Made by a program: the position numbers and the translations under genes. From contig JAAERL010001045.1 of assembly GCA_024230435.1 (NCBI GenBank), forward strand, positions 1 through 64,000: a stretch of 64,000 nt of DNA. Direction: 5' to 3'. Under the pieces are notes generated by a model. It saw nothing but the letters and a program-made list of their open reading frames with translations, made no database searches and was not told where the DNA came from. This stretch comes from Desulfobacteraceae bacterium (GTDB lineage Bacteria > Desulfobacterota > Desulfobacteria > Desulfobacterales > Desulfosarcinaceae). Shown piece by piece: positions 1 to 64,000 of the stretch (the stretch's first letter is position 1; every line of letters starts with the position of its first letter).

Positions 1-141
1 ATACCAGATTGAGCTTCGATTTTTTTTCGTATTCAAGGCGTGCCAAAGTTTGCATACTTTACGTATTCGGGCTTTGGCATAACGCAGAAGACGGGAAAAA
101 AGACATACAAGATGGTATATTCTTTAACAGAAATCGCCTTA
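1..141 (+). repeat. Foldback repeat F1, copy 1 (left end outside window)
   Basis: This is the right part of a repeat also seen at 13431-13596, at 18256-18447 (inverted) and, shortened, at 62519-62583. It ends with AAATCGCCTTA, the terminal inverted repeat. The two halves are imperfect reverse complements of each other, so the element can fold as one long hairpin. Its left terminus lies outside the window. The open frame across it is not credible as a gene. Bases 142-307, up to the mutL stop, show nothing recognisable. Confidence 0.75.
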
Positions 142-307
142 TACCTTGCGTAGCGGTCTTTTACCGTCCTAATGCGGTGAATAGGATTGCAGGCCGGATC
201 ACGATTCTAAAAACCCGGCAAAGGCCGCACGCAAGCGCACAATTGGCGGTCACTGGAAATTTTGACAGAAAGATAAAAGCGGGTGCAGTTTTCCGGATAT
301 TTTTTAT

Positions 308-2383
308 TCAAACTATTCTTTTAAACGCTTTTTCCAGGTCTGCCCGGCTCCACTTGACCAGAACCGGACGCCCGTGGGGACAGTGATAGGGATTTTCGCA
401 CTGGTCCAAATCGCAAAGCATGGCCTGGATATGAACTTGTGTTAATTTTTGGTTGGCTCTGACAGCATTGTGGCAAGCCATAATCATTCGGCAACCGTCC
501 AAAAGCCTTTCCGGGTCATTGGAGATTCCAGTATCTGCGGCCTTTTCCAGCAATTCGGTGAGCAACCTCTCCAAATTTTCCCGGTCCAGCAGAACCGGCA
601 CGGCCTTGATGGAAAAGGTTGTACCGCCAAAGGGTTCTATTTCCAGGCCCAGCTCATCGAGCCGCGGAATGAGCTGCAGCAGGCGCTGAGCTTCGGCAAA
701 CCCCAGCTCAAGGGTTTCCGGAATAAGAAGCCGCTGGGATTCAATTCGCCCGGAATTGCGGCTGAGTTTTTCAAAAACAATTCGTTCATGTGCGGCGTGC
801 TGGTCGATGAGAATCAGGTTGTCACCGTCCTGGCAAATCAAATAAGTTCCCCGGAACTGGCCGATAACGGTCAGATCCGCAAATTGGCGCTCCTTCCAGA
901 GTTGTTGCTGATTTTTGGCGGATACTTTTTTGATACCCGTTTGCAGTGCTGCCCCGGCATCCGGTGTTCGAGCATTTGAAATTCCGGCATCCAATGTTCC
1001 CGCGCCCGGTGTTCTTGCCCCGGCCCGGATTCCGGTTTGCACTTTATTTCCGGTTCCGGTCCCGGTTCCGATTGGCGCTACTGCTCCGGTTTTTCTCTCG
1101 TCCGCTGCAACTGTAGGCCTGCCCCGGAGTTGCGAGCCGTCCGGCTCATCCTTTGCAGCCGCGCCAAACAATTGCCGGGGATTTTGAGAAGATAAGACCT
1201 TTTCCGGCTGCTTGCGCAATAACATGGTCTTTGGCTTTACGGCGTTCTTATCAGCCGCCGGGTTCATTGGGGCCTTATTCGAAAACCTATCCGGAACCGC
1301 ATAGGGTGCGGCAGGCTCCGCCACCGCCTGTTTTGGGGAGCTGTAATTTGTTTTGTAATCTGTTTTGTTAAAAGACCATAACCTGCGCTCGCCGTTTTCC
1401 AGCGCCCTGGCCACCGCATCACGGATGGTGCTATGCACCCGGCGCTGATTCGCAAAACGGATTTCGTGCTTTGCCGGATGAACGTTAACATCCACCTGGT
1501 CATAGCCCAGATCGATATAAAGCACCGCCAGCGGGAACTGGCCTTTCACCAGGCGGCCGTGGTAGCCCTCAAACAAAGCATGCTGGATTACCCGGTCCCG
1601 CACCCGTCTGCCGTTTACATAAAGATAAATTCCCCGTGAGGTGCTGCGCACGATTTGGCTGACGGCAACCAGCCCGGAAAGTGTCAGGTAATCATCCTGA
1701 AATTGGATATCAATCAGATCCTCGCGCCTGACCTGCCCCAAAACCGAAGCCGCCCGCTGCGCCAGATCTTTTGCCCGCAGCCACTGTTTAACCTTTTTGC
1801 CGTTGTGGGACAGCTTGAAATGCACGCCGCAGTGCCCCAGCGCCATTCCCGATACCATGTCTGCAATATGCGCCATTTCCGTATTGATGGTTTTAAGAAA
1901 TTTGCGCCGCGCGGGGGTATTGAAAAAAAGCTGTTCCACGTTAATAAGGGTACCTGCCGGAGCGCCGACCTCATTTACCTGTAGAATTTTACCCCCTTCA
2001 ATTTTGATCTGCACTCCGCTATCGGCTTGTTGTGTCCGGCTGATTAGGGTCATTTTGGATACCGCCGCAAGACTGGGCAAGGCCTCTCCACGGAATCCCA
2101 GCGTTCGAATGGCGAACAGATCAGCATCGCTGCGGATTTTGCTGGTCGCAAAACGCTCAAGAGCCATAAGGGCATCATCATGACTCATGCCAATACCGTT
2201 ATCGGCCACCCTGATCAACGATCGGCCGCCCTTTTCAATATCAATGGTGATACGCGTACTTTGGGCATCCAGGGCGTTTTCCACCAATTCCTTGACTACC
2301 GAAGCCGGGCGCTCCACGACTTCACCGGCGGCAATTTTGTTGGCCAGAATTTCAGGCAGGATACGAATTTTGGGCATAATCAC
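308..2383 (-). CDS. mutL: DNA mismatch repair protein MutL (endonuclease type)
   Basis: MutL couples mismatch recognition by MutS to strand incision. The N-terminal GHKL ATPase is clear: NALDAQ near residue 36, DNGIGM, and the ATP-lid segment GFRGEALPSLAAV near residue 100. The C-terminal dimerisation domain has DQHAAHERIVFE near residue 527, which fits the DQHA(x)2E(x)4E metal-binding endonuclease motif, and CPHGRP near the end. The 691-aa length is normal. The linker (about residues 350-500) is low in complexity, with Gly/Thr/Ala repeats. It is the last gene of a tight minus-strand group (argS, SPOR, gatC, gatA, 61-aa protein, mutL), 15 bp after the previous gene. No clear terminator was seen downstream. 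Confidence 0.97.
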   Translation of the reverse strand: MIMPKIRILPEILANKIAAGEVVERPASVVKELVENALDAQSTRITIDIEKGGRSLIRVADNGIGMSHDDALMALERFATSKIRSDADLFAIRTLGFRGEALPSLAAVSKMTLISRTQQADSGVQIKIEGGKILQVNEVGAPAGTLINVEQLFFNTPARRKFLKTINTEMAHIADMVSGMALGHCGVHFKLSHNGKKVKQWLRAKDLAQRAASVLGQVRREDLIDIQFQDDYLTLSGLVAVSQIVRSTSRGIYLYVNGRRVRDRVIQHALFEGYHGRLVKGQFPLAVLYIDLGYDQVDVNVHPAKHEIRFANQRRVHSTIRDAVARALENGERRLWSFNKTDYKTNYSSPKQAVAEPAAPYAVPDRFSNKAPMNPAADKNAVKPKTMLLRKQPEKVLSSQNPRQLFGAAAKDEPDGSQLRGRPTVAADERKTGAVAPIGTGTGTGNKVQTGIRAGARTPGAGTLDAGISNARTPDAGAALQTGIKKVSAKNQQQLWKERQFADLTVIGQFRGTYLICQDGDNLILIDQHAAHERIVFEKLSRNSGRIESQRLLIPETLELGFAEAQRLLQLIPRLDELGLEIEPFGGTTFSIKAVPVLLDRENLERLLTELLEKAADTGISNDPERLLDGCRMIMACHNAVRANQKLTQVHIQAMLCDLDQCENPYHCPHGRPVLVKWSRADLEKAFKRIV

Positions 2384-2398
2384 TACACGTTAAAAGGA

Positions 2399-2584
2399 TC
2401 AGGTGTTGTGTTCATCACGAAAATAACGCTCAAGAAAAATCGCGTCCTTGGGTGAAAGGTTAAATTTAAAACACGCTTTTTGGATCAACTCACTGCCGGT
2501 GACACCCGGATTGTCCTGGCGCTCCTGACTGATCCAGCGAACAGCTTTGCGCAGATCCTCTCCTTCCGGTATAATCGTTGTCAT
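2399..2584 (-). CDS. Small conserved-looking hypothetical protein (61 aa)
   Basis: Not recognised. It is a short, acidic, soluble protein without signal peptide or membrane segment, predicted to be mostly helical. It sits between gatA and mutL in the same orientation, 15 bp before mutL, which supports a real gene in the operon. Its start ATG opens MTTIIPEGEDLRKAV. Nothing in the sequence points to a function. Confidence 0.6.
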   Translation of the reverse strand: MTTIIPEGEDLRKAVRWISQERQDNPGVTGSELIQKACFKFNLSPKDAIFLERYFRDEHNT

Positions 2585-2677
2585 GATTCCAATCCTAATA
2601 TGCTTATCGTTTAAGCTTTATCCATCAATGGCAAATTGCCCTGATAGGCGCTAACTATCTTGCGCTTATATCTGCGG

Positions 2678-4138
2678 TCATAGCGGGGGCCGTTTTTTAT
2701 GAAACTCCGTGGCTTGCTCGAATTGATAAGCTGTTTTAAAAAGCGTTTCCTCCGCAAAATGACCACCGAGCAATTGCAGGCCGATGGGCAGTCCTTTATC
2801 ACTGAAACCGCAGGGAACACTTATTCCGGGTATTCCGGCCAAATTAGCCGGAAGCGTAAATACATCCGACAAATACATCGCCAGCGGATCATCCAGGCTT
2901 TCGCCCAGTGCCGTGGCTGGCGTGGGGGCCGCGGGTGCGGCAATTACATCGCATTTTTGAAAAGCCTGTTCAAAATCCCTGGCAATCAAAGTGCGGATCT
3001 GGGAGGCCTTACCATAATAGGCATCATAGTAGCCAGCCGAAAGACAATAAGTGCCGATCAGGATACGCCGTTGAACTTCCGGCCCGAACCCCTGGGACCG
3101 GCTGCCGCGGTACATCTCAAGTAATTCGGTTTTTTGCTTGTCCCGCAAGCCGTACTTGACCCCGTCATAACGGGCCAGGTTGGAGCTGGCTTCCGACGGC
3201 GCAATAATATAATAGGCGGCTACTCCATACTCGGTGTGGGGCAGGGTTACTTCAACCGTTTGAGCTCCAAGCCCGGAAAGAGTGTCAATTGCTTTTTTTA
3301 CAGCCGAGGCAACTTGGGGGTCAAGCCCTTCGATATCAAAATATTCTTTTGGCAAACCGATCCTGAGCCCCTTCAAATCACGGCCCAGGCAGGCGCTGTA
3401 ATTGGGAACGCCGTTTGGAACACTGGTCGAATCGGCTTCGTCGTGCCCGGCGATTGCCTGGAGTAAAATGGCGCTATCGGTAACTGTTTTGGACAAAGGG
3501 CCAATTTGATCCAGTGAACTGGCAAAGGCCACCAGACCAAAACGCGAAACGCGTCCATAGGTCGGTTTCAAGCCCACAACCCCACAATGAGAGGCTGGTT
3601 GACGAACCGAGCCGCCGGTATCCGAACCCAGAGCGCCAAGGCACATATCCGCGGCCACCGCCGCCGCCGAGCCGCCGCTCGATCCTCCGGGGCTGTGTTC
3701 AAGTCCCCATGGGTTGTGCGTGACCTGAAAGGCGGAATGCTCATTGGTAGAGCCCATTGCAAACTCGTCCATGTTCAGCTTGCCGGCAATAACTGCATTT
3801 TGGGCCTTTAGCTTACGCATGACAAACGCATCAAAAGGCGGAATAAAATCTTCAAGAATATGCGATCCGCAGGTTGTCCGAATACCATCGGTACAAATTA
3901 AATCTTTTATTCCCAGGGGTATACCGGTTAGGGGAGTGATTTTACCGGCGGCAATGGCCTTATCAGCGGCGTTTGCCTGTTCAAGGGCATCTTCAAAGGT
4001 TCGGGTTAAAAAAGCCAGCACTTTTGGTTCTACGGCTTCGATGCGATCCACTACGGCCCGGGTTAATTCAACTGATGTGATCTTTTTGCGTTTTAACAGA
4101 TCATGGGCCTCGGATATGGTCAGTGTGTGCAATTGCAT
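2678..4138 (-). CDS. gatA: Asp-tRNA(Asn)/Glu-tRNA(Gln) amidotransferase subunit A
   Basis: GatA is the amidase subunit of GatCAB. It releases ammonia from glutamine so that misacylated Glu-tRNA(Gln) or Asp-tRNA(Asn) can be amidated. Amidase-signature features are all visible: the catalytic Lys in [10 protein letters not shown] (near residue 80), the Gly/Ser-rich [13 protein letters not shown], and the nucleophile region [12 protein letters not shown]. Length (486 aa) matches the family. It follows gatC by about 46 bp. gatB is not in this window, so the third subunit must be encoded elsewhere. Confidence 0.97.
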
Positions 4139-4184
4139 AGCTTTGACGGTTCCTTTATACTCATTGCTGAATCACTTTGGGGGA

Positions 4185-4469
4185 TTAAATCACTTTTGGG
4201 ACTAAAAACCCATCCTCATCTTTTTCCGGCGCATTGCTCAAAGCCTTATCCCTGGGCAAGTGCTCATGCGCACGGTCTTGCCGGAAAGCATTTGTTAAAG
4301 AAATCGCATGAGATGTGGGAGCAACGCCCGTTGTATCCACCTCATTGAGTTTTTCCATATATCCCAGAATGGACGCCAGTTGTTCTGAAAACATTTCCAC
4401 GTCTTGCGGCGCAATGTCCAGCCTTGCAAGACGGGCGGTATTCAATACCTGCTCTTTGGTTAATTTCAT
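4185..4469 (-). CDS. gatC: Asp/Glu-tRNA amidotransferase subunit C
   Basis: GatC is the small subunit that stabilises the GatA-GatB interface. The 94-aa product from the chosen start begins MKLTKEQVLNTARLARLDI, typical of the family, and contains a LNEVDTTGVAPT segment. An upstream in-frame start at 4490 exists, but a GAGGAAAT ribosome-binding site lies about 8 nt before the ATG at 4469, so the shorter start is preferred. gatC directly precedes gatA. Confidence 0.93.
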   Translation of the reverse strand: MKLTKEQVLNTARLARLDIAPQDVEMFSEQLASILGYMEKLNEVDTTGVAPTSHAISLTNAFRQDRAHEHLPRDKALSNAPEKDEDGFLVPKVI

Positions 4470-4538
4470 TTTTTTAATTTCCTCAAACAAATTCGAATCC
4501 GGCCCAAAACCGGATCATTTTTACACATTCGGCCATTC

Positions 4539-5246
4539 TTATTTTGTTGCGACAATCAAGCCGTTAAACTCACCGGCGCCGAGTTCATTCAACACTTGCC
4601 GGGCAGCCGCGTAGCTGAGAAACGCTCCTACGCGTACCCGATACCAGACTCCCTTGTCCGAAAGATCTGAACGGATTTGATACGCATGATACCCTTTGTC
4701 CCGCAGTTTGGAGACAAGATGTTCTGCCTCATCAATTTTTTTAAAAGACGCCACCTGAACGGTATAGTGGTTTGTTTTTTCATTGTCCTGCGGTAATTGG
4801 GCCGTAAAATCCACATTATTGTTTTTAGTGTCAGTTTGCCAAATTTCATCGGAAGTCTCTTTTTTTGGGCCTACCCGGACGGCCCCTTCACCTTCGGTTT
4901 TTTTTGTTTCGGCTGGAAGTTCAATTTTTGACCTGTAAAAGGTGTATCGCTTTTGGGGGTCTGTCTCTTTTAAAGCTTCATAAAAATCCAGCTCGTTTTT
5001 TTCTTTGGATTGGCCGGACGCCCGGGCATACAGTTGCTTGTGCCATTTGTGTGTTACGGACGCCCTGAGTTTGGTCAATTCCTTATCCAGCAGGTTTTCT
5101 TTCAAAGCAATGGGGACCGTTTCACGGCCTACCAGAATGCCGAGGATAAACATCCAGCCGCAAAAAAACATAAGAAGCGCCGAGATAATCAGCATTTGCT
5201 TGTGTGTAATTTCAATGATGCCCTGCTGTTTATTTTTTTTTGTCAC
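4539..5246 (-). CDS. SPOR-domain membrane protein
   Basis: One N-terminal transmembrane helix (MLIISALLMFFCGWMFILGI), a roughly 120-residue charged linker, and a C-terminal SPOR domain (HYTVQVASFKKIDEAEHL ... VRVGAFLSYAAARQVL). SPOR domains bind denuded peptidoglycan glycans, so this is a probable periplasmic, cell-envelope or division-associated protein. A longer open frame reaches back to 5375 inside argS. I choose the GTG at 5246, 15 bp after the argS stop, with a weak GGGAAC upstream, because it gives a normal cytoplasmic head followed by the membrane anchor. Start certainty is moderate. Confidence 0.87.
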   Translation of the reverse strand: MTKKNKQQGIIEITHKQMLIISALLMFFCGWMFILGILVGRETVPIALKENLLDKELTKLRASVTHKWHKQLYARASGQSKEKNELDFYEALKETDPQKRYTFYRSKIELPAETKKTEGEGAVRVGPKKETSDEIWQTDTKNNNVDFTAQLPQDNEKTNHYTVQVASFKKIDEAEHLVSKLRDKGYHAYQIRSDLSDKGVWYRVRVGAFLSYAAARQVLNELGAGEFNGLIVATK

Positions 5247-5263
5247 AATTTTGTTCCCGTAGC

Positions 5264-6928
5264 TTACATTTTTTCGGGCGCTGATACACCCAGTAAGGTC
5301 AAGCCATTGCGAATCACTTTTTGAACAGAAGTTACCAGACAAAGACGGCTGCTGCTCAATGCCACGTCTTGGCAAAGAACACGATGTTTATTATAATAAG
5401 TGTGAAATAACGATGCAAGGTTCATCAGGTAATAGGTAATCCGATGAGGCGCCAGCGCTTCGGCAGCCGATTCAATCACCTCGGGATAACGCGAAAGGGC
5501 TTTCATCAAGTCAATTTCTTCGGCTTCAACCAAATGCCCGCCCATGTCCGGCTCCCATCTGGCCTGGCCCAGGCCCAGACCGGAGGCCTTGCTTTGAATG
5601 CTTGAAATTCTGGCATGGACATACTGAACATAGTAAACCGGATTATCGTTGGATTTTTTCTTAGCCGTTTCAAGATCGAAATCCAGGGGGCTGCCATAAT
5701 CACGGGTAAGAAAAATAAAACGGGCGGCGTCGGATCCGACTTCATCGACCACATCCTTTAAGGTTTCAAATTCCCCCGCCCGGGTAGACATTGCAACAGG
5801 CTGTCCGCCGCGCAACAGGTTCACCAATTGCACCAGAATGACATCAAATTGCTCACGGTCCTGTCCGGTGGCTTGCACCGCGGCTGTCATACGCGGGATA
5901 TACCCGTGATGATCCGCGCCCCACACATCAATAACCTTGTCCATTCCCCGCAGGTATTTATCCCGATGATAGGCGATATCCGATGCAAAATAGGTGGTCA
6001 GCCCATTGGCGCGCACCACCACGCGGTCTTTTTCATCTCCGAAATCACAGGTTTTAAACCACCAGGCCCCCTCGTGGGAATAGATGATGCCCCTGGATTT
6101 GAGGTCTTCAATCACCTGCTCGAGCTTTCCGCTGTCAAACAGGCTCTGCTCACTATACCACTGATCAAAAACCACGCCAAAATTTTTAAGATCCTCACGA
6201 ATTCCGGTAATAATGGCATCAGCCGCAAAACGGGCGCAGTAGGCAACGGCTTCGTCTTCATCGCGGCGGATAAAATCCACGCCCTTGTCCTGTATCACCT
6301 GCAGGGCCAATTGCCTGATGTAATCGCCCTGGTAGCAGTCTTCGGGAAACACGCAGGACTCGTCAAGGGCTTGCTTGCATCTGAGGAAGACGGAACGGCC
6401 CAGAGTGCGAATCTGACGCCCTGAATCATTGATATAATATTCACGCTGCACAGCGTAACCAGCAAATGCAAGGATATTGGCAACGCTGTCGCCTACAGCA
6501 GCGCCCCTTCCGTGCCCTACATGCAAAGGGCCGGTGGGATTTGCACTGACAAATTCAACCTGAATCCGCCTGCCCTTGCCGGCATTGACCTGTCCGTAGC
6601 CGCGGTCCTGCTCCAAAATATCGGCCACCACAGGAGGCCAGGCGCCTTTGCACAGAAAAAAATTGATAAACCCAGGCCCCGCAATTTCAACGTTTTCGAT
6701 AAAATCTTCGGGTTTTTCCAGGTGATCTACTAAGATTTGAGCGATCTTGCGCGGCGCCATTTTCTGTTGTTTGGCCGACAGCATGGCAAAGTTGGTGGCA
6801 AAATCACCATGCGCTGCAGCCTTGGTTTCTTCAAGCTCAACATCGGCAAACGCATCGGATTTGAACGCCCCGGCTTCAAAAGCCTTACGGGCGGCTTGAG
6901 TGATAAGTGTTTTAAGTCTTTGTTTCAT
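5264..6928 (-). CDS. argS: Arginyl-tRNA synthetase
   Basis: Class I aminoacyl-tRNA synthetase charging tRNA(Arg). The HIGH signature is in [19 protein letters not shown] (about residues 130-150). The KMSKS equivalent is degenerate, MSTRAGEF, as is usual for ArgS. A DALR anticodon-binding domain closes the protein ([15 protein letters not shown]). 554 aa is the expected size. It is the first gene of the minus-strand group leading to mutL, and is divergent from cbiM across a 246-bp intergenic region. Confidence 0.97.
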
Positions 6929-6978
6929 TATAGCTTATTTCCCATTTTACGTTACAGGGGAGCGGATCAATTAAAACT

Positions 6979-7007
6979 TTGACTTTACCCCCTGTTTTTA
7001 CTATAAA
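6979..7007 (+). promoter_or_regulatory. Sigma70-type promoter for the Ni/Co import genes
   Basis: TTGACT at 6979-6984 and TATAAA at 7002-7007 with a 17-bp spacer, facing cbiM 168 bp downstream. The match to consensus is good. The long leader contains a hairpin at about 7107-7146. No cobalamin-riboswitch or clear NikR signature was recognised in it. Confidence 0.55.
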
Positions 7008-7106
7008 CGGATCAATTCCGAGCTGAAGCCCGGCGGTGTTTATCTGACATACAAACCAGCAAAAATCCAGAAAAACCTCAACCAAGAAGGTTAGACGTCA
7101 ACCAAA

Positions 7107-7153
7107 CATGGAAATGGCGGACCTTGAGCGTAACAGACGCATTTCCGGTTAAA
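7107..7153 (+). repeat. Hairpin repeat (GGAAATGGCG ... CGCATTTCCGGTTAA)
   Basis: GGAAATGGCG (about 7109) pairs with CGCATTTCC (about 7137), forming a stem in the cbiM leader. The right arm with its GGTTAA extension recurs at 62605-62620, before the DUF503 gene, where it also forms a hairpin (AAATGGC / GCCATTT). It may be a REP-like element or a shared leader structure. Confidence 0.45.
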
Positions 7154-7174
7154 AGAGGTTATTAAATACAATAA

Positions 7175-7840
7175 ATGCATATATCCGAAGGATATTTATC
7201 GGGACCGGTTTTACTCAGCAGCGCGGTTTTGGCCATCGCTGGTACAGCCATAGGCTTGAAGCGGCTGGACTACGAACAGATTGCGCAAGCTGGCATGATG
7301 GCAGCGGTGTTTTTTGTCGCCGGGCTTATCCATGTGCCCGTGGGGCCATCTAACGCACACCTGATTATGAACGGCATTATCGGCCTGTTGATGGGCTGGT
7401 CCGCTTTCCCGGTGATTTTAGCGGCACTGGTGTTGCAAGCTGTTTTTTTCCAGTTCGGCGGATTTACAACTCTGGGCATAAACACGCTCATCATGGCCGC
7501 ACCGGCTGTAGCTGTTCATTACCTTTTTGGACCGTTGATCAGCAGGCCGCACAAAACCGGGTCTGTCGCGGCATTTGCCGCAGCAGCAACAGCCGTTGCC
7601 TTTTCCGCTGTTTTAATGGCCGCAAGCTTACTGTTCACAGACGAAAAATTCTGGGCTTTGGCCGGTACAACCCTTGTTGTCCACATCCCGATCATGATTA
7701 CAGAAGCTATTATTGCAGCCTTTTGTATCGGGTTTATTAAAAAAGTCAAACCCGAAATGATCACCGGCAAAACAGTTACCCTGAAAAGCTCTCATTCCGT
7801 CATAGCTTCACAGCCACAGGAAAAAAGATCATGCAATTGA
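7175..7840 (+). CDS. cbiM: ECF-type Ni/Co transporter substrate-binding membrane component
   Basis: CbiM/NikM family integral membrane S-component that captures Ni(II) or Co(II). The N-terminus MHISEG supplies the metal-ligand N-terminal amine and His2. Several membrane segments follow, with the conserved GLIHVPVGPSNAHLIMNG. The 221-aa length is typical. The following NikL-like gene makes nickel somewhat more likely than cobalt; this is inference. It overlaps the next gene by 10 bp. Confidence 0.9.
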   Translation: MHISEGYLSGPVLLSSAVLAIAGTAIGLKRLDYEQIAQAGMMAAVFFVAGLIHVPVGPSNAHLIMNGIIGLLMGWSAFPVILAALVLQAVFFQFGGFTTLGINTLIMAAPAVAVHYLFGPLISRPHKTGSVAAFAAAATAVAFSAVLMAASLLFTDEKFWALAGTTLVVHIPIMITEAIIAAFCIGFIKKVKPEMITGKTVTLKSSHSVIASQPQEKRSCN

Positions 7841-8460
7841 ATTATTCTTTTACCGAAATCAGACACAGTGTGAAAGTGATCCTTGCTGCAATGGCCGCGC
7901 TTTTGTTGTTCGCACATACGGCCCGCGCCCATAAAGTTACGGTGTTTGCCTGGGTGGAAGGCAACACAATACACACTGAAAGCAAATTCAGCGGCGGCAG
8001 ACTGGTCAAAAAAGGTAAAATAGAAGTCCTGAACTCCCACGGAAAGTTGTTGTTAGAAGCAATAACTGACAACCAGGGGCGCTTTTCCTTCCCTATACCG
8101 GAAAAAACGGACTTGAAAGTTGTGCTTACCGCAGGGGCCGGACACGGCAACCATTGGATTGTAAAGGCTCAAGAGCTGGGAGGAACCCCGGTCGATCCGG
8201 CGCCGGAGACAAAGCCGAAAGTGCCGGCAACACCACGTTCTTCTGATACACTGACGGTGCAAGGACCTTGCCTGGATGCCGGACAGGTCGAACGTATCAT
8301 TGAACTCAACCTGGACCGCAAACTTGCCCCCCTGAAAGCCCAATTGGCCGAACAATCCTGGGGGCTACGTGATATTGTATCCGGGTTTGGCTATATCCTG
8401 GGATTGATGGGGCTGGCTGCGTATCTGCATTTTCGCAAATCAGCGAAGGCAAGAATGTAA
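7831..8460 (+). CDS. NikL-like periplasmic accessory protein of the Ni/Co importer
   Basis: It has a signal-like N-terminal hydrophobic stretch (VILAAMAALLLFAHTARA), then HKVTVFAWVEGNTI, a carboxypeptidase-regulatory/DUF4198-like beta domain, a Pro-rich linker, a helical segment and a C-terminal membrane helix (YILGLMGLAAYLHF). This layout is known for small membrane-anchored additional components of nickel ECF importers (NikL/NikN-like). Family knowledge places the globular domain outside the membrane, near the S-component. A ribosome-binding site (AGGAAA) lies within the end of cbiM, suggesting coupled translation. Confidence 0.75.
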   Translation: MQLNYSFTEIRHSVKVILAAMAALLLFAHTARAHKVTVFAWVEGNTIHTESKFSGGRLVKKGKIEVLNSHGKLLLEAITDNQGRFSFPIPEKTDLKVVLTAGAGHGNHWIVKAQELGGTPVDPAPETKPKVPATPRSSDTLTVQGPCLDAGQVERIIELNLDRKLAPLKAQLAEQSWGLRDIVSGFGYILGLMGLAAYLHFRKSAKARM

Positions 8461-8463
8461 AAA

Positions 8464-9216
8464 ATGATAGAAGAAACATTCGCCGAAGGAAAATCGGCCA
8501 TCCATCGCAGTAATCCGCCGCTCCGGACAGCCCTGGCCGTGATTTATTCCTTTACCGTCGCCTTGACCAATGACACCGGGGCTCTGATTTTAGCGCTGTT
8601 TTTTTCTATGGGGCTGGCCCTGCTGGCAAGGTTGCCGATCAAAGCCTTGCTCAAACGCTTAGGGGCCGCGGCCGGCTTTCTTTTATTCGTATGGCTGGTG
8701 GTGCCCTGGACGTACGAAAGTGATGTGCTATGGTCCTTCGGGCCTGTTGCCGTAAGCGCCGAGGGCGTAAACCTTTGCTGGCGGGTCACTCTGAAAACTT
8801 TTGCGATTTTGACCGCCTTCACCGCGCTTGCGGCCACCATGCATCTTGCCACCCTGGGCCATGCGCTGCACAGCCTTGGAGTACCGTCCAAGCTGATCCA
8901 GCTGCTTTTGCTAACCTATCGATATTTATTCATTATTGAAACAGAATATCAACGCCTGTATCGCGCGGCAAAAATACGCAATTTCCGGCCCTCGAGCAAT
9001 ATACACACCTATAAAACCTTCGCCTACCTGCTGGCAATGATGTTCGTCCGTGCATCCGAACGCGCCAAAAGGGTTTACCAGGCAATGAAATGCAGAGGCT
9101 TTGATGGACGTTTCCACACCATTGGAAACTATTCATCTACAGTATGGAATCCCATTCTTTGCATAGGCGTGCTTTTAGTGAGCGCAGTCATCGCCGGTTT
9201 GGAATTTACTTCTTAG
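8464..9216 (+). CDS. cbiQ: ECF transporter T component (CbiQ/NikQ)
   Basis: T-component membrane protein that links the S-component to the ATPases. It has multiple transmembrane helices and the two cytoplasmic coupling-helix signatures in the C-terminal half, RAAKIRNF and QAMKCRGF. 250 aa is the family size. It begins 3 bp after the preceding gene. The expected ATP-binding partner gene (cbiO/nikO) does not follow: a repeat and a convergent gene come next. Confidence 0.9.
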   Translation: MIEETFAEGKSAIHRSNPPLRTALAVIYSFTVALTNDTGALILALFFSMGLALLARLPIKALLKRLGAAAGFLLFVWLVVPWTYESDVLWSFGPVAVSAEGVNLCWRVTLKTFAILTAFTALAATMHLATLGHALHSLGVPSKLIQLLLLTYRYLFIIETEYQRLYRAAKIRNFRPSSNIHTYKTFAYLLAMMFVRASERAKRVYQAMKCRGFDGRFHTIGNYSSTVWNPILCIGVLLVSAVIAGLEFTS

Positions 9217-9231
9217 GAATGTATTTTATTA

Positions 9232-9285
9232 GTGACTGCTCCCGGCAATAAATTACCGGGATTTCTCGCTGGATAATCTTAAATT
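9232..9285 (-). repeat. Palindromic repeat R2, copy 1 (reverse orientation)
   Basis: Reverse complement of the element at 17484-17537; more than 45 of 54 bases agree. The core is CCCGGTAATTTATTGCCGGG, followed by AGCAGTCAC and preceded by AATTTAAGATTATCCAGCG. It fills the gap between the convergent cbiQ and lipoprotein genes, reaching the latter's stop codon, and could act as a bidirectional hairpin there. Confidence 0.85.
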
Positions 9286-9853
9286 ACTTTTTTATCATCT
9301 CCGTGTGAAGCTGATCCGCCATATTGACCATGACATCCAACCAAAACTTATCCATCCCGTTGTAATTGACCAAATTGTTTTTATAGGCCGGTAAATTGAG
9401 AAAACACAGGGAATACAATAGGCCCGGAGAGTTTTTATCCGTCCAGTGAGAAATAATGGAAGCCTGGTTAAGGTTGATCGGCGTCAGTTCACTGACCATC
9501 AAATCAATTTGAAACGGATCGATATCTACCGGTAAAGCCCGAACCGCCAAATTCCTGGTAAATTTATTCAGCAACTGCGCCATTTGCCTGCGCGCCGCCG
9601 TATCCGCCGAAGCGCGCAATAACAGATCGCTTTGCAGCCCTTCGGCCTGGCCCACAGCGTGAAAGACCTGACCGTTTTCCGTAAAAAAGACGCCACTGCC
9701 CAGCTTGAACCAATGGTCTGTCATCCCAGGCTTGACGGCCGGAGATGTGGAAGGTCTCATAATTCCAGGCAGCCAGGTACACCCCAGAACCGTAAAAAGA
9801 TATACGCTTGTCAGAAAGCAAAAAAATAATTTTAAACTGCTATATCGTTGCAT
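9284..9853 (-). CDS. LPP20-like lipoprotein
   Basis: The signal peptide ends in a lipobox, TVLGC, so the product is a probable outer-membrane or periplasmic lipoprotein. The mature part resembles the LPP20 family (VFHAVGQAEGLQSD, then ADTAARRQMAQLL), which is otherwise of unknown role. I choose the ATG at 9853 because GGTGA precedes it; an ATG four codons upstream (9865) is the alternative. It is convergent with cbiQ. Confidence 0.7.
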   Translation of the reverse strand: MQRYSSLKLFFCFLTSVYLFTVLGCTWLPGIMRPSTSPAVKPGMTDHWFKLGSGVFFTENGQVFHAVGQAEGLQSDLLLRASADTAARRQMAQLLNKFTRNLAVRALPVDIDPFQIDLMVSELTPINLNQASIISHWTDKNSPGLLYSLCFLNLPAYKNNLVNYNGMDKFWLDVMVNMADQLHTEMIKK

Positions 9854-10097
9854 GATTTTCACCATTTCAGCTTCATAGAACCTTATATCTGATTTTATAT
9901 TTTACCGGTAATTGCTCTGAATCGTTTCAGCATGACACTCTTGCGATTGGTCCAGAAAGCGGTTGCGGATCAACATATCGATTTTTGACCCGCCAGTTTT
10001 TGACCTAACATGCATACGCCAATTCACCCGCACTTTCAAGCGCAAACAGCTCCAAGCCCTGGGCAATCGCATTTTGGTGACTGCATTGCTTGATCGA

Positions 10098-10134
10098 GAT
10101 CGTAGGTCGGATTAACGCTCCACCAATCCGACAA
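10098..10134 (+). repeat. Short repeat R3, copy 1
   Basis: GATCGTAGGTCGGATTAACG followed by CTCCACCAATCCGACAA. It repeats with few changes at 10270-10306, 172 bp away. TCGGATT and AATCCGA form an internal stem. Similar TCGGATTA/TAATCCGA elements are common REP-type repeats in proteobacteria. Confidence 0.7.
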
Positions 10135-10170
10135 AGGCCTGGCAATATCGATTTTGCGGGAAGATAAAAC

Positions 10171-10213
10171 AAAAAAACGTCCCCGATTGCATTATCCATG
10201 CAACCGGGGACGT
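10171..10213 (-). terminator. Strong hairpin terminator
   Basis: A 15-bp stem with one mismatch (ACGTCCCCG... / ...CGGGGACGT; 10177-10191 with 10199-10213) around a 7-nt loop. A seven-A tract at 10171-10177 becomes a T-run on the minus strand. It probably ends transcription from the membrane-protein gene at 10337. A shorter T-rich tract on the other side may allow plus-strand termination too. Confidence 0.7.
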
Positions 10214-10269
10214 ATTACTTTTTGGAACAAATTTTTTCTAATAAATGTTACCTCAATGGATCGGTTCCA

Positions 10270-10306
10270 GATCGTAGGTCGGATTAACGCACCATCAATC
10301 CGACAA
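10270..10306 (+). repeat. Short repeat R3, copy 2
   Basis: Second copy of the 37-bp element at 10098-10134, same orientation, with the same TCGGATT/AATCCGA stem. The two copies flank the terminator hairpin. The rest of 9866-10336 shows no gene. Confidence 0.7.
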
Positions 10307-10336
10307 GCGGCCTGATGATCACGTTTAGGATTTGCG

Positions 10337-11041
10337 TCACAATTTTGCTTTTATTCGCACGAAAGACAGAATCACACCCAGCATTATGCTCAAGAGCGCA
10401 GCCGCCAAAATGCGGTGTTCGCTGGGAAGAAGAAACGTTATGGTGTGGGCGGGAAGCCAAAAAAACGGAATCGTTTTCTTCAAAGCAAAATTCCAAAGTA
10501 TCGACCAGTTTAAATTGATTAGAATATCGTGAACCTGTATTTTACTGAAAAAATGTTTGAGGCTTCCCCCGCAGCGTCTGATATGTTCATCGGTTATGTT
10601 GTGAATAACGAAAAGTAACGGAGAAAAAACCAGATTCATCGCCAGGCTGATGGAAAAAGCTCCTGCAAATTTTAAAAAGGTCAGTCCGGATCTGGAAAAG
10701 GCGCGGTCCGCGGGAAATTCAAGATAGGACCATAGCACCGGCACGCCGTTTGCGAATACTATAAACATCATCTTGATCAATAAGCCCAGCACTCCCCACA
10801 CAATCGCACGCGGCAAAAGTCCGAATTCCCGATTGTAATAGCTGCCGCAGCTTATCCGCAGTGCTATCATTTCTCCGGCAGTTGCAAGAATTGCAAACTT
10901 GATAAAGCTGATCATCAAGCCGTGGCTGGCGTTAAAAACCGCATAGGCCTGAATAAGTTCCGGCACTGAAGCAATAAATGCTCCCGATATGAGTAAAACA
11001 CCAAGTACAAACCAATCCTTGCCTTTAAGATAAAATGTCAT
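10337..11041 (-). CDS. Conserved integral membrane protein (possibly Mpv17-like)
   Basis: 234 aa with about five to six hydrophobic helices. A recognisable internal segment is GLLPRAIVWGVLGLLIKMMF, and the C-terminal part has NLNWSILWNFALKKTIPFFW. The family is known to me only as bacterial membrane proteins with some resemblance to Mpv17/PMP22; the function is unknown and the resemblance is weak. The start at 11041 (MTFYLKGKDWF) is chosen because AAGGAATTGCAA precedes it; the longer ATG at 11059 has no such site. Confidence 0.6.
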   Translation of the reverse strand: MTFYLKGKDWFVLGVLLISGAFIASVPELIQAYAVFNASHGLMISFIKFAILATAGEMIALRISCGSYYNREFGLLPRAIVWGVLGLLIKMMFIVFANGVPVLWSYLEFPADRAFSRSGLTFLKFAGAFSISLAMNLVFSPLLFVIHNITDEHIRRCGGSLKHFFSKIQVHDILINLNWSILWNFALKKTIPFFWLPAHTITFLLPSEHRILAAALLSIMLGVILSFVRIKAKL

Positions 11042-11512
11042 TTGCAATTCCTTTATCAATGCTGATCAAATGCATAATCATATCTGACTTTTACGTGTTT
11101 TTCCGCATACAGCCGGACATTTTTTTCAAAGTCGGCGGCAACAATCAATTTTTCAAGGTTGCAGCTCACCAGTGTTTATATGGATTTTGGGAAAATTATA
11201 GAAAAATCGGCTTTGTTTTCAGATAGGGAAAACGAAAACTTGTGTCCATATTCGGAGCCTGTAATTTTTTGGCATTCTGGACCGAAGAGCCTGTGGTTTT
11301 ATTTTGTAACGTATTATTTTCGAATAAATTGCTTTGCTTCATATTTACTCTCTATGGAAATTTTTTTAAAAAATTAGGCTAATGATAATGATTGGAAAAG
11401 TCAACATCAAATTCAAGTTTTTCAGCAGCTTGGATTATACAAAACGGCTGTTGCGCACCTGATTTTGAGCGAACTGGCATTCAGGTTTAAGACGTTCGCC
11501 AATGGCGATGGA
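11042..11512. other. Intergenic, no gene seen
   Basis: AT-rich stretch between two minus-strand genes. Short frames on both strands lack ribosome-binding sites and homology that I recognise. A TGATAATGATT stretch near 11383 resembles half of a Fur box but is too weak to call. Confidence 0.4.
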
Positions 11513-13309
11513 TCAATGTTTTTTTCCTTCGCGAATGCTTTCCAATGTTTCCCATCGGCTGTAGGCCTGTTCCAGGTTTTTGGCCAGGGTGTCGAGCCGG
11601 GTCTTGGCCTGGCTGATGGCGTCGCTGCTTTTTTTGTAAAAATCAGGATCGGCCATTTGATCGCAAAGTTCTTTTTGTCCGGTTTCCAGTGTTTCGATTT
11701 GTCCCGGGAGTTGATCCAGTTCCCGTTTTTCGTTAAAGGTCAGTTTGCGTGGGCGTTTGCGGTTTTCAGATTTGGCTGGCGATGCGTTTTTTCGCTTTGT
11801 ATCTTGTTCGATTCTTTCTTTTTTTTCAGGCTGCCGGGGCCGCTGGATCAGCCAGTCGTCATATCCTCCGGCGTATTCGATGATGGCCCCGTTTTCTTCG
11901 AAGACAAGCGTGCTGGTAACCACGCCGTTAAGAAAGGCCCGGTCGTGGCTGACCAGTAAAATGACGCCGGAGTATCCCAGTAGTTTTTCTTCCAGCAGCT
12001 CCAGGGTTTCGGTATCCAGGTCGTTGGTTGGTTCGTCGAGCACAAGCACATTTGAGGGCATGGCGAAAAGACGCGCGAGTAATAATCTGTTGCGCTCTCC
12101 TCCTGAAAGAATACGCACAGGGCTGCGGGCGCGGTCCGGCGTAAAGAGAAAATCTTTTAAATAACCCATGACGTGGCGTCTGCGCCCGTTTATGTCCATC
12201 ATGTCCTGGCCGCCGGATATATTTTCACGTACCGTGCGGTCTGCGTCCAATTGGCCGCGTAACTGATCGAAGTATACCACTTTCAGATGGGCGCCCAGGC
12301 GTATCCATCCTTTTTGGGGGGTGCTTTGGCCCAGCAGGATGCGTAACAAGGTTGTTTTGCCGATGCCATTGGGTCCGATTATGCCGATGCGGTCACCGCG
12401 CATAATGCGTATCGAAAAATCATGAATGAGCCGCTTTTCTCCAAAGCCGTGGCCGATGCCTTTGCCCTCGATCACGGCTTTGCCGGTCCGGGCGGCTTCT
12501 TCGATTTGAAAATTTACTTTTCCGGTTTGCGTGCGCAGGGCCTTTTGCTGTTGCCGAAGCCGCATCAGTTCTCGTACGCGTCCCTCGTTGCGGGTGCGCC
12601 GGGCTTTGATGCCCTGCCGAATCCATTGTTCCTCGGCTGCTAGTTTTCGCAAAAAACGGCCGCGCTGGGCGGCTTGCGCCTCAAGGGCCGCTTCGCTCCG
12701 TTTCAAAAACGTTTTGTAGCCGCAGTCCCAACTTGCCAGGCTGCCCCGGTCCAGGGTCACGATGCGCGTTGCGAGCTTTTGCAAAAAGGCGCGGTCATGG
12801 GTGATAAAAATCAGGCTGCCGCGAAATTTTTGCAGGTACTGTTCCAGCCAGGTGATGGAGGCAATATCCAGGTGGTTGGTGGGTTCATCCAGCAGTAGCA
12901 AGTCCGGTTCGGCAACCAGGGACCGGGCCAGAAGAGTTTTGCGTTTAAATCCCACGGATAAAGATTCAAAACGATCTTGCGCATTCAGGCTCAGGCGGGT
13001 GATGATGGTATCAACCTGATAATTCTCGATGTTTTGTAAACCACCGGCCACCACCTGCCGCACCGTGCCTGTCAGGTCTCCGGGCACATCCTGGGGCAAG
13101 CCCGCTACGCGAATGCCTTTTTGCAAAAAGACCTTTCCGGTGTCGGGCGCAATACGGCCTTCTATCATTGACAACAGGGTTGTTTTGCCTTCGCCATTGC
13201 GGCCGATCAGAGCCACCCGTTCACCTTTTTCCACTTGAAGGTCAACTTGCTCCAGCAACAGCGGCCCGCCAAAACCAAGACTTGCTTCTTGAATACTTAC
13301 CAATGCCAT
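11513..13309 (-). CDS. uup: ABC-F family ATPase, Uup-like
   Basis: Two ATP-binding cassettes without membrane domains, the ABC-F layout. Walker A sites are GRNGEGKTTLL and GPNGIGKTTLL; signature regions are LSVGFKRKTLLARSL (degenerate) and LSGGERNRLLLARL; Walker B is LLLDEPTNHLD and LVLDEPTNDLD. A charged C-terminal coiled coil (about residues 510-600) is the Uup-type DNA/ribosome-binding tail. ABC-F proteins act on ribosomes, and Uup also affects transposon excision. The start at 13309 (MALVSIQEASLGFGG) fits the family and has GGAA upstream; the ATG at 13336 is nine codons longer. Confidence 0.9.
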   Translation of the reverse strand: MALVSIQEASLGFGGPLLLEQVDLQVEKGERVALIGRNGEGKTTLLSMIEGRIAPDTGKVFLQKGIRVAGLPQDVPGDLTGTVRQVVAGGLQNIENYQVDTIITRLSLNAQDRFESLSVGFKRKTLLARSLVAEPDLLLLDEPTNHLDIASITWLEQYLQKFRGSLIFITHDRAFLQKLATRIVTLDRGSLASWDCGYKTFLKRSEAALEAQAAQRGRFLRKLAAEEQWIRQGIKARRTRNEGRVRELMRLRQQQKALRTQTGKVNFQIEEAARTGKAVIEGKGIGHGFGEKRLIHDFSIRIMRGDRIGIIGPNGIGKTTLLRILLGQSTPQKGWIRLGAHLKVVYFDQLRGQLDADRTVRENISGGQDMMDINGRRRHVMGYLKDFLFTPDRARSPVRILSGGERNRLLLARLFAMPSNVLVLDEPTNDLDTETLELLEEKLLGYSGVILLVSHDRAFLNGVVTSTLVFEENGAIIEYAGGYDDWLIQRPRQPEKKERIEQDTKRKNASPAKSENRKRPRKLTFNEKRELDQLPGQIETLETGQKELCDQMADPDFYKKSSDAISQAKTRLDTLAKNLEQAYSRWETLESIREGKKH

Positions 13310-13356
13310 TTTAAGTTCCACGCCTTGCAGGTTCATGTATATTGAAAAAACATGGC

Positions 13357-13385
13357 ATTATAAAAAATCTGCGGCCGGTTGGCAA
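13357..13385 (-). promoter_or_regulatory. Promoter of uup
   Basis: On the minus strand TTGCCA (13385-13380), 17-bp spacer, TATAAT (13362-13357), about 48 bp before the uup start. Confidence 0.6.
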
Positions 13386-13430
13386 TATCTCGATTCAGGG
13401 GGCCTTGGCTATAACACCGGCTACCGGAAT

Positions 13431-13596
13431 TAAGGCGATTGGCGGAAAAGAATATACCATATTGGGCTTAGATTTTTTTTCGTCTTCAAGGCATGCCAAA
13501 GTTTGCATACTTAAAGTATTCGCACCTTTAGCATGACACACAAGACGGAAAAAAAGACATGCAAGATGTTATATTATTTAACACAAATCGCCTAAG
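13431..13596 (+). repeat. Foldback repeat F1, copy 2 (complete, 166 bp)
   Basis: Bounded by TAAGGCGATT and AATCGCCTAAG. The left half matches the reverse complement of the right half over nearly all its length, including the central GCATAC/GTAT(T)CG region, so the DNA can form one long imperfect hairpin. There is no coding capacity. It lies between uup and a coiled-coil gene. No obvious target-site duplication was found. Confidence 0.85.
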
Positions 13597-13658
13597 CTTG
13601 AACCTGCTGCCTGATGAGGGTGCGGGAATGCAACTTATCCGATGTGGTCCGATGAACC

Positions 13659-13955
13659 CTATTTAAAATGTGACCGTGCCTTTTTAAATGCTTTGCTTAA
13701 CGCTGTCCATGCCTGCTCGGTACCTTCTTTGAAATCTGTCCAGGCGCTTTCGCTTGAATTGTCAAGTTTGGTAAGTTTGTCTTTCATTTGCTTGCGCAGT
13801 TTTTTGAGTTTTTCGAACTCTTCATCAAAGGTTTTTCTTGCATCGGCGCTAAGGTGCTGCGCTTTGGCTTCCAGTTTATTACGCTCGATGTTCCATCGGT
13901 AATTCAGGTCGTTGAACTCATCTTTCATTTTTTTGATAAATTCTTCTTTGTCCAT
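13659..13955 (-). CDS. Small coiled-coil protein (98 aa)
   Basis: Highly charged, almost entirely helical, soluble protein with heptad-like Leu/Ala spacing (KLEAKAQHLSADARKTF, EEFEKLKKLRKQMKDKL). Aromatic spacing at the end (AWTDFKEGTEQAWTALSKAF) resembles small stress-associated coiled-coil proteins of cyanobacteria and proteobacteria; the exact role is unknown. A clear AGGAGA ribosome-binding site precedes the ATG. Confidence 0.75.
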   Translation of the reverse strand: MDKEEFIKKMKDEFNDLNYRWNIERNKLEAKAQHLSADARKTFDEEFEKLKKLRKQMKDKLTKLDNSSESAWTDFKEGTEQAWTALSKAFKKARSHFK

Positions 13956-13987
13956 TTCTCTGTTTCTCCTTTAATTTTAATATCCGT

Positions 13988-14986
13988 CTATGGATGCGGG
14001 GAACGCAAAAAGAGTACCAGGCTTCGGACCAGTTCGGCCATGTAGGAAAAGTCCAGGGTTTGCATGCTATCGGAGAGCAGATGATAATGCGGATTGCGGA
14101 AATAAGCCGAGTCGGTCAGCATGACCGCGCGGTAGCCTTTGCTCCAGAATGAGGCATGGTCGCTGAGGCGGACCGCAGGCATGATCCATCCGTTGAAGGG
14201 AACCGTGAGGCTTACGACCGGCAACTCCGGATTCTGCTTGAAGCTTTTTCGCAATTTGCGGGTCAATGATAAGGATTTCAGATTACCCACGATGCCGATG
14301 AAGGTTCCTGTTTTGGGATATCCCAAAAACCGTAAAGGAAAGGGATAATGCTGACAGCCCGGTTCGCTGCATGTATAGCCGACCATCTCAAGACAGATCA
14401 TGCCGTCGATAGCCATGTCCTGCTCTTTAGCTTTTTTTGCGAACACGCGGCTTCCCATGTGCCGAGTTCCATAGGCAGGCGGTTCTTCCAGGGTAAAGGC
14501 TGCAAAGGTGATTTTCAGCGCCTGGTCATTGTTTTTGGCCAAAGACTGCATCACCCGCGCGGTTTCCAAAACAACGGCGACGGCGCTGGCGTTGTCATCG
14601 GCTCCTACCGTACCGGCAACGGTATCGTAATGGGCCCCAATCACGTAGTGCGCTGCAGGTGCGGACGATGGCTTCAGTGTTGCGAGCACATTGCACACGG
14701 GTATGTTGTTGAAACGGTATGTCTGGCGCTCTACCGATAAACCAAAATCTTCAAATTGAGCGTGTATGTAGTCTGCCGATTTTTTAAGGTTATCGGGTGT
14801 GTATATACTACGCTCGCCAATGGTTCGGGTCAGCATGGTCAGTTGCCCGTGCAGCCGGTCCATTATTTTCTGTTTGTCCGGCATGGGGTTTTCCTCACAA
14901 TACGTCCGCTGGACCCATCCGCCATGGAGGGCCAAAATTAACAGCGGTATGGTCCAGAAAATTTTGCCAAGATTGTTCAGACTCAT
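13988..14986 (-). CDS. M28-family metallopeptidase, probably exported
   Basis: Zn-dependent aminopeptidase-like fold. Metal-site signatures in order: GAHYDTV (about residue 118), GADDNASAVAVV (second metal ligand Asp), LEEPPAYGTRHMGS (catalytic Glu and a metal ligand), SDHASFW and the late NPHYHLLSD (His ligand). An N-terminal hydrophobic stretch (IFWTIPLLILALHGGW) suggests export or anchoring. 332 aa fits M28 peptidases. The substrate is not predictable. It starts 33 bp before the coiled-coil gene's stop-side spacer and faces away from the 15356 gene. Confidence 0.88.
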   Translation of the reverse strand: MSLNNLGKIFWTIPLLILALHGGWVQRTYCEENPMPDKQKIMDRLHGQLTMLTRTIGERSIYTPDNLKKSADYIHAQFEDFGLSVERQTYRFNNIPVCNVLATLKPSSAPAAHYVIGAHYDTVAGTVGADDNASAVAVVLETARVMQSLAKNNDQALKITFAAFTLEEPPAYGTRHMGSRVFAKKAKEQDMAIDGMICLEMVGYTCSEPGCQHYPFPLRFLGYPKTGTFIGIVGNLKSLSLTRKLRKSFKQNPELPVVSLTVPFNGWIMPAVRLSDHASFWSKGYRAVMLTDSAYFRNPHYHLLSDSMQTLDFSYMAELVRSLVLFLRSPHP

Positions 14987-15355
14987 TTTTTCGCCTCTAA
15001 GATTATTGGAGCATTACAATTTTAAAATTTCAAGAAATATCGCATCAGTAAGCGGTCCTAAATGTGTTTATGCCCGGATTCGCCAACATTTTATCGGATT
15101 GATGAGATTTTTGCGGTCTGCGCATCCAGCGCCTGATTTTATCCTGATTTTATTTTTTGCGGTCTGCGCATCCAGCGTCTGATTTTATAAAGATAACTTA
15201 ACCACTGCCCTTTTCGTTTTCATAATCGATCTTATTTTATTTATTATTTTCCTTTTCACAGCAGGGGTGACCATGACCTGTATGATCCGTGCGCTCCAAA
15301 ACCCTGACCATTTTTTGATGTATCGTATTATGTACACAGCAAAGGAGGGCAAGTC
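14987..15355. repeat. Intergenic with a 35-bp direct repeat
   Basis: GCGGTCTGCGCATCCAGCG with flanking T-rich sequence occurs at about 15108-15142 and again at 15154-15188, offset 46 bp, with one base changed. It looks like a recent tandem duplication. Nothing else is recognised in the gap. Confidence 0.65.
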
Positions 15356-15793
15356 ATGGCGTGCAAAATCATTTTTTCATTGTTGGAAGAAAGTGTTTCC
15401 GGTAATATCGGCGATGATTGGCAATACTCGGTAGAGGCTAACGTGTACAACCCGTTTCTGACCGGAACGGGAGTGATCCAGGTGCCCGAACATCAATTGA
15501 CACCCGGCAAAGCCCAACCCCCGCCAAGGCCCGGTCAGATCGTAACCATTCCCGCAGGGACTTGCGGCACAAAACCACGGGTGAAAATTATTGTGAACGC
15601 CGCTGAAGTTGATTGGCTCTTTGATGACAAAGGTTCAAACGTTATCGATGTTCCCATGCAGTGCCCAGGCCGGCGAGAAAAGCCGTTCACGCAGGATCAG
15701 CAGATTTTAGTACGGGTGCGGGAGTCTCCCCGTTTTTTTGGTGGAGAAGCCGTTTTTAAAGCAAAAGTGCGGCTTGTGGCAACTTGCGAATAG
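15356..15793 (+). CDS. Hypothetical protein (145 aa)
   Basis: Not recognised. It has a strong ribosome-binding site (AAAGGAGGGCAAGTC before the ATG). The soluble, probably beta-rich product has no signal peptide. It contains four or so Cys (CGT, QCPG, ATCE near the end) and a Pro-rich turn (KAQPPPRPGQ). It stands alone in an accessory stretch. Confidence 0.65.
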   Translation: MACKIIFSLLEESVSGNIGDDWQYSVEANVYNPFLTGTGVIQVPEHQLTPGKAQPPPRPGQIVTIPAGTCGTKPRVKIIVNAAEVDWLFDDKGSNVIDVPMQCPGRREKPFTQDQQILVRVRESPRFFGGEAVFKAKVRLVATCE

Positions 15794-16377
15794 CCCATAT
15801 ATAAGAGTAGAGAATGAAAACGCAGTTACTGGAAAAGGCGAGGCAGGAGATGATAGAACAATACGGTCTTTGAATTGCAGGCTTTCAATTTCCAGGCGAT
15901 AAGCCTGAACTCAGCAAAAGATTATTGTGTGATCCACTTCTAAGTTCCGTTCAAGCATCAATTCTTTCAGGTTCCGGTTACTGAGGCAATACCCGGTTAC
16001 TGAGGCAATACCATAGATACCAACCAACATTTAACAAAATGATCTCTTTTTGAAAATGACGCCACTTGAACGGATTTTTATAATTCATCAATGCATGTCC
16101 TCGGCTGTTGTTTTTATGTCGCCAAGTGCATTTATCAGGAATCGCAAACTTTTTGCCACAGAACTGTTAATACCGCCAACTTTATTGATACAGTATTTTA
16201 TTTATAATATCTGAAATTTTCATGACGATCATTGAAAATGATATCAAATTATTTGGTTATAAGGGTAAAGCGGCAATATTGAATCGCAGGCATATAATTT
16301 GCTTGTGACTAGCTTGAGAGAAATTTACGTAAACTGAAAGTGATTTGAATTGGAATAATTGATTTGAGGACTTTATC
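15794..16377. other. 584-bp AT-rich gap with a 19-bp tandem duplication
   Basis: CCGGTTACTGAGGCAATAC is present twice in tandem (about 15974-16011). At 15814 an ATG opens a 19-codon frame (MKTQLLEKARQEMIEQYGL, then stop) that may be the head of a lost gene. No full gene is seen. Confidence 0.4.
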
Positions 16378-17340
16378 ATGATGCATACAGTAGGAGACAC
16401 ACACGCTTATTGGAAAGCTTTAAAAGCTAAGGACGAATTTAATGCGTTGACAAACAAAGATAATCAGACAGGAAGCAAACTTAGACGTTGCAGAGGCATT
16501 ACGGGGCATGCGGCCAAAGCATTTTGCAAGGATATTAAGGAACTATTTGTAACTCCCTTGACGCTGGCATTTGCAATAGCAGCTCCTGAGAAGACACACA
16601 GACTTATTAAACGAAATTTGTGTGGAGATGAGCCCTGTAGTTTATATTGTAAAAATATTAAAAAACCTGATGAATTAGATACTAAACCAGAGAATGGCCG
16701 TTGCGAAGGTGTTCTGTGTTATAGTGATAAGGCCCATGATAATGATAAGGCTGAAGAATATGCGAACGATCTGTTTAATAATTTTTGCAGTGATGAAGAT
16801 AAAAAATTAATATATCGTCAGATACCATATAGAACCCAAATCATAAATCATTATGCAAAGAAACATCCTGATTTTTTCAAACGCTTGAAGTTCAGGAATC
16901 CTGAATATAATGGAAAGGAACTTAACTCAGAGGAACGAATTCCTGAGGATTATTATCTGCACGGAATGGCTGCGCCTGTTGAGCTTAGAGCTTATGAAAT
17001 GGGGGAAAGTGACTATGAGTTTATGAAAACCATCATTACAGATGCAAATAATAAAACCAGATGTAAAGATGATATTCTTAGATTGATGGGGATGCCGCGA
17101 AACGATCTAAATGGCGATTTCTCCTTGAGGTTTAAGTTTAAGTTTAAGCTTAGTTTGCAAAAAGATATCAAGAAGGCGATCGTTGATTATCAGGATCAAA
17201 AAAAGCATTTCAACAATATGGTGAACGGCGCATTAGGCATGGACGATGATATTGCTCAAGATGTCACGGACATAATATTGGGATTTGCACCAGGGACAGT
17301 ATCACCGATTATGAATCGCGAGGTTCACCCGGGGGGATAA
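16378..17340 (+). CDS. Orphan Cys-containing hypothetical protein (320 aa)
   Basis: Not recognised. A good ribosome-binding site (TGAGGACTTTATC) precedes an ATGATG start. The product is soluble and Lys/Asp-rich, with nine or so Cys. A cluster around residues 83-114 (CGDEPC, LYC, GRCEGVLC) could bind metal or form disulfides. There is one hydrophobic run, FVTPLTLAFAIAAPE (about residues 61-75), too short to be a certain membrane helix. The gene is richer in A and T than its neighbours, which suggests acquisition. Its stop overlaps the start of a 58-codon frame (TAATG). Confidence 0.6.
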   Translation: MMHTVGDTHAYWKALKAKDEFNALTNKDNQTGSKLRRCRGITGHAAKAFCKDIKELFVTPLTLAFAIAAPEKTHRLIKRNLCGDEPCSLYCKNIKKPDELDTKPENGRCEGVLCYSDKAHDNDKAEEYANDLFNNFCSDEDKKLIYRQIPYRTQIINHYAKKHPDFFKRLKFRNPEYNGKELNSEERIPEDYYLHGMAAPVELRAYEMGESDYEFMKTIITDANNKTRCKDDILRLMGMPRNDLNGDFSLRFKFKFKLSLQKDIKKAIVDYQDQKKHFNNMVNGALGMDDDIAQDVTDIILGFAPGTVSPIMNREVHPGG

Positions 17341-17516
17341 TGAACATGAACAGCCTCATGCAACGGTGTATGATATTTGAAGGAAAAGCCACCTGCGCGG
17401 GACCGGCCTGGGAAAAAGCTCTAAAAATCGATGGCATCGCCAAAAAAAGGTGCAACCGGACATTGTTCTCGAATGGATATAACAATTTAAGATTATCCAG
17501 CGGGAATTCACGGTAA
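17340..17516 (+). CDS. Small ORF coupled to the orphan gene (58 aa)
   Basis: The ATG at 17340 overlaps the preceding TAA stop (TAATG). An in-frame ATG at 17346 has GGGGGA about 8 nt upstream and may be the real start. The peptide has three Cys (MQRCMIFEG, ATCAGPAW, KKRCNRT) and no recognisable family. Its last 10 or so codons and stop fall inside repeat R2, so the natural C-terminus may have been replaced by the repeat. Confidence 0.35.
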   Translation: MNMNSLMQRCMIFEGKATCAGPAWEKALKIDGIAKKRCNRTLFSNGYNNLRLSSGNSR

Positions 17517-17537
17517 TTTATTGCCGGGAGCAGTCAC
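17484..17537 (+). repeat. Palindromic repeat R2, copy 2
   Basis: AATTTAAGATTATCCAGCG, then a palindromic core CGGTAATTTATTGCCGGG, then AGCAGTCAC. Nearly identical over 54 bp to the reverse complement of 9232-9285. Confidence 0.85.
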
Positions 17538-17682
17538 ATTCATACAATTAAATTAATGCAAAATTTATAAAAATTGCTTCGCCAAAATTAAAACCTGACC
17601 ATGCCCGTAGACAGGTTCTGTATAGTCCTTAGTTTGTAAGTTAACCACTATTTTTACAGGGCCTTTGCCCGGGGAGGCGCTC

Positions 17683-18171
17683 ATGCATTTCAAACAAGCA
17701 GAGATCCTGAAAGGATTGGACAACAGGTTTATCGCCAAAATGATGGAGATGGGTGTTAAATCCACCTATGGTCCGGCAACGGTGCTGTTTAGCCAGGGGG
17801 ATCCGGCGCGTCATTTTTTTATTTTATTGAAGGGGCGCGTTAGGTTGAGCATCGACGATAACAAGAATTCGATTTACACGGTAAACCATAGCGGAGAAGC
17901 GTTCGGGTGGTCCTCATTGGCTGGAAGCGATAACTATACCGCCTCGGCTGAATGTGTTGACAAGTCCACGTTAATCGCTTTTGATCGTTATAAGATGGAC
18001 CTGATAATGAGCGATGATCCACGCAGTGCCGCCTTGTTTTATAAGAATCTGGCGCTCACGCTCGGCAACCGTCTTGTACGAATGAATTCCCAGCTTGCTG
18101 ATCATCTTTCGTTTGAAGATAAAATCTCTTATGGTACCGGACAGGTTCAGGAAGAAATTCATGTCGCCTGA
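17683..18171 (+). CDS. Cyclic-nucleotide-binding-domain protein without DNA-binding domain
   Basis: Crp/Fnr-type beta-barrel sensor domain: VLFSQGDPARHFFILLKGRVRL, then GEAFGWSSLAG, then LIAFDRYKMDLIM. The family normally adds a C-terminal helix-turn-helix; here the 162-aa protein ends after the dimerisation-like helix (FYKNLALTLGNRLVRMNSQL), so it probably works through a partner rather than DNA. I choose the ATG at 17683 because GGGGAGGCGCTC precedes it; 17665 is the longer alternative. The ligand is not predictable. Confidence 0.85.
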   Translation: MHFKQAEILKGLDNRFIAKMMEMGVKSTYGPATVLFSQGDPARHFFILLKGRVRLSIDDNKNSIYTVNHSGEAFGWSSLAGSDNYTASAECVDKSTLIAFDRYKMDLIMSDDPRSAALFYKNLALTLGNRLVRMNSQLADHLSFEDKISYGTGQVQEEIHVA

Positions 18172-18255
18172 CGGCTGTCTTTTATAAATGTGAAAACGCT
18201 GCGAGCCGGCGCTGTTTTGTCCTTGAGCCGGATATTATGGTTAGGCGCCGAAGGC

Positions 18256-18447
18256 CTTAGGCGATTTGTGTTAAAGAATATAACATCTTGTATGTCTTTT
18301 TTTTGCGACTTGTGCGTTATGCCAAAGGTGCGAATACGTTAAGTATGCAAACTGATCAGCAAACTTTGGCACGCCTTGAAGGCTAAAAAAAATCCTGCTC
18401 AATCTGGTATCTGTTAAGACGCTAAATTCTTTTCCGCCAATCGCCAT
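18256..18447 (-). repeat. Foldback repeat F1, copy 3 (inverted, about 192 bp)
   Basis: Inverse orientation relative to the copy at 13431. It begins CTTAGGCGATTT and ends CCGCCAATCGCCATAG, and carries about 25 extra bases, including a GATCAGCAAACT insertion that duplicates part of the arm. It is non-coding and lies just before the activase gene. Confidence 0.82.
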
Positions 18448-18537
18448 AGAAGAATACATGGCTTTGACAAGTTATGGTTTTTAGGTTAATTACGAGTCCA
18501 ATACAAATAATACTGAAAATTTAAAATCAAAGAGGCC

Positions 18538-21500
18538 ATGACAAAGCCTTTAAACCTATTGGGTATCGATATGGGCTCGGCCGCCCTTTCGGCCGCTGAG
18601 ATCAGCCCGGAGGGCAAACTGGTCAATGTCATTTACAGCTTTCATCACGGTAATATCGATGGCAGCCTGAAACGTGTGCTCAACCAATTCGATCTATCCC
18701 GTATCGCAGGTGTTGGGGCCACCACCTCAAGCCCCTCGCAAGTCAAGGCGACTTACCGCTATGACAATCGTGTCGCGGTCATGGCCGGCGCCAGGCGCTT
18801 GTATCCTAACACCCGCTCAATTTTAATGATCGGCGCTGAAAAATTTGGTTTGATCCAACTGGACAGACAGGGTAATTATCGGACTTTCCGGGCAAATACC
18901 GGGTGTGCCGCCGGTACCGGAAGCTTTCTCGATCAGCAGGCGCTGCGCCTGAGGCTCAAAGACGCGGCCGAGCTGAACAAGCTGGCCCTGGCCAACACGG
19001 GCTCGATTCCTAAAATCGCATCACGTTGCGCGGTTTTTGCCAAGACGGACCTGGTTCATGCTCAACAGGAAGGTTTCTGCCTGGAAGAGATTTGTGATGG
19101 ATTATGCTGCGGATTGGCTAAAAATATTGCCGATGTTCTTTTCAGCGGACAAAATCCTTTAGCACCGGTGCTTTTAACCGGCGGCGTGGCCAACAGCCAA
19201 GCGGTTGCCAATTACATCCGCTCCTTGACCGGCTTGGAGCTTATCGTATCAGAATATCCCTGCGAAGCTGTGGGGGCAGCCCTTTGTATGCTTGATGAAC
19301 AGGCCCGGCAATCATTTGAACGGCCTGTTACGGTTCAAGATATTATCATCCCTCAATCTTTTGAAAAGCAGTTGTGCCATGATCCCATTGAATTAAAAAT
19401 TTCCGATTACCCGGATTTTGACTGCCGGCATGCCTACACCGGCACGAGTCGTGATGTTTTAAATCCCGTGGAGGTGGATCTTTATGAAAATCTCGAATCA
19501 ATGAACAGCCAAGGGGTTTATTTGGGTATCGACATCGGATCTACCAGCACGAAGGCCGTCCTGATGACCAAAACGCGTCGTGTTGTGGCCGGTTTTTATA
19601 CCCGTACTGCCGGAAGACCGGTTCAGGCCACCCAAGATGTATTGGCGGCTATTAATAGATTGCTGGAAAAACAACCCGCAACGCTTGAAATCATAGGTGC
19701 AGCAACGACCGGATCGGGCAGAAATTTTGCCGGTCAGATAGTGGGAGCCGACCTGATTATCGATGAAATCACCGCCCATGCCAAAGCGGCTGTGGCCCTG
19801 AATCCTAATGTGGATACGATTATCGAAATCGGAGGCCAGGATTCAAAGTTCACCACGCTGCAAAACGGCCGGGTCACCTTTTCGGTAATGAATGCCGTAT
19901 GTGCTGCGGGCACAGGCAGTTTTATCGAAGAGCAGGCCCAAAAGCTGGGCTGCACGCTCGAGCAGATCTGTGAGCGCACCTATCAAAGGCAATCTCCGCT
20001 GGCCAGTGACCGGTGCACGGTATTTATGGAAAGGGATATCAATTACTACCTATGCCGGGGGTATACGGTCAACGAAGTACTTGCCGCTGTGCTGCATTCA
20101 GTTGTGGAAAATTACCTTACTAAAGTGGCAATTGAAAACAGTATCGGAGCCGCGGTCACCTTTCAGGGAGCCACCGCCAAAAACAAATCTTTGGTAGCGG
20201 TCATGGAACAGAGGCTTCAAAAGCCCATTTTTGTCTCCCGTTTCTGTCATCTCACCGGTGCAATGGGCAGCGCCATCGCCCTGGCTGAAAAAGCTGCTGG
20301 GCAAACCGGTTTTAAAGGGCTGGACCTGCACAAGCATCATATCCCCATCCGATCTGAAATATGCGATCTGTGTACGAACCATTGCAAGATTACTATTGCT
20401 CAGGTTCAGGGACACGAAACAGCCTATGGATTTTTGTGCGGAAGAGATTACCAGACCAAAAAGCGGGTCAGCATGAATCGTTCGGGATTTAATTTGCTTG
20501 CCGAGCGTAAAAAGGCCTATCATTGTCCGCGCCCCGAAACCTATCGCAGGCCGGAGGTCATCGGTCTTCCGGCAGCCTTGCATCTGATGGAAGATTTGCC
20601 CATGTGGCGGAATTTTTTTGACAGTCTTGGTATCCGAACCATCACCAGCTATGCTTGTAAGGATGCAGTAAAAACAGGCAAAACGCAAGCCGGAGCTCAG
20701 TTTTGCGCTCCCATGATGGCGCTTTATGGCCATGTCAATTACTTGTTATCGAAATGTGATTATCTTTTCCTGCCTTTTTACCTGGAAAAAAGGCCTCCGT
20801 CAAAGAACGTACGCCGTCAATATTGCTACTATACCCAGTTCGCGCCTGGTGTGGTGTCCGTTTTTGCTGATAACGCTGACAGAGAAAAAATCATAACGCC
20901 TTTGATCCATTATATTTACAAGAATTTTATCACAAAAGTTCAGCTTCACCGAATGCTTAACACTCATGCACAAATGAATATCAGTTTTTTCGAAATTTCG
21001 GCCGCCTTTGACGCTGCGCTGAAATTCAAACAGGCTGGCCGGGAGCAATTAAAGACCGTCTATCGGGACTATTTGAAAACTTCTGAAGAACTCCACGCCG
21101 TAATTCTGGGAAGACCCTATACTTCTTTAGTCCCGGTTATGAATAAGGGCATATTGGACATTTTCGCCGGTCTAGGGATTAAAACTTTCTACCAGGACAT
21201 GCTCACCTATACCCCGGAAGACGTGAGCGCCATTTCACCGCTGATCGATGAAATTCACTGGCATTATGCCGCCGGGATTCTGGAAGCGGCAGAGGCGGTA
21301 GCCCGTACCGGCTCGGCCTATCCTGTGCTGGTGACGGCCTTCAAATGTACGCCGGACAGCTTTGTTATTGATTATTTTAAAAAAGTGATGGCCGCTCACA
21401 ACAAGCCCTTTCTCATTTTGCAGCTTGATGAGCATGACTCCAGTGTGGGCTATATCACGCGAATTGAGGCAGCCCTTGCCTCTTTCAGAAGTCATTATAC

Positions 21501-22743
21501 TTCTTGCAAAAAAAAATCCCCGCCGGTTTCTATCCCGGCTCTGATTCCAAAAAACACCTGCGATCTTGCACACAAAACCCTGCTGTTTCCCAACTGGGAT
21601 CAGACGTGCCAGCGTTTGATCGTAGCCAACATGCAAAAAGAAGGCATTGACGCCCGGTTGCTTGAGAGCAGCGAGGCCATCATGCGCAAAAGCATGCGCT
21701 TGAATTCGGGCCAGTGCATTCCGCTAAATATCATCGCTCAGGAATTTATCGACTATATTCAAACCCGTGATCTTGATCCCGGCAGAACGGCTTTATGGCT
21801 GGGCGCTTCAAAGATTTCCTGTAATATTGGCATGTTTAAACTTCATATCCAAAATATTCTGCAGGCCCATGGTAATGGCATTCAGCATTCCGGTATTTTC
21901 GCCGGCCGTCTATCCCTGGCCGATATCTCCATGAAACTTCCGGCAAACACTTACCTGGGCTACATGTTCGGCGGGCTGCTCAAAAAAATGGGATGCCGTA
22001 TCAGACCCTACGAAAAAATACCCGGAAAAACGGATAAAGTGATGCGCAAAAGCCTGGCGCTGCTGGAAAGCGCGTTTCGCTACGGTCGCTCCAAAGAAGC
22101 CGCCCTTGAGCAGGTCATCGAATGGTTTGCAGGTATTGAACACCGACAAGACAAATCATCTGCCCCACGGCCCAAAGTGGCCGTTTTCGGAGATCTTTAT
22201 GTACGTGACAACGAATTAATCAACCAGAATCTGATTCACTTTATTGAAACTCAAGGCGGCGAAGTAGTGACAACGCCATACAGTTCTTATGTTAAAATGA
22301 TAGTCCAGCCCTATCTGCGTAAATGGTTTGTAGAAGGCCGCTACCTGCAGGCCCTATCTTCCAAAGCCTTCATTGCCACCGTTTCCCGCCTTGAAAAAAT
22401 GTATTACAAATATTTCCAGCGTATTCTAAAAGAACCAGAGCCGGTCTATGATGCCTGCCCTGAAAAACTCCTTTCTACTTTCGGTATCCGTATTGAAAAC
22501 ACCGGCGAATCCATGGAAAATATTCTCAAAATTTACTATCTTAAAAAATATCACTCCGATATTGATCTTTTCGTCCAAACCAGTCCGGCTTTTTGCTGTC
22601 CGTCACTGGTCACCGAAGCTATGGCCTCAGCCATTGAAAAAATCACCCAAACACCTATGGTTTCAATTACTTACGATGGAGCTGGCGGAAACAATAACCA
22701 GATCATTGCCCCTTACCTGAAATTTCCGCGGAGAAAAAGATAA
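18538..22743 (+). CDS. Large CoA-dehydratase-activase-like protein with two ASKHA ATPase domains
   Basis: A 1401-aa fusion. ASKHA domain 1 (about residues 1-265): NLLGIDMGSAALSAAE, GCAAGTGSFLDQQ, RCAVFAKTDLVH. ASKHA domain 2 (about 325-610): YLGIDIGSTSTKAVL, IGGQDSKF, VCAAGTGSFIEEQ, SDRCTVFMERD. In 2-hydroxyacyl-CoA dehydratase and benzoyl-CoA reductase activases, the Cys of such motifs hold a bridging [4Fe-4S] cluster used for ATP-driven electron injection. A DUF2229-like region follows (about 650-870), then a dehydratase-subunit-like C-terminal part (GQCIPLNIIAQEF ... ALWLGASKISCNIG). No dehydratase subunits are nearby, so the partner is unknown. Proteins of this size and order are widespread in anaerobes. 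Confidence 0.9.
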   Translation: MTKPLNLLGIDMGSAALSAAEISPEGKLVNVIYSFHHGNIDGSLKRVLNQFDLSRIAGVGATTSSPSQVKATYRYDNRVAVMAGARRLYPNTRSILMIGAEKFGLIQLDRQGNYRTFRANTGCAAGTGSFLDQQALRLRLKDAAELNKLALANTGSIPKIASRCAVFAKTDLVHAQQEGFCLEEICDGLCCGLAKNIADVLFSGQNPLAPVLLTGGVANSQAVANYIRSLTGLELIVSEYPCEAVGAALCMLDEQARQSFERPVTVQDIIIPQSFEKQLCHDPIELKISDYPDFDCRHAYTGTSRDVLNPVEVDLYENLESMNSQGVYLGIDIGSTSTKAVLMTKTRRVVAGFYTRTAGRPVQATQDVLAAINRLLEKQPATLEIIGAATTGSGRNFAGQIVGADLIIDEITAHAKAAVALNPNVDTIIEIGGQDSKFTTLQNGRVTFSVMNAVCAAGTGSFIEEQAQKLGCTLEQICERTYQRQSPLASDRCTVFMERDINYYLCRGYTVNEVLAAVLHSVVENYLTKVAIENSIGAAVTFQGATAKNKSLVAVMEQRLQKPIFVSRFCHLTGAMGSAIALAEKAAGQTGFKGLDLHKHHIPIRSEICDLCTNHCKITIAQVQGHETAYGFLCGRDYQTKKRVSMNRSGFNLLAERKKAYHCPRPETYRRPEVIGLPAALHLMEDLPMWRNFFDSLGIRTITSYACKDAVKTGKTQAGAQFCAPMMALYGHVNYLLSKCDYLFLPFYLEKRPPSKNVRRQYCYYTQFAPGVVSVFADNADREKIITPLIHYIYKNFITKVQLHRMLNTHAQMNISFFEISAAFDAALKFKQAGREQLKTVYRDYLKTSEELHAVILGRPYTSLVPVMNKGILDIFAGLGIKTFYQDMLTYTPEDVSAISPLIDEIHWHYAAGILEAAEAVARTGSAYPVLVTAFKCTPDSFVIDYFKKVMAAHNKPFLILQLDEHDSSVGYITRIEAALASFRSHYTSCKKKSPPVSIPALIPKNTCDLAHKTLLFPNWDQTCQRLIVANMQKEGIDARLLESSEAIMRKSMRLNSGQCIPLNIIAQEFIDYIQTRDLDPGRTALWLGASKISCNIGMFKLHIQNILQAHGNGIQHSGIFAGRLSLADISMKLPANTYLGYMFGGLLKKMGCRIRPYEKIPGKTDKVMRKSLALLESAFRYGRSKEAALEQVIEWFAGIEHRQDKSSAPRPKVAVFGDLYVRDNELINQNLIHFIETQGGEVVTTPYSSYVKMIVQPYLRKWFVEGRYLQALSSKAFIATVSRLEKMYYKYFQRILKEPEPVYDACPEKLLSTFGIRIENTGESMENILKIYYLKKYHSDIDLFVQTSPAFCCPSLVTEAMASAIEKITQTPMVSITYDGAGGNNNQIIAPYLKFPRRKR

Positions 22744-22984
22744 ATGGCAAACCCGGTATTGGAATAGTATACTTTGTAAGATTTGTGCTGTATCACATCA
22801 ATCCTTCGTGGTAGAAATTCAATCCTGTATAAGGGGTGTGAAAGATGCGAATATACCACTTATGCTTGCCCTTGAATTCGTTTTTGTCTGTCGGGTTAAT
22901 GCGCGCAGACAATGAGAATGGACCCTCTTTGTTTTTTGCGAATGAATCCAAATCCGGCGTAATAACGGCATATTGGCATTTTCC

Positions 22985-23013
22985 AAAATCCTAAAGAGCA
23001 GGATTTTCTTTTT
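22985..23013 (+). terminator. Intrinsic terminator
   Basis: AAAATCCT (22985-22992) pairs with AGGATTTT (23000-23007), followed by CTTTTTT. It faces the same way as the activase gene and lies about 240 bp past its stop. Confidence 0.6.
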
Positions 23014-23715
23014 TACTATAAAAACAACCGCCTCGTAAATACATTGAAGGCAGGAGTTAAAAAAATTAAAAACGCTATACTGATTTGTTAAAATCACATC
23101 CGGAAGCGGTAAAGTTCATCTGCAAATCGGATGTGCTGGCGCCGTTGACAAATATAACACCCGCAGTTACACCCTGTGCCCGCAGGATGTCCGGGGGACC
23201 GGGTAAATCAAATATTCCAAATGATTTTGGTTAATTGAGCCTGTTTGCCGCCAAACTCAGTGCCCTTGCTATTAGGTTTTACCTAATATAAAACTATTAA
23301 TTTACAGGCTTTGCGAATTTAAAATTTTATGCCATTATGAGTTTAAATTTTGGAACTAACCGCTACTATACTCTACCTCAATTACTTCTGACCTGATTCT
23401 ACTGACTTCCTGCTCCAACACGAATTGTAGTTGAAAAAGGGCGCAATAAGACTATTTGAGTTGTTGAGACATCTTTACATGCTGAGCTGGATTGAATGAA
23501 ATTTGTATTGATCTTATTGAATTAAGCGGAAGGTTTTAGCCTGTATCCCGAAAGTTGACTTGAAGCTGATTTACCTTTTGATCTTAGTACGGAACTAAAT
23601 CTGGAAGTCTTCTCAAATTCTTGCTGAATCTCAAATTCGAACGATATACGAAATGCTCTGATAAATCGGGATAGGGGTTGGTTCAAATTTCATTGCCATT
23701 GGTAAAATTAGCCAA

Positions 23716-23819
23716 TTGGAACGAAGCGAAATCCAACGACATGCTATCAAGCGTTGCCTATGCTTGACGCGTATATCTAAAGCGCAAAATTGTTGGGTTT
23801 CGTTTCACTCAATCCAACT
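23716..23819. repeat. Inverted-repeat element in the gene desert
   Basis: GAAGCGAAATCCAACGA (about 23722-23738) is inverted as TTGTTGGGTTTCGTTTC (about 23790-23806) with a roughly 50-bp loop; flanking TTGGA/TCCAA extend the arms. GTTGGGTTTCG-type palindromes are common dispersed repeats in proteobacteria. Only one copy is seen here. Confidence 0.5.
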
Positions 23820-24130
23820 TCAATGCAACGAATAATTAGGATTTTGGCAAAAGCCCCGGATCGGTGCTGTGCAAGATATTAGCAGCAAATTTTGCCGATT
23901 GTTGCATCAAGCCAATACCTGCCAACTATCAACAAGGAAAAGGGGCCGTGCTTGTTCACCTGCATGAATGCCTCAGTCTGCCCGCCGGATTTTTCCATAT
24001 ACTATCATCCACTCCAAAAACCGCCAATGTTCACCAAATTGTTGACCAGGCGCTCCTTTAGGCGATTGCGTATAAAATTAAACCATTGTTATTTTAGGAT
24101 TTGTTAGACAGGACGCCTGTAAAAAGGCAT

Positions 24131-24169
24131 AAAAAAAGGGCTTACAAGATTGAATTCTCGTAAACCCTT
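24131..24169 (-). terminator. Terminator after tRNA-Val
   Basis: On the minus strand, AAGGGTTTACGAGA pairs with TCTTGTAAGCCCTT (a few mismatches) and is followed by a seven-T run. It starts about 10 bp beyond the tRNA 3' end. Confidence 0.75.
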
Positions 24170-24178
24170 GAATTTTTA

Positions 24179-24253
24179 TGGTAGGCACGGGCAGATTTGA
24201 ACTGCCGACTTCTACCGTGTCAAGGTAGCGCTCTCCCCCTGAGCTACGCGCCT
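24179..24253 (-). tRNA. tRNA-Val (GAC)
   Basis: On the minus strand the cloverleaf is complete: acceptor AGGCGCG/CGTGCCT, anticodon arm CTACC-TTGACAC-GGTAG with anticodon GAC, T arm GGCAG-TTCAAAT-CTGCC, and an encoded CCA end. An open frame across it is spurious. Confidence 0.95.
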
Positions 24254-24372
24254 TAAAGTGTGTGGCTTTGTTAACATTGTAAAAAAAGACTGTCAACACA
24301 ATAGTGCATTAAATTAGTGCATTAAAATAGTCTAAAGTGAACGATAAAGTATCAAAATGCCAATAGTAGCCG

Positions 24373-24954
24373 TTACCTTTTCATATCATTCGAGTAATTG
24401 GGTTCTTGCAGAATGCGCATACCGATGTAAATATAATGAAGACCTGAAAGTATTGTCAAACCGACCATAATCCATAGAACGGGAAAATGCAGCGCCGGTA
24501 ATTTCAGGCGATCGTAATCAAATAAGCATAACAGGATGGTTACGATTTGAGCGGTGGTGGTAAATTTGCTGATCAGTGACGGCTGAACTTTGTATTTTTT
24601 TCCAAGCAACGTGAAGGTTGCAATTCCCAAAATTATTATCACATCCCTGGAAATGACGGCAACAGCCGGCCATTCGGGAATGACCTGCATTACGGCAAGG
24701 GTCACATAGGCCGATACCAGAAGCAGTTTGTCTGCAATTGGGTCAAGATAGGCGCCCAAAGTGGTACGCTGGTTCAGGCAACGGGCAATAAGCCCATCCA
24801 GTCCATCGGTTATCCCGGCTACGGTAAATATAAACAGAGCACTATGGTATTTGCCCCTCAGCATGAAAATCACGAATACAGGCGTAAGCAAAATCCTTGT
24901 CAGGGTAAAAATATTTGGAATGCTGATGGGTGATTTAAAACGTTTTGATGGCAT
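24373..24954 (-). CDS. pgsA: CDP-diacylglycerol--glycerol-3-phosphate 3-phosphatidyltransferase
   Basis: Membrane enzyme of phosphatidylglycerol synthesis. The CDP-alcohol phosphotransferase motif D-x2-DG-x2-AR-x8-G-x3-D-x3-D is present: DGLDGLIARC, then GAYLDPIADK. Several membrane helices; about 193 aa, as expected. I choose ATG at 24954 (MPSKRFKSPIS) with AGGGTGA just upstream; a GTG five codons earlier is an alternative. It follows the FlgT-like gene by 28 bp. Confidence 0.93.
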   Translation of the reverse strand: MPSKRFKSPISIPNIFTLTRILLTPVFVIFMLRGKYHSALFIFTVAGITDGLDGLIARCLNQRTTLGAYLDPIADKLLLVSAYVTLAVMQVIPEWPAVAVISRDVIIILGIATFTLLGKKYKVQPSLISKFTTTAQIVTILLCLFDYDRLKLPALHFPVLWIMVGLTILSGLHYIYIGMRILQEPNYSNDMKR

Positions 24955-24982
24955 TTGTTCACCCTGCACGTTGGCTTTGTTT

Positions 24983-26176
24983 TTATTTGGGCGTTAATTG
25001 CAACCTGATATTGCTGATTCCTATCTCGATAATATTAATACCGAAGGTGTCAAAGCTTTGCAAAAGCAAGGCATCGGCCAAGGCTTTGGTGTTTCCCCTG
25101 TAATCGGCAAGGATGGTAGTTGTGTCCGAACCCATTTCTGTTAGCTGGATGCTTTTAACGCCGGACATATTACCTAAAGCGTTGCGGAATTTAACATAGT
25201 TGGCGATATTGCCCCCGATACCTTCTATCACGACTTGAATCTTGTCTTCTCCTGCGGAAAAGCCGATTCCCAAAGTCCGAATTTGCGATATCATATCCTT
25301 TGCGCCTAAATTAGCTGCATTGGCAAGCGCTTTGCGGGTACCGGCATAAGCATCGCTATCTGCACTAATAGCAACTTTTCGGGACATGCCGATTTGTTCA
25401 CCCGTGTCACTTCGTAAAAACCATAAATTCAGATCTCCGCGAAAAGACCGGATGGCTCCGTCCATGGTATTTGATGTCTCTTTGGCGGTTGCTAAACCGG
25501 TTACAACAATATCCGCGCCAACCTTGGTTGCCATGGCTACGGCCTCGGAACTGCTCAACTGTACCGGATAGCTTGGTGATCCTATATCAGCTTCGGGTTG
25601 AACGACATCATAACCAGCTCCGGTCAACTGTTGAAACAGTGACTGCATGGCAATGGAATCCTGTGTATCACCTGAGCCGTCCCACCAATAGGTGTAGCCG
25701 AAATCATCAATGCCTTTTTCAGCCACACAAAGTAAAAAACGGGATTTTTTCTGCTTGTCGCGCTCCAATCCAGCTTTCGCCAAAGAATCATTCAGTTTTT
25801 TTAAAAAAACGGATACCTGCGCCATCAATCGATATTCGCCTCCATGCCTGGATTCATTCAGAATATTAAAATCAAGGATATATTTGTCTGCTTGACTTAA
25901 TATCTCCTCATTGATGGCCTGGAAATTTCTCTCTATCAGTTCTTTGGGTACTTGCTCCATCAATACACGGCTGACGGCTGTCAAAAATGCATTTGCAATG
26001 GCAGCTTTGCGCCCGGCTTGCATATTTTTACCATGAATAGAGCTGGAGCCAATCACATAAACAGAGTTTGCCGGGTTCGCTTCCAGCAAGAATACGGGAA
26101 GTGCTCCATACAACAGGATGATTGATGCCAAAAAAGATAGTACGGTTTTCATATCAAAGAAACGCTTTTGATTCAT
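24983..26176 (-). CDS. FlgT-like periplasmic protein
   Basis: A signal peptide (TVLSFLASIILLYGALPVFLLEA) is followed by a roughly 360-aa periplasmic region. The N-terminal part (VIGSSSIHGKNMQAGRKAAI ... VSRVLMEQVPKELIE) resembles the flagellar assembly protein T N-terminal domain; the middle (VGADIVVTGLATAKE) resembles the FlgT middle domain. No other flagellar genes are near, so its role may be a general envelope one. The start at 26176 is supported by GGAGG; 26197 is a longer alternative. Confidence 0.65.
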   Translation of the reverse strand: MNQKRFFDMKTVLSFLASIILLYGALPVFLLEANPANSVYVIGSSSIHGKNMQAGRKAAIANAFLTAVSRVLMEQVPKELIERNFQAINEEILSQADKYILDFNILNESRHGGEYRLMAQVSVFLKKLNDSLAKAGLERDKQKKSRFLLCVAEKGIDDFGYTYWWDGSGDTQDSIAMQSLFQQLTGAGYDVVQPEADIGSPSYPVQLSSSEAVAMATKVGADIVVTGLATAKETSNTMDGAIRSFRGDLNLWFLRSDTGEQIGMSRKVAISADSDAYAGTRKALANAANLGAKDMISQIRTLGIGFSAGEDKIQVVIEGIGGNIANYVKFRNALGNMSGVKSIQLTEMGSDTTTILADYRGNTKALADALLLQSFDTFGINIIEIGISNIRLQLTPK

Positions 26177-26241
26177 AGCGCCTTTCCTCCTTATCAAACA
26201 AGCTGATTAATAACCTTTAGGCCAGGCTTTAGGCGCAGTTG

Positions 26242-27222
26242 CTACTCACCTCGCAAAAGAGCGTAATCAGCGATATTTTTTAATAGCTCACCTTCCGGTG
26301 CAGCGTAAAGCAATTTTATAGCATTCTTTGCTCGTTCAATGCACAGGCAAGCGCACTTGCGCGTGTATTCAATGCCGCCGGTTTTTTCCAATAATGAAAT
26401 AAGCTGCATAAAATCAGTTGTTTTAATATCGTTGGATTGAATAATGGCTGTCATTTTAGAACGTTCTTTTTTATCAGCCTGTTTCAAGGCATGTATTACC
26501 GGCAAAGTAAGCTTGCCTTCACGCAGGTCAGCGCCTGGCTGTTTACCCGTTTCGCCGCTGTCCCGGGTATAATCCAACACATCATCGATCATCTGAAAGC
26601 CCATACCCAAATCATAGCCATAAGCGGTCAGGGCCTCCACTTGCTTGTGTGGCGCATTGGCAATCAGGGCTCCGATGCGGCAGGCCCCTTGAAAAAGTAC
26701 GGCTGTCTTGCATTCTATAATGTCCAGGTAAACTTCTTCAGACAAGTCTATATCCCCTTTGCAGGTCATTTGCCGGATTTCGCCCTGGGACATTTTCTCA
26801 GTTATATCAGCGATGCATTGAATAACTTCCGGTAACCCGGTCCGTGCGGCAAGGGATAACGAGCGCGCCAATAAAAAGTCTCCTGTTAAAACAGCAGTCG
26901 GCGGGTCCCAGTGGTGATGGGCAGCGATTTTGCCCCGTCTGAGCCCGCCACCGTCCACCACATCATCATGCAATAGCGTAGCAGCATGTAAATATTCAAA
27001 TATGCATGCAATATCAGCCGTCCCGGATTTGTTGTATCCGCACCCCTGCGCGCTTAGCATCATCAGCAGGGGGCGCAGCCTTTTGCCGCCCGCAAACAGA
27101 AGGTGGCCCGCTACATCCCGGACCAGCTCAAAATTGGGGTTTAAATTTGCCGACAGAGCTGTCTCTATGGCAGTCAGCTCCTGCTCCACGGAAGATAGAA
27201 TTTTATTTTTAAGTTCCTTCAT
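26242..27222 (-). CDS. Polyprenyl diphosphate synthase
   Basis: Trans-prenyltransferase making the isoprenoid side chain of quinones or related lipids. The first aspartate-rich motif is LLHDDVVDGGGLRRG (about residue 84) and the second is QMIDDVLDYTRD; the conserved GKRLRP near residue 47 and GADLREGKLTLP are present. 326 aa fits octaprenyl/heptaprenyl synthases (IspB-like); chain length cannot be read. It lies 15 bp after rimO. Confidence 0.92.
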   Translation of the reverse strand: MKELKNKILSSVEQELTAIETALSANLNPNFELVRDVAGHLLFAGGKRLRPLLMMLSAQGCGYNKSGTADIACIFEYLHAATLLHDDVVDGGGLRRGKIAAHHHWDPPTAVLTGDFLLARSLSLAARTGLPEVIQCIADITEKMSQGEIRQMTCKGDIDLSEEVYLDIIECKTAVLFQGACRIGALIANAPHKQVEALTAYGYDLGMGFQMIDDVLDYTRDSGETGKQPGADLREGKLTLPVIHALKQADKKERSKMTAIIQSNDIKTTDFMQLISLLEKTGGIEYTRKCACLCIERAKNAIKLLYAAPEGELLKNIADYALLRGE

Positions 27223-27237
27223 GTCCGGCCACTTTCA

Positions 27238-28572
27238 TCAACAATTAACGGCAACCAAATCATAATCCAGGCTTTCAACGACCTTTACCATCACCTTTTG
27301 GCCTAAAAGCGATGATTGCAAGGCATCATCGGGCCGAATAAAAATATTGCCGTCCACTTCTGGCGCTTGGTATTGACTTCTGCCGATCCAATAACCGCCC
27401 TCGTGCTCTTCGGCCTTGTCTTCAACCAGCACGCAAAGCTGTTTGCCAACATATTTTTGAAGATTTTCGCCCGAAATCCGTTGCTGGACGGCTATAAGCT
27501 CTGCCTGGCGCTGGACGGCAAGTTCGGGGTCTACATGTCTGTCAAGCTTGTGGGAAGCCAGATCATCGGCATCCGAATAAGTAAACACGCCCAGATGGTC
27601 AAAGCCTATATCCTGCACCAGGTCCAGTAACTCATTAAAGTCTTTGCCGCTTTCACCAGGAAAACCTGTAATAACTGTCGTTCTTAGCACAGCGTCGGGT
27701 ACAGCTTGCCGAATGGTGTCAAATAACCGCCGTAAATCATCAGAGTTATAATTGCGCCCCATTCGGCGCAATACGTTTTTTGCTCCATGCTGAATGGGGA
27801 CATCAAAATAGGCGCACACGTTGGGAAATTGATTTATCACCGGCAAAATATCAGGAGAATAGCTTTCGGGGTGACCGTACAGAAAACGTAACCAAACGTC
27901 GCGTTGTGACCGGGCCAAGGTGGTGAGCAATGTCTTTAGATCCGATGCCGGTTTTAAATCCCTGCCATAAGCTGTTGTTTCCTGTGCAACCAGGGTCAGT
28001 TCCTTTGCTCCCGAACCAATGAGCGAAGCGGCTTCGGCAAGTAAGGTTTGCACGGGCCGGCTTTTTTGTCTTCCTCTGAGTTTTGGAATTATGCAATAGG
28101 TGCAATGTCTGTTGCAACCCTCTGCGACTTTCAGATATGCCGCATGACGGTTTAAGGGTTTGCGCTGATCTGGTTCGGATACCATAATGTTGTCGGGGTC
28201 CGGCAGCAGGCAAATTCCCTGGTTCCAACTGCCGTTGGCAGCTTCAACGATCCGTTCATAAGCGCCGGTTCCAAGGAATAAATCAACTTCCGGTAAAGCC
28301 TCGGCAATTTTCTCACGATACCTTTCGGGCAGACAGCCCGTTACGATCAGTCGTGTGCAAATCCCCTGTTGCTTATAAACGGATAGTTCCAAAATAGAAT
28401 CAACGGATTCATCCGCGGCCGACTCAATAAAACTGCAGGTATTGACCACAATGGTCTCGGCATTTTCCGGATCATCGGTCAGTGTCCATCCAGCTTCAGC
28501 CAACCGGGCCATCATCACTTCGCTGTCCACCTGGTTCTTGGCGCATCCTAAGCTTTCTAAATATACACGCAT
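27238..28572 (-). CDS. rimO: Ribosomal protein S12 methylthiotransferase RimO
   Basis: Radical-SAM enzyme with two [4Fe-4S] clusters that adds a methylthio group to an Asp of S12. The N-terminal UPF0004 domain has SLGCAKNQVDSE and NTCSFIESAADES; the radical-SAM CxxxCxxC is in GCNRHCTYCIIPKLRG (about residue 150); a TRAM domain ends the protein. The start at MRVYLESLG (28572) is preferred, with GGGTG upstream; the ATG at 28581 is three codons longer. Confidence 0.94.
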   Translation of the reverse strand: MRVYLESLGCAKNQVDSEVMMARLAEAGWTLTDDPENAETIVVNTCSFIESAADESVDSILELSVYKQQGICTRLIVTGCLPERYREKIAEALPEVDLFLGTGAYERIVEAANGSWNQGICLLPDPDNIMVSEPDQRKPLNRHAAYLKVAEGCNRHCTYCIIPKLRGRQKSRPVQTLLAEAASLIGSGAKELTLVAQETTAYGRDLKPASDLKTLLTTLARSQRDVWLRFLYGHPESYSPDILPVINQFPNVCAYFDVPIQHGAKNVLRRMGRNYNSDDLRRLFDTIRQAVPDAVLRTTVITGFPGESGKDFNELLDLVQDIGFDHLGVFTYSDADDLASHKLDRHVDPELAVQRQAELIAVQQRISGENLQKYVGKQLCVLVEDKAEEHEGGYWIGRSQYQAPEVDGNIFIRPDDALQSSLLGQKVMVKVVESLDYDLVAVNC

Positions 28573-28682
28573 AACACCCATTCACATTCATTTTGGTAAC
28601 CGTACATCGTGCTCAAAACTGTAAAATACGATTGATTGGCTTTATGTTTGAAACTGTCTAACAACAAGCTCGATAAAAGTCA

Positions 28683-28709
28683 AAAGGCCGCCTTGAAAAA
28701 GCGGCCTTT
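28683..28709 (-). terminator. Terminator after etfA
   Basis: AAAGGCCGC (28683-28691) and GCGGCCTTT (28701-28709) with a 9-nt loop. T-rich tracts occur on both sides, so it may also work in the other direction. It separates etfBA from rimO. Confidence 0.8.
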
Positions 28710-28743
28710 CCCTTTTTATGTAACAATGCAAAAGGTCCGGCAA

Positions 28744-29709
28744 TTAGCCTTTCATTTTTTTAACGGCCTCGGTAAAAACCGGCAGAACCTCAAACAAGTC
28801 CCCTTCGATACCGTAATCGGCCTTGTTGAATATTGGCGCTTCAGGGTCTTTGTTAATGGCTACAATAATTTTGGAAGAAGACATCCCGGCCAAGTGCTGG
28901 ATCGCACCGGAAATACCACAGGCGATATATAGTGCAGGCGATACGGTTTTGCCGGTTTGGCCCACTTGGTCTGACGGCGAACGCCAGCCCTCGTCTACTG
29001 CTGATCGAGAGGCTCCCACGGCGCCGCCTAAAACATTTGCCAGGTTTTCAATGACAGAGTAATCCGATCCGCCCATACCCCGGCCGCCTGAAACCACCAC
29101 ATCCGCCTCAGTCAGATCCACTTTTCCTGTTTCAAGATGTTTACCCAGCAGCCCGGTTTTTATATCACCGGTTTTCACGTTGGGCTTTTCAATCTTTCCG
29201 GCTGCCTGAGCTTCTTTAACCGGGAAGGTATTGGGGCGGATAGCGGCGATAACCGGTGTGCCGTTCAACGCGACATCGGCTACAATTTTTCCGCCATACA
29301 TGGACCGGCTTGTCAAAACCTGTTCGTTTTCAGCTCTCAGGGTCAAACAATCGGTGGCCAGGGCAGCCTTTAGCCGCGCGGACAGCCGTGCTGCCAGGTC
29401 CTTGCCCTGGGCGGTTGCTCCCAGTACGATAATCCCCGGATTCACCTGTGCCGCAATATCATTAATAACATTACAATAGGCGTCAGTGGTATAGTCTGCC
29501 AAGGCGGAATCTTGCGCCACAATAATTTTTTCGGCCCCATATTTACCCAATTCGGCGGCGGCCGCCTCCATCTCATTGCCCAGCACCAAAGCATAGGTTT
29601 CGCATCCCATTGTGCCTGCGAGTTCACGGGCTGCGCTGAGCGCTTCAAAGGAAACCTTGCGCAAGACGCCCTCTACTTGTTCTGCTATAACTAGAATTGG
29701 TTGAGACAT
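28744..29709 (-). CDS. etfA: Electron transfer flavoprotein, alpha subunit
   Basis: FAD-binding subunit of ETF, carrying electrons between acyl-CoA dehydrogenase-type enzymes and the membrane or other partners. The C-terminal FAD domain is typical: GRGMGGSDYSVIENLA, GASRSAVDEGWRS, QVGQTGKTVSP, GISGAIQHLAGM, INKDPEAPIF. The start at 29709 is set by AAGGAGAGAGTT; the longer frame to 29742 lacks a site. It follows etfB by about 58 bp. Confidence 0.96.
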   Translation of the reverse strand: MSQPILVIAEQVEGVLRKVSFEALSAARELAGTMGCETYALVLGNEMEAAAAELGKYGAEKIIVAQDSALADYTTDAYCNVINDIAAQVNPGIIVLGATAQGKDLAARLSARLKAALATDCLTLRAENEQVLTSRSMYGGKIVADVALNGTPVIAAIRPNTFPVKEAQAAGKIEKPNVKTGDIKTGLLGKHLETGKVDLTEADVVVSGGRGMGGSDYSVIENLANVLGGAVGASRSAVDEGWRSPSDQVGQTGKTVSPALYIACGISGAIQHLAGMSSSKIIVAINKDPEAPIFNKADYGIEGDLFEVLPVFTEAVKKMKG

Positions 29710-29767
29710 AACTCTCTCCTTATAGAAAAATGTCGATGACATTTATTTTCACGATTGTGAATATACG

Positions 29768-30544
29768 CTAAATGACTTTGGCTTCCTCATGCAATACCCT
29801 GACTAGTTCCGCTACTTTAGCTTGTACGGAATCACCCTCAATCATTCGGCCGCCCTTGCGTTCAGGCGGCTGACTCATGGATTTAATGGTTACCAGCGGT
29901 TTGAGTTCAGCGGCATCGAGGCCCAAATCAGCAACGGTTTTGACATCCATGGGTTTCCTTTTGGCTTTCATGATACCGGGCAAGCTGGTATACCGCGGTT
30001 CATTAAGTCCGCGTTGAGTGGTTACCAGGGCCGGCAACATGGCCTTAACATCCTTTGTTCCCCCTTCTACGGTGCACTGGCAAACAATGGCGCCGTCTTG
30101 TACTTCAGCTTTGATGGCCATGGAAATATTTGGTATTCCCATAAATTCGGCTGTTGCGGGCCCTACAAGGTAATTATCGTCATCTACAGCGCGATGTCCG
30201 GCAAAAATCAAATCACAGGGTAATTCTTTAATGGCAGCGGCCATAATTTTTGCAGTACCAAGACCATCGATCATCATGCCGGTCGCATCGATCAGCACTG
30301 CTTTATCAGCACCCATGGCCAATCCAGTACGAATGGCTTGTTCAGTTTTAGCACTACCCACTGAAACAATAGTGACGGTTCCGCCTTGGGCTTCCCGGAT
30401 TTTAAGTGCTTGTTCTACGGCCAATTCATCATATGGGTTAATGACATACTTTAGACCATCTCCCTTGATGGACACACCGTCATCGGCAATACTTATCATT
30501 GATTCGGTGTCAGGCACCTGTTTGAGTAAAACCAGAATGTCCAC
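29768..30544 (-). CDS. etfB: Electron transfer flavoprotein, beta subunit
   Basis: ETF beta subunit with conserved NPYDELAVEQALKI and GMGADKAVLI. The nucleotide-loop segment reads AGHRAVDDDNYLVGP; the usual pattern is xAxDGDTxQxGP, so this is a variant. A GTG start is preceded by GGAAGGAGCTAAAA. The genes order etfB-etfA is the usual one. No acyl-CoA dehydrogenase gene is next to it. Confidence 0.95.
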   Translation of the reverse strand: MDILVLLKQVPDTESMISIADDGVSIKGDGLKYVINPYDELAVEQALKIREAQGGTVTIVSVGSAKTEQAIRTGLAMGADKAVLIDATGMMIDGLGTAKIMAAAIKELPCDLIFAGHRAVDDDNYLVGPATAEFMGIPNISMAIKAEVQDGAIVCQCTVEGGTKDVKAMLPALVTTQRGLNEPRYTSLPGIMKAKRKPMDVKTVADLGLDAAELKPLVTIKSMSQPPERKGGRMIEGDSVQAKVAELVRVLHEEAKVI

Positions 30545-30681
30545 TTTTAGCTCCTTCCTTTAAAACCAATTTTTTGGGCTACGGCAGCCGGTTATGTGCG
30601 ATTCACTAGAAATTTAACTTGCGAGCAACCCTATATATATAAGTTACTTATTTTATTGAAATAGCAAATTACTCACGAGGT

Positions 30682-30708
30682 TTTATAAAACTAGGCATTA
30701 GATGTCAA
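30682..30708 (-). promoter_or_regulatory. Promoter of etfBA
   Basis: On the minus strand TTGACA (30708-30703) and TATAAA (30687-30682), 15-17 bp apart depending on the -10 register, about 140 bp before etfB. The rest of 30545-30852 has only a weak AAAATCC/GGATTTT hairpin near 30781-30816, possibly ending apbE. Confidence 0.5.
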
Positions 30709-30852
30709 CGGCTAATCAATCGTCGATAAGGGCAGCCATATATTCTTAACCTTAACTATTTGCTTTTTTGTTGAAAATCAAAATCCCGGCCTTCGGGCTC
30801 ATTGCGCAGGATTTTGCTAAATTCCAAAGAACCAGTGTATTGCTGAAATATT

Positions 30853-31890
30853 TTATTGAAATATTTCCCCTGCCCCATTGGACATGAAATTTACTAGTCG
30901 GCCGTCCTTATGCCGCACCACGATCAGCCCTTCCACTTGCTCGAGGGTATCCAAAAGGGCTATACCCTTTTCCGGCCCCATCACCATTATACCTGTGGCC
31001 AGACCATCTGCGAAGGCGCAACCGTCAGCGATTACCGAAACACTGACCACGCCGTTGCTTATAGGATGACCATTGCGGGGATCTATGATATGCGAATAGG
31101 GATGTCCCCCGATGATGTAAAAATTACGATAGTCACCACTGGTTGCCATGGCTTGATCCTGGAGTATTAGAATCTTGTAAATTTCATCAGGGGCGGCGTA
31201 TTTGGCGGGCCTGTTAATGCCCACTTTCCAGGCCTTGCCGTCTTTTCTGCCTCCGGAGGCGTAAAGTTCACCGCCGATTTCAACAAGAAAGTCCCTGTAT
31301 AGCTTTTGTTTGAGCAATAAAGCGACTTGATCAACGGCATAACCTTTTGCAATAGATGCCAAATCCAGGGTAACATTGGGATTTTTTTTTCTTAAATAGC
31401 CGGTTTCACCTATTTCAATTTGATCAAAACCGATTTTTTGCATTTCCCTATTGATGACTTCAGAGGAAGGTACTTGGTGCGGTGCTTTCGATTTTCCAAA
31501 TCCCCATAGTTCGACCAGAGGATTTATCGTTCCATCCCATGCCCCCCTGGTTAGGTTGTAAGTTTTTTGGGCATTGAGTAAAACCTGCTGAAAGTGGCCG
31601 GAAATATAGACTTTTTGTTGAGTGTCCTTAAGTGCGTTGAAGCGGGAAATTTCGCTTGAAGGATTGAAGGTGGACATGCTTTGGTTGATTTGATCCAGTA
31701 TTCGATCTACATCCGCTTTCAAAGAGACTATTTCTGCGGACGCTTTGGCCAGCACCTTGACCTGATAGGTTGTTCCCATGGTGCGGCCATCGAATTGATA
31801 TTCCTGCCGTTGAGCACAGCTTAAAGTTGTTCCTAAAGCTGATGCAACAAAAAGAATCATAAAAATATAGAAAATATAGCCAATACGCAT
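30853..31890 (-). CDS. apbE: FAD:protein FMN transferase ApbE, lipoprotein
   Basis: Transfers FMN onto Thr residues of extracytoplasmic flavoproteins such as Rnf/Nqr subunits. Signal peptide with lipobox LSCA. Family motifs in order: RTMGTTYQVKV, GAWDGTINPLVELWGFG, DLASIAKGYAVDQVA, EIGGELYASGG and HIIDPRNGHPI (Mg-binding Asp region). 345 aa is typical. No Rnf or Nqr gene is in the window, so its substrate is elsewhere. Confidence 0.94.
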   Translation of the reverse strand: MRIGYIFYIFMILFVASALGTTLSCAQRQEYQFDGRTMGTTYQVKVLAKASAEIVSLKADVDRILDQINQSMSTFNPSSEISRFNALKDTQQKVYISGHFQQVLLNAQKTYNLTRGAWDGTINPLVELWGFGKSKAPHQVPSSEVINREMQKIGFDQIEIGETGYLRKKNPNVTLDLASIAKGYAVDQVALLLKQKLYRDFLVEIGGELYASGGRKDGKAWKVGINRPAKYAAPDEIYKILILQDQAMATSGDYRNFYIIGGHPYSHIIDPRNGHPISNGVVSVSVIADGCAFADGLATGIMVMGPEKGIALLDTLEQVEGLIVVRHKDGRLVNFMSNGAGEIFQ

Positions 31891-32135
31891 TGCTTTATCT
31901 TTCCAAGTCAGATCGCACCATTTAGAAATCGTCCATCGCAGAAATGGCCAGTTTGCTCCAATATCCGGTGTTGAAAAATTTTATCCCCGGAATAATTCCA
32001 CCTCTTGTGTCCGCGGTAAAATTTTGGCTACACCTTTGATTTCGGGCAATTTTGACTGCTTCTGCACAGACACGAATAGGAGTTTGTTTCCGGCGCCAAT
32101 GGGAAGGTTTTATTGATAGTGATAGTGGGATCAGA

Positions 32136-32831
32136 CTAATAATTAATTTCCAATTGCATTTTCAAAGGGCCTATCTTTATCATATCATTGTGATGCAGGG
32201 AAACCGGTTCGGTGACAGCGACACCGTTAACCTTAGGTTTAAATCTTCCACCGGAATAGCTGAGCAAATATTTTCCCTCGCGCCGCTCTATTTTGGCCGC
32301 GGTCTCACCGGCCAAAAATGACCAAAGCCCTCGAATCGGAATATCATTGCTTTTGTTTTTGCCAATGGTAACTATTTGGGTGAGCAATTCATATTCCTTA
32401 CCACTGCTTAAAAAAACAAGACGGGCAGGCGCATTGTTTGCAGTTTCGGCGTGATTGAGCATCACCGTCTGTTCGCTTTCGCGCTCTTGTCCCTGGCTTG
32501 TACTCTTGAGTACCCCTATAGCAGCTTCTAGAGAAAGCGTCTCATACATATCCACTAACAATTGATAATTTCCGACGCTGATAAAATCCTGATGCATCAA
32601 TTTGCATCTGCTGACCTTTTCATTGTTCACCAGCGTGCCATTAGTGCTTCCCAGGTCGGTTAACATAAGGTCATTTTTGTTTTTTTGAACTTTGGCATGT
32701 TTGCCGGACACCGAAATATCATCAATGAAAATCTTGTTGGTGTCATTGCGGCCAATGCCGATTTCCACGTTTTCGGTGATTTTAATTTTTTTAATTACCT
32801 TATTCTTATAGATTAAAATAAGATAGGCCAT
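32136..32831 (-). CDS. FHA-domain protein
   Basis: The first FHA domain (about residues 20-95) has the core phosphothreonine-binding residues: IGRNDTN, VSGKHAKV (Ser-x-x-His), DLGSTNGTLVN. A second, degenerate FHA-like domain (about 145-230) has IGKNKSND and lacks the Ser-His and Thr-Asn signatures. It is probably a cytoplasmic phospho-dependent adaptor. No kinase or phosphatase gene is adjacent. Confidence 0.88.
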   Translation of the reverse strand: MAYLILIYKNKVIKKIKITENVEIGIGRNDTNKIFIDDISVSGKHAKVQKNKNDLMLTDLGSTNGTLVNNEKVSRCKLMHQDFISVGNYQLLVDMYETLSLEAAIGVLKSTSQGQERESEQTVMLNHAETANNAPARLVFLSSGKEYELLTQIVTIGKNKSNDIPIRGLWSFLAGETAAKIERREGKYLLSYSGGRFKPKVNGVAVTEPVSLHHNDMIKIGPLKMQLEINY

Positions 32832-33387
32832 GATGCGTCCTCTTTTTTCAAATTTGAGAGAAAATGGAACACTTCATGCGAATTGTCTCAAAAAAACACT
32901 CTATGAATCACTTGTCAAGTTTGCACATTGTTTTGTGTCCATCCGGAAAAAAGCGATTGCTTAACCCAACCTCAAATTCATAGATCCCGGCCATGGTCAA
33001 TGTGGCCAATTTGCCCGGTATTTTTCCTGACTATTTTTTAAATCCAGATATTTTTAGCAAGAGGTCCGAAAATAAAAATCGTCCGTACCGGCCGATCTTT
33101 ATCAAAAGTATTATCCGCAAGAAAATCATAATATTACGGTCAGTGTTGATACAAAAAATTCCAAGTTCATGCAGTCACCTGCAGACTATTTGAAAATTGT
33201 ATTTTCAGTTTATTGGACATGGCTTAAGGTCTTTGGAGAAGGGGTGTCTAAGCGGCTAACGCCACTAACGCACCAACCCGAATAGCGAAATACTTATAGC
33301 CGCATTTTAATAGCGGTTTTCAAATTGTGCAAAGACTGAAATTGAATAAAAGAAAGCGCCTGACGGCATGCGCCCATCAATACCGAT
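32832..33387. other. Intergenic, no gene seen
   Basis: 556 bp between two minus-strand genes. Only short frames without ribosome-binding sites. A weak GCCGC/GCGG hairpin with TTTT near 33299-33319 is the only structure noted. Confidence 0.4.
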
Positions 33388-33885
33388 TTAACTCGCATCA
33401 TCACTTTTTCCCGTGGAATCATCTGAAGCTGGAATGGATGACTTAATGTCCTTCATCACTTCTTCACCATTGTTGAAATCATCATCCAGATCGTCCTCCA
33501 ATAAATCGTCAACCTCGACATCTTTTTCGCTGGTCTCTTCCTCGTCACTGGCTTCAACTTCGACTTCAACTTCAACTTCAACTTCTTTTGCAAACAGCTC
33601 CCGGTCATCTAAAAAAAGTTCGGCTGACAAATCTCCGCCTTCCTCAAACAGCCCCAGGATGGTTTCAGAGATGGGTTCGGCAAAAATCGATGGTGGATAC
33701 ATGTTATTGGTACGCAGGGCATTAATCACCTGAGCCGCCCCTTCCCTGGTTGCTTTTTCAATCACATCAACGTCATAGGTTTCCTCACACAACAAGGACA
33801 TCATTTCCTTGTCTAGTTCTGCATATTCACGAATTATAATTTTATTCTGATCTTCGTCCCGTATAATGACGTATTTTTGTTTCAT
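33388..33885 (-). CDS. Acidic hypothetical protein (165 aa)
   Basis: The N-terminal half is a small folded region (MKQKYVIIRDEDQNKIIIRE ... CEETYDVDVIEKATREG). The C-terminal half is strongly acidic, with a run of Val-Glu pairs (6-bp DNA repeats, about 33553-33587) and Asp-rich clusters. The start at 33885 follows AAGGAGG; the frame extends to 33951 without a site. No function is inferred. Confidence 0.65.
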   Translation of the reverse strand: MKQKYVIIRDEDQNKIIIREYAELDKEMMSLLCEETYDVDVIEKATREGAAQVINALRTNNMYPPSIFAEPISETILGLFEEGGDLSAELFLDDRELFAKEVEVEVEVEVEASDEEETSEKDVEVDDLLEDDLDDDFNNGEEVMKDIKSSIPASDDSTGKSDDAS

Positions 33886-34017
33886 CACAGCATCCTCCTT
33901 GCTTACCCGCTTTTTAGCGGTCTTGAAATTCGCTGGCAACCTAATCACCAACGAAAGCCAATGTCAACTCCATTCAAAATATATTATAAAAATATACCAC
34001 TAAGTTTGATAAAAATA

Positions 34018-34046
34018 TTGACCGAATACAACCATAATGTTAATAA
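34018..34046 (+). promoter_or_regulatory. Promoter of tRNA-Ser (TGA)
   Basis: TTGACC (34018-34023), 17-bp spacer, TAATAA (34041-34046), 20 bp before the tRNA. Confidence 0.6.
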
Positions 34047-34065
34047 CTCCAATACTTGATCGACC

Positions 34066-34151
34066 GGAGGGATGGCCGAGTGGTTTAAGGCGGCGGTCTT
34101 GAAAACCGTTGAGCGAAAGCTCCGTGGGTTCGAATCCTACTCCCTCCGCCA
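34066..34151 (+). tRNA. tRNA-Ser (TGA)
   Basis: Acceptor GGAGGGA/TCCCTCC, anticodon loop CTTGAAA with anticodon TGA, a long variable arm (TTGAGCGAAAGCTCC) typical of serine tRNAs, T loop TTCGAAT, encoded CCA. Confidence 0.96.
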
Positions 34152-34327
34152 ATTTAGTTCTTCCTGAAAGAATACCAGCAATTTTTGATATTGCAATATC
34201 AGGATGAAGTATCGAAATAAGATTTAACGTGTTTGACTATGCACGTTAGCTGCTAATGCCGCCTTAAATATCGGGTTTTTCAAAACCGGGAGTGGCCGCG
34301 CCATAAGGCAGCAAAATGTAGTTTAAC

Positions 34328-34420
34328 GGAGAGATGGCCGAGCCGGCTGAAGGCGCTCGCCTGCTAAGCGAGTAAGGGGGGAAACCTCCTTCGAGGGTTC
34401 GAATCCCTCTCTCTCCGCCA
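34328..34420 (+). tRNA. tRNA-Ser (GCT)
   Basis: Acceptor GGAGAGA/TCTCTCC, anticodon loop CTGCTAA with anticodon GCT, long variable arm (AAGGGGGGAAACCTCCTT), T loop TTCGAAT, encoded CCA. 177 bp after the first tRNA-Ser. Confidence 0.96.
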
Positions 34421-34506
34421 TTTTTCCAAACAATGTTCATTCAGAAATGATGGAATGTGGTCTTTTCAAGAACACAAGAACAGACTTTCGAATGGGTATT
34501 GTGGTA

Positions 34507-34546
34507 AAAAGCCGCCATCATTCATGAAACAATGATGGCGGCTTTT
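34507..34546 (+). terminator. Terminator after the tRNA-Ser genes
   Basis: AAAAGCCGCCATCATT (34507-34522) pairs perfectly with AATGATGGCGGCTTTT (34531-34546); loop of 8 nt and T-rich end. Confidence 0.85.
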
Positions 34547-34613
34547 GTTTTGATCCTGACCTGTATATCCTGTATAAAACCGGCGCGATGCCGGGTGTAT
34601 TGCCTTTTCTAAG

Positions 34614-34772
34614 AGCTTGTTTGGGAAAATAGAAAATTTAGCGGAAAAGTGCGTGGGCGAGGCCAAAATGTCTCAAAGTTGAGATGAATAGCCGGTCTAT
34701 TTGTCGAAAGTTTGCGTCATTTTGTACTGTTCTCGCTCTTTTGCAGCCGATTTAATAATTCCCAAACAGGCC
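34614..34772. repeat. Foldback element F2 (about 159 bp)
   Basis: Ends TGTTTGGGAA / TTCCCAAACA. The two halves match each other's reverse complement along most of their length, including GCGAG..CAAAATG against CATTTTG..CTCGC. It is non-coding and different in sequence from F1. One copy was seen in this window. Confidence 0.65.
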
Positions 34773-34790
34773 CTAACACCCTAAAATAAA

Positions 34791-34821
34791 AAAGAAGACA
34801 CGTAAAACACATGTCTTCTTT
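34791..34821 (-). terminator. Bidirectional-looking terminator, probably of sat
   Basis: AAAGAAGACA (34791-34800) pairs with TGTCTTCTTT (34812-34821); the minus strand then runs into TTTTTTATTTTA. It is separated from the sat stop by the insertion-sequence remnant, which seems to have landed between gene and terminator. Confidence 0.65.
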
Positions 34822-34837
34822 TTCTTTATAAAATGAT

Positions 34838-35222
34838 GAGGCGAGAAAACCCCAAGGTCTTTAGACTTGGGGATGAATCGGTCTCTGTGCTATTATCCCT
34901 GTGATTCAATATACTTGCTTACAGTATCAATTGACGCTTTTCCAATCGAACAACAAAAATATCCATCACTCCAAATCGAATAACCGATATTTGAATAACC
35001 GGCGTCGATTCTTAATTCCTACTTTGTTTGCCCAGTAGGGTATTTGAGTTGAATGGTAAAAGGACTGTGGCAGACAATCACCGCTTTGCCTTGTTTCAAC
35101 AATAATCGAGCTTTTCGGCAATTTGTAGGCATCAACGGTCTGCCTCTCATATTTTTGTGACACATGCAACCAATGTAACGTAGCTCTCAAGCCCCTTGGC
35201 CTTTAGCCGAGGGGCTTGTAGA
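34838..35222 (-). mobile_element. Remnant of an IS200/IS605-type element
   Basis: Two related end hairpins bound it: CCCCAAGTC/GACCTTGGGG-type at about 34850-34873 and AAGCCCCTCGG/CCAAGGGGCTT at about 35188-35219. Such subterminal hairpins are recognised by the Y1 transposase of this family. Between them lies one decayed frame (34893-35165) joining iscB and tnpA pieces. At about 385 bp it is far shorter than an intact element (about 1.5-2.5 kb). Confidence 0.75.
34893..35165 (-). pseudogene. Collapsed iscB-tnpA fusion remnant
   Basis: Read from ATG at 35165, the frame gives RGRPLMPTNCRKARLLLKQG, then KAVIVCHSPFTIQLKYPTG, the RRXRR-type N-terminus of IscB. After an in-frame TAG it continues as LRIDAGYSNIGYS, matching the RuvC-I motif (Asp in IDAG). 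With no break it then becomes IWSDGYFCCSIG ... VSKYIESQG and stop, the C-terminus of an IS200-type TnpA. So an internal deletion removed most of iscB and of tnpA while keeping frame, and a stop codon arose later. No activity is expected. Confidence 0.75.
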
Positions 35223-35242
35223 CTCCTTTGCTTTGAGCCTGA

Positions 35243-36517
35243 CTAACCGCCGGTAGCGGCTTTATGGGTTTTGATCTTAACCTTTTCGGTAAGGCCTTCA
35301 TAGTATTCGCGGAGAATTTCAACAACTTCGTCACGGCCAAAGTGGTCGGGAAGTTGTTCGCCCTCACTGAGCATTTTGCGCAACATGGTGCCTGAAAGCA
35401 ATACCCGGTCTTCTTTTGCATGCGGACAAGTGCGCAAAGAAGCCATACCGTCGCATTTATAGCAATAGAAGGTCCAGTCAATTTTCAGTGGCTTGCACAA
35501 AAGGGCTTTTCCTTTTCCAGCCGGGTAAGGTATTTTTTCAAAAATGGTTTGCGCTTCGAACATACCATAAAAATCACCAACACCAGCGTGATCACGGCCA
35601 ATGATCATTTTGGAGCATCCGTAATTCTGACGGAAAACTGAGTGCAAAAGGCCTTCGCGGGGGCCGGCATAGCGCATATCCAAGGGGTAACCACCCTGAA
35701 CCACGTTTTTTTGAACAAAGTAATTTTTAACCAGGGAGTCAATGCATTTTACACGTACTTCGGCAGGAATATCACCTGGTTTCAAATTACCTACCAATGA
35801 ATGAATATAAACCCCATCACATACTTCAATAGCAATCTTGCACAGATATTCATGGGAGCGGTGCATGGGATTGCGTAACTGAAGCGCGGCGACTTCAGTC
35901 CATCCTTTTTTTTCAAAAATTTGACGCGATTCGGAGGGGCGATGGTAAATGCCTTTATATTTAGTGGGATATTCTCCCTCCGAAAGAACTTTCACAGGGC
36001 CTGCCAAGTTAACTTCTTTTTGTTCCATAACCATCTGAACGCCGGGATGATCATCTTTTGCAATTTTCCAGAATTCATCGGTGGTGGGAGTGCCTTCGCC
36101 CATGAAGATCTTTTCACATTCCCATTTTTTCTCGTCTTCGGTAATTTTGTATTTTTCGGTGACTTTCATTGTAGCCATGATTTCATCACCTTCCGGGTCA
36201 TACAGGGCAATTTCGTCTCCGTCATTGATATTGGAGGCATCGTCCTTGCTGACATCCAAGGTAACCGGTACCGGCCAGAAAGTTCCATCCGCCAACAAAA
36301 AGTTTTCACAAACGCCTTTCCAGTCGGCCTTTGTCATAAACCCTGAAAGTGGGCTGAAACCGCCAATACCAATCATGATCAAATCACCTTTTACCCGAGG
36401 TGAAATGGTGACCCTTTTAAGACCTTGTGCTTTTTGCTTTTCAGCATCCAGTTCCGCGCCTTCAAGCAGGCAAACGGTTAATCCTTTTCCGCCATGTGGT
36501 GGGATAAGTTTTGACAT
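35243..36517 (-). CDS. sat: Dissimilatory sulfate adenylyltransferase
   Basis: ATP sulfurylase: sulfate + ATP to APS + PPi, the activation step of sulfate reduction. Homo-oligomeric Sat type: [14 protein letters not shown] holds the HxxH and the sulfate-binding QLRNP region; later [12 protein letters not shown] and the [20 protein letters not shown] cysteine segment, as in dissimilatory enzymes. 424 aa is typical. A good site (GGAGATCACCCG) sets the start. It has its own promoter and lies downstream of qmoC in the same direction. Confidence 0.97.
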
Positions 36518-36601
36518 CGGGTGATCTCCTTTCGATTTTGTTTGATATCATTAGGCAAATCTGCCTTGTCGGACGTGCTATAACCCCATAGGGTGGCTGA
36601 T

Positions 36602-36619
36602 CCGGTAATTTATTACCGG
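36602..36619 (-). repeat. Palindromic repeat R2, partial copy in the sat leader
   Basis: CCGGTAATTTATTACCGG, a perfect palindrome equal to the R2 core with one changed base. It lies between the sat promoter and start codon, so it would form a hairpin in the sat mRNA leader. Confidence 0.6.
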
Positions 36620-36649
36620 AAATTATCTCTGAAGAATCTCAAAAGCGTA

Positions 36650-36678
36650 TAAATATTAGGGATCATATAATTTGTCAA
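36650..36678 (-). promoter_or_regulatory. Promoter of sat
   Basis: On the minus strand TTGACA (36678-36673), 17-bp spacer, TATTTA (36655-36650), giving a leader of about 120 nt. Confidence 0.65.
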
Positions 36679-36818
36679 GCGTATTGGAGCTCAGGTCATC
36701 AGATGCAGTCTTGGCTATTCATTTTATTTTCTGAAACTATCTGTTAATAAGAAAAAAGTTAGATTTCGCACTTCGTTCCGAGTGGATATATTATAAACAA
36801 ATCGAAAAGGTGATTGGA

Positions 36819-36849
36819 GGACCGGGTTTTTTGACCCGGTCCTTTTTTT
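36819..36849 (+). terminator. Orphan plus-strand terminator
   Basis: GGACCGGGT (36819-36827), loop, ACCCGGTCC (36834-36842), then seven T. It points along the plus strand, yet no plus-strand gene precedes it before the sat start region. Confidence 0.8.
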
Positions 36850-36918
36850 AGGAAGGATGAACCAGAAACTTGGATTAATCATCTACGATGATTATCATCC
36901 ATGCGAAACAATATTTAG

Positions 36919-37059
36919 AAAGGTGAAACAATAAGGGAAAATTGGAAATTACGGCAAGATCTTAATTACCTCTATAGAGGCGATCTGTCAAACATAAAAA
37001 CAATGAAAGAAAAAAAAAGTGAAATAAGATTTGATTGGGCGATTGGTGAAGCACTATAA
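36919..37059 (+). pseudogene. Possible remnant of an Rpn/PD-(D/E)XK-family transposase start
   Basis: The frame ends MKEKKSEIRFDWAIGEAL and stop. EIRFDWAI is reminiscent of the N-terminus of Rpn-type nuclease/transposase proteins (usually followed by a KLLR..F.ILEGFLS-like stretch). Only about 18 codons remain, so this is tentative. Confidence 0.3.
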
Positions 37060-37117
37060 AAGGGCCTTGCTATCAAACAGTACATCAAGCTCTATCTTGC
37101 AAGACCCTTATGTGTTT

Positions 37118-37152
37118 AAAAAAAAGGAGCAGCCCGTATCAGGCGCTGCTCC
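37118..37152 (-). terminator. Terminator after qmoC
   Basis: GGAGCAGC (37126-37133) and GCTGCTCC (37145-37152) with an A-tract at 37118-37125, a T-run on the minus strand. It ends the qmo transcript before sat. Confidence 0.85.
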
Positions 37153-37167
37153 TTTAATTGCTTTTTT

Positions 37168-38319
37168 TTACTTGCGGCCGGAATATTCCTGATAAGCCAT
37201 AGCCACAGTACGGTAAACAAAATGGGCCAGTTTTGAAAAAGGTGTATAAGCAAATAAGGCCCATACAAAAATCAAATGCAAATAATAAATGAAAGCTGAA
37301 AGACCATAAAGATGTCCCAGCCTCAACATTTCGGTCAGCATGCCGGTAACGCCCAACATCAGTACAAGACCCAGCAGGGTCCAGTCTTTATAGCTGCTGA
37401 TCTGATCTTTTTTGCCCCTTCGCTGCGCAATCATCAAAAAGGCGCCAATAATCAGGGCAATACCACCTGCGTTGCCCAGCCATTTAATGGGATTGATCTG
37501 ATTGTAGGGCCCTTCAATATGAAACACCCATTCGGCTGTAAAAAAACAACCGGTTACTATAAAAAGACCAATAAAGCCAAACAAAACCATCATATGGGAC
37601 GTAGCGCGTTCACGGTTTTCGCCACACTCACTGAAACGTTGGTGTTTGAGAATTGTTGGAACGATCTTGACCAGTGCCTGTACGAAACCCGCAGGATCAA
37701 TTTTTTCTTTGGCTGTTTTTCCCTCTAAAACGGCATTGGCATGCATATCACCAATAAACCTTTTTAATCCTAAAACAAAAACACCAATGGCTGCGAAAAA
37801 AGTAGGCACCATAATGATATCAACCAGCAGGTTGTTAAAGTAATCCGCCTGCCAAAGCTCTTCACCGCTGGGTGAAAAATTCAGCCAGTTAACACCAAAA
37901 ACAAGATCAATAATAAAACCAATGACAATAAACAATGCGGCAGGAATAGCCAATAAAAACGGAAGCTTTGCAGGATTATTAACGGCTTTGCCCAAGGCTT
38001 TGGGCACTGCGTATTCACCTATGGTGTAAGTTCGTACGGCAGCAAGCACATCACCTGGTTTGGCTCCCCGCGGACAACGGCTGGTGCAGTCTCCGCAGTT
38101 ATGACACAGCCAGATGTCACCATTGCCAATCAGGCGGTCTTTCAATCCCCATGATGTGGCCAGCATCTCTTTACGAGGAAATGGTTTAGTTTCAGGTGAA
38201 ATCGGGCAAGCCACGGAGCAAGTAGCACATTGAAAACATTTTTTAACGTCCTGGCCTCCCAGCTTGCTTACTTCTTTAATAAAGTTCACATCCGGTTCCA
38301 CTATAAATTCATCGGACAT
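37168..38319 (-). CDS. qmoC: QmoC, membrane subunit of the quinone-interacting oxidoreductase
   Basis: Fusion of an HdrC-like iron-sulfur part and an HdrE-like cytochrome b part. Residues about 20-95 hold two CxxCxxC-type cluster sites, CFQCATCSVACP and CHNCGDCTSRCPRG; the rest has five to six membrane helices with several His for heme. It passes electrons between menaquinol and QmoAB/AprBA. 383 aa is typical. About 100 bp after qmoB. Confidence 0.96.
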   Translation of the reverse strand: MSDEFIVEPDVNFIKEVSKLGGQDVKKCFQCATCSVACPISPETKPFPRKEMLATSWGLKDRLIGNGDIWLCHNCGDCTSRCPRGAKPGDVLAAVRTYTIGEYAVPKALGKAVNNPAKLPFLLAIPAALFIVIGFIIDLVFGVNWLNFSPSGEELWQADYFNNLLVDIIMVPTFFAAIGVFVLGLKRFIGDMHANAVLEGKTAKEKIDPAGFVQALVKIVPTILKHQRFSECGENRERATSHMMVLFGFIGLFIVTGCFFTAEWVFHIEGPYNQINPIKWLGNAGGIALIIGAFLMIAQRRGKKDQISSYKDWTLLGLVLMLGVTGMLTEMLRLGHLYGLSAFIYYLHLIFVWALFAYTPFSKLAHFVYRTVAMAYQEYSGRK

Positions 38320-38420
38320 AGACTTTCCTCCTAAATAGGTATAGCGAAAAATTCACTGTTTTTTTCCATTCATTAAACAGGGATTTTTGAGCTGGGCCGC
38401 CAATAGCGGCGGCCCACAAA

Positions 38421-40757
38421 TTAAAAGCCCTTGAATGGGTTTGGACCCAGCTCTTCAATAGACTCCACAAAATCGTTTATAATTTTGGGAACCTTATCGT
38501 ACTCGTCAATTGCGACTTCAAATTGAGCTACACGCTCTGTTTCCAAAGCCAGACTGGCAAGGGCATCGCCAATTTTTTTCATTCGAATGTCGGCTAATTC
38601 ACTACCTTTGACAAAGTGACACTGGTAATCATCTCCATGCTTGCAACCCAGCAAAAACACACCGTCCATTCCCTGGGACAAGGCGTCTTTAATCCAGATA
38701 ACATTCATTGATCCAAGGCAGCGGATCGGAATCAGACGAACATCAGCAGAATAAGAAAGTCGGTTCAAACCAGCGATATCCAATGCCGGATAAGCATCGT
38801 TTTCGCATACCAGACCCAGGATACGATACGGTGGTTCGGTGTAGTCATCTTCGCTTGGCACACCTATGGATTTTACCATGGAGCCAATGCTGTCAATGTT
38901 GTAGTCGGCAAATCCAATGATTCTTTCAGGACAGGCTCCCATACAAGTTCCGCATCTGCGGCAGCGTGTGGGGTTAGGTTTAGGCGTACCTTTTGCATCA
39001 TCATCCAGAGCGCCGAATGGACATTCTTCCGTGCAGCGTTTACATTGGGTACATCGTTGGAAGAAAAAATCCGGAAAGGTCATATCCCCTGAACGTGGAT
39101 GAACAGCCACGCCGCGATTTGAAGACTCTATACACTGGATAGCCTTTAAGGCGGCTCCGGCGGCATCTTCCATGGCTTCTTCGGTTGTCATACTGCGCCG
39201 GACTGCTCCGGCGGCATAAATACCGGTTCTCTGGGTTTCATAGGGAAAGCATATAAAATTAGAATCGCAGAATCCGTCAAAAAGGCTGATATCGCGGAAT
39301 CCGGGCCCCTGGCGATATGCCAGATTCACTACCGGATCATCATTGGTAGCAGGTTCCATTCCAGCGGCTAGAACGACCATATCAGCTTTGATTTTCAATT
39401 TTTCGCCCAACAGGGTATCCGTAGCTTCCACCATAAGGCCGCCATCGTTTTTGGCAACGCTTACGACATTTCCTTTGGTTAAAAATATACCCGGGTCCTG
39501 TTGAAGGCTTTTGTAGAAATTTTCATTTAACCCTGGAGTCCGCATATGCTGGTAAACGATATAAGCTTTACCGTCATCATAATCATCACGCACATACTTG
39601 GCTTGTTTGAGGGAAACCATGCTGGTCACCGAACCGGCGAAATCGAAATCGCTATCGTCTTCATCCTTGCCGGGACTTTGAATAAACACAACGGACTTGG
39701 CTTTCTTGCCATCAGAGGGGCGCTTGATTTTACCGCTCTTGGCAATCTGTTCGAATTGAGCATTGGTGACTACATCCGGGTATTGTCCCACGCCCAAATG
39801 GGTATAGGCCTCGCCTTCTATTTTAGAGGGTTTCCAGCCTGCAGCCAGTACTACGGCGCCGAACTTATCACCGTTGGGGTCCAGAGTTAAAATGTCCTTG
39901 CGGCCTTTATTATACTCCATATATTTTTTGTGCAAGGTTTCCGCGTCCAGCTCTTTACCCTTTTCATCCACCTTCATCTCATCCGGTAATGGATAAGGCA
40001 CATCGAACTCGATCTTCTCACCTGGCTTCTTTAATGTTGCCAAAAACTCACCCGGCTGTCCGGCCAGGCGGGCCAACAAAGTTCCGGTTTTCACAGTAAT
40101 ATTTGGATGAGCCTCAACAGCCTTGATTTTTTCTTCAGCCACCGGTGCAATAAGCGTCTCATAGGGATCGGATACGGGAAGCTGGCTGCGCCAATTCAAA
40201 GCCGCGCCACCCAACTGATTTTCCTTTTCAATTATGGTGACCGGATATCCGGCTTTTGCAGCGTCCAAAGCGGCGCTCATTCCAGTTACTCCGCCGCCGA
40301 TCACAAGTATTTTATTTGTAAAACTGTCAAGTTTGTACGGTTCCGGCAGATCAACTTTTTCCACACGGGCCATACCCATTTTAAGATAGTCTTCGGCCAT
40401 CATCTGAACGCGGTCGAAGTTGTCTTCATCTTCTTTTTCTTCTTCAGTCAGAGCCGGAAAATCCGATCTGGGATGGGGCCATACAACACCTTCACGTAAA
40501 TTTACCCGGTCAACAATGCAGCCTTCAAAACGAAAGACATCGTGGTTTACACGCCGCGAACATGCACATAAAATCAAGGTGTTGACACCACCTTCAATTT
40601 CTTTTTTTAAAAAATCCACACCGTCTGAACCGCAAAGGATGGCATGCGTTTTAGCTGTCAGCCCTTCTTCGCCGGCAACATCTTTTAATGCGCCAACATC
40701 GAGACTGTCGCTGATTGAGCAACCTTCACAGATATAGACACCATATTTTTTATCCAT
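38421..40757 (-). CDS. qmoB: QmoB, HdrA/MvhD-like flavoprotein subunit
   Basis: 778 aa. N-terminal Cys-bearing HdrA-like part (YICEGCSISDSL, ILCACSRRVNHD), FAD-binding Rossmann motif VIGGGVTGMSAALDAAKAGY (about residue 152), two ferredoxin clusters (CTQCKRCTEECP, CRRCGTCMGACP), and a C-terminal MvhD-like domain (CLGSMNVIWIKDAL, LLGCKHGDDYQCHF). Soluble electron-transfer subunit of Qmo. It starts 10 bp after qmoA. Confidence 0.96.
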   Translation of the reverse strand: MDKKYGVYICEGCSISDSLDVGALKDVAGEEGLTAKTHAILCGSDGVDFLKKEIEGGVNTLILCACSRRVNHDVFRFEGCIVDRVNLREGVVWPHPRSDFPALTEEEKEDEDNFDRVQMMAEDYLKMGMARVEKVDLPEPYKLDSFTNKILVIGGGVTGMSAALDAAKAGYPVTIIEKENQLGGAALNWRSQLPVSDPYETLIAPVAEEKIKAVEAHPNITVKTGTLLARLAGQPGEFLATLKKPGEKIEFDVPYPLPDEMKVDEKGKELDAETLHKKYMEYNKGRKDILTLDPNGDKFGAVVLAAGWKPSKIEGEAYTHLGVGQYPDVVTNAQFEQIAKSGKIKRPSDGKKAKSVVFIQSPGKDEDDSDFDFAGSVTSMVSLKQAKYVRDDYDDGKAYIVYQHMRTPGLNENFYKSLQQDPGIFLTKGNVVSVAKNDGGLMVEATDTLLGEKLKIKADMVVLAAGMEPATNDDPVVNLAYRQGPGFRDISLFDGFCDSNFICFPYETQRTGIYAAGAVRRSMTTEEAMEDAAGAALKAIQCIESSNRGVAVHPRSGDMTFPDFFFQRCTQCKRCTEECPFGALDDDAKGTPKPNPTRCRRCGTCMGACPERIIGFADYNIDSIGSMVKSIGVPSEDDYTEPPYRILGLVCENDAYPALDIAGLNRLSYSADVRLIPIRCLGSMNVIWIKDALSQGMDGVFLLGCKHGDDYQCHFVKGSELADIRMKKIGDALASLALETERVAQFEVAIDEYDKVPKIINDFVESIEELGPNPFKGF

Positions 40758-40767
40758 GGATGACCTC

Positions 40768-42045
40768 CTACTTCCTTGCCAGGGTTTGAATGGCCTTCAG
40801 AGCCATACCGGTCGCATTCTGGTTACAAGAAACAACATCGGCAGGCTTATTAGCGCATCCTGCAGCGAACATGCCGCCTTTTTCAAAATCATTGATAATG
40901 AAACCGTCAGTGTTATATTTCAAATCCGCTGGCAACTTTTCGTTAGCGGCCGTGGGCTGCATGCCGGTGGCAAGAACCGCCATATCCACGGTTTGGCTGG
41001 TCTTTTCGCCGGTTACTGCGTTTTCCGCCACCACGGTCACATTTTTGGTGGCCTGATCTTCACTTACTTCGGCAACCTTTCCTTTGATGAAAAAGACGTT
41101 CTCATCGGCCTTAATGTTCTTGTAGAACTTTTCATAGCGTTGGCCGGGCGCGCGCAAATCGATATAAAAAATATAAATTTTTGCATCCGGGTAACGCTCA
41201 CGAACATAGGTGGCCTGCTTTAGCGAAGCCATGCAACAAATATAAGAGCAGTAAGGCAGGTGGTTCTCGTCACGAGAGCCTGCGCATTGGACGAAGGCGA
41301 TACTTTCGAGGGCTTTGCTGTCTGAAGGCCTCTCGATTTTACCTTTTGTAGGGCCATTGGGCGCTGCCATTCGCTCTATCATCATATTTGTGACAACGTT
41401 ATCGTACTGTCCGAATCCAAGATTATCAATTTTTGAAGCGTCATAAGGCTCCCAGCCGGTGGCCCACACAATACTGCCTACACTCAGATCTAGTGTCTTT
41501 GGCTGCATGTCCAGATCAATCGCATCATACTTACAAGCCGTTTTTGCCTTCTGGGCATCCTCGGTTCCAATAATTTGGGACGAAAGAACGAATCGTGACG
41601 GGAAGGCCATTTCAAATGGAAGACTTGCGCCCTTTTTAGCCGACATCCCAAAGTTAAATTCATCATTGAGTTCAATACCGCATGCTTGAGCGCAATCGCC
41701 GCAGCAGGTACAGTTTTCATTTACATAGCGAGGATTGATCTTGACAGCCACCTTGTAATTACCGGTATTTCCATCGACTTTTTCAATCTCAGCCTGGGTG
41801 AAAACCTTAATACGGGGGTTGTCTTTAATTCGGCGGAAGTTAATCTCCAGACCACAGGTCGGAGGGCATAATTTCGGAAAGTATTGGTTTAACTGCGCCA
41901 CACGCCCGCCCAGGTAAGGATTTTTTTCCACCAAATAGACTTCGTAGCCCACCTCGGCGGCTTCCAGGGCGGTAGTCAAACCACTGATGCCGCCGCCAAC
42001 CACCATAATGCTTCCACTCGCAGGGGCTGTATTATCATTTGTCAT
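40768..42045 (-). CDS. qmoA: QmoA, HdrA-like flavoprotein subunit
   Basis: FAD-binding MVVGGGISGLTTALEAAEVG near the N-terminus, CPPTCGLEINFRR, and a cysteine cluster ENCTCCGDCAQACG (about residue 115); later CAGSRDENHLPYCS and CCMASLKQA. About 425 aa. With QmoB and QmoC it links the quinone pool to APS reductase. The start at 42045 is set by GGAGGGATAGC; the frame runs back to 42087 without a site. Confidence 0.96.
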   Translation of the reverse strand: MTNDNTAPASGSIMVVGGGISGLTTALEAAEVGYEVYLVEKNPYLGGRVAQLNQYFPKLCPPTCGLEINFRRIKDNPRIKVFTQAEIEKVDGNTGNYKVAVKINPRYVNENCTCCGDCAQACGIELNDEFNFGMSAKKGASLPFEMAFPSRFVLSSQIIGTEDAQKAKTACKYDAIDLDMQPKTLDLSVGSIVWATGWEPYDASKIDNLGFGQYDNVVTNMMIERMAAPNGPTKGKIERPSDSKALESIAFVQCAGSRDENHLPYCSYICCMASLKQATYVRERYPDAKIYIFYIDLRAPGQRYEKFYKNIKADENVFFIKGKVAEVSEDQATKNVTVVAENAVTGEKTSQTVDMAVLATGMQPTAANEKLPADLKYNTDGFIINDFEKGGMFAAGCANKPADVVSCNQNATGMALKAIQTLARK

Positions 42046-42087
42046 GCTATCCCTCCGTGCATTCAAAATTATTTGGCATTTAATCAA

Positions 42088-42399
42088 GGAGCCAACTTGT
42101 CTTGCTCACCGGTTCTCAGACGATATCCTTTTTTTAAAAATAATTTCTGAGTCGTAACATTCAAATTTAAAAAAAATTTAATTTCAGGTACTTATTTTTT
42201 TAAATCTCAATTTTACGGCTCAGTTGGTATTTCAACAGGATACCGTCTGCCCCGATGGTTCTGCAATTTAGCCACTTGTCAGTGTTCATCCACAAATTGG
42301 CTTCGCCGATGGACACTTGTTAATAAAAACCTCCAAGCGCCTCAAAGACGCCTGGAGGTAATATGTTTCAACACTTAGTGCACAGCTGATATCCGCTCA
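42088..42399 (-). other. Gap between aprA and qmoA with possible qmo promoter
   Basis: Holds the aprBA terminator (42330-42358) and then an AT-rich stretch. A TTGAAA...AATTGA pair with a 17-bp spacer near 42200-42240 on the minus strand is a weak promoter candidate for qmoABC. Confidence 0.35.
42325..42358 (-). terminator. Terminator after aprBA
   Basis: On the minus strand CCTCCAGGCGTC, loop, GGCGCTTGGAGG (12-bp stem with wobble pairs), then TTTTT. It lies about 40 bp after the aprA stop and separates aprBA from qmoABC. Confidence 0.8.
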
Positions 42400-44376
42400 T
42401 TATGGAATAATCTTGACGTAGTCTTTCTTGAAGATATCCCATTGCGCTTTTTCCGGATTATACTTGGAATTGACAAAGCAGAACCAGTTTTTGTCATCCT
42501 GTCCGGGAAAATCTGCCTGATAATAGAAGCCCGGATAGCGGGTTTCTTTACGGAACTGGATATGACGAAGGTGAGCTTCAACCGTCCAGATTCGATGGTA
42601 GATTTCCCACGCTCTCATCAGTTCGTGCAGGTCACCGGCAGCCATTTTTTCACAGTCTTCACGCATGGTCTGAAGCAGATCCATGACGACTTCCAGACTC
42701 TTGGAGCTGGTCTGGTAGTAGGTTGCCGTTCCGGCGCCATACTCATGGGTAGCCTTCATCATGCGGTACATCATGCCGTTTGGTTTAATGTAGTTGGGGT
42801 TGATGTCTTCATCGGTGGTGTATTCGCAGTTATCCAGGTATACACGTACCGGTTTATAGATCATGTCAACCAGCTCATCTTTGCTTTGTTTCAGTGCCGG
42901 TTTGTAATCAGAAAAATCAGCTGCAAAGCGAACCATTTGTTTTGCAGCGATACGGCCTTCGGCATGTGATCCGGAGGAGAATTTATGTCCGGAACCGCCC
43001 ACGCCGTCACCAGAGGTGAATAGACCTTCAACTGTGGTCATTTGTTTGTAGATTTTTCCGTTACGGGCTTTTATTTTATATGAATCGGGCACCCAGTCTA
43101 GGTCCGGTCCTGAAACCCACAGACCGCAGCAGCCGGAGTGAGAACCAAGCAGGTAAGGTTCGGTGGGCATAATCTCAGAGTTTTTCTTCTCCGGTTCGCA
43201 GTTCTGAGCACACCACAGGTTGGCCTGACCGCAGGTCATATCGAGGAAGTCTTCCCAAGCTTCAGATTCCAGATGCTTGAGTTCTTTCTTGTCCATGGTT
43301 TTGCCGAGTTCGGCCAGCGCGGTAACGGTATCCATTTGGATCGGTCCGCGGCCTTCTTTCATCTCGAACAGCATCAAGTGGTTTCGCAGACAGGTCGGGG
43401 TAATGGCTGCGGTTCCATAAGGAGCGTATCTTTCCAGCTCTTTTTTGGCAACATCGCCGGCAGCGTAATTTTCGCCCAGACCGTTGAGGGCTTTTGCTTT
43501 GAACAACAGGAACCATGCACCAACCGGGCCGTATCCATCTTTAAACCGGGCCGGGGTAAAACGGTTTTCCATCATGGTCAGTTCGGCGCCGACTTTCATA
43601 CACATTGTGTAGGTGGAGCCTGCGTTCCATACGGGGTACCATGCACGGCCTTTACCTTCACCAACTGAACGGGGCTGATAAATGTTAACAGCACCGCCAC
43701 AGGCAACCATCATGGTTTTACATTTAATGATGAAAACTTTGTTCTCACGAACTGAGAAACCAACAGCACCGGCAACCTGGTTGGGCACATTGGCGTCCAG
43801 CAGCAATTCAACGATGAAAACACGCTCTAAGATGTTGTCTTCGCCCAAGGCTTTTTTAGCTGCTTCGGCAACAATGCGTTTGTAAGATTCACCATTGATC
43901 ATGATCTGCCATTTACCTGTACGTACAGGTTTGGCGCCACTTTTCAGGGTACCCAGCTTGAGGCCTTTTTTACCGTCAAGGTTCTTGCCATCATCTGTTT
44001 TTTTCCAGATCGGCAATCCCCACTCTTCAAACAGGTGCACTGAATCATCCACATAGTTGCCCAGATCAAAGATCAAGTCTTCGCGAACCAGGCCCATCAG
44101 GTCGTTACGGACCATGCGGACGTAATCATCAGGAGTGTTATCGCCAATGTAGGTATTGATAGCGGAAAGCCCCTGGGCAACAGCGCCGGAACGTTCCATG
44201 GCTGCTTTGTCAACCAAAAGTACCGACTGACCGTCTTTTTTCCATTTATTGATTTCAAATGCCGTACCGCAAGCAGCCATACCACCGCCGACGATAAGGA
44301 TATCGACTTCACGCTCTTCTACTTCCGGATCCCTTACGGCCTTAAGTTCACCCAAAGGTTTGTTCGGTAGTGCCAT
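42400..44376 (-). CDS. aprA: Adenylylsulfate (APS) reductase, alpha subunit
   Basis: FAD subunit that reduces APS to sulfite and AMP. N-terminal FAD motif DILIVGGGMAACGTAFEI, followed by MERSGAVAQGLSAIN; the substrate-channel region and C-terminal part (AWEIYHRIWTVEAHLRHI, ETRYPGFYYQADFPG) are typical. 658 aa matches the family. It follows aprB by 62 bp. The window carries a single aprBA pair. Confidence 0.98.
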   Translation of the reverse strand: MALPNKPLGELKAVRDPEVEEREVDILIVGGGMAACGTAFEINKWKKDGQSVLLVDKAAMERSGAVAQGLSAINTYIGDNTPDDYVRMVRNDLMGLVREDLIFDLGNYVDDSVHLFEEWGLPIWKKTDDGKNLDGKKGLKLGTLKSGAKPVRTGKWQIMINGESYKRIVAEAAKKALGEDNILERVFIVELLLDANVPNQVAGAVGFSVRENKVFIIKCKTMMVACGGAVNIYQPRSVGEGKGRAWYPVWNAGSTYTMCMKVGAELTMMENRFTPARFKDGYGPVGAWFLLFKAKALNGLGENYAAGDVAKKELERYAPYGTAAITPTCLRNHLMLFEMKEGRGPIQMDTVTALAELGKTMDKKELKHLESEAWEDFLDMTCGQANLWCAQNCEPEKKNSEIMPTEPYLLGSHSGCCGLWVSGPDLDWVPDSYKIKARNGKIYKQMTTVEGLFTSGDGVGGSGHKFSSGSHAEGRIAAKQMVRFAADFSDYKPALKQSKDELVDMIYKPVRVYLDNCEYTTDEDINPNYIKPNGMMYRMMKATHEYGAGTATYYQTSSKSLEVVMDLLQTMREDCEKMAAGDLHELMRAWEIYHRIWTVEAHLRHIQFRKETRYPGFYYQADFPGQDDKNWFCFVNSKYNPEKAQWDIFKKDYVKIIP

Positions 44377-44438
44377 ATTGTATCCTCCTTAAGATATCAT
44401 TCGATTTGATCATTTAATTAAAAATTAACTTGCTGCGC

Positions 44439-44876
44439 TTATGCGGTTTTCTTGGGCTTGGGAAGTTGAACACCCTCTGCTTCCTGGGTAAAGAGCAGGT
44501 GGCTTTCAAGATCTTTGCCTTTGAGATCTTCATAAGCATTGGCAGCGCCTTCGGGAGTGGTACGAATGGGGAATTTGAAGCGTTTGAGGGTGCCATTGCG
44601 GAACTTGCAGGTCCACATAACATCCTCTGTTCCCATCATCGGCATGATAGAACTTCCCAGAGGAACAAAGTCGGCATAGCCGCGTACTTCAATTGCCTGG
44701 GTCGGGCAAATCTTTACGCATGAAAAACATTCCCAGCATTGGTCGGGCTCTTGGTTATAGGCCTTCATTGCATTAGGGTCTAAGACCATCAGGTCGTTAG
44801 GGCAAATGTACATGCAAGCAGTTTTATCGCCACCCTTGCAACCGTCACATTTCTCATCAATTACAAAACTTGGCAT
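44439..44876 (-). CDS. aprB: APS reductase, beta subunit
   Basis: Iron-sulfur subunit with two [4Fe-4S] sites: CDGCKGGDKTACMYICP and CWECFSCVKICP. The tail wraps AprA (GVQLPKPKK end). 145 aa. A strong AGGAGGTATCATAA site precedes the ATG. First gene of the apr-qmo stretch. Confidence 0.97.
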   Translation of the reverse strand: MPSFVIDEKCDGCKGGDKTACMYICPNDLMVLDPNAMKAYNQEPDQCWECFSCVKICPTQAIEVRGYADFVPLGSSIMPMMGTEDVMWTCKFRNGTLKRFKFPIRTTPEGAANAYEDLKGKDLESHLLFTQEAEGVQLPKPKKTA

Positions 44877-45548
44877 TTATGATACCTCCTAGGTTGTATT
44901 GTATTGGTTCAACCAATTAACTGCATAGTTAGAAAAAATAGTGGACGTCTTAATTCACACCTCCCTTCCCTTTTGGACGTCGTAACTTTCTTCGTTATAA
45001 ACTGATATATCTAAAACCGTTATGAATTTTTTGAAATTTTGGATCATCTGCGCTTCCTCCGTAGCCAAATAGGAAGGAATAATACTTTTAAATTCAGTAG
45101 GATATAAACAACTCAAGTTAAGTTCAATAACATTTACAGATATCCTTGTCAATAATTTTTGGCACAATCCTTCCCTTGCAGCGCAATGCGCAGAGCCGTA
45201 AAATAAGTTTTCAATATATTGAAAAAGATCCGGAATATTGAAAAAGAATCGAAAAAAAATCACAAAATGTGGTACAAAAAAAGATTGTAGGCTTTCAGTT
45301 TTCTGAATGTTATACATCACCCATTATTGTGCCGGGTTTGGATTTTTTTCAGGACGCGTCAATGAGCCCATAGTCAATAAGTCCATATTTTTTGTCTGTG
45401 TCCGTTGGGGCAACGGATAAAACGGATTTAAAACAATACAGATCAAGACAAGCGAAAGGTACATTTTTTGACACTCAATGTTAAAGCTTTTTGCTAAGTG
45501 CTGGTTTTATTAGATCTAAAAATTTACCTAAAAAAATAGTTTGAAAAC
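44877..45548. other. Divergent control region of aprBA and the Cys-cluster gene
   Basis: About 670 bp. On the minus strand TTGACA (45152-45147) with TATTGA 17 bp on is a weak promoter candidate for aprBA, leaving a long leader of about 240 nt. Nearby, ATATTGAAAAAGA is repeated twice (about 45214-45250). A 121-codon minus frame (44955-45320) is judged spurious. Confidence 0.35.
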
Positions 45549-46307
45549 ATGAACGAAGATCATCAATTTACTCCCATTGCCACGGACGCAACCTTTCAGT
45601 TCCACTGTCATCGCTCACTGGCCTGCTTTAACTCCTGCTGCCGTGATCTTAATCAGGCTCTGACTCCGTATGATATTTTACGCTTGCGAGCGCATTTAAA
45701 ACTTTTAACCACTGAATTTTTAAAGCAGTATGTAACGATTTACATCGGGCCGGAAACGAATCTGCCCATTGCGTCATTTCGTTTTCATGACCAGAGGAAC
45801 CGTAATTGCCCTTTTGTGACTCCGGAAGGTTGCAGCGTTTATCCCGCCCGGCCCGCTTCCTGCCGCATTTATCCTTTGGCGCGGGCCCTTGTGCGTTCAA
45901 GCTCCGGCGGCTTGCCTCAGGCGCATTATGCGATCATGAGGGAGCCTCATTGCACGGGATTCGGGGAAAAAAAATCACAAACAGTTAATCAATGGGTGCG
46001 CGGCCAGGGCTTGCAAGCCTATCACGAGATGAACGATGAGATAATAGAGTTTATCTCGCTAAAAAACAGACTAATTCCCGGTCCTCTTTCCAACGGGCAA
46101 CTGCAGTTGATCCGGCTGGCGTTTTATGATCTTGACAAACTCAAACAACTAGCTGTTTGCGCAGACCTGAACCCCATGACGGACTCACTAAACAAGTTAA
46201 TGCCGCACAGCACTGATCATGATCCTGTATGGTTGCAGTGGTCACTGAAATGGATTCGTTTTGCAATTTTTGGGGAAAACGCTTCCCACCCAAATAGCAG
46301 GAAGTAA
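45549..46307 (+). CDS. YkgJ-like cysteine-cluster protein 1
   Basis: Contains the CxnCxxCC-type pattern: CHRSLACFNSCCRDL near residue 20, then NCPFVTPEGCSVYPARPASCR. YkgJ-family proteins are thought to bind an Fe-S or Zn site through such Cys; precise reaction unknown. Soluble, 252 aa. Paralogous to the protein at 47157 (both have FRCH/FHCH..ACFN.CCR and SVY..RP.SCR). The next gene starts 1 bp after its stop. Confidence 0.8.
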   Translation: MNEDHQFTPIATDATFQFHCHRSLACFNSCCRDLNQALTPYDILRLRAHLKLLTTEFLKQYVTIYIGPETNLPIASFRFHDQRNRNCPFVTPEGCSVYPARPASCRIYPLARALVRSSSGGLPQAHYAIMREPHCTGFGEKKSQTVNQWVRGQGLQAYHEMNDEIIEFISLKNRLIPGPLSNGQLQLIRLAFYDLDKLKQLAVCADLNPMTDSLNKLMPHSTDHDPVWLQWSLKWIRFAIFGENASHPNSRK

Positions 46308-46308
46308 A

Positions 46309-47124
46309 ATGCAACTGAAAAACAAAGTCGCCCTTGTGCTCGGCAGCGTTAAGGGTATCGGAAAAGCCATCGGTCTGGATTTGGCGAAACAAGGAGCCAT
46401 TGTTGTTTATACTTTTTTTGACTGGCCTGAAAGCTTTCCGGACCTGAAAAAGGATGCCGCTGATGCAAACCCTGACCATTTTATTGTCCGGATTGACCTT
46501 CAGGACACATCCGCCATATCCGATATGGTTCAACAGGTTATGGACCGTTACGGACGCCTGGACATACTCATAAACAATATCGAGCGAGGCGGCTGGCCGG
46601 TAGTCCACGGAGAGTACACATCCGGGCAATGGGATTTGGAGCTTGCAACAACATTGCGTTCCAAACAATGGGTCTTTAACGCCTCGCTTGCCGGTCTCAA
46701 GGCATCCGGCAACGGCGTAGTGATCAACTTTTCTTCCATCGCCGGATTAGTTGGCCGAAGCGGACCGGCAAGCTATATTTTCAACGAGGGATATTCGGCA
46801 GCTAACCGGGGTATCAGTCTTTTGACGGAAACCTGGGCCCGCCTGGGCGCGCCACACGTACGGGTCAACGAAATCATGCTTGGTTTTTTCGAAACCCGGC
46901 ACGCACAAAATACCCGCGGTTGGGGATTGCTGACCGATGAACAAAAAAAAGCCATCACCGATCATACCCTTCTGGGGCGCACCGGCCAACTGGATGATAT
47001 TTTGGGATTGGTGCGTTATATCATAATTGGTGCGCCTTTCATGACTGGCTCTGTGATACGTCTGGACGGCGGTTATACGCTGGGCGGCGAAACTGTTGCC
47101 CCGATGCCCAAGGCCGTGGTGTAG
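46309..47124 (+). CDS. SDR-family protein with an altered active site
   Basis: Rossmann-fold short-chain dehydrogenase/reductase. Cofactor motif LGSVKGIGKAIG replaces the usual TGxxxGIG, NNI replaces NNAG, and the Ser is kept (NFSSIAG). The catalytic YxxxK is not present: the region reads SYIFNEGYSAANRG, so Lys is replaced by Glu or Asn depending on alignment. 271 aa. The start at 46309, with AGGAAGTAAA upstream, is one base past the previous stop. Reductase activity is doubtful; it may bind NAD(P) or act in another way. Confidence 0.82.
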   Translation: MQLKNKVALVLGSVKGIGKAIGLDLAKQGAIVVYTFFDWPESFPDLKKDAADANPDHFIVRIDLQDTSAISDMVQQVMDRYGRLDILINNIERGGWPVVHGEYTSGQWDLELATTLRSKQWVFNASLAGLKASGNGVVINFSSIAGLVGRSGPASYIFNEGYSAANRGISLLTETWARLGAPHVRVNEIMLGFFETRHAQNTRGWGLLTDEQKKAITDHTLLGRTGQLDDILGLVRYIIIGAPFMTGSVIRLDGGYTLGGETVAPMPKAVV

Positions 47125-47156
47125 AAATGCCATTTGCGTACGGATCCGGATAGGAA

Positions 47157-47942
47157 CTATTTTTTCGGTTTAAGCACTTTCGATGGCTGCCCCCAGATAA
47201 AAAACCTTATCCATTCAAATCCGAACTTGAGCAGCGCGGTATCCCCGGCACGCATTTTTTTTAAAAATTCGGGTTTGATCCGGTAACGTTTAAGGAAAGA
47301 ACTGTTAAAAATAAAATCACGAAACCGGTCAACATTGTATACCGCCATAAAGGCCATCTTGCCTTTTGCGCCACTGAAGCCTTCAAGCCCCCAGGGGGTT
47401 TGATGAAACAAGCGCCGGATATCCGCCCACAAGGCTGTCATGCGGTGATAGGTTTTTGCGTCCTGATCGTGCTGCCATGTCTCGATGGTCCAGGACTTTT
47501 CTTCATGCTGGCCCAGACAAAAATCCGGCGGCCTGAAAAAATAGACCGGCGCGCAACTGCCTTTAACTGCATCGTAGAATATTCCCTGCTCGACCGGAAA
47601 TCCCCGGCAAGTATCGGGACGGTCAAGATAAACACTGCATCCTTGCGAGACAAGAAAGGGGCAGGTCTGTTGTTTGTTGTCCGCCATGCGCAACAAAACA
47701 TCAGGGAAATGATATCCTTTTCGCATGACAATATCCACATGCGAGTCAATGAATTCATCCGAGCTAATCCCCAGACTGTTTTTTAACCTGAGCACATCAT
47801 AAGGATACAAAAACAAGTTCAAGTTGCGGCAGCAGCGGTTAAAACACGCCACTTCGGGGTGGCAACGGAATTTGAAAGTTTGATCTTCCTTAATCTGTTT
47901 GCCGGGCAGGGTATCGATATCCTCAACGTTTATATACTTCAT
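47157..47942 (-). CDS. YkgJ-like cysteine-cluster protein 2
   Basis: CHPEVACFNRCCRNLNLF near residue 27 and CPFLVSQGCSVYLDRPDTCR later give the same Cys layout as the 45549 protein; the C-terminal FGFEWIRFFIWG also matches that protein's SLKWIRFAIFG. 261 aa. Convergent with the SDR gene. Overlaps the next minus-strand gene upstream by 4 bp (ATGA), suggesting coupling. Confidence 0.8.
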   Translation of the reverse strand: MKYINVEDIDTLPGKQIKEDQTFKFRCHPEVACFNRCCRNLNLFLYPYDVLRLKNSLGISSDEFIDSHVDIVMRKGYHFPDVLLRMADNKQQTCPFLVSQGCSVYLDRPDTCRGFPVEQGIFYDAVKGSCAPVYFFRPPDFCLGQHEEKSWTIETWQHDQDAKTYHRMTALWADIRRLFHQTPWGLEGFSGAKGKMAFMAVYNVDRFRDFIFNSSFLKRYRIKPEFLKKMRAGDTALLKFGFEWIRFFIWGQPSKVLKPKK

Positions 47943-48568
47943 CGGCTCGATGTATTTCCTTTCTCATTACCGGCCAAAATATCCGAGATTACAATTTGAG
48001 CCACCGTTAGTTTTAGTTTTTGATTCACGCCCAAGCTCATGCGCACCTGTTGCTCGAGTTTGGACATTGAACGGTAATGTGGCGTACGATCCAGGCGAAT
48101 TTGATCGGCGTCACCGCAACGGCGATGAAACTCGTGGCAGCCAGATCCGGTCTGAATCACTCCGTCGGGCCGCCGAAGCACGTGCGGAATTCCGTGCAAA
48201 CGGCAAATCAAGGGCCGGAATTCGTAAAGTTCACAACGTCCGTGCACATTCAACGGGCACATAATGCGTTTGGGTATGCAGCCCTGCTGTTGATCTTGTG
48301 TCTGCATCTGCTTGCAGGCCTGATGGGACCTATGGGCAATTTGCTGCCTGATTTGATCGGGCAAATGATCCAGCCCGTTTTTAAAATAAAGACACTCAAT
48401 GTAGGTATGATGGTAAAAGCGGGTAAGGCAGCAATTATCTTTACAACCGGCGCAATCAAAGCCTGAACCGGCCGCCGCAGCGTGATAAGCTTGATCCATT
48501 TGAGCGTAAACTTGCGCCAAACGGTTAAAAAACGGCAACAAAAAATCTATCTGCATAATATGACTCAA
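47939..48568 (-). CDS. YkgJ-like cysteine-cluster protein 3
   Basis: A more distant Cys-cluster protein: CAGCKDNCC near residue 40, then CPLNVHGRCELYEFRPLICR and GCHEFHRRC. 209 aa, soluble. It overlaps the dNTPase gene by 4 bp (ATGA) and the 47157 gene by 4 bp, so dgt and the two cysteine-cluster genes are probably one operon. Confidence 0.75.
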   Translation of the reverse strand: MSHIMQIDFLLPFFNRLAQVYAQMDQAYHAAAAGSGFDCAGCKDNCCLTRFYHHTYIECLYFKNGLDHLPDQIRQQIAHRSHQACKQMQTQDQQQGCIPKRIMCPLNVHGRCELYEFRPLICRLHGIPHVLRRPDGVIQTGSGCHEFHRRCGDADQIRLDRTPHYRSMSKLEQQVRMSLGVNQKLKLTVAQIVISDILAGNEKGNTSSR

Positions 48569-49620
48569 AAAGATGGAGTTGGGAAATAAATACGCTTATA
48601 TAAAGACAGGGCATAGCGGTCCGTCATACATGCCAAAAGGTCACACACCACACGCTTTCTGGAACCGCCGTTCAAGTGAAGCGCCGGCAAACGCATTTTG
48701 ACAAGCTCTTTATTCAATGCCCGTTCATCTTCAATAAGGCAGGAAAATAATTCAGACATAATCTTTTTAGCTTTTACGAATTCACCATGAACTTTTTCGG
48801 ATCTGTACACATTTTCATATAAAAATAAACGCAAGGCGGACATGGCATCACTGATCCGGTCACTTGTATTCAAAATAAGCTCATCGCCCGAGGGTTTGCT
48901 ATTGGCGATCAAATCCGTCACCATAGTATTGATCCGCTGGCTATGAGCATAGCCTAGCGCTTTTTTACACTGGGCGGGAATCTGGGCCTCTACAATCACA
49001 CCGCTTTGAATTGCATCATCCAAATCATGATTCAAATAGGCCATGATATCGGCAATGCGCACAACCTTTCCTTCAATGGTACATGGAAGTTTGCGTGGAT
49101 TGTCAGGCATGATTTTGCCAAAACCCTTGGAATGCTTCAAAATCCCATCCTTAACCTCGTAGGTTAAATTCAGACCGCGCCCCGTATTTTCCAGGATATG
49201 CACAACTCTGAGACTTTGAGCCCGATGCGAGAATGCTGATGAAAAAATATCTTTAAGAACCATCTCGCCGCCATGACCAAATGGTGTGTGCCCCAAATCG
49301 TGCCCCAAAGCAATTGCCTCAGTCAGGTCTTCATTTAAAAACATGCCACGGGCGATGGTCCGGGCAATTTGAGCAACCTCAAGCGTATGGGTAAGCCTTG
49401 TTCGATATTCATCGCCTGTAGGGTTTAAAAAAACCTGCGTTTTATGCTTTAGCCTGCGAAAAGCATAGCTGTATAAAATCCGGTCCTTATCAACCTGAAA
49501 CGCAGTCCGGATAGGACAGTTGTTTTCTTTGCGGGAACGCCCCTTGGTCTGAACACTCAAGCAGCCGAAAGGGGATATAAAATTTTTTTCCCGTTTTTCG
49601 AACTTTTCCCTGATCGTCAT
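48565..49620 (-). CDS. dgt: dNTP triphosphohydrolase (HD family)
   Basis: Deoxynucleoside triphosphate triphosphohydrolase: HD-domain metal ligands in RLTHTLEVAQIART (His), GHDLGHTPFGHGGE (HD) and YLNHDLDDAI (Asp). N-terminal FRRLKHKTQVFLNP is typical of the bacterial dGTPase-like group. About 351 aa from the ATG at 49620; a TTG six codons earlier also reads in frame. It controls the dNTP pool and, in some bacteria, limits phage. Confidence 0.9.
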   Translation of the reverse strand: MTIREKFEKREKNFISPFGCLSVQTKGRSRKENNCPIRTAFQVDKDRILYSYAFRRLKHKTQVFLNPTGDEYRTRLTHTLEVAQIARTIARGMFLNEDLTEAIALGHDLGHTPFGHGGEMVLKDIFSSAFSHRAQSLRVVHILENTGRGLNLTYEVKDGILKHSKGFGKIMPDNPRKLPCTIEGKVVRIADIMAYLNHDLDDAIQSGVIVEAQIPAQCKKALGYAHSQRINTMVTDLIANSKPSGDELILNTSDRISDAMSALRLFLYENVYRSEKVHGEFVKAKKIMSELFSCLIEDERALNKELVKMRLPALHLNGGSRKRVVCDLLACMTDRYALSLYKRIYFPTPSF

Positions 49621-49669
49621 TATCAGTTTGTACCCCAAAAAGGCGCCATTTTAAGGCCATTTTTATTAG

Positions 49670-49734
49670 TTAACACGATCTGCCAACTTTGCTATAATTA
49701 GCTGCATTAAGGCTCAACCGAGTTACGGTAACTC
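49670..49734 (+). promoter_or_regulatory. Promoter with downstream perfect palindrome
   Basis: TTAACA (49670-49675), 17-bp spacer, TATAAT (49693-49698). Twenty-one bp further, GAGTTAC-G-GTAACTC (49720-49734) is a perfect 7-1-7 palindrome, a plausible operator or start of the leader hairpin. It faces the genes at 49811 and 50372. Confidence 0.6.
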
Positions 49735-49810
49735 ATTCCAACCGTAGTGGCAACGAATTTTCAAATCTAAGGGTTTGAGAACTTATGAATAGTTTAGTGT
49801 TGATTCGCAA

Positions 49811-50368
49811 ATGAACGGTCACCATTTAAATATGGGCACACTGGTTGATGTGCTCACTGGGCGGCTGATTGCCGACACACATGACGAGCGCTACCGGCAG
49901 CGCATTGCGCGTTTGCTGTTGAATGTAAAAGGTTACACGGTCCCTTGCATCGCGGCGCAGGTTCCTATAAAAATAAAAGCGGACGATAAAAGCGCCATTG
50001 TGAAGGTGTCTTTTATAATTACACTGGATAATAGAAAAGCCATGATCATCCAATACGGTCCGGGCTCTCTGATTACCCGCCATAGACCGGCCCTGGCCAT
50101 AAGCCGTCTGGTATCAAAATACCAGGCGCCCGTGGCAGTGGTAACCAATGGAGAGCAGGCCCATATTCTAGATGGTATAAGTGGCAAACTGACCGCAAGA
50201 GGGCTGGACCGGATTCCATCCAGGAATGAGTTGACCGGCACAGTTGCAGAGATCGGATACACGTCTGTTTCTCCAAAAAAAATGGAAATGGAAGCACGTA
50301 TTTTGTATGCTTTTGAAATTGACGACCGTTGCCCCTGCGATGACACTGTATGCAAACTCCGGACATAG
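49811..50368 (+). CDS. Stand-alone HsdR N-terminal-like protein (HSDR_N family)
   Basis: Resembles the N-terminal nuclease-type domain of type I restriction R subunits (RLIADTHDERYRQRIARLLL, then RHRPALAISRLVSKYQAPVAVVTNGEQAHILD). The PD-(D/E)XK core looks degenerate: KVSFIITLDNRKAMIIQY lacks the expected Asp and ExK. 185 aa; no ATPase part, hsdM or hsdS nearby. Such solo proteins occur widely in Desulfobacterota; their role is unknown. Confidence 0.7.
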   Translation: MNGHHLNMGTLVDVLTGRLIADTHDERYRQRIARLLLNVKGYTVPCIAAQVPIKIKADDKSAIVKVSFIITLDNRKAMIIQYGPGSLITRHRPALAISRLVSKYQAPVAVVTNGEQAHILDGISGKLTARGLDRIPSRNELTGTVAEIGYTSVSPKKMEMEARILYAFEIDDRCPCDDTVCKLRT

Positions 50369-50371
50369 GTA

Positions 50372-50917
50372 ATGAACGAAAACCACTATTTTTATATGAA
50401 AAAAGCGCTAAACCTGGCCCGCGAAGCGTTGGAAGCACAGGAGTTTCCGGTGGGCTGTCTCATTGTTCATAAAGATGACATCATCGCAAGCGGAGCCCGC
50501 AGCAAAACCAAACAAGCTGTTCCCAGTGAACTTGAACATGCAGAGATGACCACTTTGAAAAAACTGGAAAATTTATCATTGGATTTGGACAGAAGGGATA
50601 TGACTCTGTATACCACGCTTGAGCCTTGCCTGATGTGTTTTGGCGCCATTATGCTATCAGGCATTGGCACTGCTGTATATGCCTATGAGGATGCCATGGG
50701 TGGCGGATTATGTGATCGCAACCAACTGTCTCCTTTATATAAAGAAAATCCAATAAAAATTATTTCCCATGTTTGCAGATCTGAAAGTTTAGCGCTTTTC
50801 AAACGTTTTTTTTCCATTCCTCATATTGGATATTGGCGCGGCAGTTTTTTGGCAAATTACACCCTGAGTCAATCCGGTGACCGGATTACCTGCAGTCTTA
50901 TTAAAAAAACGTCCTGA
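50372..50917 (+). CDS. CDA/TadA-superfamily deaminase
   Basis: Zinc-dependent nucleoside/tRNA deaminase: HAEM (His ligand and catalytic Glu) and PCLMC (two Cys ligands). The start resembles TadA (MKKALNLAREALEAQEFPVG) but the C-terminal part differs and the length is 181 aa rather than about 155, so it could be a guanine- or nucleoside-type deaminase. It begins 3 bp after the HSDR_N gene. Confidence 0.78.
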   Translation: MNENHYFYMKKALNLAREALEAQEFPVGCLIVHKDDIIASGARSKTKQAVPSELEHAEMTTLKKLENLSLDLDRRDMTLYTTLEPCLMCFGAIMLSGIGTAVYAYEDAMGGGLCDRNQLSPLYKENPIKIISHVCRSESLALFKRFFSIPHIGYWRGSFLANYTLSQSGDRITCSLIKKTS

Positions 50918-51118
50918 TTGTACCTAATATAATCTTGTATCGGTCTTAATTATAAAAAGATTGTTATTTTCCACTTGCATTTTGATAGGTCTTTGTATAT
51001 GGGAGTAAGATTTTAAAGTTTAGAAAAGTTGAATCTTAGCTTGCTTTTAAAAAGACAGTAAAATAATAATCGTTACTTTCAGATTGTTGATTTTAACGCA
51101 AAATTAGGAGGTGCAGGC

Positions 51119-51655
51119 ATAGCTCATAATAAATTCGCCAGAGACGACCACGTGCAGCGTGCGCGAATAAACAACAACATTCGTGTCAGGGAGGTGCGTG
51201 TTATTGACCCGGACGGCAAACAAATTGGCATATTACCCATTCGCGAAGCCTTGTCAGCCGCTACTGAATTCGGGCTTGACTTAGTTGAGGTTTCACCCAC
51301 GGCAAGACCGCCTGTCTGCAAAATTATGGATTATGGTCGATACAAGTATGAACAGACCAAAAAGCAGCAGGAAGCGAAGAAAAAGCAAACGACATTTCAG
51401 GTCAAGGAAATAAAAGTCCGCCCGAAAACAGGGGAACATGATCTGCAAACCAAGTTGGGGCATATCAAAAAATTCCTCGCACGCAAGGACAAAGTCAAAG
51501 TGACCGTCATGTTCAGAGGTAGAGAAATCGCATTGTCCGGCCGAGGAAGAGAGTTGTTGCAGCAAATCGTTATCGAAGTTGAAGAAATTGCTATTATAGA
51601 GCAAGAACCCAAATTCGAGGGCCGTACCATGATTATGATACTTGCTCCGAAATAA
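51119..51655 (+). CDS. infC: Translation initiation factor IF-3, with an AUA start
   Basis: IF-3 keeps ribosomal subunits apart and checks start codons. N-domain (RINNNIRVREVRVIDPDGKQ) and C-domain (KEIKVRPKTGEHDLQTKLGH, VTVMFRGREIALSGRG) are both present. AGGAGGTG ends about 5 nt before the ATA at 51119; reading from there gives AHNKFARDDHVQRARINNN and a normal 178 aa. The GTG at 51152 has no good site and gives a truncated head. Known infC genes use AUU or similar rare starts for self-regulation, so ATA is plausible. Confidence 0.93.
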   Translation: MAHNKFARDDHVQRARINNNIRVREVRVIDPDGKQIGILPIREALSAATEFGLDLVEVSPTARPPVCKIMDYGRYKYEQTKKQQEAKKKQTTFQVKEIKVRPKTGEHDLQTKLGHIKKFLARKDKVKVTVMFRGREIALSGRGRELLQQIVIEVEEIAIIEQEPKFEGRTMIMILAPK

Positions 51656-51768
51656 AAAACGCCGACACCCTTTGATTGTCAGAATTAATCACGGACGTGA
51701 ACTATGCTAAAAATTGCTCACGCCATCCGTATTTCAGGAGCTCGCGTTAAAAACAGCAGCGCTGCGCA

Positions 51769-51822
51769 AGTTTAAGAATATTCAGCGAGAATTTTCGGTA
51801 ATTTATTGCCGGGAGCAGTCAC
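51769..51822 (+). repeat. Palindromic repeat R2, copy 3
   Basis: AGTTTAAGAATATTCAGCG, core TCGGTAATTTATTGCCGGG (one arm altered), AGCAGTCAC. Lies between infC and rpmI. Confidence 0.85.
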
Positions 51823-51920
51823 TTCAGTTAGTGTCCATCTGACTATTCAGAAACAGTTTAAAGTTGATCCCAAAGCGAAATGCATCCGCGGGGGTGATAT
51901 ACATGAAGGAGATAATAAGG

Positions 51921-52118
51921 ATGCCGAAAATTAAAACCAATCGTTCTGCGGCAAAACGATTCAGCAAAACCGGAACCGGTAAAGTCCGCTATAACAAATC
52001 GCATCACAGCCATATTTTAACGAAAAAAAGCCCTAAGCGTAAACGCCAGCTCAGGCAGGCTCAACTTATCAAAAAAAGCGATATGCGGGAAATTAGACGC
52101 CTGTTACCTAATGGTTAA
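51921..52118 (+). CDS. rpmI: Ribosomal protein L35
   Basis: 65-aa basic protein starting MPKIKTNRSAAKRFSKTGTG, with HILTKKSPKRKRQLRQ in the middle. The start is set by AAGGAGATAATAAGG at 51906-51920; a longer frame to 51864 is upstream read-through. It lies in the usual infC-rpmI-rplT order. Its stop codon lies at the left edge of repeat R2 copy 4. Confidence 0.96.
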   Translation: MPKIKTNRSAAKRFSKTGTGKVRYNKSHHSHILTKKSPKRKRQLRQAQLIKKSDMREIRRLLPNG

Positions 52119-52157
52119 AAATATTCAGCGTGAATTCCCGGTAAATTATTGCCGGGA
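52115..52157 (+). repeat. Palindromic repeat R2, copy 4 (right tail lost)
   Basis: Begins at the rpmI stop codon: AAAAATATTCAGCG, then CCCGGTAAATTATTGCCGGG, then a differing tail (ATGAACC instead of AGCAGTCAC). Confidence 0.8.
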
Positions 52158-52296
52158 TGAACCGTATTTTTTAACAACGTGTGGACTGTAAAGAAATATC
52201 GTTGTATTTTCCGGTCATGTAAATCGTGATTATAATGCAGCGATAGTTATTTTGCGTATCGGGCTGAATACAATAGCGCCGCAAGGCGTTTAGATG

Positions 52297-52325
52297 CCCG
52301 GTAATTTATTGCCGGGAGCAGTCAC
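52297..52325 (+). repeat. Palindromic repeat R2, copy 5 (left part lost)
   Basis: CCCGGTAATTTATTGCCGGG followed by AGCAGTCAC, 47 bp before the rplT start. The left AAGAATATTCAGCG part is missing. Confidence 0.85.
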
Positions 52326-52371
52326 TATCTGACAGACGTTTAGAGCAAACCAGAGAAAAAGGAGAAAGTTA

Positions 52372-52722
52372 ATGCGAATTAAGAGAGGATATAAAGCCCG
52401 TAATCGCCGGAAAAAGGTGCTTAAATTAGCCAAAGGCTACCGCGGTGGGCGAAGCAAACTGTTTCGTACAGCCGCGGATGCTGTCGATAAAGCCCTGAGC
52501 TACGCCTACCGTGACCGGCGGCAACGCAAACGCGATTTTAGGCGGTTGTGGATTATAAGAATCAATGCAGCTGCACGTATGAATGAACTGTCCTACAGCA
52601 AATTTATAAGTGGCTTGAAAAAGGCCGAGGTTCTGATAGACAGGAAAGTTCTTGCTGAGATGGCCATATCTGATCCAGAGGGTTTTGCAAAAATTGCCGC
52701 TCTGGCATCACAAAACAATTAA
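52372..52722 (+). CDS. rplT: Ribosomal protein L20
   Basis: 116-aa basic protein: [67 protein letters not shown] precedes the ATG. L20 assembles early on 23S rRNA and in many bacteria represses its own operon. Confidence 0.97.
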
Positions 52723-53236
52723 CAACCAAGCCAAAGCGGCATTTCATAATACGGGCAAAATAACCGGCAGTTTACACTGGCGCGTGTTAGCAGGGTAAAT
52801 TGCAGTTCGTCCGGCCGGGCATCATTTCGCAAGTGACGTGGAAGATGCCAATCATCCGATATCGCGCGGATTTGGATTTATTTTTAAGTCGCGCCGATGG
52901 GAGCATACTGATTATATAGTAATTTTATATACTAATTGTCTGTGCCCATTGACGCAACATACGAAAACGAATTCAAAGACAACTAGTACCTTTTAGCAAA
53001 TAGGCGCAATTGCCGGGAATAAGGTGTGCGAAAAATTTTAACACGCGTATATTTCTTATTCTAAGAATTAAATTTAAGTGCGGTCTATATGCCGGGCAAA
53101 TTGCCCATTCCGTTTATAGTTACTAAGTAAAATTGGGTGATTTGAAACTTCCACGGTTCTAAAGTGAATTGGCAATAAGGTGAATGCAAATAGAGTTTAT
53201 TTCCATTCTATTTACTAATGTAGCCGGGCCGCCGAC
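52723..53236 (+). other. 514-bp gap before pheS with structure
   Basis: Holds an imperfect inverted repeat (about 53002-53106, arms GCAATTGCC / GGCAAATTGCCC) and a 19-codon frame (53184-53240) whose stop overlaps the pheS GTG start (GTGA). The short frame has only two Phe codons, so it is not a classic phenylalanine attenuator. Confidence 0.4.
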
Positions 53237-54265
53237 GTGAAAAGGCAGAGATTTAAAGTGGAGCACAACATTGATAAAATCTATGCGCAAGCGCTTAACG
53301 AGATTGAGCATACAACCTCGATTGAAGCTGTTCAGGATCTGAACGTTAAATACCTGGGCCGCAAAGGCATCATTACCCGTTTCTTGCGAAACATTTCCCG
53401 GTTGCCTGCTGATGAACGCCCTCAGGCAGGGCGCCGGGCTAATGAAATCAAGCAGCAGATCGAAAGCGCCTGTCACCAAAAATTGGCTATATTGGAAAAA
53501 GATGGTCCGGATTTTGTTAAACGCATTGATGTATCGTTGCCCGGACGCGTTTGTGCACGCGGAACCATGCATCCGATCACACAAATTACGCAACAAATCT
53601 GCGATATCTTCAGCCGGATGGGATTTGAAGTTGTTGAAGGCCCGGAGGTGGAAACGGACTATTACAATTTCGAGGCGTTAAATTTTCCAAAAAACCATCC
53701 GGCCCGCGATATGCAGGATACCTTCTTCATATCAGATGACATCGTACTGCGAACCCATACATCGCCAACCCAACCCAGGGTGATGGAAAAACAACAGCCG
53801 CCGGTTCGCATCATTGCTCCCGGCAAAGTTTACCGTTGCGATTCGGATCTGACTCATACACCGATGTTTCATCAGGTAGAAGGTTTGCTGGTGGATGAGA
53901 ATATATCATTTGGCGATTTAAAAGGTACGCTCACTTTTTTTGTCCATCAGATGTTCGATCCTGACACGCGCTTGAGATTCAGGCCCAGCTTTTTCCCATT
54001 CACCGAACCAAGCGCGGAAGTTGATATCCAATGTGTCAGCTGTAGAGGGGACGGCTGCCGCATTTGTTCTCATACGGGCTGGCTGGAAATATTAGGAGCT
54101 GGAATGGTCCACCCGGCGGTCTTCGAGAAGGTAGGCTACGATACCAGCCGTTATACCGGATTTGCATTCGGGATGGGTGTCGAACGAATTGCCATGCTCA
54201 AATACCGGGTTGACGATATACGAAAATTTTTCGACAACGATATTCGTTTTCTTAATCAATTCTAA
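53237..54265 (+). CDS. pheS: Phenylalanyl-tRNA synthetase, alpha subunit
   Basis: Catalytic subunit of the alpha2beta2 class II enzyme. N-terminal coiled coil (residues 1-90), motif 2 region (APGKVYRCDSDLTHTPMFHQVEG) and motif 3 (GFAFGMGVERIAMLKY). CVSCRGDGCRICSHTGW is present near residue 263. The start is uncertain: GTG at 53237 overlaps the preceding short frame's stop, and a GTG at 53258 is an alternative. 342 aa from the former. Confidence 0.94.
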   Translation: MKRQRFKVEHNIDKIYAQALNEIEHTTSIEAVQDLNVKYLGRKGIITRFLRNISRLPADERPQAGRRANEIKQQIESACHQKLAILEKDGPDFVKRIDVSLPGRVCARGTMHPITQITQQICDIFSRMGFEVVEGPEVETDYYNFEALNFPKNHPARDMQDTFFISDDIVLRTHTSPTQPRVMEKQQPPVRIIAPGKVYRCDSDLTHTPMFHQVEGLLVDENISFGDLKGTLTFFVHQMFDPDTRLRFRPSFFPFTEPSAEVDIQCVSCRGDGCRICSHTGWLEILGAGMVHPAVFEKVGYDTSRYTGFAFGMGVERIAMLKYRVDDIRKFFDNDIRFLNQF

Positions 54266-54278
54266 AAGGTTATGTCTA

Positions 54279-56696
54279 ATGAAAGTTAGTCTAAGCTGGC
54301 TACGGGACTATGTAGATATAGATATGGATGTGGAAAAACTGGCCGACATGCTGACCATGGCAGGTTTGGAAGTTGATTCGGTGCAAGACCGGTACGATTA
54401 CCTGAACGATGTCGTTACAGGGTGCATTAGTTCGGTTGAGCCCCATCCCAATGCCGATAAATTAAAAATCTGCCTGGTCCGGACAGATGACCGCGATTAT
54501 TCGGTGGTATGCGGCGCACCAAATGCCGATCAGGGGATAAATGTTGCTTTGGCGCTGCCGGGTTGCACCTTACCCGATGGTACAACCATTAAGCCCGGTA
54601 CTATACGCGGACAAAAATCTCAAGCCATGTTGTGCAGCGCCGGCGAGCTTGGCTTAGGTCCCGATTTTTCCGGGCTGATGGTGCTGGACGCCAATCTGAA
54701 ACCAGGCGCCCCGGTAAACCGGGCGCTGGATTTATCCGACCCCGTTTTAGATATCGACTTGACCCCCAATCGCCCTGACTGTCTCAGCTTCCTGGGCGTG
54801 GCACGTGAAATCGCCGGCTTTACAAATACCGGTATAAGACGCCCAGTTCTTTCATCCTCACTCAAGGGCAATGGTAATATCAACGACTACAGCTCTGTAA
54901 CAATTGAATCACCAGATCATTGTCCCAGATATGCCGCCCGCTTGCTGGACGGAATCACAGTGGGTCCTTCACCTTTTTGGCTGCAGGATCGCCTGATGTC
55001 CATAGGGCTAAGGCCTATAAACAATTTGGTGGACATCACGAATTATGTGATGATGGAAACCGGTCAGCCGCTGCATGCTTTTGATTTCGATAACCTGGAA
55101 GAAAATCGAATTGTTGTCCGAACAGCCCGGCAGTCAGAGCCTTTCACCACTCTGGACGGAAAACAAAGGGTGCTTGAAGATGACATGCTAATGATCTGTG
55201 ACGGAAAAAAACCAATTGCCATAGGCGGCGTGATGGGAGGTCTGAATTCAGAAATTGAGAAAAAAACAAAACGTGTTTTGATCGAAAGCGCCTATTTTGA
55301 TCCCATCAGCATTCGCAAAACCGCCAAACGTTTGGGGCTCGGCACAGATGCATCCCATCGTTTCGAAAGAGGGGTCGATCCGCATGGCGCCCTGTATGCT
55401 ATTGACCGGGCCGCTCAACTTATGGTCCAGCATGGAGGCGCCCGCCTGATAGGCGAAACCATTGATCAGAAGACAAAGCTTGCCCGGCCGGAACCGATTT
55501 GCCTGAGTGTAACCGCCACCAACAAGGTGTTGGGATTAAATATAGATGAACAAAAAATTGCTGAATTGCTCAAATCAATAGAATTCAAGGTCGATATTGC
55601 CGAACCAGGCGCCTTAAAAGTTTCGGCGCCCAGCTTTCGTGTGGACATTACCCGCCCCCAAGATTTAATGGAAGAAGTTGCACGGCGATATGGGTATGAC
55701 CAGATTCCTGTCACATTCCCGTCGTTTGCAGCCAGCAGCCTTTCAATGGGAAATTTGCCGGTACAACGACAGCGTATCAAAGAGATTCTCAAAGGCGCAG
55801 GGTTTAACGAGGCCATTTCCTACAGTTTTATCAACAAAACCTCAACCGACAAGCTTAGGTTGCCCGCCCAAGATTCTCTCAGGAACATGGTTCAAATACT
55901 TAACCCTTTGTCGGAAGACCAGGCGGTTCTGCGCACTAGTCTCATTCCCGGATTACTGGAAATCGTTCAACGCAACAATGCGCGTCAAACCAAAACAATG
56001 CTGCTGTATGAAATCGGCAAAACTTTTATCAGTAAACAATCAGGAAAACTTCCTCGGGAAACCGAGCTGCTGGCTGGCCTGTGGACCGGAAATAGAGACG
56101 AAGGAGGCTGGCACGGCAAGCCCGAACCTTTTGATTTTTATGATTTAAAAGGAAAAACGGAAACCCTGTTCGGCCAGCTTAAGATTTCAAATGTCAAGTA
56201 TACCCGCCTGCCAGATGAAGACTGCATCTATACACGTGCTGGTGCGAGCGCTCAAATCCATCTCAATGATCAGATGGCGGGAATTATCGGAGAAGTTCAT
56301 CCGCAGGTACTCAATGCATACGACTTAAAACAAAACATTTGCATTTTTGAAATTAACCTGATCCAATTAATTGATCAGTTGCCTCAAACAATAACATCAT
56401 CAGGTTTGCCCAAATATCCGGCTACATCAAGAGATATCACACTCATTGTAGACAAGGTTGTAGAAGCTGGCGCAATCACAGCGTATCTTTTGCAAATTAA
56501 GGAACAGCTTGTCGAAGGCGTTGTACTTTTTGACTTATTTGAAGGAGACCCCATACCAAAAGGGCAAAAAAGTGTCTCATTGAGGGTCACTTATCGATCG
56601 AAAGACAAAACACTTGACGATGCAACGGTAAACGAGTTGCACTCAACTTTATCGCAAAAGCTCATAAAAACGTTTGAAGCGGATCTGCCTGCCTGA
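54279..56696 (+). CDS. pheT: Phenylalanyl-tRNA synthetase, beta subunit
   Basis: 805 aa: MKVSLSWLRDYVDIDMD start, tRNA-binding domain (GCISSVEPHPNADKLKICLV), B3/B4 editing domain, B5, catalytic-like core and C-terminal ferredoxin-fold anticodon-binding domain (KYPATSRDITLIVDK ... LFDLFEGDPIPKGQKSVS). The chosen ATG lies 13 bp after pheS; the open frame reaches back into pheS but the family start is clear. Confidence 0.97.
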   Translation: MKVSLSWLRDYVDIDMDVEKLADMLTMAGLEVDSVQDRYDYLNDVVTGCISSVEPHPNADKLKICLVRTDDRDYSVVCGAPNADQGINVALALPGCTLPDGTTIKPGTIRGQKSQAMLCSAGELGLGPDFSGLMVLDANLKPGAPVNRALDLSDPVLDIDLTPNRPDCLSFLGVAREIAGFTNTGIRRPVLSSSLKGNGNINDYSSVTIESPDHCPRYAARLLDGITVGPSPFWLQDRLMSIGLRPINNLVDITNYVMMETGQPLHAFDFDNLEENRIVVRTARQSEPFTTLDGKQRVLEDDMLMICDGKKPIAIGGVMGGLNSEIEKKTKRVLIESAYFDPISIRKTAKRLGLGTDASHRFERGVDPHGALYAIDRAAQLMVQHGGARLIGETIDQKTKLARPEPICLSVTATNKVLGLNIDEQKIAELLKSIEFKVDIAEPGALKVSAPSFRVDITRPQDLMEEVARRYGYDQIPVTFPSFAASSLSMGNLPVQRQRIKEILKGAGFNEAISYSFINKTSTDKLRLPAQDSLRNMVQILNPLSEDQAVLRTSLIPGLLEIVQRNNARQTKTMLLYEIGKTFISKQSGKLPRETELLAGLWTGNRDEGGWHGKPEPFDFYDLKGKTETLFGQLKISNVKYTRLPDEDCIYTRAGASAQIHLNDQMAGIIGEVHPQVLNAYDLKQNICIFEINLIQLIDQLPQTITSSGLPKYPATSRDITLIVDKVVEAGAITAYLLQIKEQLVEGVVLFDLFEGDPIPKGQKSVSLRVTYRSKDKTLDDATVNELHSTLSQKLIKTFEADLPA

Positions 56697-56759
56697 AAAT
56701 CTCAACAGGCGGACCTAACTTAAGAGCCCTTTTAAGTGTGGGTGCAATAATATTCGAAG

Positions 56760-57107
56760 ATGGTCATAACCACTTCAAATTTTATAAAATTACCAGATAA
56801 GCTTTACTTTCGAATCGGTGAAGTCAGCCGGATTGCGGGCGTACCCTCATCCGTTTTGCGATTCTGGGAAAATGAATTTCCCCTGATAAAACCGCAACGT
56901 ACAGATTCCGGACAACGCCTTTACCGGAAAATTGATGTGGAGACTGTGCTGACCGTCAAACAGTTGCTTTATGAAAAAAAATATACAATCAAGGGGGCCC
57001 GCCAGTTCCTTAAAAAACAAAATACAACAGAAAAGCTCAATTCCGGCGCCGCTATACTCAATGAAATACGCATGGAGTTAACAAATATACGCCAGCTATT
57101 GGAATAA
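56760..57107 (+). CDS. MerR-family transcriptional regulator
   Basis: Winged helix-turn-helix at the N-terminus (LYFRIGEVSRIAGVPSSVLRFWE, then RTDSGQRLYRKIDVETVL), and a short helical tail. 115 aa, without effector domain. Genes like this often follow pheT in Desulfobacterota; the target is unknown. No ihfA is present. Confidence 0.85.
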   Translation: MVITTSNFIKLPDKLYFRIGEVSRIAGVPSSVLRFWENEFPLIKPQRTDSGQRLYRKIDVETVLTVKQLLYEKKYTIKGARQFLKKQNTTEKLNSGAAILNEIRMELTNIRQLLE

Positions 57108-57194
57108 AAGCCGTGGGCTGCCTGTGATAAAAATATATAGACTTTTGCTTGAACAAAAATTAAATTTATGGCAGAGAGATTTTTTTTAAATCAG

Positions 57195-57223
57195 TTGACA
57201 TACTTTTTTTGTTGTCTTATATA
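57195..57223 (+). promoter_or_regulatory. Promoter of tRNA-Gly
   Basis: TTGACA (57195-57200), 17-bp spacer, TATATA (57218-57223), 14 bp before the tRNA. Near-consensus. Confidence 0.75.
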
Positions 57224-57236
57224 GTCTTTTTGGTAG

Positions 57237-57312
57237 GCGGGCATAGCTCAGCTGGTAGAGTACAAGCTTCCCAAGCTTGGTGTCGCGAGTTCGAATCTCG
57301 TTGCCCGCTCCA
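57237..57312 (+). tRNA. tRNA-Gly (CCC)
   Basis: Acceptor GCGGGCA/TGCCCGC, anticodon stem CAAGC/GCTTG with loop TTCCCAA (anticodon CCC), T arm GCGAG-TTCGAAT-CTCGT, encoded CCA. Confidence 0.95.
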
Positions 57313-57464
57313 AAGTTAGGTCCGGTATTTCATCTGAACCGAAGATGTTCAACAGCGCTTTGACCCCTGAAGTAGAATCAGATTTGAAAGCAGAACTCAG
57401 ATGATAAGATCCAAATAGCGGGTATTTGTATCTAGATTCCGGCTTAGATTTATTTTGCCATGGG

Positions 57465-57492
57465 AACGGGCTATAAGCCCGTTTTTGTTTTT
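57465..57492 (+). terminator. Terminator between tRNA-Gly and rimP
   Basis: AACGGGCT (57465-57472), loop ATA, AGCCCGTT (57476-57483), then TTTGTTTTT. It ends only 22 bp before the rimP start, so it may instead act as a leader attenuator for rimP-nusA. Confidence 0.75.
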
Positions 57493-57514
57493 CATAATGG
57501 AGTGTGACCACAAG

Positions 57515-58015
57515 ATGAACAGCCAAACAGAACCGGCACTGCCTAAAATCGTAGGCATGGCTGCCAACCCGTTGGTAGCGCAGGTCTGGCGACTGGCTGA
57601 GCCCTTGTGTCTCAGCGAAGGTGTTGAATTAGCGCATATTGAATTTCAGCGGGAACACAAGGGGCGAACCTTACGGGTGTACATAGACAAACCGGGGGGT
57701 GTCACCTTGGATGACTGCACAGCCATCAGCCGCCAATTGAGCGATATTCTTGATGTTAGCCTGGACATTCCGGCGTCGTATCGTCTGGAAGTTTCATCCC
57801 CGGGATTACAACGGCCTTTAGGTAAGCTTGATGATTTCAAAAGATATGCAGGAAGGCGAGTTAAAATTCGTACTATGCAGGCTGTAAAAGGACAAAAAAA
57901 TTTTACAGGTGTTCTGAAATCGGTTGATGATACGAAAATTAGAATTAATATAAACGATATTTGTATAACTTTGACATTTGAAGATATCGCCAAAGCTCAT
58001 CTTGTGGGGTCATAA
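57515..58015 (+). CDS. rimP: Ribosome maturation factor RimP
   Basis: 30S assembly factor: AEPLCLSEGVELAHIEFQRE, LRVYIDKPGGVTLDDCTAISR, YRLEVSSPGLQRPL are family signatures. 166 aa. The start at MNSQTEPALP (57515) has GGAG about 11 nt upstream; the open frame extends back through the terminator to 57455 but that part is not RimP-like. Confidence 0.95.
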   Translation: MNSQTEPALPKIVGMAANPLVAQVWRLAEPLCLSEGVELAHIEFQREHKGRTLRVYIDKPGGVTLDDCTAISRQLSDILDVSLDIPASYRLEVSSPGLQRPLGKLDDFKRYAGRRVKIRTMQAVKGQKNFTGVLKSVDDTKIRININDICITLTFEDIAKAHLVGS

Positions 58016-58042
58016 GGCCGTCAAAATTGATGGAGAAAGTGC

Positions 58043-59473
58043 ATGTTTATTGCAGACATTAAACGCGTTGTCGAACAGGTAAGCCGCGATAAAGGTATTG
58101 ATCGTCAAATTCTTATCCAAGCTTTGGAAGAAGCCTTACGTAGTGCGGCCCGCAAAAGATACGGCGCCAAGGTAGACATAGAAGCCAATTTTAATGATGA
58201 GTCTGGTGAAATCGAAGTTTTTCAATTCAAAGAGATCGTCGCCGAAATTACTGAGCCTGATCTTCAGCTCACGTTAGAAGAAGGGCGAGAACTGGACCCT
58301 GACTGCGAGGTTGGCGACAGCTTAGGAACCAAGATGGATACGACTTCCTTTGGCCGGATTGCTGCACAATCGGCCAAACAGGTCATCATCCAGAAAATGA
58401 AAGACGCTGAACGTGATGCCGTGTATGCCAATTATATCGAACGTAAGGGCGAAATTATCAACGGCATTGTCCAACGCTTTGATAGGGGTGAAATCGTTGT
58501 CAATTTAGGCACTACCGAGGCTTTGCTGCCTGTTCGGGAACAAGTCCCGAGAGAAAGCTATCGGCGCGGCGATCGCCTTCGGGCATTGATCTTGGATGTT
58601 CTCTATGAAAGCAGGGGGCCGCAAATTATCTTGACACGGACTCACCCGGATTTTCTAATCATGCTTTTCAAAACCGAAGTACCGGAAATTGCTGAAGGCA
58701 TCGTGGAAATAAAGGGCGCAGCTCGTGAGCCTGGTAGCCGTGCTAAGATTTCGGTTTCATCCCAAGATTCCGATATCGACCCGGTAGGTGCGTGCGTTGG
58801 CATGAAAGGCAGCAGAGTTCAAAATGTGGTGCAGGAGCTACGCGGGGAAAAAATAGATATTATTCCATGGCATGTGGATACTGCAAAATATGTGTGCAAT
58901 GCTCTGGCTCCGGCTGAAATATCCCGAGTCATCATTGAAGAAGAAAATCGCTCCATGGAAGTTATCGTGCCGGATGATTTTTTGTCCGTAGCCATTGGCA
59001 AACGCGGACAAAATGTCCGCTTGGCATCCAAACTTTGCGGTTGGCACTTGGATGTCAATAGCGAATCACAATACAAGGCAGCCATGGAAAAAGGCTATGA
59101 AAGTTTAAAACAAATTAACGGCGTTGGGGATAGCTTGGCGGATGTGCTGTTCGAAAAAGGGCTTTATTCCGCTGAAGAACTGGCTAATGCCGATATTCAT
59201 GATTTAGTTTCGATTCGTGGTATCGGTGAAGAAAAAGCCCGGAATCTTATCGACAGCGCAAAAGAATCCTTGGATAAAACCAAGGTTTCCGAAGTTCAAA
59301 AAAAAGCCGAAGCTTCCGGTAATGAACAAACCGGGGAATCACCGGTGACACCCAAACCAGCTGCAGATACCGGCCAAGAAGATCACAACGCCGGTGATGA
59401 TGCAGCATCCGGGACCAAAGAAGAACCGGAGGTTGATGGTAAGTTACCTCAGAATGAATCCACAAAACCATAA
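58043..59473 (+). CDS. nusA: Transcription termination/antitermination factor NusA
   Basis: 476 aa: N-terminal RNAP-binding domain, S1 domain (GEIINGIVQRFDRGEIVVNLG), KH1/KH2 (GACVGMKGSRVQNVVQELRG, VAIGKRGQNVRLASKLCGW), a C-terminal helix-hairpin-helix unit (LVSIRGIGEEKARNLI) and a low-complexity acidic tail. Second gene of the rimP-nusA-infB operon. Confidence 0.97.
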   Translation: MFIADIKRVVEQVSRDKGIDRQILIQALEEALRSAARKRYGAKVDIEANFNDESGEIEVFQFKEIVAEITEPDLQLTLEEGRELDPDCEVGDSLGTKMDTTSFGRIAAQSAKQVIIQKMKDAERDAVYANYIERKGEIINGIVQRFDRGEIVVNLGTTEALLPVREQVPRESYRRGDRLRALILDVLYESRGPQIILTRTHPDFLIMLFKTEVPEIAEGIVEIKGAAREPGSRAKISVSSQDSDIDPVGACVGMKGSRVQNVVQELRGEKIDIIPWHVDTAKYVCNALAPAEISRVIIEEENRSMEVIVPDDFLSVAIGKRGQNVRLASKLCGWHLDVNSESQYKAAMEKGYESLKQINGVGDSLADVLFEKGLYSAEELANADIHDLVSIRGIGEEKARNLIDSAKESLDKTKVSEVQKKAEASGNEQTGESPVTPKPAADTGQEDHNAGDDAASGTKEEPEVDGKLPQNESTKP

Positions 59474-59515
59474 AGATAGGCTATGAGTGACGCTGCACAG
59501 GCAAGGGGGGGATTG

Positions 59516-62488
59516 ATGACGCAACCCAAAAAAAGAGTATATGAGCTGGCTCGCGAGCTCAATTTGACGAATAAGGTGCTGCTTGAAAAAATAGGCCTAC
59601 TCGAGCTTGGTATCAATTCTCACATGAGCACGTTGGATGACGATGCGGAAACCACCATTCGCAATTTTTTACAGGGCAAAGGCAAGCCCGAGTTAGAGGA
59701 AAAACGCATCAAACCGACGGTAATCAGACGCCGGCGTAAAACCGCCTCGGAACAGATTGAAGAATCTGTTGAGGCCGAAGCAGCGGTTGAAGCTCAATTG
59801 CAAGAACCGCAAGCTGCTGAAGTTGAAAATACTGTCACCGAAACTGTTAAAGTTGAAAAAGCTGAACCTTCAAAGGTAAAGAAAGACAAGCCAGTTCAAA
59901 AACCATCCAAACCAAAAAGGCCGGCCAAAAAAACATTTGAAAAAGCAAAAGTAGTTAAACAAGCGTCCCAGCCGGAAAAAACAATCGAAGAAACACCGGA
60001 ACCGGTAGAAGCCGTTTCGAAGGTGGAAGAGCAACTTGAAGCTGCGGAAGCTCAACCTGAAACCTTCGAAGAGCAACCTGAAACCTCGGAAGCTCAACCT
60101 GAAACCACAGAAGAGCAACCTGAAACCTTACAAGAGGAAACAGTGGCACAACAAGCAGAACCGGTCCCGCCGATAGACCCTCAAGCCCTCAAAGATAAAG
60201 AAAAACCAGCAACTTCCAAAGCGCCGTCAACAAAAAAAGCGCTTATTCCTAATAAAGTTAAAGAGAAACCTCTTAAGGCTAAAGAGAAACCTTCTAAGGC
60301 TAAAGAGAAACCTTCTAAGGCTAAAGAGAAACCTTCTAAGGTTCTATCATCTAAGGCAAAACCGGCAGCAAAACCAAAAAAGAAGAAAAGGGAAATTGCC
60401 GCCAAAATTATCAAGTTGCCTGAACGGCCGTCTATAAAAAAACCAGAGCCTGCTCCGGCTCCTAAACCCAGGCCGGTAAAGCCCGTCCGGCCTGTTGAAG
60501 CGCCTGCGCTTAAAGAAGAACGGCCCAAAAAGAAGGGTAAGAAAAAAGCGCTTGTCAACAATGATGTGATAGACAAGCCAATTCCAAAAAAACGAAGCTC
60601 ATTCAGAAAAAAAGAAGTTATTGAAGGAGCCGACCTTTATTCCGGACGCCAGCGCAGCCGCAAGTCGCGTAAGGGAGCCAAAGCTAAGGAGGCTGCTGCT
60701 CAAAAGACCCAAATTACAACAGCAAAGGCCATAAAACGCCGCATTAAGATTGATGAAACCATCATCCTTTCAGAGCTGGCCAAACGGATGGGAATTAAAG
60801 CATCTGAAATGATTGCCAAGCTTTTCAACATGGGCGTTATGGCTACTGTAAACCAGACCATTGATTATGACACCGCTTCGCTTGTCGCTGCTGAATTTAA
60901 TTATGAGATTGAAAATGCCACCTTTGAAGAGGAGGCTATTTTGAAGACAACGAGCCAGGACGATCCCGGAGCACTGTCGCCCCGTCCGCCGGTTGTAACC
61001 ATTATGGGACATGTCGACCATGGTAAAACCAGTCTATTGGATGTTATCCGCAAATCAAGGGTAACTGCTGGTGAAGCCGGGGGCATTACCCAGCATATTG
61101 GCGCTTACCTTGTATCAACAGGAAAAGGCGACGTCGCATTTCTGGACACACCCGGCCATGAAGCGTTCTCGGCCATGCGCTCGCGTGGAGCTCACATAAC
61201 AGATATCGTTATTTTGGTCGTTGCTGCAGACGATGGAGTTATGCCCCAAACAGTGGAGGCGATTAATCACTCCAAAGCCGCCAAGGTTCCTATCATCGTA
61301 GCGGTAAATAAAATTGATAAGCCTGACGCCGAACCGGATCGCGTCAAGCGCCAGCTTGCTGAACTGGACATCGTTCCTGAAGATTGGGGTGGAGAGCACA
61401 TTTTCGTTAACGTATCGGCAAAACAGAAAACCGGCATTGACGATCTGCTTGAAATGATACTTTTGCAATCGGAAATGCTTGAACTAAAAGCCAATCCCAA
61501 CAAATTGGCAATAGGCCATGTGGTAGAGGCAAAACTTGACGCCGGACGCGGACCCGTAGCCACGGTCCTTGTCAAGGAAGGAACACTTAGGGCAGGCGAT
61601 GCAGTTGTGTGCGGTGTGCACTACGGCAAAGTCAGAGCTTTGCTGGATGATTACGCAAATAAGATGGAAAGTGCTGGACCGTCAAATCCGGCGGAAATCA
61701 TCGGCCTATCGGGAGTACCCATGGCTGGTGACGAGATGGTGGCCCTTAAAGATGAAAAGGACGCCAAACAGGTCAGTCAACATCGCGCACAAAAACATCG
61801 CGCCAAAGAACTGGCAAAAACAAGCCGTCTGAGTTTGGATAAACTTTATGAACGCATGCAGGAAGGCGAAATCAAGGATCTCAACATCATCGTTAAAGCT
61901 GATGTGGACGGATCAATGGAGGCCATCCGCGACTCGCTTAACAAACTTTCTAATCCGGAAGTCAACATCAACATCATCCACTCGGCCACAGGCACCATAA
62001 CCGAGTCGGATATTTCCCTGGCGGCCGTTTCAGAAGCTATTATTATTGGCTTCAATGTCAGGCCTAATCCCAAAGTTCAGGAAATGGCCAACGAAGAACG
62101 GGTCGATATACGCTATCACAATATTATCTACAATGTAATCAAAGAGATCAAAGACGCCATTGTGGGTATGATGGAATCCACCTTCGAAGAACGCATTCTC
62201 GGCCAGGCAGAAGTGCGTCAAATTTTCCATGTGCCTAAGATTGGCACCATAGCCGGTTGTTATGTTACAAACGGCAAAATAGAACGTGGCCAGAAAACAC
62301 GGCTTTTACGTGATGGTATTGTTGTTTATGACGGAAAAAACTCATCTTTAAGGCGCTTCAAGGATGATGTAAAGGAAGTCCAGAGTGGTTATGAATGCGG
62401 TATCGGGCTTGAAAATTATAATGACATTAAAATCGGTGACATAATTGACTGTTATTACTTAGAGGAAATTAAACCCGAAGTCGATTAG
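59516..62488 (+). CDS. infB: Translation initiation factor IF-2
   Basis: 990 aa from the chosen ATG ([17 protein letters not shown]), which has AAGGGGGG upstream; the ATG at 59483 is 11 codons longer. Order: IF2_N helix, a long Lys/Glu/Pro-rich linker (about residues 60-400) with two sets of 7-aa tandem repeats, second IF2_N, GTPase ([25 protein letters not shown]), then domains II-IV. Brings fMet-tRNA to the 30S. Confidence 0.97.
60047..60130 (+). repeat. 21-bp tandem repeat in infB, set 1 (4 units)
   Basis: Codes for four E(A/E)QPET(x) units in the IF-2 linker. Neighbouring units differ by a few bases. Confidence 0.8.
60260..60343 (+). repeat. 21-bp tandem repeat in infB, set 2 (4 units)
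   Basis: Codes for KAKEKPS-type units (four), almost identical at DNA level, so copy number may vary between strains. Confidence 0.85.
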
Positions 62489-62518
62489 CCTGTTTGATAT
62501 GGGATGAAAAATTGACGA

Positions 62519-62583
62519 TTTAGGCGATTGGCGGAAAAGAAGAAAAACAAGATGACATATTATTTGACTGCAAATCGCCTTAG
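62519..62583 (+). repeat. Foldback repeat F1, copy 4 (internally deleted, 65 bp)
   Basis: Keeps both termini (TTAGGCGATTGGCGG and CAAATCGCCTTAG) and the AGATGACATATTATTTGAC right arm, but lacks the middle 100 bp. Just after infB. Confidence 0.8.
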
Positions 62584-62635
62584 CGCCAGCACAAATGGCA
62601 AATACGCCATTTCCGGTTAAGAACAATTAAAAAAT

Positions 62636-62953
62636 ATGGGCAAGCGCAGCACAGATAACCCTCATATGGTGGTGGGATACGGAGTAATGATTTTCCGCTT
62701 GCACGATTGCCGTTCACTTAAGGCAAAACGCAGCATAGTTAAAACCATCATTAAGCAGATTCGCAACCATTTTAACGCCTCCGTGGCGGAAGTTGGGTTA
62801 AACGATGTGCATCAGCACACTCATATTGGATTCTCAATGTCAGGGTCCGACACCCAGGTAATCGATGCCAAAATGGATAAATTAATAAATTTTTCCGATG
62901 ATTTAGGATTGGCAGAAATGATAGGAACAGAAACGGAAATTCTGCATTTGTAA
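62636..62953 (+). CDS. DUF503/YlxP-like protein
   Basis: 105 aa: VVGYGVMIFRLHDCRSLKAK, KRSIVKTIIKQIRNHFNASVAEV, then HIGFSMSGSD. This family lies between infB and rbfA in many bacteria and is a suspected ribosome-assembly helper. The start ATG at 62636 is a dozen codons before the conserved region; an ATG at about 62666 is an alternative. Confidence 0.85.
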   Translation: MGKRSTDNPHMVVGYGVMIFRLHDCRSLKAKRSIVKTIIKQIRNHFNASVAEVGLNDVHQHTHIGFSMSGSDTQVIDAKMDKLINFSDDLGLAEMIGTETEILHL

Positions 62954-62975
62954 AACGGCGGTAAACAGAGTAATC

Positions 62976-63338
62976 ATGAAACCTTACAATCGAAGTGAGC
63001 GCGTAGGCGGACTCATCAAACAGGTAATTGCAGAAATGCTTAAAAAGCGAATCAGCGATCCACGTATAGCTGATGTGACCCTGACCGGTATCAAGCTTAG
63101 CCGTGATCTGCGCGTTGCCACTATTTATTTTTCTATTACCGGTGATAAGGCCTGCCGGCAAGAAGCCCTGAATGGATTAAACCGTGCTTGTGGATTCTTT
63201 AAGCGTGAACTTGCCCAGCAACTTGATTTACGTTACATGCCAGATTTAAAATTTTTTTATGACGAATCCATTGATTATGGAGCCAGAATTGAACAATTGC
63301 TAAGCCAAGTGAATCAGAGCGATGAAAGCAATAGTTGA
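62976..63338 (+). CDS. rbfA: Ribosome-binding factor A
   Basis: 30S maturation factor: RVGGLIKQVIAEMLKKRISD, LTGIKLSRDLRVATIYFSI, LRYMPDLKFFYDESIDYGA. 120 aa. Overlaps the next gene by 17 bp. Confidence 0.95.
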   Translation: MKPYNRSERVGGLIKQVIAEMLKKRISDPRIADVTLTGIKLSRDLRVATIYFSITGDKACRQEALNGLNRACGFFKRELAQQLDLRYMPDLKFFYDESIDYGARIEQLLSQVNQSDESNS

Positions 63339-64000
63339 TCAACTCCGAAAAAGCAAAACGGTTTTGATAGCTTCGCACACGCATCCTGATGGAGATGCCG
63401 TTGGAGCGCTATTGGCAATGGGATTGGCACTGAAATCCATGCATAAACAAGTCCGTATGTATAATGAAAGCCCTATTCCTGCGGTATATCGTTTTTTACC
63501 ATCCGTATCATCTATTATGCAGCAAACCGGGGCTATTGATTCATACGATTCGGTAGTGATAATGGACTGCGGCACAATTGAAAGAGTAGGAGCAGCAGCC
63601 GATGATTTTAAAAAAGCCGCCATATTGATTAACATCGATCATCATGTCACTAACACGGGATTCGGAAATCTGCGCCTTATCGATACCAAAGCCTGCGCAA
63701 CGGCTGAAATCATTTACCGGCTCATTGAATCATTGCCGGTACAAATAGACAGCGTCATGGCAACTGCCATATACACTGGAATTTTGAGCGATACAGGGTC
63801 ATTCAGATTTTCCAATACAAATAAACAGGCTTTTGCGATCTGTTCAAAAATGATTGATTATGGTGCAGACCCTTACGAAGTGGCCCAATATGTTTACGGT
63901 ACCTATTCGTTGGGGCGCATCAAATTGCTCAATCTGGCGCTCGATTCCCTGGAAATCGCTTTCAACGGCAAATTGTCCGTCATGACATTGACCCGCCGTA
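63322..64000 (+). CDS. nrnA: DHH-family nanoRNase/pAp phosphatase NrnA (3' end outside window)
   Basis: Reads MKAIVDQLRKSKTVLIASHT from the ATG at 63322. DHH-family motifs: HTHPDGDAVG, MDCG, and DHH in INIDHHVTNTGFG; then ATAIYTGILSDTGSFRF. Degrades short oligoribonucleotides and pAp. It is cut off by the window end after about 226 codons (full length about 320). The normal neighbours truB, rpsO and pnp would follow. Confidence 0.9.
   Translation, partial: MKAIVDQLRKSKTVLIASHTHPDGDAVGALLAMGLALKSMHKQVRMYNESPIPAVYRFLPSVSSIMQQTGAIDSYDSVVIMDCGTIERVGAAADDFKKAAILINIDHHVTNTGFGNLRLIDTKACATAEIIYRLIESLPVQIDSVMATAIYTGILSDTGSFRFSNTNKQAFAICSKMIDYGADPYEVAQYVYGTYSLGRIKLLNLALDSLEIAFNGKLSVMTLTRR

Follow-up and report, generated by a model that had tools for sequence, protein, structure and literature searches.

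The locus at positions 34830 to 35223 of the analysed DNA is most probably (we put the probability at about 0.88) a decayed copy of a non-autonomous ISC transposon, with a fused IscB-TnpA reading frame as its neutrally evolving passenger. All positions are counted along the forward strand of the window, i.e. the whole stretch of 64,000 nt that was analysed. The parent element would have been ordered as left end, HEARO/omega-RNA, iscB, tnpA (or its tail) and right end, and one internal deletion, as judged from relatives, would have removed IscB after RuvC-I together with tnpA except for approximately its last 27 codons. The fusion product then moved, presumably through a Y1 TnpA acting in trans on the end hairpins next to ATAAA, to give the six present copies, which share the junction while their flanks are unrelated. 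The window copy has no HEARO, the two breakpoints lying at short direct repeats, and carries a stop in the fused frame.

Anatomy of the window element

The following features were identified:

34830..35223, minus strand: whole element, 394 bp, ends set by comparison with the sister copies
35189..35217, minus strand: left-end hairpin (IscB orientation), DNA fold z -4.35, kin to the other listed left ends
35184..35190, minus strand: 7-nt direct repeat at the junction of the first deletion, 42 bp missing in the alignment with contig C136
35170..35174, minus strand: 5-nt direct repeat at the junction of the second deletion, 195 bp missing in the same alignment
34977..35165, minus strand: IscB head with RRXRR/PLMP region and RuvC-I motif (PF14239, NF040563)
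35019..35021, minus strand: TAG stop within the fused frame, without counterpart in the five sister copies
34896..34976, minus strand: TnpA C-terminal tail (PF01797 positions 92-121), including the YIESQ stretch, which we take to be the catalytic tyrosine helix
34850..34872, minus strand: right-end hairpin, DNA fold z -2.56, of a sequence type that recurs in other right ends
34825..34829, minus strand: ATAAA directly beyond the right end, probable target motif (TAM), recurring at other right ends

A preliminary description had read this locus as a collapsed IS200/IS605-type element, and the head, the tail and the end hairpins all back this, the element being of the ISC kind. The IscB N-terminus with RRXRR and RuvC-I that it recognized is far beyond chance: the head alone, in the minus-strand frame from 35165, matches RRXRR (PF14239) with an E-value of 1.9e-10 and guided_IscB (NF040563) with 5.8e-13. 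Likewise, the proposed TnpA C-terminus, taken alone, matches Y1_Tnp (PF01797) with an E-value of 2.2e-7. Neither part is an intact protein, as the head covers only the first ~70 of 314 IscB profile positions, short of a nuclease with both RuvC and HNH, and the tail, made up of the last ~27 residues of a Y1 TnpA, spans only profile positions 92-121 of 121, short of the TnpA of an autonomous element. Head and tail are joined in one frame, as had been proposed for a frame-preserving fusion, but in the window the frame is not open: owing to the TAG, its IscB part stays open for 48 codons. Furthermore, the window ORF has a 6-bp gap, which is common to contig C644.

The end hairpins, described earlier as related, share a CTAAAG core and both beat shuffled sequences when folded as single-stranded DNA. 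Such subterminal hairpins, which fold at both window ends and match those of other copies, are a trait of ISC and other IS200/IS605 elements. The element limits first given, 34838 and 35222, had to be moved to about 34830 and 35223.

The gene upstream of the element is sat (NCBIfam NF003166, 2.3e-142) and the next one is qmoC (NCBIfam), so the host is presumably a sulfate reducer. On the other side of the element from sat, a terminator-like inverted repeat with 82% complementarity is found at 34782-34830, which agrees with the earlier placement of the remnant between sat and its probable terminator. Apart from its location in the sat 3' region, no function was seen for the window element. Adjoining the element is a ~165-bp repeat (window 34612-34774) whose inverted ends have arms of 16 nt, with at least 41 matches in this genome including itself (40 of 133 candidates scored).

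Sister copies and the evolution of the fused frame

The genome harboring the window (6.13 Mb on 1238 contigs) contains 28 matches to the region, window included. The same head-tail junction was found on contigs C644, C1057, C750, C136 and C144, at 91-95% identity to the window. Together with the window this gives six junction copies on six contigs, whose flanks are unrelated outside the ends according to the alignment. The left end is present in all five sisters, while the right end is complete in four of the six copies (C644, C1057, C750 and the window); C136 is without the hairpin there, and C144 without the right end. Contig C8, and probably also C364, holds a truncated copy that retains the junction. 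Other matches derive from the same element through different deletions.

One internal deletion is thus shared by several copies at unrelated sites, as in a non-autonomous derivative. Six copies with one junction and unrelated flanks argue that the deletion was probably a single one, whose product, a non-autonomous ISC element (MITE/PATE-like), then spread. From the unrelated sequence outside the ends it also follows that the element moved when it was already fused, these flanks being the only trace from which its transposition is read. The collapse is not an event of this locus alone, since the junction is common to all six copies and the deletion product multiplied. An artefact of assembly or chance, to which a fragmented assembly of 1238 contigs might lend itself, is an extremely improbable source of the junction: it recurs on six contigs whose flanks differ, the fused frames of the four copies compared diverge by 5-8%, and the profile E-values range from 1e-7 to 1e-13.

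In all five sisters, where the TAG of the window is absent, the fused frame remains open across the TnpA tail. C1057 carries both RRXRR (3.7e-14) and Y1_Tnp (5.9e-6) within a single 87-aa frame, and in C644 and C750 a 1-nt indel lets the frame continue beyond its usual stop. A second, different in-frame IscB::TnpA join occurs on contig C627 (locus L033, 2092-2466), where the RuvC-II region is followed by TnpA profile positions 38-119. As this join starts from position 38, the lineage must formerly have had more of tnpA.

Both the five open sister frames and the C627 join would fit a maintained small protein, which would regulate or block transposition or IscB by means of its RuvC-I head and TnpA tyrosine helix. 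The substitutions make this highly improbable. Among the six copies (the truncated C8 and C364 were excluded) we counted 38 distinct changes in the fused frame, namely 10 synonymous, 27 nonsynonymous and one stop. The synonymous share of 26% is what would be expected without selection (24.9%, p = 0.85), in agreement with simulation, and the purifying selection that a functional IscB-TnpA fusion protein would entail was not found. So few synonymous changes would have a probability of 9e-4 under an omega of 0.3 and of 0.059 under an omega of 0.5, so that mild constraint (omega 0.5) is only weakly disfavored. The open sister frames are unremarkable, since approximately two stops were expected and one was seen. 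Against a maintained protein also stand the TAG of the window copy and the finding of the fusion in no other sampled genome (see below). IscB is a relative of the ancestor of Cas9, and a natural IscB deletion derivative had been put forward as the point of interest of the locus. The derivative is real, but neutral evolution leaves the preserved frame without visible functional weight.

The phylum sample was searched for the fused region, which was found in the own genome only among 395 (two candidates scored per genome). Similarly, the family sample of 30 genomes gave a match in the own genome only, while 15 out of 389 genomes in the class sample, own included, match some part of the region (again with two candidates scored per genome); the samples are overlapping and non-exhaustive. 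Four loci among 60 hits in named genomes, L056, L062, L075 and L082, aligned over most of the junction and raised the question of a fusion conserved in other organisms. Their frames show ordinary IscB after RuvC-I and no TnpA tail, and the candidates were rejected; frames were read at 16 of the 60 loci. Within the literature within reach, which left out most subscription papers, no description of a multi-copy element with an IscB head and a TnpA tail was found.

Guide RNA, ends and parent design

A guide-RNA-like leader, which the preliminary description had proposed to look for, is present in sister copies but not in the window copy. HEARO (Rfam RF02033), the RNA of the 5' region, is described in PMC9755519 as the guide RNA of IscB. 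It scored over the gathering score of 83 in four of the six fusion copies, between the left end and the IscB start: C144 (129.5 bits), C1057 (114.7), C136 (112.2) and C644 (96.5). The C644 match is split by another repeat, and C750 reached 61.7 bits, under the gathering score. No HEARO match was obtained upstream of the IscB head in the window copy, which lacks 42 and 195 bp relative to C136, with breakpoints at 7- and 5-nt direct repeats. The two deletions at these short repeats removed most of the window HEARO.

Nested in the C644 HEARO region is a ~175-bp repeat (locus L026, 1560-1740) with at least 40 matches in this genome (40 of 534 candidates scored). It may represent a very abundant MITE family, and pieces of it also adjoin several other ISC remnants.

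HEARO loci outnumber recognisable IscB genes in this genome, with 20 HEARO matches at E <= 1e-3, four of them over the gathering score, versus none of the ten IscB matches over the family cut-off. Among the four copies compared, HEARO diverges by 6-8.5% and the ORF by 5-8%; no special conservation of HEARO was seen there, as it diverges about as fast as the ORF.

These data bear on whether the sisters are working guide-RNA elements, whose expressed HEARO would load an IscB from elsewhere and thereby aid the persistence of the mini-element. Full-length HEAROs over the gathering score in four fusion copies speak for this, as does ATAAA by the right end wherever that end is kept (ATAGA in C1057). 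An assembly without any IscB over the cut-off, a HEARO divergence about equal to that of a neutral ORF, one of the four HEAROs split by a repeat, the low score in C750 and the lack of a match in the window all speak against it, and we consider it improbable. Equally doubtful is that the sisters are RNA-guided miniature transposons, chimeric mini-elements with their own ends and an IscB omega-RNA, which a TnpA would move and a borrowed IscB would hold in place, both acting in trans. If true, this would mean guide-directed persistence for an element encoding no complete protein.

The ends were followed by BLAST among the fetched loci, where the left-end query gave 20 matches, one of which is actually a right end, and the right-end query 11. 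ATAAA lies next to ten of the 11 right ends, with ATAGA at the one in C1057. By reading the sequence, ATAAA was also found at the right ends of all three full-length relatives L162, L163 and L164. In PMC13180657, ATAAA is given as the optimal TAM of OrufIscB. A constant target motif beside one end is as expected of ISC elements; since motif and element end are indistinguishable without empty sites, the invariant ATAAA may instead belong to the element itself. Two loci in this genome, L038 (C885) and L039 (C848), are ~55-bp hybrids that join half of the left-end hairpin to a right end and appear in both end lists; their breakpoints differ.

L162, L163 and L164, from three genomes of the same taxonomic order as the window, share one layout: left end, HEARO, iscB, TnpA tail and right end. 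Their TnpA tail is headless and the right end is of the same type as in the window element. From this layout, the TnpA piece beside the right end is part of the parent design. IscB frames of 300 aa or more that are followed by at least 600 bp of sequence numbered 56; a TnpA tail or TnpA lay within those 600 bp in 14 cases but not in the other 42, in a set biased by the finding of L092, L093 and L115 with tail peptides and of L162-L164 with a tail-containing query. According to PMC9755519, TnpA was only rarely found with HEARO nucleases. In Ktedonobacter (L092), HEARO, IscB and a complete TnpA occur in a row. Headless TnpA C-terminal tails within a few hundred bases after IscB were seen in L162, L163, L164, L191, L097 and the two Marithrix loci L076 and L083; in L162, the first ATG of the tail overlaps the IscB stop. 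As the tails differ in where they begin, TnpA heads appear to have been lost more than once.

An intact parent with iscB and tnpA of this type was sought in the own genome and not found, and we therefore infer both the source of the element and the transposase that moved it. The same genome has 34 Y1_Tnp matches, among them a complete Y1 TnpA on contig C350 with a tail of another type.

Comparison with known systems

The best reading is that of an ordinary decayed deletion derivative of a transposon kind already known, with the chimeric ORF as a passenger. It exemplifies one decay path of IscB transposons, where the nuclease and the transposase are lost while the ends, the guide-RNA gene and, by the right end, a TnpA tail remain and are still able to spread, and offers a clear natural ISC decay series in which guide-RNA loci outlast the nuclease. 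Caution is also called for with HEARO hits in genomes and with short open frames of the "RRXRR" or "IscB" type, as these may be carried along by mini-elements rather than mark working nucleases.

ISC elements are described in PMC6452270 as transposons encoding IscB, and the same paper reports that the related tnpB genes are found more often in non-autonomous than in autonomous elements. The element resembles ISC transposons (IS200/IS605 superfamily, RF02033) in its end hairpins, IscB head, TnpA tail, ATAAA by the right end and, in sister copies, left-end HEARO. It differs in having neither an intact IscB nor an intact TnpA, both gene bodies being deleted, and in the window copy it also lacks HEARO.

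An internally deleted ISC element is also found in Oceanospirillales Hp36 (L090, 2388-3084), where an IscB fragment stands between HEARO (130.4 bits) and a TnpA tail, as it does in our element (with HEARO in the sisters). L090, however, keeps the IscB C-terminus and no head and is thus a separate, independent deletion; its IscB fragment and the tail do not form a single open frame.

PATEs are characterized in PMC7290912 as ends-only, palindrome-associated IS200/IS605 derivatives, often moved in trans. Like these, the element is short, has palindromic ends on both sides and spread without a complete transposase of its own, presumably in trans, and we infer that it works in a PATE/MITE-like manner. 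Unlike PATEs as described there, it keeps gene pieces and, in the sisters, a guide-RNA gene. The window element is thus an internally deleted ISC element that stands between ISC elements and PATEs.
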